Shown piece after piece: positions 1 to 64,000 of a stretch of 64,000 bases of DNA. This DNA comes from Apostichopus japonicus (lineage: Eukaryota > Echinodermata > Holothuroidea > Aspidochirotida > Stichopodidae): contig NC_092562.1 in NCBI RefSeq assembly GCF_037975245.1, positions 5,689,501 to 5,753,500 of the forward strand, read 5' to 3'. The notes under the pieces were generated by a model. The model made no database searches. It was given only the letters and a program-made list of their open reading frames with translations, and was not told the DNA's origin. The position numbers were made by a program, and so were the translations under genes. Position 1 is the first letter of the stretch. Each line of letters begins with the position of its first letter.

Positions 1-2114
1 TCAGCGAATGATATGATAGTACAATTATCTGACACATGACAAATATCATTTACATATATTATAAAAAGCAAGGGCCCCAATATAGATCCTTGTGGAACCC
101 CACAAACAACATTCATGCAATCAGAATCCGTATGAAGACAATTTGTAAATTGTTTTCTGTTTGATAAATAGCTTCTAATCCAGTCTAGTCCTGTGCCTCT
201 TATGCCATAATGTGACAATTTCATAAACAAAATACGGTGATCAATTGTATCAAACGCTTTGGACAAGTCCAAGAATACACCGACGGAAGTCATTTTATTA
301 TCTATGGCATCATACAATACCTCCAAGGCCTCAGTCAAAGCAAGTTCGGTTGAGTGTCCTGGCCGATACCCATATTGACTTTTGAACATAATATCATGTT
401 TACTGATAAAATTATAAATACGATTATGAACTATTCTTTCAAAGATTTTAGAGAAGCCTGTTAGTACAGAAACTGGGCGATAATTACCTATAACATCGTG
501 ATCCCCTTCTTTGTAAACAGGGATAACTTTCGCAATTTTTATATGATCTGGGACAGTACCAGTTGCTAAGGATAAATTTATAATGTGAGTAAGAGGGTGA
601 ACAACGTAATGTAACACCTTTCTTAGTATTGAAGGCTTTATGCCATCGAAGCCGGCAGATTTATCTGGTTTCAAACAAGCAAGTGCAACTTTAAATACTT
701 CACTCTCATTTGCAGGAGACATATAAAGGGTTGAAGGATTTGAATTTCTTAGGTAATGATTTGGATTAGTGTCACTATGAATATCTGACGCTAAGTTGGG
801 CCCAACATTTATAAAGAAATCATTGAATGCGTTTGTAATCTGCTTAGGATCATTGGTTTTACCGTTGCTGACTTTCATCGTGTCGGGAATAGACGACTTA
901 CTTTTTCTATTATGTAATACATCATTGATTATTGCCCAAGTACGTTTAGAATTGCCACTGCAACTATTGAACTTATCAGAATAATACCGAGTTTTCGAAA
1001 TACGAATAATGTGGGTCAATTTATTACGGTAAGTACGAAACTTGTCGGAATTGTCCATATTGGGGTTTTTCAACATCTTGCGATAGAGTTTATTTTTACG
1101 TTTGATTGATTGTAAAATACCAGTCGTTATCCAAGGATGACGCTTTTTACGACGCTTTGAGTTACTGATATAAATATATGGAAAGCATTCATCATAAATA
1201 TTTTGAAAAACTGTAATGAAATTGTAATAAGCTACGTTCACGTCCTCAATAGAACATATAAAATTCCAGTCGGTATTATGTATTAAATTATTAAAATACG
1301 TAGTATTCTTGTCGGAATAGTTCCTAGCGTAGTAGCCAGAATCAGATTTACTCTGTTCTACTGAAGTTTGAATGAAAACGGGGAAGTGGTCACTTATATT
1401 CGTTAGTAGTATGCCAGGCGTGATATCAGTAATATTGTTGGTGAATATATTGTCAATAAGTGAGGCCACGGTTCCACTTACTCGAGTAGGCTTGGAAATT
1501 GTAGGGAAAAAATTGTTTGAAAACACAGTGTTTATGAAGTCAGAAGTTCCATTTTTTAGTAAATCAATATTAAAATCCCCCATGATATAACCATGTTTGT
1601 TCTCACTAGATATTGAATTGAGTATAATATTTATATATTCATTGAATGTAGATGTCAAACCCTGTGGAGGTCTATAGACTACTCCAAGGATTATATTATT
1701 CTTATTCATTGCTATTTCTATGAAAGTGCTTTCTATCGCCTCATTGAAAAAAGATATGTCAGTCCTTTTTACAAACGTATAATTATTCGATATAAAAAGA
1801 CCAACACCACCACCTCTCTTGCTATCCCTGTGACTTTCTATAAAAGTATATTGATCTATTTGTAACAAAGGTGATATTTGGTCACTTAACCACGTCTCAC
1901 TGAAGCCAATTATTGAGAACTCATGATTAAGAAGGGAAAGAAAGTCAATTATTGAGTTGAAGTTTTTGTTTAGGCTACGACTGTTTACATGAAACAGAGA
2001 GAATACATGAGGTTTACCAGTGAGTTGATTGAAGGAATCAATGTCAAAGTAGCGACAAAGACTAACAGGAACTTGTGAGTTTAGGTTTTGTGAGTCATAA
2101 AAATCATTATTCAT
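1..2114 (-). mobile_element. LINE (non-LTR retrotransposon), endonuclease + reverse transcriptase ORF, 3' part outside window
   Basis: The minus strand is open from the ATG at 2114 to the window edge, about 704 codons; I read every codon in this frame and found no stop. The N-terminal part is an APE-type endonuclease: ETWLSD, a GGGVG segment, GDFNID at about residue 179, then a SDHFPV motif. Reverse-transcriptase blocks follow: NYRPVSVL at about 546, YGYRPGHST, FLDLSKAFDTIDH at about 620, and GVPQGSILGPLLF at about 672 followed by YVNDI. The frame ends at SFA, just before the expected catalytic DD, so the rest of RT and the 3' UTR lie to the left. The motif set resembles the CR1/L2/Jockey group; the exact clade is uncertain. 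An upstream stop at 2139-2141 lies in minisatellite DNA, so the element starts within about 15 bases of its ATG and has no visible 5' UTR. It inserts itself by target-primed reverse transcription. Confidence 0.93.
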
Positions 2115-2128
2115 GAACTGCGGACTTG

Positions 2129-2905
2129 GTGAGCTGTATCATCTGCATAGGCACATGTGGCTTACACCCACCCTTATCCCACATCACCAAGGTGAGCAGT
2201 ATCATCTGATAGGCACATATATCTTAGACCCATCCTTATCCCACATCACCAAGGAGAGCTGTATCATCTGGATATATAAGGCACAGATAGCTTAGACCCA
2301 CCCTTATCCCACATCACCACAGTGAGCTGTATCATCTGATAGGCACATATAGTTTAGACCCACCCGATTCCCACATCACCAAAGTGAGCTGTATCATCTG
2401 CATAGGCACATGTGGCTTACACCCACCCTTATCCCACATCACCAAGGTGAGCAGTATCATCTGATAGGCACATATATCTTAGACCCATCCTTATCCCACA
2501 TCACCAAGGAGAGCTGTATCATCTGGATATATAAGGCACAGATAGCTTAGACCCACCCTTATCCCACATCACCACAGTGAGCTGTATCATCTGATAGGCA
2601 CATATAGCTTAGACCCACCCTTATCCCACATCACCACCGTGAGCTGTATCATCTGATAGGCACATGTGGAATACACCCACCCTTATCCCACATCACCAAG
2701 GTGAGCTGTATCATCTGGATAGGCACATACAGTTTAGACCCACCCGTATCCCATATCACCAAGGTGAGCTGTATCATCTGGATAGGCACAGATAGCTTAG
2801 ACCCACCCTTATCCCACATCACCAAGGTGAGCTGTATCATCTGGATATATAAGGCACAGATAGCTTAGACCCACCCTTATCCCAGATCACCACAGTGAAC
2901 TGTAC
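2129..2905. repeat. 62-bp minisatellite with higher-order structure
   Basis: About twelve to thirteen tandem copies of a unit near 62 bp, recognisable by GAGCTGTATCATCTG, AGGCACATA, CTTAGACCCACCC and TTATCCCACATCACCA. A block of four units at about 2129-2365 recurs almost unchanged at 2386-2622, so the array has also grown by multi-unit duplication. No coding frame is credible here; short open frames are by-products of the repeat. The left edge abuts the LINE. Confidence 0.92.
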
Positions 2906-2968
2906 ATATCACTAATGTAGAGGTTTATTTGTTATATAATATCTACCCACTGCTATATCATTAAATAA

Positions 2969-3138
2969 GGGGTTAATCAACGGTCTAGTGTGCGTTACTC
3001 ACAGGATTAATACACGATCGGGGGCCGGATAATGCAAGCGAGGCAAAAGGGCGGAGCCCGAGTGCATCCAGCGATAGCATTAACACCCGGAGTGCATTAA
3101 TCATGTGAGTAACGCACGCTAGACCGTTGATTAACCCC
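2969..3138. repeat. 170-bp imperfect palindrome (MITE-like foldback)
   Basis: The left arm begins GGGGTTAATCAACGGTCTAG and continues GTGCGTTACTCACA. The right arm is the inverse, ending CTAGACCGTTGATTAACCCC. The arms match well over the outer 45 or so bases and diverge towards the centre. A third partial copy of the arm (GTGCGTTACTCACAGGATTA) sits in direct orientation at about 3244. It could fold into a long hairpin. No transposase and no clear target duplication is seen. Confidence 0.75.
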
Positions 3139-3350
3139 GTTCAATCATACACTACCATTTGTGTGGGGGAAAAATCATAAAACAAAACATTTTTGGTTAC
3201 ATATAACCAAAGATTTATTAAAGTGATGCCCCGTAATTTTACCGTGCGTTACTCACAGGATTAACCACGGTCAGCTGACCTGAATGGACCAATAGGATTT
3301 AGGAATCTTTACTAAGTATGAATGAACATGATATATAACTCTGCTCTCAG

Positions 3351-3489
3351 AAACACCGTCTGAGCCTACCTTCGATGAAGTTACTGTGACGTCAACAACT
3401 GTGACACTCAGATGGAGTCCTCCTAAGAATCCTTTTGGAGCAATACGATACAACTTGACCCGGAAGATTGATGAAACAATTCTTGGAAG
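3351..3489 (+). CDS. Receptor exon 1 (first half of FN3 domain A)
   Basis: Acceptor CTGCTCTCAG precedes 3351 and donor AG|GTAAAA follows 3489. The exon begins with two bases of a split codon and ends with two. It encodes TPSEPTFDEVTV, then the Trp-containing B strand LRWSPP and YNLTRKIDE. Domains A and B are each split by an intron, as is common in cytokine-receptor and cell-adhesion FN3 genes. Confidence 0.85.
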
Positions 3490-6400
3490 GTAAAACACAA
3501 AACTCCTGTCTCAACTAATTACAAAGAAAACAATTAAATTAACCTGCTTCTTATCTGGCCTTCTAGAACAAGGAAGAGAGAGCCTCTGTAGGCTTGTGTT
3601 TTCAATGTTTTTTCATATCTGCAGTTTAGAGAGAGTATATCCATTGACTTTGTATCACAAGATAAAAATATGTGATGGTTATAAACATTTATTTTCAATA
3701 ATTCAGCTTAAACCTGCATTGAAGACGTTTAGCACCATAACTTTGAATAACATTCAGTGGTGATGACATGGTTAAGCACCAAGAACTGTTGGAGGGTATG
3801 GGGGGTGGGGGAGGGGGGGGGGAATGGATACAAAGTTGTCTGTACCATGTTTGAAAACTTATAAACACATATTTTATTTAACATTGTAATTGTAGTGTTC
3901 AGGTGCAGAATGGAGGGGGTTGACATGCAGGATTGGGGGTTAAGGTCATTAAAATTGTCACCAACAATGTAGCTGACACAATGAAAAAAATATCAAATAC
4001 ATATTTATCTGTACATGTTGTAATGTATTGTCGTTGTTCAATCTTACTACAGCGTTAATACCACATCTCTGGGGCCTGGCACTTTGGAAGCCGTTGTAAG
4101 GAATTACACATTTACTGATCTCCTACCATATACAATGTACACATTTCTCTTGAGAGTCAAGAACCATGCTAGACAGTCTAGAGGTGTTGAACAAACTGTT
4201 ACTACCAAACAAGCTGGTAAGAATCATTTGTCTTTTCATATAAAAGCAAATTCAAGTCCTACCTTTGGTTTTTCTGTCGGTGGTTCGGCAGTTTCTTTTG
4301 TTCTACATCATCCAATCGTTTCTTCAATTTGATTTGAATTTCCTTCATTTCAAACTCTGGATCTATCGCTGCCTCTTGATCCATAAACATGTACAGGGGC
4401 GGCGATTTGTTTCAAATATTTGTGGGGGGGGGGACATGCCCACCCCGTCCCCCCATGATCGCTGCCCATAAACATGTAGAACATTGTTGATAATTTATAT
4501 ACAAAGACAGTAGATAACTGATGTTCTACTTGTTATGCTCATTTTGGTAACAATGCATTGTTCATAATAAATTAAACGTACTCAATCCATTCTTGATTTC
4601 TGTTAACATGTTTTATAATATACAAATTGATTGACTGGGAGGCTGCAATGGGTAGTTTTGGATTCCTGGGAAACATGTGAGGTTGCCCAACCAAAATCTA
4701 TTTAGAATTACCAGAAAGGAAGGAAAAGGAACTCTTGGAGTGTTAGCTCAGTGGTTAACGCCGGTGCCTTTCAATCATAAGGTCCCCGGTTCGAGTCACT
4801 CCCAGATTAATGAATGTCGTCCAGTTACAGAGTTGTTGACAATTAACAATTGATAATCATGGACGTTAAATATGAATGTAAGTGACTGACTTCGGTCAGC
4901 TTGAGGCTTTGATAAGCCAATGAGGCTTCTTCGCCAGTTCCTGCTTGCAGGAGGATCTAATATACATACATACATACATACATACATACATACTCTGTTT
5001 TAAATTTGGAGCGTCGTTTTTTTCATATATATGAGCATACATTGAGGTATACCATTGTATGGTGTAATAGCTCAGTTGTTAGCACACAGCATTGACTTTG
5101 AAGTATAACATTTTATGTTGTAATAGCTCAGTTATTTAGCACACAGCATTGACTTTGAGGTCTACCATTGTATGGTGTAATAGCTTAGTTATTAGCACAC
5201 AGCATTGACTTTGAGGTATACCATTGTATGGTGTAATAGCTCAGTTATTTAGCACACAGCATTGACTTTGAGGTCTACCATTGTATGGTGTAATAGCTTA
5301 GTTATTAGCACACAGCATTGACTTAGAGGTATACCATTGTATGGTGTAATAGCTTAGTTATTAGCACACAGCATTGACTTTGAGGTATAACATTGTATGG
5401 TGTAATAGCTCAGTTGTTAGCACACATCATTGACTTTGAGGTATAACATTGTATGGTGTAATAGCTCAGTTGTTAGCACACAGCATTGACTTTGAGGTAT
5501 ACCATTGTATGGTGTAATAGCTCAGTTTGTTAGCACACAGCATTGACTTTGAGGTATACCATTGTATGGTGTAATAGCTCAGTTATTTAGCACACAGCAT
5601 TGACTTTGAGGTCTACCATTGTATGGTGTTATAGCTCAGTTTGTTAGGACACAGCATTGACTTTGAGGTATACCATTGTATGGTGTAATAGCTCAGTTAT
5701 TTAGCACACAGCATTGACTTTGAGGCATACCATTGTCAGTTATTTAGCACACAGCATCGACTTTGAGGTATACCATTGTATGGTGTAATAGCTCAGTTAT
5801 TTAGCACACAGCATTGACTTTTAGGTCTACCATTGTATGGTGTAATAGCTCAGTTATTAGCACACAGCATTGACTTTGAGGTCTACCATTGTATGGTGTA
5901 ATAGCTTAGTTATTAGCACACAGCATTGACTTTGAGGTCTACCATTGTATGGTGTAATAGCTTAGTTATAAGCACACAGCATTGACTTTGAGGTCTACCA
6001 TTGTAGGGTGTAATAGCTCAGTTGTTAGCACACAGCATTGACTTTTAGGTATAACATTGTATGGTGTAATAGCTCAGTTATTTAGCAAACAGCATTGACT
6101 TTGAGGTCTACCATTGTATGGTGTAATAGCTCAGTTATTTAGCACACAGCATTGACTTTGAGGTCTACCATTGTATGGTGTAATAGCTCAGTTATTTAGC
6201 ACACAGCATCGACTTTGAGGTATAACATTGTATGGTGTAATAACTCAGTTTGTTAGCACACAGCATTGACTTTGAGGTATAACATTGTATGGTGTAATAG
6301 CTCAGTTTGTTAGCACACAGCATTGACTTAGAGGTATAACATTGTATGGTGTAATAGCTCAGTTGTTAGCACACAGCATTGACTTTGAGGTATAACATTG

Positions 6401-9400
6401 TATGGTGTAATAGCTCAGTTGTTAGCACACATCATTGACTTTGAGGTATAACATTGTATGGTGTAATAGCTCAGTTGTTAGCACACAGCATTGACTTTGA
6501 GGTATACCATTGTATGGTGTAATAGCTCAGTTTGTTAGCACACAGCATTGACTTTGAGGTATACCATTGTATGGTGTAATAGCTCAGTTATTTAGCACAC
6601 AGCATTGACTTTGAGGTCTACCATTGTATGGTGTTATAGCTCAGTTTGTTAGGACACAGCATTGACTTTGAGGTATACCATTGTATGGTGTAATAGCTCA
6701 GTTATTTAGCACACAGCATTGACTTTGAGGCATACCATTGTCAGTTATTTAGCACACAGCATCGACTTTGAGGTATAACATTGTATGGTGTAATAGCTCA
6801 GTTATTTAGCACACAGCATTGACTTTGAGGTATAACATTGTATGGTGTAATAGCTCAGTTTGTTAGCACACGTACAGCATTGACTTTCATACCTTGCACA
6901 AAAGATCACATTTGTTTGTTCTTTATTCTGGAGATGATTTATGCAATATTGTCATATTATTTTGATCATCGACTTTGAGGTATAACATTGTATGGTGTAA
7001 TAGCTCAGTTATTTAGCACACAGCATTGACTTTGAGGTATACCATTGTATGGTGTAATAGCTCAGTTTGTTAGCACACGTACAGCATTGACTTTCATACC
7101 TTGCACAAAAGATCACATTTGTTTGTTCTTTATTCTGAAGATGATTTATGCAATATTGTCATATTATTTTGAAGTGATTAAGTGTGTAGCCTACCTTCTA
7201 GTCCCATCAGCTGCTCCTGCTAATTTGATGGCAATCTCCAGACCAGGACACCCAACTGACCTTGCAGTGAATTGGAGTTCAGTACCAACCAATCAGAGTA
7301 ATGGAATCATAACATCATACACCCTGTACTGGTGGATGATGTTTCACCCCAACAAAGGATGTCAGTATGAAACAGGTACCAAAAACAAGCAGATTGTATA
7401 AACATATCATGCCTTAAGTATGCATGTGTCCACTTGGTGTACCGTGTATATTCAGCAGGCCATCGCAATGCCATCTCTTACTCAGTTATGTTGACTTGGT
7501 ATATAGGCCATTGCAGTGTCATCTCCTAAGTCAGTTATGTTGACTTGGTATATATAGTCTGCAGGCCATCGCAATGTCATCTCATAAGTCAGTTATGTTG
7601 ACTTTGTATATATATTGAGCAGGCCATCGCAATGTCTTAGTCAGTTATGTTGACTTGGTATATAGGCCATTGCAATGGCCATCTCCTACGTCAGTTATTT
7701 TGACTTGGTATATATATTGAGCAGGCCATCGCAATGTCATCTCCTAAGTCAGTTATGTTGACTTGGTATATATATTCAGCAGGCCATCACAATGCCATCT
7801 CCTAAGTCAGTTATGTTGACTTGGTATATATATTCAGCAGGCCATCACAATGCCATCTCCTAAGTCAGTTATGTTGACTTGGTATATATAGTCAGCAGGC
7901 CATCGCAATGTCATCTCATAAGTCAGTTATGTTGACTTGGTATATGTATGTATGTATGTATGTATATATATTGAGCAGGCCATCACAATGCCATCTCCTA
8001 AGTCAGTTATGTTGACTTGGTATATATAGTCAGCAGGCCATCGCAATGTCATCTCATAAGTCAGTTATGTTGACTTGGTATATATATTCAGCAGGCCATC
8101 ACAATGCCATCTCCTAAGTCAGTTATGTTGACTAGGTATATATATATTCAGCAGGCCATCGCAATGGCCATCTCCTAAGTCAGTTAAGTTGACTTGGCAT
8201 ATATATTGAGCAGGCCATCGCAATGGCCATCTCCTAAGTCAGTTATGTTGACTTGGTACAGTATATATATTGAGCAGGCCATCGCAATGCCATCTCCTAA
8301 GTCAGTTATGTTGACTTGGTATATATATTGAGCAGGCCATCACAATGCCATCTCCTAAGTCAGTTATGTTGACTAGGTATATATATATTCAGCAGGCCAA
8401 CGCAATGGCCATCTCCTAAGTCAGTTAAGTTGACTTGGCATATATATTGAGCAGGCCATCGCAATGGCCATCTCCTAAGTCAGTTATGTTGACTTGGTAT
8501 ATATATTCAGCAGGCCATCACAATGCCATCTCCTAAGTCAGTTATGTTGACTAGGTATATATATATTCAGCAGGCCATGACAATGCCATCTCCTAAGTCA
8601 GTTAAGTTGACTTGGTACAGTATATATATTGAGCAGGCCATCGCAATGGCCATCTCCTAAGTCAGTTATGTTGACTAGGTATATATATATTCAGCAGGCC
8701 ATGACAATGCCATCTCCTAAGTCAGTTAAGTTGACTTGGTACAGTATATATATTGAGCAGGCCATCACAATTCCATCTCCTAAGTCAGTTATGTTGACTA
8801 GGTATATATATATTCAACAGGCCATCGCAATGCATTTTCCTAAGTCAGTTATGTTGACTTGGTATATATATTGAGCAGGCCATCGCAATGGCATCTCCTA
8901 AGTCAGTTATTTTGACTTAGTATGTATAATCATCAGGCCAATGCAATTTTATCTCTCTTTCAGTTATGTTGACATAAGGTATGGTATATATGTGCTGCAA
9001 CTGGTCATACCATATAGATGTGTTATTTTTATCTTGATAGGGACAAATGTCACAAAACTCAAACAGAACATAACAGATGGTCGACAGTCATACCTTATGA
9101 AAGGACTCAAGAGTAATTCTACTTATTGTGTAGCTATCACTGCATCTACCAGTGCTGGTGAGGGACCATGTACAACCGCATTTGGAAGAACTGTCAAGGG
9201 TAACTGCCATCATTTCATATTTCTTTCCCCTTCTCTCCCCATGTCAGATACCTGCCAGTGCCCCTTTCTCTGGCTACTTCACCATTGCCCTGTTAGCTAC
9301 CTACCATGGCCCCTTTCTCTGGCTACATCACCCTCCCCCTGCTATACCAAGTTGCCCTCTCTCTGGCTACCTCACTCTTGCCCTGTCAGCTACCTACCAG

Positions 9401-12400
9401 TGCCCCTTTCTCTTGCTACTTCACCCTTGCCCTGTCAGCTACCTAACCAGTGCCCTTTTCTCTGGCTACTTCACCCTTGCCCTGTCAGCTACCTACCACT
9501 GCCCCTTTCTCTGGCTACTTCACCCTTACCCTGTCAGCTATGTCTAATTGCCATTTCTCTCGCAACTTAATTCATCCCATGTCAGACATCTACCACTGTA
9601 TCCTCCTTTTGATCTACTTCACCTTTCCAATGTCCTTACAGTCACCTTCAAGTTCATACCACTGTTCCTGTCTTCCACATATTTCACACTTCCCATCACA
9701 TTGACTGAATGTTAATTTACTTGGAAGTTATTCAGCAGCTGTTGAAGCCATGTTGAGTAGGGAATTGATGTATTATTATGAATAGGTTTTATGTGGTTCT
9801 TAACTGGGTATGTTAATTTACTTCATACATCTTGTATGTATCGGTATTTGAATGAGGTCCTTTTGGGATTTACATTTGCAACCAAACTTATTTCGTACAA
9901 GGAGAGTGTCAAATGGGATCTAAAGAAAATAAAACATTATTATATTTAGGAATTTCAGTTTCTGATATTACAAGATCAGAATACTTGTTTGTCTGTTTTC
10001 AAGCCCTGCAGTAAAATTCTTCTAGTTATCTGCTAATCTCTGTCTTCAAAGTTTACTGTGCAGCTTCATGACATAAATATTTCAGCACTCATGTTTATTC
10101 ATAGGTTTCATCAACGTGGAAAATCTCAGCATAGTGGACACTAGCGCTGATTCTGTTTTCATAGAGTGGCAACTATCAGTAACAGCCAATCTTCAAGAAG
10201 TTGTTTCTGTTAACATCATGGTCGATGGTAGAGTGGTAGCCTCTCACGTAGCCAATCATTCATCATATCACCTAGAGCATCTTGTACATTACACCAGGTA
10301 TAACATATCACTACAAGCCTGTTGGCTGGAGTACCAGCAACCAGATGGATGTGGACCTTATAGCCACATCATTGCCTTGACTAAAGCAGCAAGTAAGTAT
10401 ATATGTTCCTACCTGCAGACTCCACTTACACACCCCTTTCGCAGACAGTGGCGGAGCTAGGGGTATTGGTCAGTGGGGGGCGAGAATGGTCTGTAGGGGT
10501 GCTTTTGACACTATAAGCGGAGAGCCACCACAGGTTGGCGCAGAGCGTACAGATATTGTTTGAGTAAAGATACTCCCTAGATCGCTGGAAATGACCCTTT
10601 CCGGGCCTGGCTAATTTGCAGATGTGACAAATGTCAGTAGATAGATGAGAGCGCAATAAAAAAGTCAATAATTGCGAATAAGTAAAAAGTAGTAAAAAGC
10701 TGAAAAGGGCGCCAGCAGTACATTTGAGGTCCGTCAGGGGGGGGGGGGCGTCCGCCCCCTCTGACTGTATGGACGCTCCGCCACTAATCGCAGATATAAT
10801 GAAAACGGTGTGAATTACAGGTTGAAGCCCAGCAAGACCATCGTAATTAAATGCTCACTCAACACAAATTCTATTCATTTTAGCTTTATGTCATTTTTGT
10901 CCTTAAGATCCCTTTTCTTGAAAATTCAAAATCTCTTCTTTGGTCTTCTCCAGAGCCCTCTGCTCCCCAGAATCTGTTTGTGGCAGATTTGGAAAATGGT
11001 TGGGTGAACCTCTCATGGGAGAGTCCTGCCTCTCCAAATGGTTACATATCGTCCTATCGAGTGGTTTACTATAGCGACACAAAACGAGAAGAGGTGACAA
11101 CGAGCTTAACGTTTCAGGACTTACATCTTACATGCTCCAAGTTTTCAGCCACAAAATATGTCTTTGAAGTTTATGCTGTCAATACTGCGGAAGAATTGGA
11201 GGGTCCAGCGGTCACCAAACGAACCAAAGTTTGCACCAAGCATAAAGGTGAAGGCTTAAACTTCATTTTAATATGAAGACAAACTCTTTACATGTTGTGT
11301 AATTATGGTTGAGTATGCATGAGTTGATATTCATGGCAACATGTAGAACAAATTTAAGGTTTTCCAAGTGTATATAGGAGCAAAATGTTGTAAACATCAT
11401 CTGGATGTTATACGTAGCTTCTCTAGCCATACTGTCTTCTTAATATGTTACATTTGATTTAATTTGTCTTTCTTCTTAATTACTGATGTGGATCTTGAAT
11501 GTTTAATCTTTATATCTAACAGTAAAATTAAGAAATTTCTCAAGAGGAAGTCAAACTCTTGAAGTGATCACTGAAAATATGATGGAAGCACACCTTCGAG
11601 TATAAGTAAATAAATATATAAGTAAGTGACCAAGCAAGCTTCATTTGATTTAAAGGCATTGAAGACTCGCCCCAAACAGCGTGCGGCAATCTGAAAAAGT
11701 TAACTTTCTGTTGCTTGCATGTGACGTTTTGTTTGTGTCGCTACAAAATGCAGACAGTAATGAAACGTGATACCTTGTTATCTTTAGCTGGACCTGAGAT
11801 GTCTATCGCTGTATTGTTTGTATACTATGCTGTGGGTATAGACCGCAGCTGTATGTACTGACTGTACACTAGTGTCTAATTACTGACGGTAGCAAGCTGT
11901 GTGTGTATTTTCTGGGATCGATGGTGATGTTTAACAATTCTGTTACACCTCATTCGAAACTAGGTCAGATTACCGGCATTAGATGTTTCTTTTTGCGCGA
12001 CTCTTCACACCCTTTGAGATCAGTGCTATTAAAGCTGATGGTATGTAAAAAGGCTTATATACGAATGTTAAATTGTTTGATCAGTATCAGGGTATATGTA
12101 GATTCTGAAAATAGTGTGAGTATGGTACACTAATGAATGTTGTGATACAGTAAGTATGGTACACTAATGAATGTTGTGATACAGTGAATATGGTACACTA
12201 ATGAATGTTGTGATACAGTGAGTATGGTAAATGAATGTTGTGATACAGTGAGTATGGTACACTAATGAATGTTGAGATACAGTGAATATGGTACACTAAT
12301 GAATGTTGTGATACGGTGAAAATGTTACACTAATAAAGTTGTGATATAGTGAGTATGGTACACTAATGAATGTTACAATACAGTGAGTATGGTACACTAA

Positions 12401-15400
12401 TGAATGTTGTGATACAGTGAGTATGGTACACTAATGAATGTTGTGATACAATGAGTATGGTACACTAATGAATGTTGTGATACAGTGAGTATGGTACACT
12501 AATGAATGTTGTGATACAGTGAGTATGGTATACTAATGAATGTTGTGATACAGTGAATATGGTACACTAATGAATGTTGTGATACAGTAAGTATGGTACA
12601 CTAATGAATGTTGTGATACAGTGAATATGGTACACTAATGAATGTTGTGATACAGTGAGTATTGTAAATGAATGTTGTGATACAGTGAGTATGGTACACT
12701 AATGAATGTTGAGATACAGTGAATATGGTACACTAATGAATGTTGTGATACAGTGAGTATGGTAAATGAATGTTGTGATACAGTGAGTATGGTACACTAA
12801 TGAATGTTGAGATACAGTGAATATGGTACACTAATGAATGTTGTGATACGGTGAAAATGTTACACTAATAAAGTTGTGATATAGTGAGTATGGTACACTA
12901 ATGAATGTTACAATACAGTGAGTATGGTACACTAATGAATGTTGTGATACAGTGAGTATGGTACACTAATGAATGTTACAATACAGTGAGTATGGTAAAT
13001 GAATGTTGTGATACAGTGAGTATGGTACACTAATGAATGTTGTGATACAGTGAGTATGGTACACTAATGAATGTTACAATACAGTGAGTATGGTACACTA
13101 ATGAATGTTAAAATACAGTGAGTGTGGTACACTAATGAATGTTGTGATACAGTGAGTATGGTACACTAATGAATGTTACAATACAGTGAGTATGGTACAC
13201 TAATGAATGTTGTGATACAGTGAGTATGGTACACTAATGAATGTTACAATACAGTGAGTATGGTACACTAATGAATGTTGTGATACAGTGAGTATGGTAC
13301 ACTAATGAATGTTGTGATACAGTGAGTATGGTACACTAATGAATGTAAGGATACAGTGAGTATGGTACACTAATGAATGTAAGGATGCAGTGAATATGGT
13401 ACACTAATGAATGTAAGGATACAGTGAGTATGGTACACTAGTATGAATGTTGTGATACAGTGAATATGGTACACTAATGAATGTTGTGATACAGTGAATT
13501 TGGTACACCAATGAATGTAAGAATACAGTGAGTATGGTACACTAATGAATGTAAGGATACAGTGAGTATGGTACACTAGTATGAATGTTGTGATACAGTG
13601 AATATGGTACACTAATGAATGTAAGGATCGATACAGTGAGTATGGTACACTAATGAATGTAAGGATACAGTGATTATGGTACACTAATGAATGTAAGGAT
13701 ACAGTGATTATGGTACACTAATGAATGTAAGGATACAGTGAGTATGGTACACTAATGAATGTAAGGATACAGTAAGTACGGAACACTAATGAATGTTATG
13801 ATACAGTGGGTATTGCTTGCTCAAGGGTTGAACTACAATAGAGATGTGAAATTTCTAATATGAATGAATAGTATTAAATGACTGTATTGTGGTACTATAG
13901 TGTTTCTAGACGGTGAAATTACTGATCATATTAATAGTTAAACATTCACTTGTAGACAGGTATCATAGAGTTTACTGTAATTTATTATTTATTTATTCTC
14001 AACAGTATTGAGTTTGGTCATTGCCATGGTGATTGTTCCCTGTTGTATCATCACCGCCTGTGGCTTGCTGGTTTGGTGGTGCATTTTCTACCCTAAACAG
14101 AAACTTGACATCAAGATAGTTAAAGCAATCAGTCATCCTAAGGTAAGTTGATATAGTTTGCGGATCAAGCTGGTTTGGTGGTGCATTTTCTACCCTAAAC
14201 AGAAACTTGACATCAAGATAGTTAAAGCAATCAGTCATCCTAAGGTAAGTTGATATAGTTGGCGGATCAAGCTGGTTTGGTGGTGCATTTTCTACCCTAA
14301 ACAGAAACTTGAAATCAAGATAGTTAAAGCAATCAGTCATCCTAAGGTAAGTTGATTTAGTTCGCGGATCGAGCTGGTTTGGTGGTGCATTTTCTACCCT
14401 AAACAGAAACTTGACATCAAGATAGTTAAAGCAATCAGTCATCCTAAGGTAAGTTGATATAGTTGGCGGATCGAGTTGGTTTGGTGGTGCATTTTCTACC
14501 CTAAACAGAAAACTTGACATCAAGATAGTTAAAGCAATCAGTCATCCTAAGGTAAGTTGATTTAGTTGGTGGATTGAGTAATGTGTTTGGCGTATAAAAC
14601 ATTGCCACTTCATTAACTTAAAGGATGCCATTCATTTATGGTACCACTGCTTCCATAACTGGCAAAACCTTGTCATATAGTCTGCTTAATTGCAAACCAA
14701 GCACAGGGGCGGGGCGGGTGGGGGGGGGGTCAGAGGGGGTGCAGCACTTGTTACCTATTTCTTTAGTAGATGTACATACTATGACTAGTCTACTTATTTC
14801 ACAAATGTGCTGGATTTATAATTATTAACTGCTAAGGCTATTATATATTATAAAGCTTATTGCAGCTTTTGAATATTCAACAGACATAATCAGGTAAATC
14901 CCACAAACACTACAAACAGTAATTGCTGAAACACAAATTTCATCCACTGGGAATTCTCTTCTTTTTGTACATCAATATCTTTCACACCTAGTAATGATAG
15001 ATATCAATTCTTATTTTACTAGCTGGGTTGGATTCAGACTTCTCAAGCTCATATTTTTTCATAAAACTGATCACCCCCTCCCCCCCCCACTGAATAAAAA
15101 ACAAAACATATTTGTGATGCACAATTAATGGGTCACAGTTTTTGCACTTTCCTTTCTCTCTTGCTGCATAGAGTCATCAAATATATAACAAAAACTATGG
15201 AGATGAAAGTACCATTAATTAGCTATTACCTTACTTTTTATTTTTTGCATGGTTTTCAGATGTTTGCTTCAACTGGCAGACGCCCAGAGAAAGAAGTATT
15301 TGATACTCTGAAAGCTAAGCCCAAAGTCTTGGAAAGTGAAACGTACATGATCATGAAACCGGCCATGCACCACAACAGGAAGTTCAGCAAGGATAATAAT

Positions 15401-15454
15401 TCATCCCAAGAATACCTGAAAATGTCGATGACATATATAAGTGATGCTACATGA
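3351..15454 (+). CDS. Fibronectin type III single-pass membrane receptor, 3' eight exons (5' part outside window)
   Basis: Spliced exons are 3351-3489, 4053-4216, 7211-7375, 9041-9199, 10105-10392, 10954-11247, 14006-14142 and 15260-15454 (stop TGA 15452-15454). Every junction is AG/GT, and the reading frame is kept across all seven introns, giving 512 residues. Four fibronectin-III domains come first (exons 1+2, 3+4, 5 and 6), each with the usual Trp in strand B (LRWSPP, VNWSS, IEWQL, LSWES) and Tyr in later strands. Numerous N-x-S/T sites fit an extracellular location. Exon 7 encodes a hydrophobic helix, VLSLVIAMVIVPCCIITACG, then basic residues. Exon 8 is a 64-residue cytoplasmic tail with two YxxM motifs (YMIM, YLKM), the consensus for PI3-kinase p85 SH2 domains. 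There is no WSxWS motif, so a class I cytokine receptor (gp130-like) is only one possibility; a cell-adhesion receptor is another. The first visible exon opens a domain, and earlier exons must lie left of the LINE. Confidence 0.88.
4053..4216 (+). CDS. Receptor exon 2 (second half of FN3 domain A)
   Basis: Acceptor CTTACTACAG, donor G|GTAAGAAT. It encodes VNTTSLGPG, NYTFTDLLPYTMYTFLLRV and the closing TVTTKQA. The pattern L-x-P-x-T-x-Y is the classic E-F loop and F strand of FN3. It contains two N-glycosylation sequons. Phase matches exon 1 (AG + C) and exon 3 (G + CT). Confidence 0.87.
4394..4470. mobile_element. 77-bp hAT-like miniature element with perfect 8-bp target duplication
   Basis: The insert starts CAGGGGCGGCGAT and ends ATCGCTGCCCATA, imperfect 13-bp inverted termini. 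It is flanked by identical AACATGTA at 4386-4393 and 4471-4478. An 8-bp duplication and a CAGGGGCGG-type end are typical of hAT elements. The interior has a G run followed by a C-rich run. It sits in receptor intron 2. Related sequence occurs at about 24895-25005. Confidence 0.8.
4736..4992 (+). mobile_element. tRNA-derived SINE with (CATA)n tail
   Basis: The head reads like a tRNA: GGAGTGTTAGCTCAGTGG with an RNA polymerase III A box at 4744-4754, and a B box GGTTCGAGTCAC at about 4788-4799, closed by CACTCCC pairing with GGAGTG. A non-tRNA body of about 165 bp follows and ends in a CATA microsatellite at about 4964-4992. This head-body-simple-repeat layout is that of a SINE, not a functional tRNA gene; the anticodon loop is irregular. 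Confidence 0.8.
5043..7095 (+). repeat. 57-bp minisatellite derived from the 5' half of a tRNA (Gln-like)
   Basis: About 34 tandem copies of a 56-58 bp unit with the features ATGGTGTAATAGCTCAGTT, TTAGCACACAGCATTGACTT and TGAGGTATACCATTGT. ATGGTGTAAT...TTAGCAC...GACTTTGA follows the 5' half of a glutamine tRNA as far as the anticodon region. AATAGCTCAGTTGTTAGC retains an A-box-like element in most units, but I see no B box (GGTTCGA) anywhere in the array. A block of roughly 1 kb around 5420-5790 recurs around 6420-6790, so several rounds of duplication occurred. The array lies in receptor intron 2. Confidence 0.88.
6861..7176 (+). repeat. Direct duplication of about 108 bp, spaced 208 bp
   Basis: The segment beginning GTTAGCACACGTACAGC and ending CATATTATTTTGA is present at 6861-6968 and again at 7069-7176, with one clear substitution (CTGGAGATG versus CTGAAGATG). 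Two 57-bp minisatellite units lie between the copies. The second copy leads into the natural acceptor of receptor exon 3, so the duplication copied intron sequence immediately upstream of an exon. Confidence 0.85.
7211..7375 (+). CDS. Receptor exon 3 (first half of FN3 domain B)
   Basis: Acceptor CTAGTCCCATCAG, donor ACAG|GTACC. It encodes APANLMAISRPGHPTDLAVNW, the B-strand Trp, then a sequon NQS and GIITSYTLYWW. A Pro-rich start followed by strands A to C' is typical of FN3. A 165-nt exon in phase with both neighbours. Confidence 0.85.
7440..8950 (+). repeat. 56-60 bp minisatellite in receptor intron 3
   Basis: About 25 copies of a unit with GAGCAGGCCATCGCAATG, CCATCTCCTAAGTCAGTTAT and GTTGACTTGGTATATATATT. 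Length varies through the internal TA run and one (TATG)n expansion near 7945-7965. Pair-wise alternation of variants (AGGCCATGACAATG, TACAGTATATATATTGAG) shows multi-unit duplication. No coding content. Confidence 0.9.
9041..9199 (+). CDS. Receptor exon 4 (second half of FN3 domain B)
   Basis: Acceptor ATCTTGATAG, donor AAGG|GTAACT. It encodes TNVTKLKQNITDGRQSYLM then GLKSNSTYCVAITASTSAGE and GPCTTAFGRTVK. The pattern L-x-x-x-T-x-Y-x-V-x-I-x-A-x-x-x-x-G is an FN3 F-G hairpin. Three sequons (NVT, NIT, NST) and two Cys are present. Confidence 0.87.
9235..9548 (+). repeat. Pyrimidine-rich ~50-60 bp tandem repeat in intron 4
   Basis: Six imperfect copies of a unit containing GCCCCTTTCTCTGGCTACTT, CACCCTTGCCCTGTCAGCTA and CCTACCA. 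Two overlapping reading frames stay open across it because the repeat lacks stops in those frames; I regard neither as coding, because the receptor splice sites flank the region and the frames are pure repeat translation. Confidence 0.85.
9549..10104. other. Receptor intron 4, remainder
   Basis: AT-rich intron sequence. I see no repeat array, RNA gene or coding frame in it; it ends in the acceptor TTATTCATAG before exon 5. Confidence 0.6.
10105..10392 (+). CDS. Receptor exon 5 (FN3 domain C, complete)
   Basis: Acceptor TTATTCATAG, donor CAGCAA|GTAAGT. One exon encodes a whole domain: FINVENLSIVDTSADSVFIE then WQLS, VVSVNIMVDGRVVASHVANH, and YTRYNISLQACWLE. It contains two extra Cys (QACW, DGCG) that may form a disulphide in the F-G region. 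This domain is the most divergent from the FN3 consensus. Confidence 0.83.
10446..10786 (+). mobile_element. hAT-like miniature element, copy 1 (CAGTGGCGGAGC ends)
   Basis: Termini CAGTGGCGGAGC and GACGCTCCGCCACTA are inverted. Flanks are TTCGCAGA (10438-10445) and ATCGCAGA (10787-10794), an 8-bp duplication with one mismatch. The interior holds a G run near the right end and a ~100-bp core (10505-10615) with GGAGAGCCACCA and GGTTGGCGCAGAGCGTAC that recurs elsewhere in the window. A second copy of this element lies at 15660-16012. Confidence 0.82.
10954..11247 (+). CDS. Receptor exon 6 (FN3 domain D, complete)
   Basis: Acceptor GGTCTTCTCCAG, donor CATAAAG|GTGAAG. It encodes PSAPQNLFVADLENGWVNL followed by SWESPASPNGYISSYRVVYY and KYVFEVYAVNTAEELEGP. 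This is a canonical FN3 fold (P-S-x-P-x-N-L, strand-B Trp, Y-x-F-x-V-x-A-V-N). It is the membrane-proximal domain and closes with a basic, Cys-containing linker. Confidence 0.9.
11650..12017 (+). mobile_element. TTAA-flanked miniature element (piggyBac-like), copy 1
   Basis: Begins TTAAAGGCATTGAAGACTCG and ends GCGCGACTCTTCACACCCTT followed by TTGA, so the ends are inverted repeats of about 20 bp. The left flank is TTAA; the right has decayed to TTGA. A second copy in the opposite orientation at 34566-34952 has TTAA at both ends. No transposase; the short frames inside are not credible genes. Located in receptor intron 6. Confidence 0.8.
12105..13805 (+). repeat. 34-bp minisatellite in receptor intron 6
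   Basis: About 50 copies of a 34-bp unit, GTATGGTACACTAATGAATG plus TTGTGATACAGTGA. Variant units with TTACAATACAG dominate the middle and AAGGATACAG the 3' end, so the array is sorted into local sub-families. Open frames across it on the minus strand are repeat artefacts. Confidence 0.92.
14006..14142 (+). CDS. Receptor exon 7 (transmembrane helix and juxtamembrane segment)
   Basis: Acceptor TTCTCAACAG, donor CCTAAG|GTAAGTTGA. The exon encodes about 22 hydrophobic residues (VLSLVIAMVIVPCCIITACG and following LLVWW) then a basic stop-transfer segment FYPKQKLDIKIVKAISHPK. Its 3' 76 bases plus the donor are copied four more times just downstream. Confidence 0.88.
14067..14576 (+). repeat. 102-bp tandem duplication of the exon 7 3' end including its splice donor, five copies
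   Basis: Copies start at 14067, 14169, 14271, 14373 and 14475, exactly 102 bp apart. Each contains GGTGCATTTTCTACCCTAAA, CATCCTAAGGTAAGTTGAT and a ~26-bp intron piece ending near GCGGATCAAG. The first copy is the genuine exon end; the other four repeat the donor CTAAG|GTAAGT. There is no pyrimidine-tract acceptor in the unit. Reading through the first donor meets an in-frame TGA at once. The fifth copy has one extra A. The minus-strand frame over this array is a shadow. Confidence 0.93.
14577..15259. other. Receptor intron 7, remainder
   Basis: Unique AT-rich intron DNA with a short G run near 14720 and a C run near 15080. No gene or element recognised. It ends in a good acceptor, GCATGGTTTTCAG. 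Confidence 0.6.
15260..15454 (+). CDS. Receptor exon 8 (cytoplasmic tail, stop codon)
   Basis: Phase 0 after exon 7. It encodes MFASTGRRPEKEVFDTLKAK, PKVLESETYMIMKPAMHH and QEYLKMSMTYISDAT, then TGA. YMIM and YLKM are YxxM motifs, docking consensus for the SH2 domains of PI3-kinase p85. No kinase or phosphatase domain follows; a polyadenylation signal comes 74 bases after the stop. Confidence 0.87.
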   Translation: MFASTGRRPEKEVFDTLKAKPKVLESETYMIMKPAMHHNRKFSKDNNSSQEYLKMSMTYISDAT

Positions 15455-15527
15455 AGAATGGGGAAGAATGGTGCCTACTGGTAATTAACACTTGATTAGA
15501 GGAGCAGAGGTTGTCAGGGATGCTTGT

Positions 15528-15533
15528 AATAAA
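15528..15533 (+). terminator. Polyadenylation signal AATAAA of the receptor gene
   Basis: AATAAA in TGTAATAAAGTTTGAG, 74 bases past the TGA of exon 8. Canonical hexamer at a plausible distance; the cleavage site is not determined. Confidence 0.55.
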
Positions 15534-15659
15534 GTTTGAGGCAATCGATAGAACATGTCCGCGGCTTGGGCGGGAGTGGTATGGAGGATAACAGACTAAG
15601 GGAGGATTATGGAGGGTTTACGAGGTGTATCATAAGTCAGCTGTCTCTCTGCTTTCACC

Positions 15660-16012
15660 TTGTGGCGGAGCTAAGGGTATTGGTCAGGGGGGCGAGAATG
15701 GTCTGTAGGGGCGCTTTCGACACTATCTAAGATACTCCCTAGATTGCTGGGAATGACCGTTTTTCCGGGCCTTGCTAATTTGTAGGTAAAGGAAGAATAA
15801 ATAGGTGTCATCGCCATTTTGTCTGAAAATTACACCAACAAAATGTTACAATTGTCAATAGGTACAGTATTTGAGAGCGCAATAAAAAAGTTAATAATTG
15901 CGAATAAGTTAAAAGTGGTTAAAAGCTGGAAAGGGCGCAAGCAGTCCATTTGAGTCCGTCAGGGGGGGGGGGGGCATTCGCCCCCTCTGACTGTATGGAC
16001 GCTCCGCCACTG
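15660..16012 (+). mobile_element. hAT-like miniature element, copy 2 (partner of 10446-10786)
   Basis: Starts GTGGCGGAGCTAAGGGTATT and ends GGACGCTCCGCCACTG. It shares the interior of copy 1 (GAGAATGGTCTGTAGGGG, GATACTCCCTAGAT, GAGCGCAATAAAAAAG and the terminal G run) but lost the GGCGC-hairpin part and gained about 60 bp after the GGCCTTGCTAATTTG stretch. The target duplication is unclear. Confidence 0.78.
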
Positions 16013-16248
16013 GCCTGCTCTCAGAGATTGAGGTAACGAAAATTCAAACCGAAACACCCTTAGTTTGTCCAACACATTAATTGGAGGCATGTATAGGCAG
16101 ATGCAGTGACCTTCCTGTACATTAGACTGTGTGCTGCGGTATATAATTTATGCAATCACTATGCCTAGCACAATTACTCTGTTGAGTATATGATCACATT
16201 ACAGAGAATCAAGATGTAGGCACATTGCAACTGAACATTGCTATATAT

Positions 16249-17284
16249 TAGTGTTTGCACGGGTTACCCGGGTACCCGGGTACCCACCCGACGCGATTCT
16301 ATCCGGTTCCGAATTTAATACCCGAATCCTATGCGAAGTGTGAATGTTTTAAAAAAAAATGCAAACCGATGGTTAGGCAGATTTCCCATTGACTTAGTGT
16401 GTTGTTAGGCTACCATGATGTGGAAGATAACAGCAATAACGAAAGCTTCCCATAGATATCTTATAACTGCGTCACAATTTCAGCTAATAAACAGATGGCT
16501 AGGCTAGATTACCCCCATTGACTTAGTGTGGTGTTAGGCAACCATGTGGTCGGACGTAACAGCAATAACGAAAGAAATCCATGGATGTCTTATAACTGCG
16601 TCACAACTTCAGCAAATAAACAGATGGTTAGGCTTAGCTAGATTTCTCATTGACTTAGTGTGGTGTTAGGCTACAATATGGAAGAAATTATTATTTATTC
16701 ATTCGTTTATTTTATAGAAGGAAAGGCTAACAAGGAATTTTACGAGATGTTTATGGATTATAGACGGGCTAACAAAAAAATAGTAATCGCAAGTGGCTTT
16801 TTACTAATCGTTTTTTTCCAAATGCGATCAAATTTGCGCGAATCGCGCAATCTCGCGGCTAATGCGAACCATGGGCCTGCATAATAGATTGTAGTAGTAG
16901 TAACAACTGTTTAAGAGCTAAATTGGATATTTATATGGTTTGATCCAATAGACGAGCACGAGCAAGCATAAGCAGCGACGGCAGTGCGATGTTAGTAGTA
17001 ATGCTAATTACAATTAAATAATTAATTTATTAACAAGTTAATGAAAGAAACAAAAGCAAATTTTAAATTATTGAGTGAGGTTTTATACCTTATCTTACAC
17101 CTACGTATTTGAACATGGAAACATTGTCAGTAGAGAATATAATGCATTTATTACAGCATCCAATATGTAATTTCTTGAAAATCGTGGTACACGAGGGTAA
17201 ACAATTTTTCCGGGTACCCGGATACCCGACGGGTAACGGCCCTCGGGTACCCGGTTCCCGATTTTTGGACCCGTGTAAACACTA
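16249..17284. mobile_element. Non-autonomous hAT element with perfect 8-bp target duplication
   Basis: Ends TAGTGTTTGCACGGGT and ACCCGTGTAAACACTA are inverted repeats. The sub-terminal DNA is rich in CCCGGGTACCCGGGTACCC motifs on both sides. The flanks are identical: CTATATAT at 16241-16248 and 17285-17292. The interior contains about 2.5 copies of a ~135-bp direct repeat (16363-16680; CATTGACTTAGTGTG, TTATAACTGCGTCACAA). There is no transposase frame, so it would depend on an enzyme supplied in trans. Confidence 0.88.
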
Positions 17285-17292
17285 CTATATAT

Positions 17293-17924
17293 ACATTTTG
17301 TCTGTTCTACATGTCTGTTGGCAGGCAATTTCTTTCACTAAAATAGCTCTTAAATTTTCTTCTTTGTAATTTATATAATTTTTTTTCAGTTTATTGTGGT
17401 TTCTTTCTCATATTGTGCAATTTCATTCCTTGTTCAAATTTTGTAGATAAAGGTGATTGTTGTTCTCATCAGTTCTTTGATTTTTTATGTAATTCGTCAG
17501 ACATTCCTACAAATGTTTTATATTTCTGTTCATTTTGTACATAACAATTACTGCAGGCACTAAATTTGACAATTCATTTATCTGTCACATCCTCACTAAT
17601 AGCTTGTAAACACTTCAGGACAATAATGTATATATATTTATAACTTCACCACTTGGTAGAAAATGTTTCCAGCTCAGTAAAAATATTTCTGAAATATCAT
17701 GTGACCTTCTTATGTATAGATATTCAGTTTCACCGTTTGAAATGATAAAAAGGTGTGGTTTATGGAAGCTTAAAAGTGCCATCAACATAAGAAAAACTTT
17801 GCCCCATAAGTTGACATTTTTCAGTAAATTTTGTGGATAACAAGATAATATCTTACCAAAGATCAGAAAAAATGTTGGATTGCTTAGTTGCTTTTTTTCT
17901 GCAAAATGTTTAATTGACAACTTA
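17293..17924. other. AT-rich intergenic DNA
   Basis: Nothing recognised: no repeat array, RNA gene or convincing reading frame between the hAT element and the 104-bp satellite. Confidence 0.55.
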
Positions 17925-20340
17925 TCGTATCTTGTCAATTCAACATTTTCTGCAAAATGTTCAATTCTTCACTTCATTCCAATTGAGCTGTTGAACAATT
18001 TTCTGCAAAATGTTCTGTTGAACAATTTTCTGCAAAGTGTTTAATTGACAACTTATCGTATCTCATCAATTCTTCACTTCATGCCAACTGAGCAATTGAA
18101 CAATTTACTGCAAAATGTTTAATTGACAACTTATCGTATCTCGTCAATTCAACATTTTGCTGCAAAATGTAAAATTCTTCACTTCATGCCAACTGAGCAA
18201 TTGAAAATTTTTCTGCAAAATGTTTAATTGACAACTTATCGTATCTCGTCAATTCAACATTTTGCTGCAAAATGTTCAATTCTTCACTTCATTCCAATTG
18301 AGCTGTTGAACAATTTTCTGCAAAATGTTCTGTTGAACAATTTTCTGCAAAGTGTTTAATTGACAACTTATCGTATCTCGTCAATTCTTCACTTCATGCC
18401 AACTGAGCAATTGAACAATTTACTGCAAAATGTTTAATTGACAACTTATCGTATCTCGTCAATTCAACATTTTCTGCAAAATGTTCAATTCTTCACTTCA
18501 TGCCAACTGAGCAATTGAACAATTTACTGTAAAATGTTTAATTGACAACTTATCGAATCTCGTCAATTCAACATTTTGCTGCAAAATGTTCAATTCTTCA
18601 CTTCATGCCAACTGAGCAATTGAACAATTTTCTGCAAAATGTTTAATTGACAACTTATCGTATCTCGTCAATTCAACATTTTGCTGCAAAATGTTCAATT
18701 CTTCACTTCATGCCAACTGAGCAATTGAACAATTTTCTGCAAAATGTTTAATTGACAACTTATCGTATCTCGTCAATTCAACATTTTCTGCAAAATGTTC
18801 AATTCTTCACTTCATTCCAATTGAGCAATTGAACAATTTTCTGCAAAATGTTTAATTGACAACTTATCGTATCTCGTCAATTCTTCACTTCATGCAAACT
18901 GAGCAATTGAACAATTTACTGTAAAATGTTTAATTGACAACTTATCGAATCTCGTCAATTCAACATTTTGCTGCAAAATGTTCAATTCTTCACTTCATGC
19001 CAACTGAGCAATTGAACAATTTTCTGCAAAATGTTTAATTGACAACTTATCGTATCTCGTCAATTCAACATTTTCTGCAAAATGTTCAATTCTTCACTTC
19101 ATTCCAATTGAGCAATTGAACAATTTTCTGCAAAATGTTTAATTGACAACTTATCGTATCTCGTCAATTCAACATTTTTCTGCAAAATGTTCAATTGTTC
19201 ACTTCATTCCATCTGAGCAATTGAACAATTTTCTGCAAAATGTTTAATTGACAACTTATCGTATCTCGTCAATTCAACATTTTCTGCAAAATGTTCAATT
19301 CTTCACTTCATTCCAATTGAGCAATTGAACAATTTTCTGCAAAATGTTTAATTGACAACTTATCGTATCTCGTCAATTCAACATTTTTCTGCAAAATGTT
19401 CAATTGTTCACTTCATTCCATCTGAGCAATTGAACAATTTTCTGCAAAATGTTTAATTGACAACTTATCGTATCTCGTCAATTCAACATTTTGCTGCAAA
19501 ATGTAAAATTTTTCACTTCATTCCATCTGAGCAATTGAACAATTTTCTGCAAAATGTTTAATTGACAACTTATCGTATCTCGTCAATTCAACATTTTGCT
19601 GCAAAATGTAAAATTCTTCACTTCATTCCATCTGAGCTGTTGAACAATTTTCTGCAAAATGTTTAATTGACAACTTATCGTATCTCGTCAATTCAACTTA
19701 TTTCTGCAAAATGTTCAATTGTTCACTTCATTCCAATTGAGCAATTGAACAATTTTCTGCAAATGTTAAATTGACAACTTATCGTATCTCGTCAATTCAA
19801 CATTTTCTGCAAAATGTTCAATTGTTCACTTCATTCCATCTGAGCAATTGAACAATTTTCTGCAAAATGTTTAATTGACAACTTATCGTATCTCGTCAAT
19901 TCAACATTTTCTGCAAAATGTTCAATTCTTCACTTCATTCCAATTGAGCAATTGAACAATTTTCTGCAAAATGTTAAATTGACAACTTATCGTATCTCGT
20001 CAACTCAACATTTTCTGCAAAATGTTAAATTGTTTACTTCATTCCATCTGAGCAATTGAACAATTTTCTGCAAAATGTTTAATTGACAACTCATCGTATC
20101 TCGTCAATTCAACAATTTTCTGCAAAATGTTCAATTGTTTACTTCATTCCATCTGAGCAATTGAACAATTTCTGCAAATGTTTAATTGACAACTTATCGT
20201 ATCTCGTCAATTCAACATTTTCTGCAAAATGTTCAATTCTTCACTTCATTCCATCTGAGCAATTGAACAATTTTCTGCAAAATGTTAAATTGACAACTTA
20301 TCGTATCATGTCAATTCAACATTTTTCTGTAATATCCCTT
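17925..20340 (+). repeat. 104-bp satellite-like array, about 23 copies
   Basis: The unit is built from two related halves, TTCTGCAAAATGTTTAATTG / ACAACTTATCGTATCTCGTC and AATTCAACATTTTCTGCAAA / ATGTTCAATTCTTCACTTCA, then TTCCAATTGAGCAATTGAAC. TTCTGCAAAATGTT occurs twice per unit. CAATTGAGCAATTG is a small palindrome. Variants (ATGCCAACTGAG, ATTCCATCTGAG) are regionally sorted. No coding function is seen. Confidence 0.92.
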
Positions 20341-21240
20341 TTTGAACTCACAAGACTGTATAGACTTTTTTAAAGGTTTTATTCTGATAATATTCTGAAC
20401 CCTTAACCTTCACTCTAGCATAAGATAGTAAGTCTCTGTTCATGCAAAATCATTTGGCAGTTACATATGCTGATGTACAGCTGCCATGATCTTTGTAAAG
20501 AGAATGCTCGATGCCTTAAGCATCCATTTCAGAGAGAAGAGAAAATTTACATAAGTCCCCTGTGGGACCAAGTTACACCATTACTTGTAGCCTCAAAAGC
20601 ATGAACAATTTACATGCTCAGATTCCTTACACATCAGCCAGGACATCTTTGATAGTTAATTTCCTCTGCTGCATATTGATCACAAGCTAGGTTTACAAGA
20701 CTCTGAAAGGCCCCAGCACTCCTTTCCCAAAGTCATTTCTCCTCTTATCAAGTTAATGGTTATTATGAATATCTTGCTTTTAATACATGTCTCACAAGAG
20801 TTTTCTATATTATGAGTACTTTGAATAAGTTTTAATTAATTTGAGATGTACGGACAAGTTAATTACCTTGAATTTTCTGTTTTATATGCTTTGATGTACA
20901 TTGTTGTTTAACATATAATTCATGTTACCAGTTTGCCTTAGTTCATACATACCTATTATGTTGTCATATTGTGCTCTATTGTACATCACGTTAACACAAA
21001 CGTTAAATACTTTTTGTATCCAAATGGAACTTTTCTCATGATTTTGTGGATTTGAGCAAATGCATATCATTCCATGGTCTCATGGAAATCACAAGGTTGT
21101 AACAAAAATCACCCCTCCCTCCCTCCCTTACCTTAGTTAAATTGATAGTATCAGCAAATTCAATCGCCCCAGCCCTAACCCAGCCCCACCCCAGCCCTAC
21201 CCTTCCCCATACAATGACCAGAAAAGATTAATTTAATTTA
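20341..21240. other. Intergenic DNA, no feature
   Basis: AT-rich sequence with a short (CCCT)n tract near 21115 and a C-rich CCCAGCCC stretch near 21165-21205. I see no gene, RNA or transposon end in it. Confidence 0.5.
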
Positions 21241-21285
21241 AGTTTTTTCACTGTCCGTGATTTTCCAACTCGATCATTACGATTT

Positions 21286-21324
<39 letters not shown>

Positions 21325-21640
21325 GTTGGTTGGTTGGTGTCTATCTTGTCGTAGAGTGCTCTGTGCTCAGTGGACAGAGCGGAATATGTGTTGATACTAG
21401 TTGAGACTAGTGGAACACTAGTAGTTGTAACTCGGAGTTTCACGCGTTTTAGCGATCGTCAGACAACAGTTGTCAGACAAGAGATCGTCAGACAACAGTT
21501 GTCTGACGATCGCTAAAACGCGTGAAACTCCGAGTTACAACTACAAGTGTTCCACTAGTCTCAACTAGTATCAACACATATATATATAAATATATATGAA
21601 AATCGTAATGAGTTGGAAAATCAAGCACAGTGAAAAAACT
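21241..21640. repeat. 400-bp palindrome formed by two inverted SINE bodies
   Basis: AGTTTTTTCACTGT at 21241 is mirrored by ACAGTGAAAAAACT ending at 21640. The inner arms, 21389-21472 and 21497-21581, match almost perfectly through GTTTCACGCGTTTTAGCGAT and its complement. (TA)n tracts lie within each arm. The spacer is about 25 bp. The right copy continues into a tRNA-like head at 21645-21722; the left copy lacks it. Confidence 0.88.
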
Positions 21641-21644
21641 TCCA

Positions 21645-21722
21645 GCATCAACCGGGATTCGAACCCGGGCCTCCCGCTTTGCACGCGTACACCCTAACCA
21701 ACTAGGCCATGGACGCTGATTG
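21645..21722 (-). mobile_element. tRNA-like head of a SINE
   Basis: On the minus strand: an A box TGGCCTAGTTGG (21698-21709) and a B box GGGTTCGAATCCC (21654-21666), correctly spaced for an internal polymerase III promoter. The anticodon arm is poorly paired, and the sequence continues into the palindrome body, so it is a SINE head and not a tRNA gene. Confidence 0.8.
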
Positions 21723-21842
21723 TATGTCCAGACGTCCGAAACGGGTAAGGAAGGTCGTAATTCCACTGTAGGCGTTGTCACCTGTGTCGAACAATATATA
21801 TCCCCAGTCTTTTTAAAGATTTGCTTTATTTGCTCCACTTTT

Positions 21843-22106
21843 TGTGATTACGTAATCGACCTGCCACGGTCGTAAACCGACCTCAAGCTCTAAAATTAGC
21901 CTGCATAGCTTTTTAACACCATTATGCTCTTCGTGAAAACACTGTGTGGAAATAGGTTAATGTCTACAGTGTAGTTAATTATAGAGCATTCACACAAAGA
22001 CCATCATACAAGAAAAAATATGTGGCAGGCGTTGCAGACTAATTGGAAAAAAGAGGTCATTTTACGACCAAGGCAGGTATAGGTCGATTAAGTCATCTCA
22101 CTAGCA
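21843..22106. mobile_element. ~260-bp TIR element
   Basis: TGATTACGTAATCGACCTGC and ACGGTCGTAAACCGACCTC on the left are mirrored by GAGGTCATTTTACGACC and GGCAGGTATAGGTCGATTAA on the right, giving imperfect inverted ends of about 40 bp. No reading frame and no obvious target duplication. Confidence 0.6.
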
Positions 22107-22802
22107 AAATATTCCATGATAGTGTGCAATTATTGGGGTCTACACAGCAGACATTTAACTACAGTAGCTTTAGCTACTGTGAATATAGAAGTGTCAAATA
22201 ATGAAAACAAAGCGCCCTCGAAAATACGCTTCCCGGCAGCTTCGTCCAAACTACCATCGGTAATGGAGTGGTGATCCACAAGTAAGTAAATTGTAATCAC
22301 AAAGCAGACAACCTTCAAAAGTACACTCGCACATCGTCTTCAAAAACATTCACGGCTGCGATGCACGATAACGTTTTAGTCTTATTTCGTAAGATCTAAT
22401 GCAACGAACAACATTGGTCTTTATCACTCCAGAATCAGGTCTTTATGTAAGAGACCATAGGAAATACAGACACTATTGGCGAACGTGTCGTGAAACAAAC
22501 TGAGCACTGAAATTAAAATACGCGTCTTCACGCCCCGTGAAAAGTGGAAGCAGTGAGTGTGAGTACCGGTAAACGCAACACAACTTCGTCTTAGGCCAAT
22601 GGCTTGCTTCATTTCAGCCAGTTCTCCAACATCCCCTTACTACACTCAAAAACGTCTTTGCGAGTACACTACGAGTAATAGCTACTCTCTTAAAACACCA
22701 TCGAATATACAAATTACAATGTGTTTACAGACTTTTACGTGCAATCTGAGAAATTGCAGGCTTGAGACCCATATTTTAGGGCTAGGTATTCGCAGCATAA
22801 AA

Positions 22803-25610
22803 CACTCGGGAAGTGCCGTTTCCGGCCATCTGGGGGTTTGAAAACCCAAAATTTTCTTGTACGCTCCGCGCCAACGATGGTGGCGCTCCGCTTAGATAGT
22901 CTCTACACATTAGCCCCCCCCTCCATAATTTTCCCGTTCCGCCGCGCCTGGAAGGGAGCCTCCTCCCCTTAGACCCCCCCAGGACGGCGATCCGTATCCA
23001 CCTAAGTGCCCCCCATCAAATGCTGGTGCCCCCTGTGCCCCCAGACTGAAAAGTCTGGTGACGCCACTGGGTAGTGCCAGCTGCAGAGGTTAAAATATAA
23101 TTTAAAACAAGATTCATAACAACTAGTTTCTGAATTTTACCCTTTGTAGGAAGGGCCTGCACCAATTGTTGTCCATTTGGATCAATATAGGCTAACACAC
23201 AGTGGCGGAGATTTCTTGGCAGAAGTGGGGGGGGGGGGGGGTTGCAGGCCATTGATGAAATAAAAAGTCATAACTGCTGGCTCACTATCTAAGTGGAGTG
23301 CCACCATAAGTTGGCGCGAAGTGCACAAGAAATTTTTGGCAAATATTAATTGCCTCCCAGATTGCAGTAAATGGCACTGCCCAGGCCTTGAAAAGCTGCA
23401 TTTAACCAGGGGGGTATGCAGGATTTTCTAACCCGGGGGACACGTATTACTATCTAAGCGGAGCGCCACCATTGGTTGGCGCGCAGCATACAAGCAAATT
23501 TCTGGTTTTGGTACCCCCAGATCACCGGAAATGGCACTTCTCGGGCTTGAAACTGACCAACCATATGTACACTTTTGCCTGAGAACCAAGTTTTTTTCAA
23601 ATACTTTTTTTTTCATCTATAACCTTTTTGAAGATTGTCACCAGTCACACATCATGTTCGACTTCATCACATATCCTGTGGATCATTGCTTTTGTAGGTG
23701 ATTCTTCATCGCGGCCCACAATATCCGTCAGCCCCATTGTTCAGAATTTGAAAATTCACAATTCTCGTGAATAAATTCACTTCAAAACATACCCATAATG
23801 TTGCACAAAATATCATCTATGGACAACCGATATAGAAAAACCCCCTTCAAAACCTAACAGACGGGTCAAAATTGCACGAGTATGATGAAGAATGTTGGTT
23901 AGGGAAATTTCGAAAATTCAGACGGCTACTAAAATATTTCGTTGAAGGAAATAAAAATATACCAGATATTTCCGAAACCGAACACTACACACATCGACAG
24001 TTGTCAGCATGGGCGCAGATCAGTCTTGGATAATGGTGGGGACGCGTGTCTGTTCTATGACACTAAGCGGAGGGCGACCATGGGTTCGCGCGTAGCGTAC
24101 GACTTTTTGGGGCAAATATACCTCCCAGATCGCCGGAAATAACACTTCCCAGACCCAAAAATGCTCCAAAACCTCCTTAAATTTGAGATCACATGGCTTA
24201 GAAATTTAAGTTGGGGGAAACACATGGGCGTCTGCAGAAAAGAAAAATCAGGGGACAAATAATCCAAGTAGACTTTTGTATACGATGGGTCTGGGTCCTC
24301 TCCCAGAAAACAATTATAGACTGCCGCAAATGTGATTTTCTTCCAAAATTTAACAACTATGGATAAATGTAATAAAATGAGAACTGCTGCATGTCATTTG
24401 CACAGTGCTGGATCAAACTGCGCCAAAGTTCAATACAGGGAAATTTGCAATGCAGCGTTTTGTCAAGACAAATTGGTGGGGACACGGTATATCATGTCCC
24501 CACCACTGAAAAAGTTTGTGGGGACGCGTCCCGCTGTCCCCACCAGGATCTGCGCCCATGGTCCGTCTAGCTAATTCATTTCTGAAATAAGTAAAAACTA
24601 CTCTCGGTGAAAGTCTGTGTCGTTTTTGGTGTTATTTAGTAACAAATTGTGACACGGTTAGACATGCGCGTAGAGAGGAATTTGCCAAGGGACTCGGGCG
24701 AAGCTTGTAGGCAAACTATCTAAGCGTGGCGCCACCATGAGTTGGCGCGAAGCGTAAAAGAAAATTTGGCCGAAAAAGCCTCCCAGATCGCTGGAAATGG
24801 CACTTCCCAGGCATCTAAGCATTTTCTATTTTGAAATTACTAGCGATATCATAAAAAAATATGCTCTTATATCCACAAAAAAACTATGCCACCAAATATT
24901 GGGGGGGGGGTGGATATTAGATACTATATCCCCACCTAAAATATTGGGGGGACATGTCCCCCCGTCCTCCCCCCCCCCCCCCATGATCGCCGCCCATGAT
25001 CCCGCCTACCTGTCGTTGAACAATGTATGTTTTTTTTTTCTGGAGGTAGCTGAGTACTGTGTTAAAATATTAAATACGGTAACTAAATAGGAGCTTAAAA
25101 AATATACTGTCCTATTTTCCCCTTCAAAGTGATGTTACCATTTTTTCTTCTTCTAATTTACCAAATTTTTGGGGAAGTGTAAATTTCTAAAACGTGGGAT
25201 TATAAAATAAAGAATGTTTAGATGCAACTTGCAAGGCCTCAGAAGTGCCGTTTCCGGCAATCTGAGAGGCATTTTTTTGCCAAATTTTTTTTTGTACGCT
25301 ACGCGCCAACAGATGATGGCGCTCCGCTTAAATAGTCTCACGGGAACTTTCGGGCACAAAAATTTCTGCCCCCCCCCCAACTGAAATGGTCCCGTACGCT
25401 TATGTCGGTACTATTTTACCTCGTTTGTTTTTGGGGTTTAAAAGTGATATTGAATGAGGTGTCTCAAGTTAGCAAGAGGCCAGGGAACCAGAATGAACAC
25501 TCGGGAAGGGCCGTTTCCGGCCATCTGGGGGGTTTGTAAAACCAAATATTTTCTTGTACGCTCCGCGCCAACTGATGGTGGCGCTCCGCTCAGATAGTCG
25601 TGCCTACAAC
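22803..25610. repeat. Cluster of a ~100-bp mobile core repeat, seven copies
   Basis: Copies at about 22803-22900 (-), 23285-23400 (+), 23450-23560 (+), 24058-24165 (+), 24715-24820 (+), 25235-25340 (-) and 25498-25605 (-). The conserved parts are CTATCTAAGCGGAGCGCCAC, a GGTTGGCGCG-AGCGTAC hairpin partner, CCTCCCAGATCGCCGGAAAT and GGCACTTCCCGGGC. Many copies are next to runs of G or C and to CAGTGGCG-type ends. The same core sits inside the hAT-like element at 10446. Open frames in the cluster shift between copies and are not genes. Confidence 0.82.
24008..24560. mobile_element. TIR element with CATGGGCGCAGATC ends
   Basis: The inverted termini CATGGGCGCAGATC and GATCTGCGCCCATG match over 14 bp. 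TGGTGGGGACGCGTG near the left end and GTGGGGACGCGTCC near the right are also related. The interior carries one copy of the ~100-bp core repeat. No clear target duplication and no transposase frame. Confidence 0.7.
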
Positions 25611-26189
25611 TTTGAAAATCCATATCAATCGCAAAAAGGCCCCCTCTCCCCTTTCAAATTCCTGGCTACGTCGCTGCATGACGTAGGCCTACTGTTATAC
25701 TTAAACGCAACCAAGAGAGTGGTTATAAAATATAGCTGGGGATACCAAACGGATATTTACGCTAATTTCATTTAGCCTGCGTTGTTTTTTCAACTGAAAA
25801 AAATGTTCCTTCTTTAGAAAAGAAAGAGGTATTTCTACTGATAGTTAAATTACCTATATAATCCTCTTTTCGGTGAGGTGACAGTTTTTGAACTGAAGGA
25901 CTAAGTTACCAGTAATATGGAAGCATATCCAAGTCACGAGCAATGCATCGCATTCGTTTTGGATTTCCCCCTCACTGTACTGCGAACACAAATCGTGACC
26001 GGGATTATATTTTGCAACAGGATGTGCTAAAATCCCGGTTGTGTAAGATAGGTAGGCCTATAACCTACAAGGCGATATTTCAGCCCCTTCACTCCACGAA
26101 GAATGGTTACGCGCCTGAACATAGCGATAGTTGTTTGTCTTTTCGGTGATTACTGTGCCAGCCCCCCCCCCCACCCAAAAACCAACAAC

Positions 26190-26807
26190 TTAAAGCAGCA
26201 TTTTGCGTCCTTTTCTATGATTTTTCTCAACCTCACTGACTCCACTATGCCATAACGACATACATAACTAGCTTATCTTTTTAAATCTTACTTCAAATGG
26301 TGGCATAAAAGTCGAATTGCAACTTTCAACTTTGGTTTTCTCCAAGATATTTTCCGTTGGGATCCCAATGAACCTCGCCCATAATATGAATATTTAAACA
26401 CTACGAACGTCATTGACCAATACGTAATTAAACACCAAGCTTGAGTTGTGTACAGTCTATATGGCAGTTGTACCAGGTAGTTCCATAACAACTCCCTGGT
26501 TGTACCAACGCAAAGTCTTGAATCTATTTTAGCAACTGGCTCATAACTAAACCTATATCTGATTGGTTGAATTCAAACAAGTGGGTTTGGGGGAACTGTA
26601 TGCGATTAATTTTAAACGTGGAATCTGTCGTGGACACTCATCTCATTATCTGCAAATATCCTTAATTACTCGCCAATTAACGTTGTTGGCAGGAAAAAAA
26701 CTTGGCTAATATCTTAGTTTGCTGTTTTGTGATTGATATATGTAAAAAAATCGATGGACATGTCAAAAAAGTAGAAAACGGCGACCAAACGCAAAATGCT
26801 GCTTTGA
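26190..26807 (+). mobile_element. 618-bp TTAA-type miniature element, copy 1
   Basis: Begins TTAAAGCAGCATTTTGCGTC and ends GCAAAATGCTGCTTTGA: inverted ends of about 20 bp with TTAA on the left and TTGA on the right. A near-identical copy lies at 37559-38183 with TTAA at both sides. Ends at TTAA are typical of piggyBac-class insertions. Frames inside differ between copies and do not code for a transposase. Confidence 0.85.
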
Positions 26808-28999
26808 ACAGACACGAGTGCTGTGCCCAATTTCTTTAAATGTCAGTGTCCCCACCCCCTCCCCCCTCTCCAGCAATTCCTGACTATAAGAGTCCGCGGA
26901 GAGCATGTGGTGTAGGATGGTACTTTTGAGTGGGGGGGGGGGTGAAGACTGATGGCCGGCCTGCATGGGGGAGGGGTCTAAGGGGAACGAGTGTCCCCCT
27001 CCCCTTTGGATTTTTTTTTTGCATTTCCAGGTGGCCTCAGATGCAATTTGGTGCAATATAGCACACTTCAACACCCACTCCATTTCATTTTGTAAATAAT
27101 TTTGCATTTTCACCTGGCCTTAGATGCAATTTGGTGCTCCAAATGAGATTTTTTTCTCATTTGGAAATGAAAAAGTGGTTTTCTGACTTGCGAAGCGGGG
27201 GCGGAATGATACTTCCGCTCCATATTTTTCACGGGGGGCTGGCGCCCCCAGTCCCCCGGTTCCTACTCCCTTGGCGGAGAGGTCAATCAATAAAGTACTG
27301 CGGTACTTGTACTCACATAGAGATGAGAGAGCCACAAATGACCAGCGCGATAACAATTTACTAGTTAAACGAGAATCTAAATAAAAAAGTACTAAATCCA
27401 AAATGTCAAAAGGGTGCCTTTTACAAAGGTCTCCATGGTTACATAACTTGTGCAAACTATTGATAATATGTAACATTTATTACTTTTAATTACGAATTAT
27501 TTGTTTGGTATTCCATTTTTTGAATAAACAAATTAATTTTTATTTCAAAGGTCTATATGGGCGGGCTTTCCTGCCAGTGTGTATACTAACGTTGTACTGG
27601 CTTGACACATGGATATATCTGTCTAGCATATTTGATATGGTATCTGGCCAACACGCAGATCATGGCAATCAGTACGTGTCGAAAATGATGTATACAAACT
27701 GAAAAAAAATGAACTCGAGCTCGCAGTGCTAGTGTCGAACTAGTTCAAGGTCCAACAACAGTTAAGCAACCAGCAGATTGATACAGTACAGCAAATGACA
27801 ATATTCTACTAAATTTTCATCAAACAAGTCAAGACACATCTTTTGAGAAATGCAGAGGTAAGGAAGTACACTGGCTTGTTTATAGTAATACTTGTTTTCT
27901 TCTAAACACCAGCCAATTCTTATAACTTTGTTAGGCTTGTCCCTACATTATGAATGTTTTACGTTAATAAACATGTCTACAGCAAGTTAGGCCAAACGTT
28001 AGAGAGCACGTATTGATGGCATGTACTCAGTGTAGGTTACTGTAGCCTAACAACACCAATAAGCATAACGTAATTTAAGCTTTGTGTAAATCTAAACCGT
28101 CTCAATTTCGCGCATCAAAACTAAGCATTGATTATAGTGTTTTGCCGATATCGATATTTTTAAACTGCAAGAATGAAGGTCAAATCGCACTTTAGGTCAT
28201 GCATTATTATATAGGCCTAGGCCCACATAAAGTATCAAAATTCTAATCGGTTACCGAGGTACGTTATTAGTTTAGTAGAAAAAGAGGATCAGGAGGGACA
28301 TTCAAGGACCCTATGGGAGAGAAAGACTCTGAAGATACAAAAAATCAGACCCGATTACAATGCTTAAAGTGCTTGTCCAAAGCATTCTTAAACCCATTCA
28401 CAATCACACTACATCACTTGCAAGTACAACTGTCTCAGGCATAAGTTATTACCGTTTGCACTTACTCACAAACAGTAACCACTTGTATAACTCTCATTTG
28501 TGGAATCCTGTGAGTAAATTAGGGAAAATATATAGGCCTATGTGCGCATATATAGGCCCTAGTTCTTACCGCATTTTTTAAATAAACGATCATTTTCCCC
28601 ACTAAGTTGATATGCATGAAACTGCTAGCACTTTTTATCTTTGAATAACACAAGCCTATCCTTTCTGTTAGTCAGTTTTTTGATTTGTTACTCTGTTTGA
28701 ACAGCTGTAGGTTCAACACTTAGGCTTAGTGTTACAAAATTGTAATAACACAGTTTCATCATGTTTGTCCCATGAACTGTATAAACACTAGCAAATGCAT
28801 GCCCTTTAACATCAATAAGTCCTAAAGTGGTGCTAATCCCTCCCACCCACCATAATTCTTCCCTAATAAATTGTAGTCCTATTATTTGATCTGCACAGTA
28901 CAGTATGTTACTTCCTATAGTAGATTAACTATGTGTATGGTAGGCCTATTGCTTGATCTGTGTATAGTACAGTACAACTGTTGACTTTTTCTTCAATAG
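26808..28999. other. Upstream region of the ZIP gene, possible non-coding first exon
   Basis: The left part (26830-27300) is C/G-run-rich debris of miniature elements. The right part is unique. GCAGAG|GTAAGG at 27857/27858 is a strong donor, and CTTCAATAG ending at 28999 is an acceptor before the ZIP coding exon, so a non-coding 5' exon ending at 27857 with a ~1.1-kb intron is plausible. No coding frame here is convincing. Confidence 0.4.
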
Positions 29000-29113
29000 A
29001 TTACAAGCAGCCATCGTTCTAAAGCAGATGAACCATAATGAGAGGGAAGATTGTTAACAGATCCATTGGAAAGTATATTTTCATTGAAACCAAAAGAAGA
29101 TAATCTTGTCAAA

Positions 29114-30151
29114 ATGGAAAACCTGACGCTTCAGTTGATTTCAGTGAGTGCCATATTTTTGTCTACGTTCCTGTCCACGTTGCTACCCCTGAAGGTAATT
29201 GGGACCACGAGTGGATCCAGCTCAGGGGCCTCTAAATCAGAGAGATTTATAAGTGTGTGCAATTGCCTGGCAGGTGGCGTATTCCTTACAACCTGTTTCT
29301 TAGGTCTGATTCCATCAGCTCACCAGAAGTTTGACCACATTCGGGACACCATGTCCGCAAAAAACACGTATCCCATAACAGAAGCAGTGGTGCTAGCAGG
29401 ATTTTACATGATTTTGATATTAGAGAGAACAGTATCTGCAGTTCGAGAATTTGGATGTAAGAAAGACAACTCCTATTTGTTTGAAATGGACCAACTTTTA
29501 CCCCATCACAGTGGCCAACAAGACTCTTCTGAATCGGAAGACGAAATCGATCTGTTTGAGATGCAACCTATCAAACACAGTTCCCACAAAGAAAATGGCA
29601 AGGTAGGTTCCTCCTCATCAGCGAAAAAGGCAAATAGGAACTGGGACTCTGGTCACAGTCATACGCAGAATGTCAGTTCGCAGAATCTTGGCAGATCTTT
29701 CATACTTCTGTTAGCTCTGTCGGTACATTCAGTCTTTGAGGGCATGGCTCTTGGGGTTCAAGAGAATCAGAAGAACACATTGTACCTCCTGGCAGCCATC
29801 TTGATCCATGAAACACTAGCAGGATTTGCTCTTGGGTCAAATATGGTCAGGAATGGCACCTCTGCGTGCTTACTCTGTTTCTACAGCTCTGTGTTTTCGG
29901 TGATGATTCCTATCGGTATAGTCATTGGTCTCGCCATCAATGGGAACAAGAGCTTCCCTGCTGAAGTAGCCTCAGCCACTACTCAAGCACTTGCCGCTGG
30001 GGTCTTCATCTTCATTACATTCTTTGAAATATTTGGACACGAATTTGACAAGCAACAGGATTGGCTGTTGAAAGTCATCGCCTCTCTCATTGGATTTTTG
30101 CTACTGGCCGGCTTAGAGGCCATATTAATATTTAAATTTGACACTTTATAG
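29114..30151 (+). CDS. ZIP-family zinc transporter (SLC39A1/2/3-like)
   Basis: A 345-residue protein in one uninterrupted exon. The ATG at 29114 (AAAATGG) is the first Met of the frame; the frame extends upstream without one. Eight membrane segments fit ZIP topology: about residues 8-30, 46-67, 88-107, 195-216, 222-244, 250-275, 288-308 and 319-341. TM4 carries HSVFEGMALG (His205, Glu209) and TM5 HETLAGFALG (His232, Glu233), the paired signatures that line the metal site of ZIP subfamily II. The TM3-TM4 loop is long, acidic and Ser-rich, with a HSH cluster (residues 181-183), the usual variable metal-binding loop. These proteins import Zn2+ into the cytosol, usually at the plasma membrane. 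Length matches human ZIP1-3 (about 310-325) plus a longer loop. ATTAAA at 30225-30230 may serve as polyadenylation signal. Which of ZIP1, 2 or 3 it corresponds to cannot be settled here. Confidence 0.95.
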   Translation: MENLTLQLISVSAIFLSTFLSTLLPLKVIGTTSGSSSGASKSERFISVCNCLAGGVFLTTCFLGLIPSAHQKFDHIRDTMSAKNTYPITEAVVLAGFYMILILERTVSAVREFGCKKDNSYLFEMDQLLPHHSGQQDSSESEDEIDLFEMQPIKHSSHKENGKVGSSSSAKKANRNWDSGHSHTQNVSSQNLGRSFILLLALSVHSVFEGMALGVQENQKNTLYLLAAILIHETLAGFALGSNMVRNGTSACLLCFYSSVFSVMIPIGIVIGLAINGNKSFPAEVASATTQALAAGVFIFITFFEIFGHEFDKQQDWLLKVIASLIGFLLLAGLEAILIFKFDTL

Positions 30152-32166
30152 AAGTAAAATTTCCATGTATTCCTTTTTTAAAAACCAAACCAAATAATCA
30201 GCTTAATTATTTCTATTCCATGACATTAAAGAGATGATTTATAGTGGTGTGGGATGACCAGCCATCTTAGGTCCAATGAACATTTAATATGACCAAACCA
30301 ACATGACATGCCTACGTTGCAATATTACTGTAGGTACAAACAATATTCTGACCATGTAGTATTGTACTAAATTGCGATTGGTATTGTTCAAAGTACCGTA
30401 TGCTGTTTGTCATATTAAGAACTTTGCAAGGTCAGTGACTGGTCAGATCTGGTTGCATATGTTAATTGGAACTGATACACTATTGAACTCACAAGAGTCG
30501 TTGCAAACTACAGTTTTAGAGGCAATATTATTTACTGTTAAACTTTAGTGCACAGTAGCAGCTGTAAGGACTTTGAATAATTCCACTTGTAATGTACTGT
30601 GGTTTGTGTGTGTTCAATCTTACCATACATCTTTGCAATTGTATAGCAATTTGCCCATGTTGCAATGCGATACCAGAAAAATAATTCCCTGCCACATACT
30701 GATGCATATTGAATTAATTCCTCAGAAACTGTTTAATGTACTACACCTTTGTATAGTAGCAGGTGTACCTGGTCCTAGCATACTTTGCATATAGAGAAAT
30801 GGGCAGAAATTGCTACAGTACTTGCTTCAAATATTGTGAATGCACCAAATTTTGGCAAGCTCTTACATTCCTTTGGTTAGAAAATTGTGCAAGTAATACA
30901 CTTACTGTATGTTTATGAATCCAAGCAACTGCTTTTGTACAATCTAAACAATGAAAAAGGCCAACTGCGACGAGATGTGAAAGGCAAAACTTTCATTCAT
31001 TGGAAAAATTACGTTAGAAATTTTCCCCCAGTAAAATAAGTATTGTGACCATTTCATGATTTCAGTATATTCTTTTTCACTTTTTTTTTTCATTTTGTTT
31101 AAATTCCAGTATGAATATAAATTTATAAACTTGAGAACTTGAGTTACCTTTGCATTTGCTGACATTGCAGTGCAACCTGCATAAATCTTGCATGAAACTT
31201 TTTTTAAAGATTTTTATATAAATTGTGGCAATATTTAAAGATTATTAATAACTTGTACTGTAAATAGTACTGTGTACTGTATTATAGTTCTAACTGCTAT
31301 CAAGAAACTTATTTTTTGCTCTTGTTTAGAGTAAAGCTGAGAAATAATCTGAAGAAAGGTATTTTCATTATATCGCATAACAGATTATGAATTTAAGTGA
31401 CCAGTTTTTTTACTGCAGAATGTACTGTAGTACTGTACATGGATGAAAGTGATGGCCTTTAAATATGATTTTCAAGTTAGTCCAATACAAGTGAATTATC
31501 AGCACTTGCCTAAACCTACAGTAACAAAGTTAAAAACAAAAAAGTCAAGTTTCTTTACATTGAGCTGAATCCTTGTTGTCAAGGGCAATAGGAATCAATG
31601 CAATGGTGATTGCACCCATGGATGTATATTCCATAAAGCTTTGCCATTCAAGTCAGTTACAGTGTGAACATAATGACAAAGAGTTTTACATGCTGCTTGA
31701 CAATATTAAACATTGTTGAGTTTTGGTTGCATCATTTGCACGGTCTTTCATTTCAATCCCAAACTTGATGACTTCATACCAAACTGTTCACCTTCGTCAT
31801 TTCTAAAGGATGTTGACATTGTTCATCAGATCCTGGTATTCTGTATGCAACATTAATTTGTTGTGTTCTGTACGTCAAGGTTTGTATCTTAGTTAAACAG
31901 GTCCAGTAAGTTTTGTAATGCTTAGTAAATACTTGAAAAGTATTCAAGAAACGACACCAAAGCATACAGTATCACTTGTATAATTTGTTTAATATGATGA
32001 AGAGATCAAGTTTAAGATATTATGTGTACTGTATAAAAATGTATAGTAGTTCTCACACAGAAAGCAGGTTCATATTCATGCCATAAATGTTCAGAACTAC
32101 AGTAATCTCAATCAATCAGACTCATTTGTTGGGTTTTGCATCAATGTACAGTATATACAGTATGAT
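30152..32166. other. 3' flank of the ZIP gene
   Basis: AT-rich, possibly partly 3' UTR. It is rich in TACTGTA/TACAGTA words but holds no credible reading frame, RNA gene or array. Confidence 0.5.
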
Positions 32167-32644
32167 TAGGGATGCACCGGATCCAAATTTTTGGATCCGG
32201 CCGGAACCGGATTTTGCCGGATAGTACATGAAATCCGGCCGGTTAAAATCCGGCCGGACACCGGATTTTTTCATTACACAAAAGAAAATCATTAATAAGA
32301 AGTAGAAGTATGAAACAAGGAGCAAATCTTAGGTGAGGTATACGCATATTATAAAGAAGGTGGTTTTTGTGGAATTTAAAAAAATTCAGATGTATTTAGC
32401 CTTATAAGAGATTGTTTCACACATAAATATTCAGAGAAAACTTGAATGCCAACAATAATGGGAAAGTAAAGATTCAATGGAACAGTATTTTGACTGAGAA
32501 GTATATGAATGGTCTATTTTAACTGCACAATATTAAATATTGATATTAAATATTTTGAAAAATATCCGGCCGGAACCGGAACCGGATAATTCCTCACTAT
32601 CCGGCCGGATAGTCCGGCCGGACCGGATATCCGGTGCATCCCTA
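32167..32644. mobile_element. 478-bp non-autonomous hAT element
   Basis: Termini TAGGGATGCACCGGATCC and CCGGTGCATCCCTA are a hAT signature. Sub-terminal DNA is packed with CCGGCCGGA motifs in both arms. Flanks AGTATGAT and TATATGAT agree at 6 of 8 positions, a decayed 8-bp duplication. The interior is AT-rich, without transposase. Confidence 0.88.
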
Positions 32645-34565
32645 TATATGATGTGCTTCATTCCTTTTCTGACAATATTTAAATTGTTTTAGGCACCAAA
32701 TTTGTCAAAACTACTGTACTGTATTCTAAAGAATTTGGCAGCTGATTGTGTCAAGATTTTGCTTTAAATATGCTGTATTTTGTGTGGGAAACCACATCCT
32801 GATGATCAAACACAGTTTCTTGTTAACAAACAATATCTTTGTAAGTTCTATGTTGGTTATCATCATAACCATTGAGTAGAAATGTCCTTGTTGTTTTTTG
32901 TACAAATCATTTTTACATAGCTGGATATATGCCAATCCCCCAAGTTCACACCAGTTACAACCCCTTCCCCCATTCTCCCCCTCCTCCGCCTCCCCTCCTC
33001 TCATATATTACTTCAAAAGATATTAAAGCTATGTGTACATTGTTGCCTTTTCCAAACAGCAATATCACCTTCTGAACACTAAATCATTTGAATTATTGTT
33101 GTCCCATAAAGGTGGATGATCACCATTTAGTTTATATATTGTACAGCTCAGCTTAAACTATATACCTGTATGTATCATTTAGGATACAGGCAATATTAAG
33201 TTCACCAATTAACTGATACACTATCTCAAAATGTACACAGCACTGGTCCCAGTGTGTAGAATGCATCTATTTCACACCCACTGTAAAGTACAATATATGT
33301 TACCAGTCTGATTTATTGTCTTCCTTTACTCTCTGACCTACAGTAGTTAAATGTCACTGAGATCAACTGATACCTTGACAGCAGTTATTTCTCAATCAGT
33401 TCTGTTGGAAGCAGATACCAAGCCATAACCAGACCTATAGTTTCAGGTAGTTTGTTTGTGTTTGGATATCAGCAATGTTGACATGAAATGTTACTGTTTA
33501 CATTTACTTATAAACATCATGCATAAACTTTGTACAGATTACTGTATGGGCCTTGATTTGAGTTTGATCCTTCTGGTACTGTAGGCTTTTATATCAACCT
33601 ATTTCACCACCTGGGTTAAATTTCTCAGGTACTGTTGGTTTTTACCATCAATTTGTTTCACCACCTTGGTTAAGTTTCTCTGGTACTGTGAGTTTTTGAT
33701 ATCAACTTGTTTCACCACCTGTTGTTAAATTTGTTCTTGTGTAGTACCATGAGGCACAGTTAATACATAAAATGTTTCAAGAGCTTCCAATCATGAAAGG
33801 ATGGCATGCCTGACTATGATGACAGTCTTAGTTTTGTTCTAAGGATAATCAATTGACTGAATTGCTTGTATATCTGTGAAAGGGATTGGTTTATGGTTTA
33901 GTATGGGCCATGTTTGTGTGCTCTGTTCAACATGTGCAGAAGATATCCTAGTAGGTGAAGCTATCAACACTGTTACTTACCTCATCCTGTACAGATGGCT
34001 ACTGTTGCTAGAATATAACATACAAAGTAAAGTATAGCTACTCTGACCACCTTAGTGCCTTTTAGCTGGTCACCCAAAATAGTGCAGTCCTGTTTTTTTT
34101 GGGATAAAGTTTCAAATGTACAGTGATGTGTTGTGGAGCAATTGCCTTGACATATAGTGGTAGTTGCACCACCAGTCACAAACAAACTGGTATCTGATTT
34201 CAGTACATCATTTGCCTCGGATTCCCTTCAGCTCAAAGTACAGTTTTGTGTTTTAAATTTAACATGCTGAGGACATAGTTAGAAGTGAACAAGTTTCTGT
34301 CTTACAGATAGTTTTGCTTTCAGTGTGTGTGCACACATGTACCGGTTGCATATCGTATATAGTATATATATAGTAAAGACAGTTCTGTGGTAAATTTACA
34401 TTGTAGAGCAGTACCTAATATATCCATGCATTAGTATACTGTGGACCACACTTTGTCTATTAAAGCACTGTATTGTAGGGTTATGGTTCCTAACATGTGG
34501 GTCTGTAGAGCGTTAATGTTATGGAGTATGACCTGACTGTAAGGTAATACATGTACATGTATCCA
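32645..34565. other. Intergenic DNA with a short 66-bp tandem repeat
   Basis: At 33560-33735 about three copies of a ~66-bp unit occur (TCTGGTACTGT, GATATCAACTTGTTTCACCA, CCTGGGTTAAATTTCTC). A C-rich run of CCTCC motifs lies near 32960-33000. Otherwise nothing is recognised. Confidence 0.6.
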
Positions 34566-34952
34566 TTAAAGGGTGTGAAGATTCGCGCAAAAAGAAACGT
34601 CTAATGCCGGTAATCTGACCTGGTTTTGAATGAGGTGCAACAGAAGTGTTAGACACCACCATCGATCCCAGAAAATACACACACACAGCTTGCTACAGTA
34701 GGTAATTAGACACTAGTGTACAGTCAGTACATACACTATGCATCAGCTGCGGTCAATACCCACAGTATAGTGTACAAACAATACAGCGATGGACACCTCA
34801 GGTCCAGCTAAAGATAACAAGGTTTCACGTTTCATTCCTGTACTGTCTGCATTTTGTAGAGACACGAACAAAACGTCACTTGCAAGCAACGGAAAGTTAA
34901 CTTTTTTTCAGATGGCCGCACGCGGTTTGGGGCGAGTCTTCAATGCCTTTAA
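34566..34952 (-). mobile_element. TTAA-flanked miniature element, copy 2 (inverted relative to 11650-12017)
   Basis: Begins TTAAAGGGTGTGAAGATTCG and ends GCGAGTCTTCAATGCCTTTA; intact TTAA at both ends (34566-34569 and 34949-34952). The interior aligns with the reverse complement of the copy in receptor intron 6, for example GTTAACTTTCTGTTGCTTGC in one and GCAAGCAACGGAAAGTTAAC in the other. Confidence 0.83.
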
Positions 34953-36814
34953 TGCACAGAGTACCTTCATAACAGTGTTGAGGCTTCATCTCACACATTC
35001 AGACTAAAATCACTCCAAAAATTTACCGTTTTTTCTTTATTTATGGTGAACAAAACACACAGAACAGTTGTGACTTATGTGAGTTAACTGGTCTGCAAAT
35101 GGAGAGTTAATGTTGGTCAACAGTGCTAGGTAGGCTACATAAAGATGCTTCCAATGGGGATAAAACGAAAGTAATAATACATTTGCCATCAGTTACAAAT
35201 GTTTTTTTTTTCTAAATTACTCCTTCCTATATGTTTTGTTATTTACAGTGTGCTTTATCTGACATTTTGTATTTACATTAACAATGGAGAAGAACATATC
35301 CTCCATTCTTGGCCTATACTCTCCGCTTTACCTTCTCCCCCTGGTCATCTCCTGGTTTCCCCAAGTATATATCCCGATTACCTCTTTTCAACCCCTCCCT
35401 TGCCCACTTCTTTACCATCCTAACATATTTTAAATCCCACAGTGGTTCGTTCATCCCCAGCCTTATTGTTAGAGACTGGTGCCCATAAGTGCCGTAAACC
35501 CTCTTCAGTCTTGGACATGACACTTCATTGGTCTCACCCACGACGTCTCCACGTGTTTCAAAGAGAAGTGTAAGGGACCGCCCTCAGTCCCGGGCTCCTT
35601 TGTACGTTCGTACATGGTTAGACAGTAAGTTGTTGAATCATGCCTTTGTTTCCTGTTTGTTACTACACTCACTGCCCAATACAAACCATGTTGTCAATCC
35701 CAACAAACTTTTACAGCCATCCGAATACACATGCAAATATTGCGTTTGTACTACCAGCAAAAGTACGGCCGTATCCTGTCTGTGACGTTTACTATTAATT
35801 ATTTATAGTCATTATGTTTATTCCTGCGGCAAGCTTCCCAGTTCTGCTAACAGCAATCGAATTTACGCTATATCGAACGACGACAATTTGGTGAACAGCA
35901 CTACTCACTACGGCCTTCAGTAAGCATAGCTTTAGACGGGCGTTAATTGTTACACTTTAACTCTCAAATAGCTGAAACAAAACTGTGTGAGATATCGATC
36001 TATCTTATAATACCAGTCGTTTCCTACATAAATTGATATCGATATATATATATGCTTTACCTATAGTAGTACAGGTAGGTAAGGAACTTTTGTCTCGCAA
36101 ACCCTCAAAGCAAAAGAGCTAATGAAGTGAAAAGTGATTGTTTGCTAGTACTCCAAGTACAAATTTACAAGTTTATTCAATCTGTGCACCTCACTCGTGT
36201 GAGGTACAGTATGTAGAGTACAAATATGCTTACAAATGTTCAAATGACAACAACGTTGACAAAAAGAATTAAAAGAGGGGGGGGGGGGGGAATATACTGT
36301 ATATAATAAAATGAAATGTGAACATTGAAGTGACATGCAACGTCCCAGAACAACAGATCAGAGGTCATAGGTTAAATTATGCAAAATGCGATTTTCAGTC
36401 AAAATAAATAAATAAATAAGCACATCGGTATGTGTTAGTTTACATTAGTTTCTCTTCCTCACGTTTCGTCAACTGACAAGGCAAAAAAATAAGGAGTCGA
36501 AAACAAAAGTCGAAAGTGGTTTGAACATTTTAAGATCCTTGTCTGTTCAAAGGACAATTGGAAATACATGTGAAATGAATGCAAGCAACAGACGTAATTC
36601 AAACATAAATACTATTAACAATTGTAACTCACACATCAGGTATCTAATTATGTAAAGAAACGAATGTTCCTAATGTAAGACTTACAGTTCAGTCATATAC
36701 TAGTAGTAATGAAGGTAATGAAAAAAAAGTTTTGGAAGCGAGTTTTAGTTTCTCTCGTAAATGACTGATTTGCATCGTTGAAACTCGATTCCCCACGAAG
36801 AACGGGAAGTTGAT
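34953..36814. other. Intergenic DNA
   Basis: No gene recognised. Both strands between about 35300 and 35600 have moderate-length open frames, but without splice context or a family resemblance I recognise. A G run near 36275-36290 and an (AAAT)n tract near 36400-36420 occur. TTTATT at 36172-36177 would read AATAAA for the minus-strand gene, about 640 bases past its stop. Confidence 0.45.
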
Positions 36815-36972
36815 TTACTTTTGTGGGCCAATGTAACGATATGGTCCCTTTTGATAGGTCCGCCTACGGTCTGGGGCTGGCAAACCACGATCCTCGTTAG
36901 TTTCCTCCTCTTCTTCGATTTGGTTGTCCGACCACACTAATCTTGCTTCTCTCATGTCAAACTGTGCATCAT
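36815..36972 (-). CDS. Collagen/EF-hand gene exon 3 (second EF-hand, tail, stop)
   Basis: Acceptor CTTTTTACAG. With the last base of exon 2 it restores DANDDAQFDMRE, a complete 12-residue calcium loop, then ARLVWSDNQIEEEEETNEDR and a basic end KGPYRYIGPQK. The split of the loop by an intron and its restoration on splicing is strong support for the junction. Confidence 0.88.
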
Positions 36973-39444
36973 CTGTAAAAAGAGCGATGTACTAACCTAT
37001 GAATAATCATGTATTATACTCATTTGATCTAACACACCCTGATTTGATACAGATTGATCAAATGTTACTACTGGCCTAAAGTATGTATTGTTATAACATC
37101 GCAAAGGATATAATGATTCTCTGACATCTCTGTAATATGGCAGGGGATGGATTAATGAGCGTTTCATATTGCATTGATGGACTACACGATGACGTCACTT
37201 CAAGTGGCTCTATGAAAGAACCCAAGAAGAGGAGAAAGGGGCCCCTTCCCACATATAACATTGTAACACTTTCACTTTGAGAAGAGGCCGGCCCCACTTA
37301 ATAATTTTCGCACTTTCATTTGAGAAGGGGCCCGGTCTCACTTGAATTATTGGTAACATTTTCACTCCGAAATAGAGAAGGGGCCCGGTCCCACTTGAGT
37401 TATTGGTTTCTTCTTCAGTTTGTGAAGGAGCCCGGTCCCACTAGAATTATTTGTAACACTTTTACTCCCACATAGAGGAGAAGGGAACCGGTCCCACTTG
37501 AATTATTGTAACACTTTCCCTTTGGGTGTATGTAAAAGGATAGTCCTGTCGGCAGACCTTAAAGCAGCATTTTGTGTCCTTTTCTATGATTTTTCTCAAC
37601 CTCACTGACTCCACTATGCCATAACGACATACATAACTAGCTTATCTTTTTAAATCTTACTTCAAATGGTGGCATAAAAGTCGAAAAATTGCAACTTTCA
37701 ACTTTGTTTTTCTCCAAGATATTTTCCGTTGGGATCCCAATAAACCTCGCCCATAATATGAATATTTAAACACTACGAACGTCATTGACCAATACGTAAT
37801 ACAACACCATGTTTGATTTGTGTACAGTCTATAAGGCAGTTGTACCAAGGAGTTCCATAACAACTCCCTGGTTGTACCAACGCAAAGTCTTGAATCTATT
37901 TTTAGCAACGGCTCATAACTAAACCTGCATCTCTGATTGGTTGAATTCAAACCAGTGGTTTTGGGGAACTGCATGTATGCGATTAATTTTAAATGTGGAA
38001 TTTGTCGTGGACACTTTTCTCATTATCTGCAAGTATCCTTAATTACTCGCTAATTAACGTTGTTGGCAGGGAAAAACTTGGCTAATATCTTACTTTGCTG
38101 TTTTGTGATTGATATATGTAAAAAACTCGATGGACATGTCAAGAAAGTAGAATACGGCGACCAAACGCAAAATGCTGCTTTAACCTGTGATTCAGATATA
38201 AATTTACCGTTGGTTCGGAAATCCTTTTTATATACAGCGTCACCTCCCGCCTTACTCCCAATGTGTCCCTAAACAACAGCTAGCGTCACCTCCCTCCTTG
38301 CTCTCTGTGTATCCTTATACAACAGCGTCACCTCCCTCCTTGCTCCCTACGTATCCCTATACACCTGCTGATTATACATTACCTGCAGGAATCACTTATG
38401 TACAAATTTGCTCGATGATGAGGGAGGGAGACTATTGTTAACCATGTTATAAACTGAAATATTTTAATATATATATATATACCGTTAGCATCAAATCTTT
38501 CAAGCAACCCACGGAAAGTCGCCGTATCACCGCCTTTGGCGATCCATTCGTATCTTGTGACGTAACCATTCTTGTCTGAATCAAGTTCACCGAAGACGAC
38601 TTTAACAGAAGCACCTGATTTCAGCAACCGTTGAAACCTGACGATGAGTGTAACGTAAAAAAAGTAAATGACCATTATTGTTTTGTTTCATATACCTATT
38701 TATATACCAGTTATGATGTTCTGTAAAATCGTGCGGCCAGAACTATCCGACTTCATAGTCCGTCAATACTTACCGCTATTCACCACGTATAGACGGCAAC
38801 GTATTTAAAGTGATAAACACAGTATCTACAGCTACGTGTTGCAAAAATGCATGATCAACAAAAAGGTAGACTGGATTATTTTTGATACTTGGGTTACAAG
38901 AGGTATATCATTCTTCTGGAAGGGATTTAATAACTCACCTCAAAGCAGTTGGATTGACTGAATTATCAGGTACCACCCTGTTGTCCGATGGGGCTCCCCT
39001 GTTGTCATCCTCTGGAGGACAGCGTACCCCTGGTAGTCCTCGAGCAATCGCTGGACCCCGAGCCCCACGAGGCCCCCGGATTCCCGAGTTCCTTACAGGT
39101 TCCGTGCGGCATCCACTATGAGGTTCAGAGTGACGCCCACCTTCTGGTCCGTCCGACGGGGCTCCCCTGTTGTCATCCTCTGGAGGACAGCGTACCCCTG
39201 GTAGTCCTCGAGCATTCGCTTGACCCTGAGCCCCCCGAGGCCCCCGGATTCCCGAGCTCCTTACAGATTCCGTGCGGCATCCACTATGAAGTCCATCACC
39301 TCTTGGTCCGTATGACCCATCCTGACCAGGCGCAGGACGACCATATAGCTCATTAGCCCCTGCTAGGTTGGTGCCGGTTGGCGAACAGCTTGTGGTGATG
39401 TGCAAACACAAGAGAAAAACTGCTGGTTTGAAGAATGTATACAT
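36815..39444 (-). CDS. Secreted collagen-like repeat and EF-hand protein, complete, three coding exons
   Basis: Exons in coding order: 39444-38939, 38637-38483, 36972-36815 (stop TAA 36817-36815). Junctions are AG/GT and in frame; total 272 residues. The start ATG (39444-39442) follows the acceptor CTTTTTTTTTCACAG by 13 bases. MYTFFKPAVFLLCLHITTSC is a signal peptide. Residues about 30-165 hold two 56-residue repeats containing GIRGPRGA-GxANARGLPGVR-like Gly-x-y tracts bounded by Cys (HSGCRTE, VRCPPED). The C-terminal part is an EF-hand pair: DSDKNGYVTRYE and DANDDAQFDMRE, each with acidic residues at loop positions 1, 3, 5 and 12. The tail is acidic then basic (IEEEEETNED, PAPDRRR). This suggests an extracellular calcium-binding matrix protein; function is inferred only. 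Intron 2 contains a 625-bp transposon copy. Upstream non-coding exons lie right of 39457. Confidence 0.88.
37190..37530 (+). repeat. Degenerate ~60-bp tandem repeat in intron 2 of the EF-hand gene
   Basis: About six imperfect units with AGAAGGGGCCCGGTCCCACT, TGAATTATTGGTAACA and TTTCACT. Units vary widely in length. No function apparent. Confidence 0.75.
37559..38183 (+). mobile_element. 625-bp TTAA-type miniature element, copy 2
   Basis: TTAAAGCAGCATTTTGTGTC at the left and ACGCAAAATGCTGCTTTAA at the right; TTAA at both boundaries (37559-37562, 38180-38183). Close sequence partner of 26190-26807 in the same orientation. It lies wholly inside intron 2 of the collagen/EF-hand gene. Confidence 0.87.
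38218..38370 (+). repeat. ~55-bp tandem repeat, three copies
   Basis: Unit with ACAGCGTCACCTCCCTCCTT, GCTCCCTACGTATCCCTATA. Directly follows the miniature element in intron 2 of the EF-hand gene. Confidence 0.75.
38483..38637 (-). CDS. Collagen/EF-hand gene exon 2 (first EF-hand)
   Basis: Acceptor ACTCATCGTCAG, donor AACG|GTATAT. It encodes FQRLLKSGASVKVVFGEL, the helix before the loop, then DSDKNGYVTRYEW and TATFRGLLERFDAN, the second entering helix. Ends after one base of the codon completed in exon 3. Confidence 0.9.
38939..39444 (-). CDS. Collagen/EF-hand gene exon 1 (signal peptide and two 56-residue Gly-rich repeats)
   Basis: Donor TTTGAG|GTGAGTTA. 168 codons plus two bases. The DNA repeat has a period of 168 bp (38990 and 39158), so the duplication is in frame. 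The two repeats differ at about a dozen residues (for example VRSSGIRG versus VRNSGIRG). A long antisense frame over this exon exists only because the repeat lacks stops there. Confidence 0.87.
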
Positions 39445-39457
39445 GCTAAAGCTATGT

Positions 39458-40331
39458 CTGTGAAAAAAAAAGAAAAGAAAGAAATCCATAGTATGGTAGT
39501 AGCACTGTCGTAATATTCTACGCTGGTTCGTCCGACTGGAAATTAGCCTTCTTCTTGTTTACCAATAAACTGAGGGTGTCAAAGATTCATGTGATATGAA
39601 ACTTTTACATCACTTGGAAAGGGGCTCTACACCCCTTCCTAGATGTTATTACACTCAAGCTATGCAATTCATCAGTGCCTGATTCGCCTTACCGTCAATA
39701 CTTTGCAGTATTCTCGAATGACTTGTCAGGCATAAACAAGAAAAGCTAGAAGTCTCCTGTGTTTCCCGTGGATCTTTTTGCCGTCGAAATGAGTAGTATA
39801 ACCAAATACTCTCAGCTACATACCGGACAGTAGCGGTTTATTACTAGATGGAATTTTCTAACTCCCCTTGGAGGAACACAGAAAAGCTGTTACTTTGTTA
39901 CGTCAAATATGTTTGATCTTTAATGTGTTAAAGGACCATTTACATTAACTCAATAGCCTCTGAACAGTGTAAGCTATTGTATTGCATTATATAGAGACTA
40001 CACATGACAATTAAACCCGGAGCGGAAAGTTACTTTGAACCCCCTCATATCTCGAAAATTCCAACCTTTAATACCGAAATTCTACTTGTTTTCTGGAAAT
40101 TTCATGCTGAAATTTCCACAACTCATCCCAAAATTGTTACTGTTTCCTCTCAAAATGCCGTTTATTTTCTAAAGATTCCCACCTTTTTGGTTACGATGCC
40201 GAAGGCTCAGTATCTCTTGGCAATCGTGCGTGTGGGCGCGTGCGTGTAATTGTGTGCTTATGTGACGGCCCGCTTGTAAACACGGTATCTCAAGAAAGCA
40301 CAAGATGAGTCATTGTCATGCGTGATAGGTA
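39458..40331. other. 5' flank of the collagen/EF-hand gene
   Basis: Contains the acceptor-side polypyrimidine tract (39458-39485 on the minus strand), so at least one more 5' exon must exist, but I cannot place it. Otherwise no feature is seen up to the foldback element. Confidence 0.5.
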
Positions 40332-41798
40332 TAGTCCGGGAGCCCAGAAGGTTTATTCAGCTGAAGAGGTACAAAAGGTTTGGTGGCCTGATTGTGTTGG
40401 TAGGTGACCAAGCATCAATAAAATGTGTTGCTGCCGGGGCACACCCTGCATGGTAGGTGAGGGGGTCACAAAATAGGGGGGCAAAATATGCTTTTATTTA
40501 GCTGAAGAGGTACAAGCACAAAAGTTGCTGGATCTTATTCCCAGGAGGGTACCTTGAATCATGGTGGCAATGACAGCAATATCTGACTGCATGGGGCCCC
40601 AGACAGTAGCCCAAAAGAGGCCCGCCCATATGGTATTATTCAGCTGAAAAGGTACAAGGGTGAATTCTTTTGCATTTGAACTGTTACACATTGTGGTGTA
40701 CTAAAACACTAATGACAGTAACTTTGTCCTGCATAGGGGCCCAAACAGTAGCCCTAAGAACGGGCCATGCGGTACAACCAGCTGTTGGCTAATTTATCTA
40801 GCTGAAAAGGTACACGAACAAAACTTGTTGGATACTGCTCCCAGCAAGACTAATTTCATTGCTGTAGCAACAACAGCAATATCTGACTGCATGGGGCCCC
40901 AGACAGTAGCCCAAATGGGGCCCGCCCATGTGGTATTATTCAGCTGAAAAGGTACAAGGGTGAATTCTTTTGCATTTGAACTATTACATATTGGGGTGTA
41001 CTAAAACACTAATGACAGTAAATTTGTCATGCATAGGGGCCCAAACAGTAGCCCTAAGAATGGGCCATGCGGTACAACCAGCTGTTGGCTAATTTATCTA
41101 GCTGAAAAGGTACATGAACAAAACTTGTTGGATACTGCTCCCAGCAAGACTAATTTCATTGCTGTAGCAGCAACAGCAATATCTGCCTGCATGGGGCCCC
41201 AGACAGTTGCCCAAAAGAGGCCCGCCCATATGGTATTATTCAGCTGCAAAGGTACAAGGGTGAATTCTTCTGCATTTGAACTATTACACATTGTGGTGTA
41301 CTAAAACACTAATGACAGTAACTTTGTCCTGCATAGGGGCCCAAACAGTAGCCCTAAGAATGGGCCATGCGGTACATCCAGCTGTTGGCTAATTTATCTA
41401 GCTGAAAAGGTACATGAACAAAACTTGTTGGATACTGCTCCCAGCGAGACTAATTACATTGCTGTAGCAACAACAGCAATATATGACTGCATGGGGCCCC
41501 AGACAGTTGCCCAAAAGAGGCCCGCCCATATGGTATTATTCAGCTGGACAGGTACAAGGGTAGATCCTTTTGCATTTAAACTATTGCACATTGGGGTATA
41601 CTAAAATACTAATGACAGTTACTTTTCCTGCATATATGCCCTCACAGTAACCCTAGATAAGATAGGCCCTGCAGCCCAACCAGCTTTTAACTAATATCCC
41701 TACCTGAATAGGTACATAAACAAAACGTGTTGGATACCGCTTCGAACAGGACTAAATCTATTGCTGCAGTATTGACAGCATATCTGCCTGCATGGGGC
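40332..41798 (+). repeat. Left inverted arm of the foldback element
   Basis: Outer unique part then four direct 300-bp units; the innermost unit is the most diverged (CTAATATCCCTACCTGAATA). Small open frames inside are repeat translations and occur in mirrored form in the other arm. Confidence 0.85.
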
Positions 41799-41847
41799 AA
41801 GACGGCGGATAACAATTAAATCATCAAATCATGGTCTTGTCCCCAAA

Positions 41848-42636
41848 ATGCCAGCCTCATCGATGATCACTCTGGACTTCGGTTCAGGAAACAAGAGACG
41901 ATTCATAAACGTAACCAACATTTCACGTGAGCTTGAAAGAAAGCAAACAGGTTTGAGTGAAGCTCTCATTAGTTTTCATGCTCTGACTGGTTGTGACTAC
42001 AACTCTGCGTTCTACCAGAAAGGCAAGTCTGTACCCTTCAGTTATCTAGAGAAACACCCTGATTACGTTGAGGCACTGAAGTCCCTATGCACCAATGCTG
42101 TCGATAAACCTGCAGTGACTGCATTTGTTTGCAGGATCTATGGATTCAAGGCATTGGACGACATCAATGAAGCCAGGCACCAGTCTTTCACCAGGATGAC
42201 TAAAAGAAAACAGCAAGCGGTACACGTAAAGAAGATCAATTGCTCATCTTTACCACCATGTGAGAAGGTACTGTATCAACACGTATTACGGGCAAACTTC
42301 GTTGCTACGATGTGGAGCCATGCACATACCAAACAACAAACCAAAGACCTGCACCCACTGAATTATGGATGGATCGCCAATGATGATGGACTGTATGTGC
42401 ACCATTGGTATGAAGGAGAAGCTCTACCCGATACATTGTCCAGTGAAGACTCGGAGCCAGTACATGAGCGTGAAGAAATGACTCTGGCTTTGGATGCTGT
42501 CGTTGATCCAAGAGATAACTATGCAGAAAATATGAGAAAATACGATATGGACGTAGCAGATGTTGATGATGACAGTGAGTTGGATGATCAGCCATGGAGT
42601 GATGACAGTGAGAGTGAATGTGAGGATGAGGATTAG
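41848..42636 (+). CDS. XPG/FEN-like nuclease fragment, transposon-borne ORF
   Basis: A 262-codon frame in the loop of the foldback element. FGSGNKRRFINV then SFHALTGCDYNSAFYQKGKS at residues 42-61 resembles the L-x-G-C-D-Y...G-x-G-K core of XPG/FEN1-type nucleases, where the Asp binds metal and the following turn is a helix-hairpin-helix. Proteins with HALTGCD-type cores are common repetitive genes in invertebrates. The middle region has conserved-looking YGFKALDDINEARHQSF and a LNYGWIANDDGLYVHHW segment; the last 40 residues are highly acidic (DDDSELDDQPWSDDSESECE). An in-frame TAA about 36 bases upstream of the ATG rules out a longer unspliced protein, and the N-terminal nuclease lobe expected for the family is absent, so this is a truncated copy or a 3' exon. 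Activity on its own is unlikely. Confidence 0.62.
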   Translation: MPASSMITLDFGSGNKRRFINVTNISRELERKQTGLSEALISFHALTGCDYNSAFYQKGKSVPFSYLEKHPDYVEALKSLCTNAVDKPAVTAFVCRIYGFKALDDINEARHQSFTRMTKRKQQAVHVKKINCSSLPPCEKVLYQHVLRANFVATMWSHAHTKQQTKDLHPLNYGWIANDDGLYVHHWYEGEALPDTLSSEDSEPVHEREEMTLALDAVVDPRDNYAENMRKYDMDVADVDDDSELDDQPWSDDSESECEDED

Positions 42637-43126
42637 GTATGACCCTTGATGAGAACGCAAACAATTACTTGTGCCATTTCTATGTCGTAAATAATCATTA
42701 TATTGTGACATACATCAACACAATAGAACGGGCAGAAAGGTAATATTCTCTATTGACAGGAACTTACGGATTTCATAGTTATTATGTAATAAAACCCATC
42801 TGTTTGCAGTGGTTAAAACAAACTTCCACCACACCCTGGAGCAACATTTCATCTGCTTGACATGTACAAAACCTGTTACCCAGAACCTATGAGGCTGTTG
42901 AAGATTGATGTAGTTTTGATATTTGGCCTTTTCTTGGTTGACCCTAACATGTAACATTAGTGTATTACTCGCTAAATCAAGTGCTGTATTTTCTATGTAC
43001 TGCTGTGACAATGGACAATAATAATGTCAGCAGCTTACATTTCAGAAAATTCCACTGACTTACAGTACTTTTTACTTGTCTGTACATTCCTAACTTTTGT
43101 ACCTAGCTATGGGAATCTAGTAACAC

Positions 43127-43920
43127 CAAGGGCGGCGGAAGCACTTTTAATCTGGGGGGGGGGGGGCACCAACGTCGAAGGGCACTTTGCAGAAATTCGA
43201 TTGGACTGATGCAGCCTGATATTTAGTACCCTTCATAACTCTTATTGTATTATCTTATTTGCGTATACACATCACTCCATCAACGCCAACCCCCCCCCCC
43301 CCCCCTCAAGGAAACAATGCATACTAGCACTGCAGTATCTAATGTGCAAATTGGGAAAGAAGGAAAACGACAAAATGAGGTGAAATCATTATAAATTCCA
43401 AGTCCCTGCACACGCGATCGATAAATGCATGAAAGCAAATGAAATATGTGAAAATACTGAAAGAAAAGTAATTTTCTATGTGTTTTTCAATGGTTAAACT
43501 GATAGTATTATGATCATTATTATTGTAACGACTATTTGAATAATTATAACCAATTTGGAAGGGTTATAACACGGCAAATGATTGTATGTTATTGGCATGC
43601 GATGAAATAACTAATGCATGCCTATATGATATGCACATTAAGATGTTGAACGCGCGCGTAGCGCGCGAAAAATTTTGGCAATATTTTTCGGGCAAGTTGT
43701 TACAGCTCCCCCTCCCCCCCCCCCCCCAAATCAAATTGGGCTCCTACGCCTGTGGTAGTAAACATTTAAAACTTCCCGAAATATTTCATTCGACGTGGGT
43801 TTCGCTTTGTAAACTCTTGTTTTATTTAGAAATTTTTATGTAGAAAAAGGGCACATTTTTAATCTGAGGAAAAGTGGGGGGGCACGTGCCCCCTGTGCCC
43901 CCCCGGTTCCGCCGCCCTTG
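43127..43920. mobile_element. 794-bp hAT-like element nested in the foldback loop, perfect target duplication
   Basis: Ends CAAGGGCGGCGGAAGC and GGTTCCGCCGCCCTTG. The flanks are identical AGTAACAC at 43119-43126 and 43921-43928. C and G runs near both ends. No transposase frame. Confidence 0.88.
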
Positions 43921-44516
43921 AGTAACACTCTTTCGTTATAATTCTGTGTGCTAAACTTTATGTTATCAATGTTGCCTAAGATATACAAAATGGTGTCCAA
44001 TTGACTGTTAACGGTACATTACCCTAGTGTATATGTATTATGGATGTTACTATATGTTATCATTTTAACCAAAACTGTAAATATGTTATTTCAGCAAGTG
44101 ATGATGTTAACATGCCTTCATATGATTATCACTGATAAATCATTACGATCAATGATTGAGCAATTTGAATCAAAGTATATCAGTTCAATGCTACAACGAT
44201 GGAGACCAACTTTGAGTTAATTAGGGCCAGTACAATGTTTTAGGTCATTCTGAAAGATACAATTCTGGCTACACAAAGTATTTTAAATTACATTTAAAAA
44301 AAGTGCACCTATCATAGCGTTCAGGTATGGTGGTATTCACAGTTTTGAATTGCCTCGCAATCCAATTATAAGGTACGTTACACTGGATTTCTAACGAAGA
44401 AGACAAATAACGTTGTTAACCAGGTCCAATAAATCATAAATCTCTTGCAATTATATCATTTCTGTTTTCTCTCACTGCTCGTCCAATCGTGGCAAGAGAC
44501 AATAAACATGAAAGGA

Positions 44517-45982
44517 GGGGCTATGTTGGGCTATATTGTCTGGGCCCCAGTGCAGAACGAAGTTGGTGTCATTGGTAGATCTACTTAGGTAAACCTAAAT
44601 GTATCAGCATCAATGCTGAAAGATTCACCCTTGTACTACTTTGACAGAATAACACCATACGGGCCTGTTTGGGCCACTATGAAGGACAAAGTTACTGTCA
44701 TTAGCATTATAGTATACCCCGATGTGTAATAGTTCAAATGCAAAAGGATCTACCCTTGTACCTTTTCAGCTGAATAATACCATGTGGGCTGGGCCCTTTT
44801 GGGCCACTGTCTGGGGCCCCATGCAGGCAGATATTGCTGTTGTTGCTACAGCAATGTAATTAGTCTTGCTGGGAGCAGTATCCAACAAGTTTTGTTCATG
44901 TACCTGTCCAGCTAGATAAATTAGCCAACAGCTGGTTGTACCGCATGGCCCATACTTAGGGTTACTGTTTAAGCCCCTATGCAGGACAAAGTTACTGTCA
45001 TTAGTGTTTTAGTATACCCCAATGTGTAATAGTTCAAATGCAAAAGGATCTACCCTTGTACCTTTTCAGCTGAATAATACCACATGGGCGGGCCTCTTTT
45101 GGGCCACTGTCTGGGGCCCCGTGCAGTCAGATATTGCTGTTGTTGCTACAGCAATGTAATTAGTCTCGCTGGGAGCAGTATCCAACAAGTTTTGTTCATG
45201 TACCTTTTCAGCTATAGATAAATTAACCAACAGCTGGTTGTACCGCATGGCCCATTCTTAGGGCTACTGTTTGGGCCCCTATGCAGGACAAAGTTACTGT
45301 CATTAGTGTTTTAGTATACCTCAATGTTTAATAGTTCAAATGCAAAAGGATCTACCCTTGTACCCTTTCAGCTGAATAATACCACATGGGCGGGCCCCAT
45401 TTGGGCTACTGTCTGGGGCCCCATGCAGGCAGATATTGCTGTTGTTGCTACAACAATGAAATTAGTCTTGCTGGGAGCAGTATCCAACAAGTTTTGTTCA
45501 TGTACCTTTCAGCTAGATAAATTAGCCAACAGCTGGTTGTACCGCATGGCCCATTCTTAGGGCTACTGTTTGGGCCTTTATGCAGGACAAAGTTACTGTC
45601 ATTAGTGTTTTAGTATACCTCAATGTTTAATAGTTCAAATGCAAAAGGATCTTCCCTTGTACCCTTTCAGCTGAATAATACCACATGGGCGGGCCTCTTT
45701 TGGGCTACTGTCTGGGGCCCCATGCAGTCAGATATTGCTGTCATTGCCACCATGATGCAAGGTACCCTCCTGGGAATAAGATCCAGCAACTTTTGTGCTT
45801 GTACCTCTTCAGCTAAATAAAAGCATATTTTGCCCCCCTATTTTGTGACCCCCTCACCTACCATGCAGGGTGTGCCCCGGCAGCAACACATTTTATTGAT
45901 GCTTGGTCACCTACCAACACAATCAGGCCACCAAACCTTTTGTACCTCTTCAGCTGAATAAACCTTCTGGGCTCCCGGACTA
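44517..45982 (-). repeat. Right inverted arm of the foldback element
   Basis: Reverse complement of the left arm with the same four ~300-bp units (marker CAGCTGAATAATACCA at about 44767, 45067, 45369 and 45669) and the same outer sequence. Single-base differences between arms show independent ageing after insertion or imperfect correction. Confidence 0.87.
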
Positions 45983-45985
45983 GTA

Positions 45986-48230
45986 CAGTAGATGCCCCGT
46001 GATGTGTATACAGATGTTCCCTATCGCTTGTGTTCCCATTCATGTATATGGATGGTGAGCGGGCCTTAACGTAACTTCTTATAATGCAATATCTCTTCAT
46101 CCGTACGTCCGATTTATTTCGTACCTGATATGTACAAAGTATGTACATGTTCATTGCAACAAAAAGTCTCACCTCATTAGTATTCATGAGTGGGTTGGCC
46201 TAAATAGGAAAACAGCTAAAAAACACGATATGTCAACAACCGATCAGGGCTTAAAGCGCGAGCTCCATCCTCAGCACACTAAATATTCATATATTATAGG
46301 GGGTTAAAACTTACGTATTTCTTTATCCAGCTCCATCCTGAACGCATGTTAAAGCCCACTCACATTGTTTAACCACGCTATACCCCAGTCTTAGCACAGT
46401 CATTACGTCACTCAAAGGTTTCCCGCCTTTTTATGTAAACTTCACCTCTCGCGCGCACTTCAAGCAGTGGCAGACGACAACTGTTCAACGCACAACCATA
46501 GCCGTATATACGGCTCTGCGCACAACCAATTAGCCAAACAACGGGGCGCGGCTTATCACAATGGCTTATCTCATTTCAATATCGCTAAATGCAATGAGCT
46601 GGAGCTGTACAAAGCTGTAACCCCTGATGCATTAACCACATGTTGATTCAATGTCATACTTGGTAGGTACGCCATGTTAAGCAGTATAGGCGATTGGAGA
46701 TTGGGATTGGAAAAAGTCGAAAATTTGACGATTTATGAGTTTATATGAAACAAAACATCATTTGATTGGCCGACACACTTTTGACAGACAATTTGTCTGT
46801 GTGGAGTTTCAAGGTTATAATAAAATTGAAAGCGGCCAAAAGAGGGGGGGGGGGGAAAGTTACTTATTAAGCGCCCAAATTCCACATACATACAATCTGC
46901 AGAACTGGCTTAAACGACATTGAGTTATGGACTAAAAAGTAAAAGGTGCATGGACAAAAACCCGCAGGTTTGGTTTTCCCCAAGTTCTGCTTTGCGAATG
47001 CTCTTCTCGGTGTCGACTAGCCGACTATTCATTCAAGTAAGTATCGTAAATAGCATGCATGAATGTGTTAACCTTTATATGGAAGGGTGAACCTAAGGCC
47101 CAGTTGAGTGTCCTAATCTTTCCCTGTCTATTAAAACGTAAACATTTGACGTTTTACGCCCGATTGACGGTAGCCACTGACCGACATGGAAACTAATAAC
47201 TGTGTTGGCAGTTTGTCACTGCATTAGTAAGGTCTAAGTTGAATGAGAAAACAATCATATATGAAGGATAGAAATAACTGGCAGACCGAGATGTATGGTT
47301 AATTGTACACGGTTAGTACTAGATGTTTCTGTAAGTTTAACCTAATACAATCGCAAATAAATATTAACACTTAACATAAAATATGACAATTTCTTACCTT
47401 TGTAGAAGTGGCAGAGTTTTAACACTTTGGAAGACAAGTTGAAACAAACTGTTATCTCGAAGCTTCTCAATTTATGTTTGCCAAATGTAACAGACTGTTT
47501 TCTCTTTTATAGTTTGTTACTTAGCGACGATGAATGACTTTGTTCCAAAAACACAACATGTGGACTGTGATGATGCTGCTTTTCTTTGAAATGACACCAC
47601 CACCACTTTGAGTGGCGGGTGTAAAACTTCCTGAGATTTAGAAGTCAGTTGTTGGTTCCAACCTAACTACTTCCGTAGAAAGGTTAACATTTAGCTGATA
47701 GTAATTTCCTGAAACAGGAACTGAAAGGAGTGTACCTCTTAGAAATAAAGTTACTATTAAACGATGACGTAAACGTTATATTTGGTGGGTTTAATGTGAA
47801 TTATACATATTATATTTGTATATTCAACAATACTACGATACTGTCTTCAGTAATTCCTTCCAACTCGAGCTAGTATTCCAGCAGGGTGTATGCTAGTTTC
47901 AGAGAATTTCTCGATTTTTCTTTTTACAATGCAGAGGGTAATCATTAGGAGTAAATAAATCGTTCATTATACAAAGATGATTCCATTATGTATTCATTGT
48001 CGATAATTCATTGCTTTGTTTCACCAGTGCTGATGAATGAAGTCATCTAAGACTATCTTGTATTTCTTTACGCGATAGTTTGTATTCATAATTGTTTCTA
48101 TAAGCAAGCGCTGAAAATTGGTGACCTCTTAAGATATAACCAATCTTATATAAAAATCCACCCACTTCCATTGCAGTTAATCTGGAAAACGATTATGGCT
48201 AATTTTGTCAAGAGTTAAGAATAAATGTTG
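45986..48230. other. Intergenic DNA
   Basis: Unique-looking DNA, CpG-containing around 46430-46560. A G run occurs at 46844-46854. I find no splice-supported coding frame, tRNA or transposon end. Confidence 0.45.
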
Positions 48231-48399
48231 GAAACAAAACTGTTCATAGGAGAAGGTAATAATAACAGGTTATTCAGCACCTTTTTTTTTTGGCGACGCT
48301 TAATCGACAAAGATTTGGAATCTTTCCAATTCAGAAATTCATTTCTAGATTGGGAAACCGTAGATTGCTATTGTATGCAAAACCCACCTTACTATGACT

Positions 48400-48490
48400 C
48401 ACCCGGCCGGGGATCGAACCGGGAACCTCCCGATTGCTAAGCCTCAAATGCCTTTATCCGCCTTTATCCACTCGGATGAGCACCGGTTAT
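48400..48490 (-). mobile_element. tRNA-like (Leu-like) pseudogene or SINE head
   Basis: Minus strand: GGTGCTCATCCGAGTGGAT (A-box region, 48467-48479) and B box GGTTCGATCCC (48410-48420), closing with CCGGCCGGGTGAG. The GGATAAAGGC stretch is duplicated and the anticodon arm is disturbed, so a working tRNA is unlikely. Confidence 0.6.
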
Positions 48491-51400
48491 AATTGACGTT
48501 AAGCAGAAAAAGCTATTCAACAACCATAATCGCTAAAACAGCAAGGGTGCGTTTGGCCCACACATTAATAATATAGCCTAGTACTATTCACCTTTAAAAA
48601 AGACTCTATCGTATTTCTACCATATCGGACATTTCCCCCACATTATTTGTAAGGCTATACACTTATCAATTCTTTTTTATTTTTTCAAATTTAGGCCAAA
48701 ATAACGACTTTTTCTATTCCTCCCAATATTTTGTGAATCGGGTAAATCGATATTCTCGTTGTAAATCAGGCATTGATATGTTCTTATTCGTACCCATTTG
48801 AAAGAAAATGGCCATTTTAACACGATTTAATTGATCAACTAATTAGGCCAAAAAAGGCTTCAAATTTCGACTGGAAATTTCACTTTATATTCAACAAAAA
48901 ACCATATTCGAGCTCCAAGAATCCGTATCAGCATCGTGAAAAAAATTGGAGAAATTCCCTTTGTTTTCTTGAAAAATTTGTAAGGCTATACATTTCAAAT
49001 TTGGTCAAAATCGCGACTTTTTTCAAATCTTCCCAAAATTATGTAAATGGGGTAGAGCCATCTTCTTGTTGTGAACCAGTCATAACAATGCCATTACAAT
49101 GCTATGATAGTGATCATTCCGTATCACGTAATGGCATTCCAGCGTTAATTTGTAGTAATTCAGTTGTCTCTCTTTTCAATTCAACAGCTGTCAGGATGAA
49201 CAACATATTTAATCCCCCCGAATTACAACGACTACGTATGTCATTCACAAGTTGCTGCTAATTTGTTGTTATGGTGACTTAGGTATTCTATTGAATTCAT
49301 AGTGTGCTGCAGCTGAAATAACGTGATCGATTCTGATAGTGAAATCCAACCTCAAGAATGATCAAGCAGTCAAATAGTTTAGTGGGTGAAAGAGTAAATT
49401 CCAAGCTAAATGTTCCGAGTTCGATTCCCACTGGATAAAATTCCTTTTGCGTTAATTGTATGATTCTCGGATAGAGTTTTTAAGTTTTAGTTCTGAAGTT
49501 GCTTTTTCAGCAGACGTGTTATAGTTAGCGCGGTTGTTTATGGCACAGACATCTGCTGTTGATCATGTTAATCGTGCTAGGGTTCGAGGCATGTCCGGTG
49601 TTTCCTAACTTCCGGCTGTGGTATGGTACTTTTCCATGGCCTAGGTAGGATACCGTACCATATCTCCCTTGGTGTCATAAACGGCCCGAGAGGACACCGG
49701 TGGAGGGTCGGCTAATCTTGATCGGCCAGAAGCGAGCTAGGTGGTTTGCGTGTGAATCCTTGCATCTATGGACAGAGAGTCAACTCTCTGCGTCCGGCAT
49801 GTGTGCAGCCCATGCCCACCCTTATATGTCCAATGTCCACCCTTATATGTCCAATGTCCACTGAATGCGTGACCCTTCTTGGTGATATTCTCTTTTTACT
49901 GAGTCTACGGAAGCTTGCAAGTGCCATTACGTATTTCACTAAATATTTAGATAACATCAGGCTGTATAACATAATGAAATACTGACAAGAAAAGAGCAGA
50001 CTGGGAAAGACATTCAACGATAAACAACTGTGTAAATTTTGGTATGGTGGTCAAAAACAAAAATATGCGCACAATTACCTTGTTTACCAGTTGACTGGGC
50101 AAATGGCTGTGAAGTGAGCATGTACGGTTACGGCCGTCGAAGCAGTTCACAAACACTTCCAACAAAGTCACGAAAGTGACAAACTGTGGTTGAGGAAAGC
50201 TTGATGTTACGACTAATTTCCTAGGGACGTGATCCCACCATTGATACTTTTAGGTACATTCAAACCTCTATTACTCAAGTAAAGTTTGAAACGACGTTCT
50301 TTAATACTACTGTAGATGTCATCGTAAAGAACACAAATTGACGTGCAAGGAGAAGCAACGCAGTGGAATTACTACTGTATGTTAACGTTAGGCGCAGGCG
50401 AGGTTATACAAATGCTTATCTACGTTCTCTAAAGAAGGCCTAGTCTTGAATATCGCCAAAAAAGAAGCTAGGCCTAGGTGCTGTTAGGCAAGTCATAACT
50501 GTGAATGTGATGATTCATAGACTCATAGTTTAACATAACCTTGAAGACCTGTCATGCATACTGGTTAAAAAGATAGCGAAACATGAAGTTTGTTTTAATA
50601 TCCATTCTTAGTTTGGAATTATCTTAGCAGGCGCCTTAGCATAACATTGTACAATGGTACTGAAACCCACAGTACCTGTCAACATCTACTCTGGACAGTC
50701 TAGGTTTTTTTTTATAATTGATACAAAGCATACACGCAAAAGCTGAAGGCATAGGCTATATATTAGTTATGTAGACATAGTACAATGGACAGATCTCAAT
50801 GTAGGCTACATATCCACAGATACCTTGAGGTAGGCTATGGAGTGCTTAGCTTTAATGGTAAAACTTTCTTAAGTAGGACTGCTATATCTTGTTCGTACTA
50901 TTTATATTGAGTAACACTCTCAATAATCCACCATGCTTTTGCTACGTGTCCATTTGCAAAGGTTTTACCTTAAAGGGCACATTGGCATAACCCCAACATC
51001 AATCAACTAGGCTATGGTTTCATTGGATTCTGCTTCTTTTAGATTGACCATGAATTTGAAGTAATGGTGCCACGAGCTGCCCCCAAAAATGCTGGAGAAA
51101 TGGAACGAACTGGCAGAAGATGTTATTCTCTTTGCTGATAAGATGAAATGTGGTTGGGAAATAGTTCAGCCTGGATCCCTCTGAATCTTTCTACAGGTAG
51201 AATGATTTGTTTTCTACAGATATGTATGTAATTTAAGGGGACAATATGTCATAATGTGGGAGAGAGTAAGTACTGTACTTAATACTGCTTTCAAGTGCGT
51301 TGCTTATTTTGCATTGTGGTTTACAAAAGTCTGTCTGTTAACAAAAGATAACAAGTTATTGTTGAAGATTGTTTGCAGGACTCGTGAAGAATTGTTTATC

Positions 51401-52600
51401 ACATGAAAATGTCATCAAAATAATATACGGTACAGCATTAGTTATGGGGTTAAGTACAGAGTTCCATTAAGGGGTATGGTATAATGACATATTGTTTGAC
51501 CGGTCTTGTCACTGAGTTTGTTGAAAAACATCAGTGCTTAAGTTATTTAAAAATGTCTTGATTCACTGAAACTTATTGACTATATATCTTGGTATTATTC
51601 TTTGACTTTTCTTTCAGCTGACAAAAGGAACTTTGCATTTTACATAATGCCAGTTCTGTTCCGTTTCTGAAGTGGAAAGAAAGTTAAGTGTATCCTGCTG
51701 TATTCAGTGCATGCTGTTATTGATTTCCATCCTGTGAGTTATATTGATGTTTATTCATCTGTGGTTAGGTGGAATATTATTTGAGCATTGTGCAACAATA
51801 ATGATTTAATATTAGATCCAACCATTTTTAATTGAACTCAAACAGCAGTGGTATCACATACGCAGTGATGACATAGCTGGGCGAATGGGTGGAGTTCTCG
51901 GTTATAGATTCTAAATTCTAAAATCTTTTTTAGAAATATTTGCTCTTTATCATTACTGACAACTTTGATAACCATCAGATATTATAACTTAATAATTTTC
52001 ATTTTGTGAAGAGTTGCTCAAATTACTGGAAGTTCAATTGTGGAATGATGGGTCACGTTTTGCTTACAACGTTTGTGATGCTTAAATGTTTGCTTCAAAA
52101 CAAACTGTACTCATTTTAAATAAATCCGTTCAAGATGTCTATGCCAAATGTCTTAATAAAAAAACTGATTTGAAAATAGGATATTTGCATTATTTGTTTT
52201 CATTTGTCTCAATGAGTCCATGATACCCAACGTTTGGTTCATATACCACTATACCACTGGTTGGGTACAGCAATTATCCCTTAGTTGAGTAAATGCGTTT
52301 TAAGAACTGTTTTAAGAACTGTGTAAAATATTATGCCATTGCCCAACAAATGTGCAACATAAAATGCCCACAAACGGGCAAATTTAGCCATTTGATTGGG
52401 TGAATACATTTGCTCATGCTATTGGCACATTTGCCCAAACCTTGTGGTGGTACACAAACCGAAACGTTGGTCTAAGTTGGCAAAATTTCCCCCTACTTTT
52501 TCTAAGAGTGTAAATTACGCATGGGGATGAAATGATGATGAGGCCAAAATATTAATACCATATCTTCATTTCGTTTGCATCAAATTATTTCATATTTCTC
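48491..52600. other. Intergenic DNA with decayed repeats
   Basis: At 48650-49060 there are two decayed copies related to the ~315-bp array further right (AAGGCTATACA, GGTCAAAATCGCGACTTTTT). A tRNA-like stretch with a B-box motif GAGTTCGATTCCC lies near 49419-49431. A short hairpin, GGTAC...GTACC, sits near 49625-49660. No protein-coding gene is recognised. Confidence 0.45.
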
Positions 52601-52639
52601 GCTAAATTTGGCTTCATGGAAACGTTTATCCGAGCTAGG

Positions 52640-55130
52640 AACATCCATTTGGACCATCATGACCGATATTTGCGAACTGCCACTTTTCGCCCCTTTTATC
52701 AAATTTGTTAGGCTATAGCCTTATAATTTTTGAAATTTTTTGCCAAAATCATTTGAAAATGAGGGCGCCCTCTGTTTATTCATAGTCAGTCGGGATGAAA
52801 TGGTTCAGTCGGGGATAATGAACATTCAACAAGGGAAGGGTAAGGCCACTCCTATGAGTGTACATTCACCTTTTAAACCTCACATGACTGTTCAAGAGTA
52901 TGGTTTTGGACAATCTTGCGTTAGGTACTAAAGACCTTAAATTATAGTATAACTATCACTCTGAATTCATCATTTGATCTTTAACTTTGTTTTAATTTCT
53001 TCTGGAGGAGAGTGCCCAGGGCAGCAAAGCTCTGAAACCTTGGATGACCATAAAAGGCATCCTGGCCAAATCTGTGATATTCGATTTTTAGACAAAAACT
53101 TATGAATTACGATTAAAATTTACTATAAAACTACTCTGACCAAATCTATGAAATTCGATATTTAGACCCAAAATGTTTCTAAGGACAACAGCCTTATGAT
53201 TTTTACAAAATCGAAACTTTTTCGATACTTTCGAAAATCATGCATATCAATCAGGGGGTCCTTTTGATTACATAGGAGGGATCAAATTGTCACTTTCCGT
53301 TACCTAGGTTGCGATAAAGACATATTTCTAAGTCAATTTTCCATATCTCGAAGTCATTTCATATCGAATTTAACTAACTAAAAATATGTCATATCATATC
53401 GAAATTATATGATTTTGTCCGATATTGGCAAAAATCGCAACTTTTTTAATTCTTCCAAAAATTGTACCTGAGGTGTGTGGCACCCTTTGGATTCCTTTCA
53501 AGGTGACAAGAGTAGTATAAACACTGATATTTTGGTAGAAAAATGACATTTAAAAACCATATCTCGACGTCATATCATATCGAAATTAAATGACTAAAAC
53601 TTCGTCGAATGCCACTTTTGTCTTGAGAGAAACGTCAACAGGGTGCTGGGAGTCCTTTCTACGTATCCTGAGAGAAATTGGAGAACTTTGATTTTTGGCC
53701 CAAATATGACGATTTTGTAAGGCTATAATACCCTTATGAGTTTGTCCGATTTTGGCCAAAATAGCGACATTTTTTATTCTTCATAAAAATTGTACCTGAG
53801 GTGTGTGGCGCCCTTTGGATTCCTTTCCAGGTGACAAGGGTAGTATAAACACTGATATTTTGGTGGAAAAATGACATTTAAAAACCATATCTCGACGTCA
53901 TATCATATCGAAATTAAATGACTAAAACTTCGTCGAATGCCACTTTTGTCTCGAGAGAAACGTCAACAGGGTGCTGGGAGTCCTTTCTACGTATCCTGAG
54001 AGAAATTGGAGAACTTTGATTTTTGGCCCAAATATGACGATTTTGTAAGGCTATATATACACTTATGATTTTGTCAGAGTTTGGCCAAAATAGCGACTTT
54101 TTTAATTCTTCCCAAAATTGTACCTGAGGTGTGTGGCGCCCTTTGGATTCCTTCCAGGTGACAAGAGTAGTATAAACACTGATATTTTGGTGGAAAAATG
54201 AAATTTAAAAACCATATCTCGACGTCATATCATATCGAAATTAAATAACTAAAACTTCGTCGAATGCCACTTTTGTCTCGAGAGAAACGTCAACAGGGTG
54301 CTAGTAGTTTTTTCTACGTATCCTGAGAGAAATTGGAGAACTTTGATTTTTGGGCCAAATATGACGATTTTGTAAGGGGTATACCCCTAAGATTTTGGCC
54401 AAAATAGCGACTTTTTTCATTATTCCCCAAATTGTACCTGAGGTGTGTGGCGCCCTTTGGATTCCTTTCAAGGTGACAAGAGTAGTATAAACACTCGACG
54501 CCATATCATATCGAAATTAAAAGACTAAAACTTCGTCGAATGCCATTTTTTTCTCGAGAGAAACGTCAACAGGGTGCTGGTAGTCCTTGCTACGTATCCT
54601 GAGAGAAATTGGAGAACTTTGATTTTTGGGCCAAATATGATGATTTGTAAGGCTATATACCCTTATGATTTTGTCCGATTTTGGCCAAAATCGCGACTTT
54701 TTTAATTCTTCCCAAAATTGTACCTGAGGTGTGTGGCGCCCTTTGGATTCCTTCCAGGTGACAAGAGTAGTATAAACACTGATATTTTGGTGGAAAAATG
54801 AAATTTATAAGCCATATCTCGACGTCATATCATATCGAATTTAAATGACTAAAACTTCGTCGAATGCCACTTTTGTCTCAAGAGAAGCGTCTACTAATTT
54901 TAATAAGTTTTGCATAAAAATACGTGGATTTTAAACTTAAAATTTGATAGAAGTGCTTAAATATCCTTATGATTTTTTTCAGTTGTTGGTCCAAATTCGC
55001 GACTTTTTCGATCCTTTCGAAAATCATGCATATCAATCTCGATCAGGGGGTGCTTCTGATTACACAGGAAGGATAAAATTGTTACTTTTCGTTACTTAGG
55101 TTGCGAAAAAGACATATTCATAGTCAATAT
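52640..55130 (+). repeat. ~315-bp tandem repeat array, about five units, with partial outliers
   Basis: The main units run from about 53395 to 54900. Shared markers are TTGGCCAAAATAGCGACTTT, ATTGTACCTGAGGTGTGTGG, CGCCCTTTGGATTCCTT, GATATTTTGGTGGAAAAATG, CATATCTCGACGTCATATCA, GAATGCCACTTTTGTCTC and GAAACGTCAACAGGGTGCTG. Unit length ranges from about 285 to 330 because of internal deletions. Diverged partial units occupy 52640-53390 and 54900-55130. Short frames are repeat artefacts. Confidence 0.85.
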
Positions 55131-55680
55131 TAATCTTGTCTTAAGCTTGTCTTCCACATTTCAGTACCAATTTAACACCCTCCGGCCCTTCTTTCCACCT
55201 ATATCTCACCTACGTTGCATCTCCATGTCACCAATTGATTTGCATTGATAAATTATGTCAAAAGTCAACTAGAACAAACTTTCCCGCAAAACGAATCTCA
55301 ATTTGTGTCTCAGAGCACTTCTCATCAAACTTTTTCAGTTAAGATATTAACTAAATAGACTTGATTAAGGTGGCATACTCCATAGAGAGACATGTAAACA
55401 TCCCCTCAAGAAAAGTAGGCCACAAATCAACAGGAGAACATCATTTGAGAGATGCTATCAACCAACAATTGGTTTATTTTGGCTGTGGCAATGTATGAAT
55501 CAAGGAACATGCAGAGCAAAATGCAGGAAAATGAGACGGTGTTAGCCCAATTTATGTCTTCAAATAGCAGCATGGGAACATTTCTTTTTCTGGAGTGTAA
55601 GGGTGCTGGGTGTAAGGTTTACAAGTGATGAAAAATTGGTTTGCGTCGCAAAACAAGCATGGCGCTATTTCCCTTATTAA
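55131..55680. other. Intergenic DNA
   Basis: Unique sequence between two arrays; nothing recognised. Confidence 0.5.
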
Positions 55681-57450
55681 TCAGTAAGCCATACAGGCAT
55701 TCATATGGAGTATGCTAGCTGGGGCATTGCATATCACTCATTAAGCAGTTAGCCATTTATATGGAGTATGCTAGCTGGAACATGCTATTTCCTTTAAGCA
55801 GTAAGTTAGAAGGGCATTCCTATGGAGTATGCTAGCTGGAACATGCTATTTCCTTTATTAACCAGTAAGTCAGAGGGGCATTCATATGGAGTATGCTAGC
55901 TGGAACATGCTATTTCCTTTATTAAGCAGTAAGTCAGAGGGGCATTCATATTGAGTATGCTAGCTGGAACATGCTATTTCCTTTATTAACCAGTAAGTCA
56001 GAGGGGCATTCATATGGAGTATGCTAGCTGGAACATGCTATTTCCTTTATTAAGCAGTAAGCCATAGGGGCATTCATATGGAGTGTGCTAGCTGGAGCAT
56101 GCTATTTCCCTTATTAAGCAGTAAGCCATAGGGGCATTCATATGGAGTGTGCTAGCTGGATCATGCTATTTCACTTATTAAGCAGTAAGCCATAGGGGCA
56201 TTCATATGGAGTGTGCTAGCTGGATCATACTATTTCCATATTAAGCAATAAGCCATAGGGGCATTCATATGGAGTGTGCTAGCTGGATCATGCTATTTCA
56301 CTTATTAAGCCATAGGGGCATTCATATGGAGTGTGCTAGCTGGATCATACTATTTCCATATTAAGCAATAAGCCATAGGGGCATTCATATGGAGTGTGCT
56401 AGCTGGATCATGCTATTTCACTTATTAAGCAGTAAGCCATAGGGGCATTCATATGGAGTGTGCTAGCTGGAGCATGCTATTTCCCTTATTAAGCAGTAAG
56501 CCATAGGGGCATTCATATGGAGTGTGCTAGCTGGAGCATGCTATTTCCCTTATTAAGCAGTAAGCCATAGGGGCATTCATATGGAGTGTGCTAGCTGGAT
56601 CATGCTATTTCACTTATTAAGCAGTAAGCCATAGGGGCATTCATATGGAGTGTGCTAGCTGGATCATGCTATTTCACTTATTAAGCAGTAAGCCATAGGG
56701 GCATTAATATGGAGTGTGCTAGCTGGAGCATGCTATTTCCTTTATTAAGCAGTAAGCCATAGGGGCATTAATATGGAGTGTGCTAGCTGGGGCATGCTCT
56801 TTCCTTTATTAAGCAGTAAGCCATAGGGGCATTCATATGGAGTGTGCTAGCTGGAGCATGCTATTTCCTTTATTAAGCAGTAAGCCATAGGGGCATTCAT
56901 ATGGATTGTGCTAGCTGGAGCATGCTATTTTCTTTATTAAGCAGTAAGCCATAGGGGCATTCATATGGAGTATGCTAGTTGGAGCATGCTATTTCCCTTA
57001 TTAAGCAGTGAGCCATAGGGGCATTCATATGGAGTGTGCTAGCTGGAGCATGCTATTTCCTTTATTAAGCAGTAAGCCATATGGGCATGGAGTGTGCTAG
57101 CTGGATCATGCTATTTCCCTTATTAAGCAGTAAGCCATAGGGGCATTCATATGGAGTATGCTAGTTGGAGCATGCTATTTCCCTTATTAAGCAGTGAGCC
57201 ATAGGGGCATTCATATGGAGTGTGCTAGCTGGAGCATGCTATTTCCTTTATTAAGCAGTAAGCCATAGGGGCATTTGTATGGAGTGTGCTAGCTGGAGCA
57301 TGCTATTTTCTTTATTAAGCAGTAAGCCATAGGGGCATTTGTATGGAGTGTGCTAGCTGGAGCATGCTATTTCCCTTATTAAGCAGTAAGCCATAGGGGC
57401 ATTCATATGGAGTGTGCTAGCTGGAGCATGCTATTTCCTTTATTAAGCAT
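55681..57450 (+). repeat. 64-bp minisatellite, about 27 copies
   Basis: Unit GTAAGCCATAGGGGCATTCA / TATGGAGTGTGCTAGCTGGA / GCATGCTATTTCCCTTATTA / AGCA. The left-most units carry older variants (GTAAGTCAGAGGGGC, GAGTATGCTAGC), and the middle is more uniform. It ends about 400 bp downstream of the RAD17 stop codon. Confidence 0.92.
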
Positions 57451-57484
57451 ACCATTTGGGTAAAGAAGGCAAAGTGAACATGTT

Positions 57485-57490
57485 TTTATT
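57485..57490 (-). terminator. Candidate polyadenylation signal of RAD17
   Basis: TTTATT on the plus strand reads AATAAA on the minus strand, about 375 bases past the RAD17 stop and just before the 64-bp minisatellite. Position is plausible; no other canonical hexamer was noticed nearer. Confidence 0.3.
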
Positions 57491-57864
57491 TTATGATAGT
57501 ATTTTAATCTTGGCACCATCTTAAACTAAATTCCATAGTAACATATTTCAGACCAAGTTCTCCAAGAGTCTGAGGTGCTATTTCAAACCCCACAAGAAAA
57601 CTGCCCTGCCTCAAACAAGCTTATAATGTTGGTTCTTTGCTTGCCATTAATGCAGGATTATTCACCTTTAAGGGATTCAATTGGCATCTGCATTTGTTTT
57701 CTACTAAAGTGTAAGCATCATGTTCATAATATATTGATAGTTTCCACAAGAGATGATTTTGTGAAATTCTTTCTCAGACTCTTTTCTTTCTCCTGGTGTG
57801 ATTAAATGCCTCCAAATCAACCTCCAGTAGAATAAAGGCATCATCAGCTAAGCTCTTCCATAAC

Positions 57865-58042
57865 TTAGTCGACAAAGTCTTCAATAATGATATCCTCTTC
57901 TCTGCTACCGGAGAGTGCATCCACCTGTTCAGATACAATCTCTGGTTTATGAAGGTTTCGTCTAGTTTGCGAGCTTGGGATGGAATCCTCATCATATTCA
58001 TCTTGTTCTAAGTCTTTCTCATCTAACCTCCGACCCAGATGT
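57865..58042 (-). CDS. RAD17: RAD17 exon, C-terminal tail and stop
   Basis: Acceptor GTTTTGTTTTAG. It encodes HLGRRLDEKDLEQDEYDEDS, the only SQ motif, and the acidic end REEDIIIEDFVD. The residues after the IIIED core are few, so the serine/threonine-containing end seen in the human tail is not present in the same form. Confidence 0.9.
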
Positions 58043-61000
58043 CTAAAACAAAACAAAACAGTCGGGGAATAGTTTAGTTTTTACGAAAGTTAGCAACATC
58101 TAGCACATAAATTGCAGAGACAACAACACTGTTAACTTATCACTTCTCAGGAATTAGAAGACATACCCAGTATTGAAGTGCTGCAATGCAAAATAGCCAA
58201 CTTCTTGAAGAAAGGAAATCTGAGCTGAAAAGGTAGAAGAATGAAGAAAGAAAAACAAAACAAAATTAGTTTGAAGCTGTTATGTGCATTTCAAACTATT
58301 AGTCTTTGCTACAATTTCTTTACTTATTATTCATGAGCTGGACTGAAGTTTGGTCGAACGAAGTTGGTCAGCGTGCCGTTTGGATGCTGCTAGTTGAGGC
58401 TAGCAGTGATTATCAGACTAGAAATGTTTACAAAATGTGTTAGATAATTTGTTGTTGTTTGGTTCCATGTAGTTATAATGTTGTTAATTGTATAACAGGA
58501 TCTGCCAACCACCGAATCAGACTGCTAACCTGTGTGACTGCGAAACAATTTGGTTTTAATCAGAGACTGTTGTAGTTACATCCGGGCACAGTAGTAAGTT
58601 ATTATTATATGATCTTTAATATATGTCATTGTAGTTAGCTTTACAAATTTCTCCTTATGTAATGCATAATGTAGGATGCCAATTTAGATGTGATTGTGGT
58701 TCCATGATTTGTCTTACCATTAAATTGAGGGCACTATATCATAATGTGATGAGGCAAGCCTGCCTGTAGTAAATTATAATCAGATGTTTTAGGGTAAATT
58801 GTTTCAAATGGGTTTGTTGAGTTAAAGAAATACTTAATTTAATGTTATGAGGTTGTTTCTAGTGAGTAATACTCGATGACTTTAAGAACGTTCACTCAAA
58901 ATGCTTCTTAATCATCCTTTAAAGAAATGAATTGGTGATCAATTAAACGGTCTCTCACTCATTAAGTCGGACTGTAATTGTGTGCTACTATCTTCATCTT
59001 TGTTCAATCCTCTTCCAATATCTTTAGAAGATACATATAACGTGACAATCATTTAACCAATCACATTAACAAAGTTTTATGATTGTTTGTTGTGTGAGTT
59101 ACCAGTCTCTACCCATGGAATTATGAGACACTTACATTATTGGAAAGTTTGATTAGCCTCATAACCATAGGTTGACAGGTTCCCTGTAGATCAGTGGTTA
59201 TGTGTTGATAGGTACATTTCAAGTGCAGACATTAACCCTTGGCACAGATTATTCCTTTTTGAGACACTAATCCCACTATTTGCTGACAGACACTCTATAA
59301 GTCATTCTTTGTAGTTTCTTAAGTTGCCTTCTCTTTATGTAATTTCCATTTGTTGGTTCGTTGCCTTTTCTTTATAAACCATCAATTCCATTCTTCCATT
59401 AAATCTCTTCATGAAAGATTTCATTGGTGTTTTACGTTGTTCTTATTTCTTAGTGTGTTAATATTGATGTCACAGTGAGGATTGTGTTATTGTCAATGTA
59501 ATTGTTTTGCTTTTATTGACTATTAATGAGAATCTTGTATTGTTTGCATTACTATGTTCACACACCTGAGACACAAAAAGCTCAACTGACCTTAATACAC
59601 TTGCTTAAATAACACAATAATTTTTGTCAACTAAAACTGCTACATGACAACTTGAAGTTGCATAAAACTGAAAGAATATAAGCATCTTTAAAATAAGAGT
59701 GCCAAGTATGTGGAAACAGGCACCTGGATCATGAAGCGGGACGTTCGCTAATGCTAGAAATGGGATGACCTGCGTCTGTAGGTCAACAGGTGTACAGCCT
59801 TCCCCAATAAAGAGAGCTTTTGAGGTGGCACATCTATCTTGGTACTGCGGCAGAACAAGAAACAAGAGCAAATGGAGTAAATGATCTGTTAACTTTCAAA
59901 ATAACAGACATGCATAAGTATGTTAAATCTTTATCACATTAGAATCAAATTGTGGTTTAGTAAAGGATGTGAAACTCTTATGTGGCTGTCACGACCACCC
60001 AAAAAAAAAAAAAAATATTGTGAGGTCACCAAACTCAAAGACTATGCACGTTTTTTACTGTACTGCCTATTGCATGAGATATTAGTTCATTGAGGGCCTT
60101 AAGTCTTTGACAAACCTCATGACTGGCTTATTATACAACCACCAGCTTACCACAATGGTTATTACTTGCCCATCACTAGAAATTTATTTTGATATTATTT
60201 CAACGCATACTCATAGTCATTGTTGAATGAAATCACTCCCACTGCCCCCAAAACAGTAACCCCCATCAGAAAAATTTAAACGTAACAGCAGTAGATTCTT
60301 CTTCTGTTTAAATTAGGATAAGATCTCTGTACAAACCTTGCGATTGATTTCGTACCACTCTGGTTTGTGTAATGGCCTCCATCCCCCTCCTGAGGGGACA
60401 TTGTGAAACCTTCTGGCAGTATTATGGTGTATCAAACCTCTGGTGGCAATGGATGATGAATATTGATTCAAGATGGATCGGTGCTGAGGTATACAGATGA
60501 CAAATACTGATAGTTAAAGACTAGAAACAAGACCATGCATTATCGAATATAAACAATAGAGACAAAAACTTGTGCATCAAGTACAGCTTACTTAAGAGAT
60601 GCACACACTGTTTGAAGAAATGTGCATGCACTTCTTCTTGTTATCATTTTAAATGGTTTTGCTGTTATCAACACTTGAATTCAGACTATTTATGTCACTA
60701 TCAAGCATTGTAAGAGAAACGGGTCAACACTTCAGTTCAGATTACTGGTGTAACTGTCGCGCAAGTTAAAAAAGACTAACCAGTCAACACTTGAATTCAG
60801 ACTACTGATGTCACTATCAAGCAATGCAAGAGTAACCAGTCAACACTTGAATTCAGACTAGTTACTGATGTCACTATCAAGCAATGCAAGAGTAACCAGT
60901 CAACACTTGAGTTCAGATTACTGGTGTCACTGTCGAGCAACGTAAGACTAACCAGTCAACACTTGAGTTCAGACTACTGGTGTCACTGTCGAGCAACGTA

Positions 61001-63594
61001 AGACTTACCGGTCAACACTTGAGTTCAGACTATTGGTGTCACTATCAAGCAATGTTAGACTAACTGATCAACTCTTTGAGTTCAGACTAATTAGTCAACA
61101 CTTGAATTCAGACTACTAATGTCACTGTCAAGCAACATAAGACTAACTGGACAGCACTTGAGTTCAGACTACTCGTGTCATTATTGAACACATTAGACTA
61201 ACTGATCAACACTTGAGTTCAGACTAACCGGTCAACACTTGAATTCAAACTCCTGGTGCCACTATGGAGCAACATAAGACTAACCAGTCAATACTTGAGT
61301 TCAGACTACTGGTGTCACTGTCGAGCAACGTAAGACTAACCGGTCAACAATGGAGTTCAGACTTCTGGTCTCACTGCCGAGCTACGTAAGACTAAGTGGT
61401 TGACACTTGAGTTCAGACTACTGGTGTAACTGCCGAGCAACGTAAGACGCACCGGTCAACACTTGAGTTCAGACTACTAGTGTCACTATTGAGCAATGTT
61501 AGAGTAACTGGTCAATACTCCAGTTCAGACTCCTGGTGTCACTGTCGAGCTACTTAAGACTAACCAGTCAACACTTGAGTTCAGACTACTGATGTCACTG
61601 TCGAGCAACATTAGATTAACTGATCAACACCTGAAATCACATTCATTTCATTTGACAAACTGTTTTGAACAAAGACAGACAGTTGGAACATAGACTTGGA
61701 ACATAGCGTTGGAAGTCTGATAGGGTCATTCTAGGATCGTTATCATCAGGTTTGCAATGTTTGAACTGTAAAACAAGGAATAACTTTGAACTCTCTAATA
61801 TGCTTGAAGTGTGAGTTTGCAAGTAGAGGCAAACAAGCAGATCTTACATAGCAAGGCGGGGTCGCTAATATGTATCTTCAAGAAGCTGTTTTATGTTTTA
61901 CCTTGTATAGCATGACGTCCACAGGGTATTTATGGTGGCATTCTCTTAACCTTACACAAGATTCCCAACGGTAAGTCTGTGAGTTTTGCTGGCCATACGT
62001 CCATGTCATATTTTGTCAAAATCAAATAAATGCCACATCCAATACAAATGATCTCCTAAAGGTGATATATGGCTCTTATACTAGCAACACACTTTCACCC
62101 ATATAGACTGGTGGTAACCTGAAAGTTTGGTTCCTATAGCTTTCTTTCTTTACTGGTAACATGTGGCCAAGAATGGCCCAGCCAAATGGCAGTGTGAAAT
62201 CTGCCAATCTGAGGCCATATATCTACATACCAGTACCTCCAATCATCTTTTAGATTTCATTTTTGAAATCTATCGCCAATCTATGGCCAAAACTAGCCCT
62301 TGACAGCGGTTTTCATGACTGTAGAATGTTTAATGAATGATTTATGAGGACTGAAAGTTGGAACTTTGTGATAGGGCATGCTTGGTCACACAAAGTGGGA
62401 GTGGCATCTCAACTTTAAACAGCTGTAACTCAAAAATTACAAGGCTGATGACCATCTAATTTGAGGCCTTCCTAACTCACTGATATCTACAAATGAAGCA
62501 AAAATGTTGCCAAATCAAACTCCTGAAATTTGGTTGATATTGTATGGAGTGACCCACATTGATATGTGCTGTTGAAGCACAATTTCTGTTTAGAAACTTA
62601 AGCTAGATAGCCTACCAGAGGTAGGGTTTAGAGGTAGGGTTTAGAGGTAGGGGTAGAGGCAGGGGAAGAGGTAGGGGAAGGGGAAGAGGTAGGGGAAGAG
62701 GTAGGGGTAGGGGAAGAGGTAGGGGTAGAGGCAGGGGAAGAGGTAGGGGTAGAGGAAGAGGCAGGGGTAGAGGCAGGGGAAGAGGTATAGGCAGGGGAAG
62801 AGGTAGGGGAAGAGGTATAGGCAGGGGAAGAGGTAGGGGTAGAGGCAGGGGAAGAGGTAGGGGAAGAGGTAGGGGAAGAGGTAGGGGTAGAGGCAGGGGA
62901 AGAGGCAGGGGAAGAGGTAGGGGATGAGGTAGGGGTATAGGCAGGGGAAGAGGTAGGGGTAGAGGAAGAGGTAGGGGTAGAGGCAGGGGAAGAGGTAGAG
63001 GCAGGGGAAGAGGTAGAGGCAGGGGAAGAGGTAGGGGAAGAGGTATAGGCAGGGGAAGAGGTAGGGGTAGAGGAAGAGGTAGGGGAAGAGGTAGGGGAAG
63101 AGGTAGGGGAAGAGGTAGGGGTAGAGGCAGGGGAAGAGGTAGGGGTAGAGGCAGGGGAAGAGTTAGGGGTAGGGGAAGAGGTAGGAGAAGGGGAAGAGGT
63201 AGGGGAGAGGTATTGATAGGGGAAGAGGTAGGGTAGAGGAAGAGGTAGGGGTAACAAAGAGGAGAGAGAAGGAAGTGAAGTGAATTCCCTTGCCTCTCCC
63301 ACAGGGGGTTCAGTAGGCACATTTGAGGGCAATCAGATGATAAGAATAGTAAATAGAAAGAGCGACTAACAAAAATGAGTTCCCTGTCACTTCAAACTAA
63401 AGAAATGAATCTATCCAGAAGCTGAAAACCAGCCACCATGGACTAACCTCCCATTGACAGGTCAGGTGATCTGCTTCACTAAACCGTTGTGCGACAGCTG
63501 CTACATCATCAATCTCATCGAAAAATTCAAGGTAATTTTGATGAAGGTACAAGGTAAAATTTTCGCTTGTCATGTGAGTTCGTTCAACAATACT
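57865..63594 (-). CDS. RAD17: RAD17 checkpoint clamp loader, C-terminal five exons (5' part outside window)
   Basis: Coding order: 63594-63448, 60483-60337, 59844-59724, 58224-58167, 58042-57865 (stop TAA 57867-57865). All junctions are AG/GT and in frame; 216 residues are visible. LYLHQNYLEFFDEIDDVA, QYSSSIATRGLIHHNTAR, RPLHKPEWYEINRK, LQTQVIPFLALANVPL and AQISFLQEVGYFALQHF follow the C-terminal half of animal RAD17 in order. RAD17 replaces RFC1 in a clamp loader that places the RAD9-RAD1-HUS1 ring on damaged chromatin in the nucleus, enabling ATR-CHK1 signalling. The visible part is the helical region after the AAA+ ATPase plus the tail. The tail has one SQ dipeptide (PSSQTRR), a potential ATR site, and ends in EEDIIIEDFVD, like the conserved acidic C-terminus that contacts the clamp. 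The ATPase exons must lie right of the window. Confidence 0.95.
58167..58224 (-). CDS. RAD17: RAD17 exon, QISFLQEVG segment
   Basis: Only 58 nt. Two acceptors are possible, CTTTTCAG|CTCAG and CTCAG|ATTTCC; only the first keeps the frame with the upstream exon (G + CT) and gives AQISFLQEVG, as in other RAD17 proteins. Donor ACTGG|GTATGT. Confidence 0.88.
58225..59723. other. RAD17 intron
   Basis: Unique AT-rich intron DNA. No repeat array, element end or RNA gene is noticed. Confidence 0.55.
59724..59844 (-). CDS. RAD17: RAD17 exon, YQDRCATSKALF segment
   Basis: Acceptor TTCTGCCGCAG, donor CCAG|GTGCCT. It encodes YQDRCATSKALFIGEGCTP and LQTQVIPFLALANVPLHDP, the helical region that follows the HKPEW motif in RAD17. 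Confidence 0.92.
60337..60483 (-). CDS. RAD17: RAD17 exon, SSSIATRG and HKPEW segment
   Basis: Acceptor GTATACCTCAG, donor CGCAAG|GTTTGT; 49 codons, phase 0 at both ends. It carries YSSSIATRGLIHHNTAR and GGGWRPLHKPEWYEINRK, the most conserved stretch of the RAD17 C-terminal half. Confidence 0.94.
60670..61640 (+). repeat. ~56-bp minisatellite in a RAD17 intron, about 17 copies
   Basis: Unit CAGTCAACACTTGAGTTCAG / ACTACTGGTGTCACTGTCGA / GCAACGTAAGACTAAC. Units are quite diverged, with deletions around 61060-61090 and 61200-61230, so the array is old. Confidence 0.85.
61641..62610. other. RAD17 intron, middle part
   Basis: Unique intron sequence between two repeat arrays; no feature recognised. 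Confidence 0.5.
62622..63260. repeat. Purine/pyrimidine-asymmetric minisatellite in a RAD17 intron
   Basis: About 630 bp on the plus strand consist almost only of G and A with rare T and C: hexamers of the type GAGGTA, GGGGTA, GAGGCA, GGGGAA. The RAD17 sense strand is therefore a long pyrimidine tract. Two minus-strand frames of more than 230 codons (Leu-Pro and Ser-Pro-Thr repeats) stay open purely because of composition; neither has splice support and I do not call them genes. Confidence 0.9.
63448..63594 (-). CDS. RAD17: RAD17 exon, YLHQNYLEFFDEIDD segment (first in window)
   Basis: Acceptor TTTTCATTCTAG, donor GGGAG|GTTAGT; 49 codons, phase 0. It encodes SIVERTHMTSENFTLYLHQN and YLEFFDEIDDVAAVAQRFSE then ADHLTCQWE. 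The FxLHQNYxxFFxEIDDV pattern is specific to RAD17 proteins. Confidence 0.94.
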
Positions 63595-64000
63595 CTAGAA
63601 TGAAAAGAAAATTAAGCATTGGAATCCAACTGCTGTACATTAAAGAATAGCTTATGAACAAAAAAGGAAAATTTGATTGTTTAAAGAGTATAACCTTTAA
63701 ATTCAATCTCTTTAAATGCATTTAAGTTTCAGCATTTGCAAAATACCCCTCCTAACAATCTTATCTGTCTGGTATACAGCATGAACATTCAATAGGAATA
63801 CAAGCTTTCACTCACTTTAAAGTAGAATATTAATACTGTCCTTAAAGTTTGTCTGGCTAAATTTCAAAACACTACAGTCCTGGTGATTGTATTTACAAGG
63901 TTTGAAGATTTAGAAATCTAATAATCACCAATCACACTAGGTTCCTTGTATTTACTAAGGTGAATGTACACAAAGCTTTTCTTTTGGAGGTATTAGGTTT
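63595..64000. other. RAD17 intron, right edge of window
   Basis: AT-rich intron sequence upstream (in coding direction) of the first visible exon. No further exon recognised. Confidence 0.5.

Follow-up and report, generated by a model that had tools for sequence, protein, structure and literature searches.

The nuclease of Academ transposons is of the XPG type. For the AcademX elements, which encode a nuclease, target duplications of 3 or 4 bp have been described (PMC10045372). Foldback elements, characterized by long inverted repeats made of tandem subrepeats in variable unit number, have been reported for the Mutator (PMC4079207) and P (PMC3688188) superfamilies, and in the case of Galileo, extra transposase binding sites within the long terminal repeats were located by footprinting and gel-shift assays (PMC3688188). 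A literature search for foldback and Academ together, with Repbase outside the search, found no paper. Here we focus on an element of Apostichopus japonicus which is a variant of these known kinds, in that foldback architecture is joined to the Academ lineage. In all likelihood it descends by internal deletion from an Academ-type (AcademX) cut-and-paste DNA transposon and is not autonomous.

The element lies in a window of 64,000 nucleotides, which is the whole stretch of DNA that was analysed, and its features are collected in Table 1. A sequence-only reading of the window had described a foldback transposon with four 300-bp units in each arm and a possible 3-bp GTA duplication, all of which is borne out: the arms are inverted and composed as described, the boundaries and both copies of GTA are exact, and the last bases of the element are the reverse complement of its opening TAGTCCGGGAGCCC. 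The arm length of 1.47 kb given at that time is right for the left arm (~1.47 kb), but the right arm is shorter (~1.38 kb), and in sister copies the arms measure 0.75-1.55 kb. The two arms of the window copy are complementary at 97% over the outermost 476 bp and at ~94% over the whole arm match. The loop has itself been a target of transposition, and the nested insertion is a hAT-like non-autonomous element flanked by the 8-bp duplication AGTAACAC (43119-43126 and 43921-43928). A 94% identical copy of this insertion is located inside a group-2 element (see below) at locus L050 (2119-2864).

Table 1. Coordinates of the foldback element, its parts and a related empty site, in positions of the window.
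Feature	Position	Strand	Remarks
Left target-site duplication GTA	40329-40331		exact 3-bp duplications in 19/20 copies
Whole element, 5651 bp, ends TAGTCCGGGAGCCC...GGGCTCCCGGACTA	40332-45982		boundaries exact
Left arm: unique stretch at the end, followed by tandem units of 300 bp (array 40573-41798)	40332-41798	+	nine TTATTCAGCTGAAAAGGTACA-like motifs
Transposase remnant, C-terminal H3TH part of XPG/FEN-type nuclease	41776-42636	+	predicted catalytically dead; neutral among copies
Parental gene region, 3' non-coding part	42637-43126	+	partly common to ORF-less copies
Younger insertion nested in the loop (794 bp), with ends CAAGGGCGGCGGAA	43127-43920		missing in L031, L032
Loop remainder	43921-44599	+	common to group-1 and group-2 copies
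Right arm, inverted copy of left, four units	44600-45982	-	eight motif copies detected
Right target-site duplication GTA	45983-45985		exact
Paralogous empty site of sister copy L033	23927-24158	-	95% identity to joined flanks, single ACA target

The genome comprises 671.6 Mb in 35 contigs, and the COI gene on its 16.1-kb contig C35 is translated best with AAA as Asn, as in the echinoderm mitochondrial code, which makes an echinoderm host very probable. Genome-wide, the terminal 20-mer TAGTCC[A/G]GGAGCCCAGAAGG occurs 63 times, against 0 for its reversed control, and 241 occurrences of the extended arm motif compare with 1 of its control, which places both terminus and arms far beyond chance. 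Of the 63 termini, five are single ends and the others pair up to 29 complete elements (3.96-6.77 kb), 20 of which were read in sequence. A search of prokaryote contigs for the exact ends gave zero matches, as expected. Exact 3-bp target duplications, representing 12 different triplets, flank all but one of the 20 copies, and for four copies the joined flanks match unoccupied paralogous sequence in which the target triplet is carried once; one of these four empty sites is found inside the window itself, the match extending over 236 bases. The 3-bp duplications together with the single-triplet empty sites identify the GTA repeat as the target duplication of a cut-and-paste transposon.

The copies fall into groups according to their termini. 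Group 1 comprises ten elements with TAGTCCGGG ends, namely the window copy and L031-L039, and the open reading frame of the window copy is present in 10/10 of them. The nine complete TAGTCCAGG elements of group 2 (L041-L049) have parts of the loop in common with group 1, and the frame is present in 0/9. At its place, L041-L049 share ~1 kb of non-coding sequence (e.g., L043 1374-2355), and no similarity was detectable when this segment was compared with transposases. A further TAGTCCAGG element, L040, contains the frame region plus an additional upstream coding stretch; the closest relative of this stretch, at 39-45% identity, is located at C12:1413047-1414624 (G000) and apparently belongs to a separate family. 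Copies lacking the frame had been named beforehand as evidence that would speak against the sequence-only reading. Such copies do exist in group 2, but they point to non-autonomy and not to an error of that reading. None of the elements delimited by these exact ends has the length needed for a full transposase, and an autonomous copy, sought via the upstream frame of L040 and by pairing all exact termini, was not found in the searchable sequence outside N stretches (20/29 complete copies read). Since a complete transposase, catalytic core included, is missing from the window copy, from L040 and from every other copy read, the element is a non-autonomous derivative and not an autonomous member of the Academ lineage.

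The arms of the 20 elements contain 320 copies of the 21-bp motif TTATTCAGCTGAAAAGGTACA, of which there are none in shuffled sequence. Counted from each end, the motifs lie at positions 22, 163, 305, 463, 605, 763, 905 and onwards, the spacing alternating between 142 and 158 bp and the orientation remaining constant relative to the element end. These arrays are probably binding sites for the cognate transposase, in the manner of Galileo (PMC3688188). The number of sites ranges from 4 to 15 per arm and differs among copies, and even between the two arms of one copy, a variation of the sort that unequal recombination or slippage should produce in tandem arrays. A test for homogenisation between the arms of single group-1 elements gave no sign of it (opposite-arm units, 4.5% within vs 3.7% between elements).

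The frame containing LTGCDYNSAFYQKGK that had been noted in the loop is present as described, with 262 codons from Met (41848-42636) and 286 codons from stop to stop (from 41776). Its product is ~35% identical, with E values down to 2e-18, to the C-terminal part of long proteins encoded in this genome, several of which have intact frames of 1551-1572 aa. These long proteins belong to transposons and not to host genes. The L055/L056/L058 family measures 8.99 kb, has ends TAGTCAGTGGGCC and is found at different sites (C8:36035322-36044312, C20:11916618-11925603 and C16:14789472-14798457 of G000; L055 1822-9001); its copies are 99.7-99.97% identical, at least two of the three keep the 1551-aa frame intact, and 3-bp duplications were seen in 5/6 copies. 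These Academ-type transposons have probably been active recently. L055 is inserted in a 245-bp tandem satellite array (3-1822), whose unit shows the target ATG unduplicated. A second family, L051/L052/L053, consists of three copies of 99.95% identity with an intact 1572-aa transposase-like frame and the left end TAGACTATGGGGC. The proteins of L051-L060 carry a C-terminal cysteine motif of the Tesmin/LIN54-type CXC kind, possibly a DNA-binding tail.

In the aligned C-terminal domain of these relatives, all seven metal-binding acidic positions of FEN-type nucleases are present and in FEN order (D in WIxDGM, D in VTDRY...SIK..ER, HEEAD, SPDTDV, TGCD). Pfam searches with the relatives returned only a sub-threshold DUF6589 hit and a CXC signal. 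The predicted structure of the L055-family domain (pLDDT 75, pTM 0.75) has its best match in human EXO1 (Z 15.5, 3.5 A, 265 residues), followed by FEN1 and XPG, and according to this model the domain folds as an XPG/FEN/EXO1 nuclease. The frame of the window copy is far less complete. It starts approximately at the strand after SPDTDV and retains only the H3TH region and the Asp of TGCD, the CXC tail being lost. Pfam and PDB sequence searches with it gave nothing significant, only an archaeal FEN hint at E 0.4 with the right motif, and the model predicted from it in isolation has a low confidence (pLDDT 47), for which reason the fold is judged from the complete domain of the relatives. The description of the frame as XPG/FEN-like therefore stands as a family membership conferred by the relatives, whereas direct searches with the frame do not reach significance; likewise, the structural comparison that had been proposed for the 262-residue protein is informative for the relatives' domain and not for the protein itself. 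The suggestion that the element kept only the nuclease core fails, because six of the seven catalytic acidic residues are gone, and what is left is the C-terminal H3TH part in a neutrally decaying frame. Given that only the last of these residues remains, the known mechanism of FEN nucleases implies that the product cannot be a metal-dependent nuclease and cannot cut DNA.

The presence of these transposase-bearing relatives raises the question of which enzyme moves the family. Mobilisation at present by an intact Academ-type transposase acting on foreign ends, for example that of the L055 or L051 families, would agree with the TAGTC terminus and the 3-bp duplications that are held in common, with the near-identical intact copies that suggest recent activity of both families, and with the failure to find an autonomous copy of its own. 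However, the ends differ past TAGTC, and none of the other transposase families read, those of L055 and L051 included, has the 21-bp motif of the arms. We regard such cross-mobilisation as unlikely, though it is the strongest of the alternatives.

The origin of the frame allows another explanation, raised already in the sequence-only reading, in which a host XPG/FEN-like exon or part of another transposon's gene was taken up by an unrelated foldback element. The loops of foldback elements are often variable in content, as in Tetris (PMC4079207), and other copies of this family carry a different loop segment at the place of the frame, both of which would suit a capture. Against this, in L040 the same arms accompany a contiguous stretch of this nuclease that is longer than that of the window copy. 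This makes internal deletion of an AcademX-type element, and not capture of a host exon, the origin of the frame, even though L040 is itself truncated and frameshifted. In addition, the TAGTC end and the duplication length recur in one related family that bears a transposase, and the matches obtained with the frame are transposon proteins, no cellular FEN/XPG gene being among them. Capture is thus highly improbable, and its host-exon version is unsupported.

Whether the remnant still serves a function can be judged from its variation. Among the ten group-1 copies, the frame shows 5 synonymous and 29 nonsynonymous variants and 2 stops, which fits the neutral expectation of 21% synonymous (binomial p 0.53), and frameshifting gaps are present in 6/10 copies. 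Four copies (the window copy, L031, L033 and L034) still have an open frame, which in view of the neutral counts and the frameshifts reflects recency and not selection. Between group 1 and L040, dN/dS is ~0.45 (Fisher p 0.07), which is weak evidence that the nuclease may have been under selection before the deletion derivative arose. KP, a repressor of the P element, offers a precedent for a functional truncated protein, such as a DNA-binding repressor of Academ transposition competing via its H3TH region, and the four open frames, the retention of precisely this part and the ratio below 1 would favour such a role, but the no-selection pattern and the frameshifts make it the least probable of all the explanations considered.

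We thus return to the internally deleted Academ-type element, for which the following course of events may be proposed. An autonomous copy, now lost or absent from the assembly, would have provided the cognate transposase in trans; the enzyme would have bound the motif arrays (21 bp, every 142/158 bp) on both arms and cut at the TAGTC ends, and the element would have inserted where the target was cut with a 3-bp stagger. In this scheme, the frame left in the loop would be a by-product of the internal deletion and not a working gene, and as a gene it is of no interest by itself. A more tentative proposal, in which our confidence falls a little below even, is that the foldback form arose independently in the Academ lineage, and that the arms are strictly ordered arrays of cognate sites, alternating at 142/158 bp, on which a multi-site complex assembles, a design convergent with that of Galileo.

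The occurrence of foldback architecture in the Academ lineage, again with many repeated sites per arm, lends support to the idea that long repetitive arms evolved convergently for end recognition and are not a family trait. If true, the reading of the arms as ordered arrays would provide a test of arm function for a transposase with its own flap-type nuclease. Moreover, the near-identical intact copies of related Academ-type elements would make it possible to test in this genome what the XPG-type nuclease does during Academ transposition.

Compared with the known systems, the element resembles AcademX in that its relatives' transposase bears an XPG/FEN-type nuclease and in its 3-bp target duplications, which are 3 or 4 bp in AcademX (PMC10045372). 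The Academ-type relationship advanced in the sequence-only reading is upheld by these features and by the related TAGTC ends of the L055 family; placement in AcademX fits them and is probable. The terminal repeats of L055 itself are short and imperfect, and it lacks arms of this kind, whereas in the window family the arms are long and composed of 300-bp units, and the transposase is missing. Host FEN1, XPG and EXO1 share the fold and the order of acidic residues with the full-length relatives, but the window frame lacks six of the seven metal ligands, and the relatives, unlike the host nucleases, are transposon proteins with a CXC tail. Tetris of Drosophila virilis, probably of the Mutator superfamily, is likewise a foldback element with tandem arm units (~220 bp) and an outer flanking domain, and there, too, an autonomous copy was not found; it differs in its duplications of 8-10 bp and in the absence of a coding remnant (PMC4079207). 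Galileo (P superfamily, Drosophila) and Foldback differ in the superfamily of their transposase: no coding remnant of the P type (THAP) was seen in the present element, and the remnant that it does carry is homologous to a nuclease-bearing transposase.
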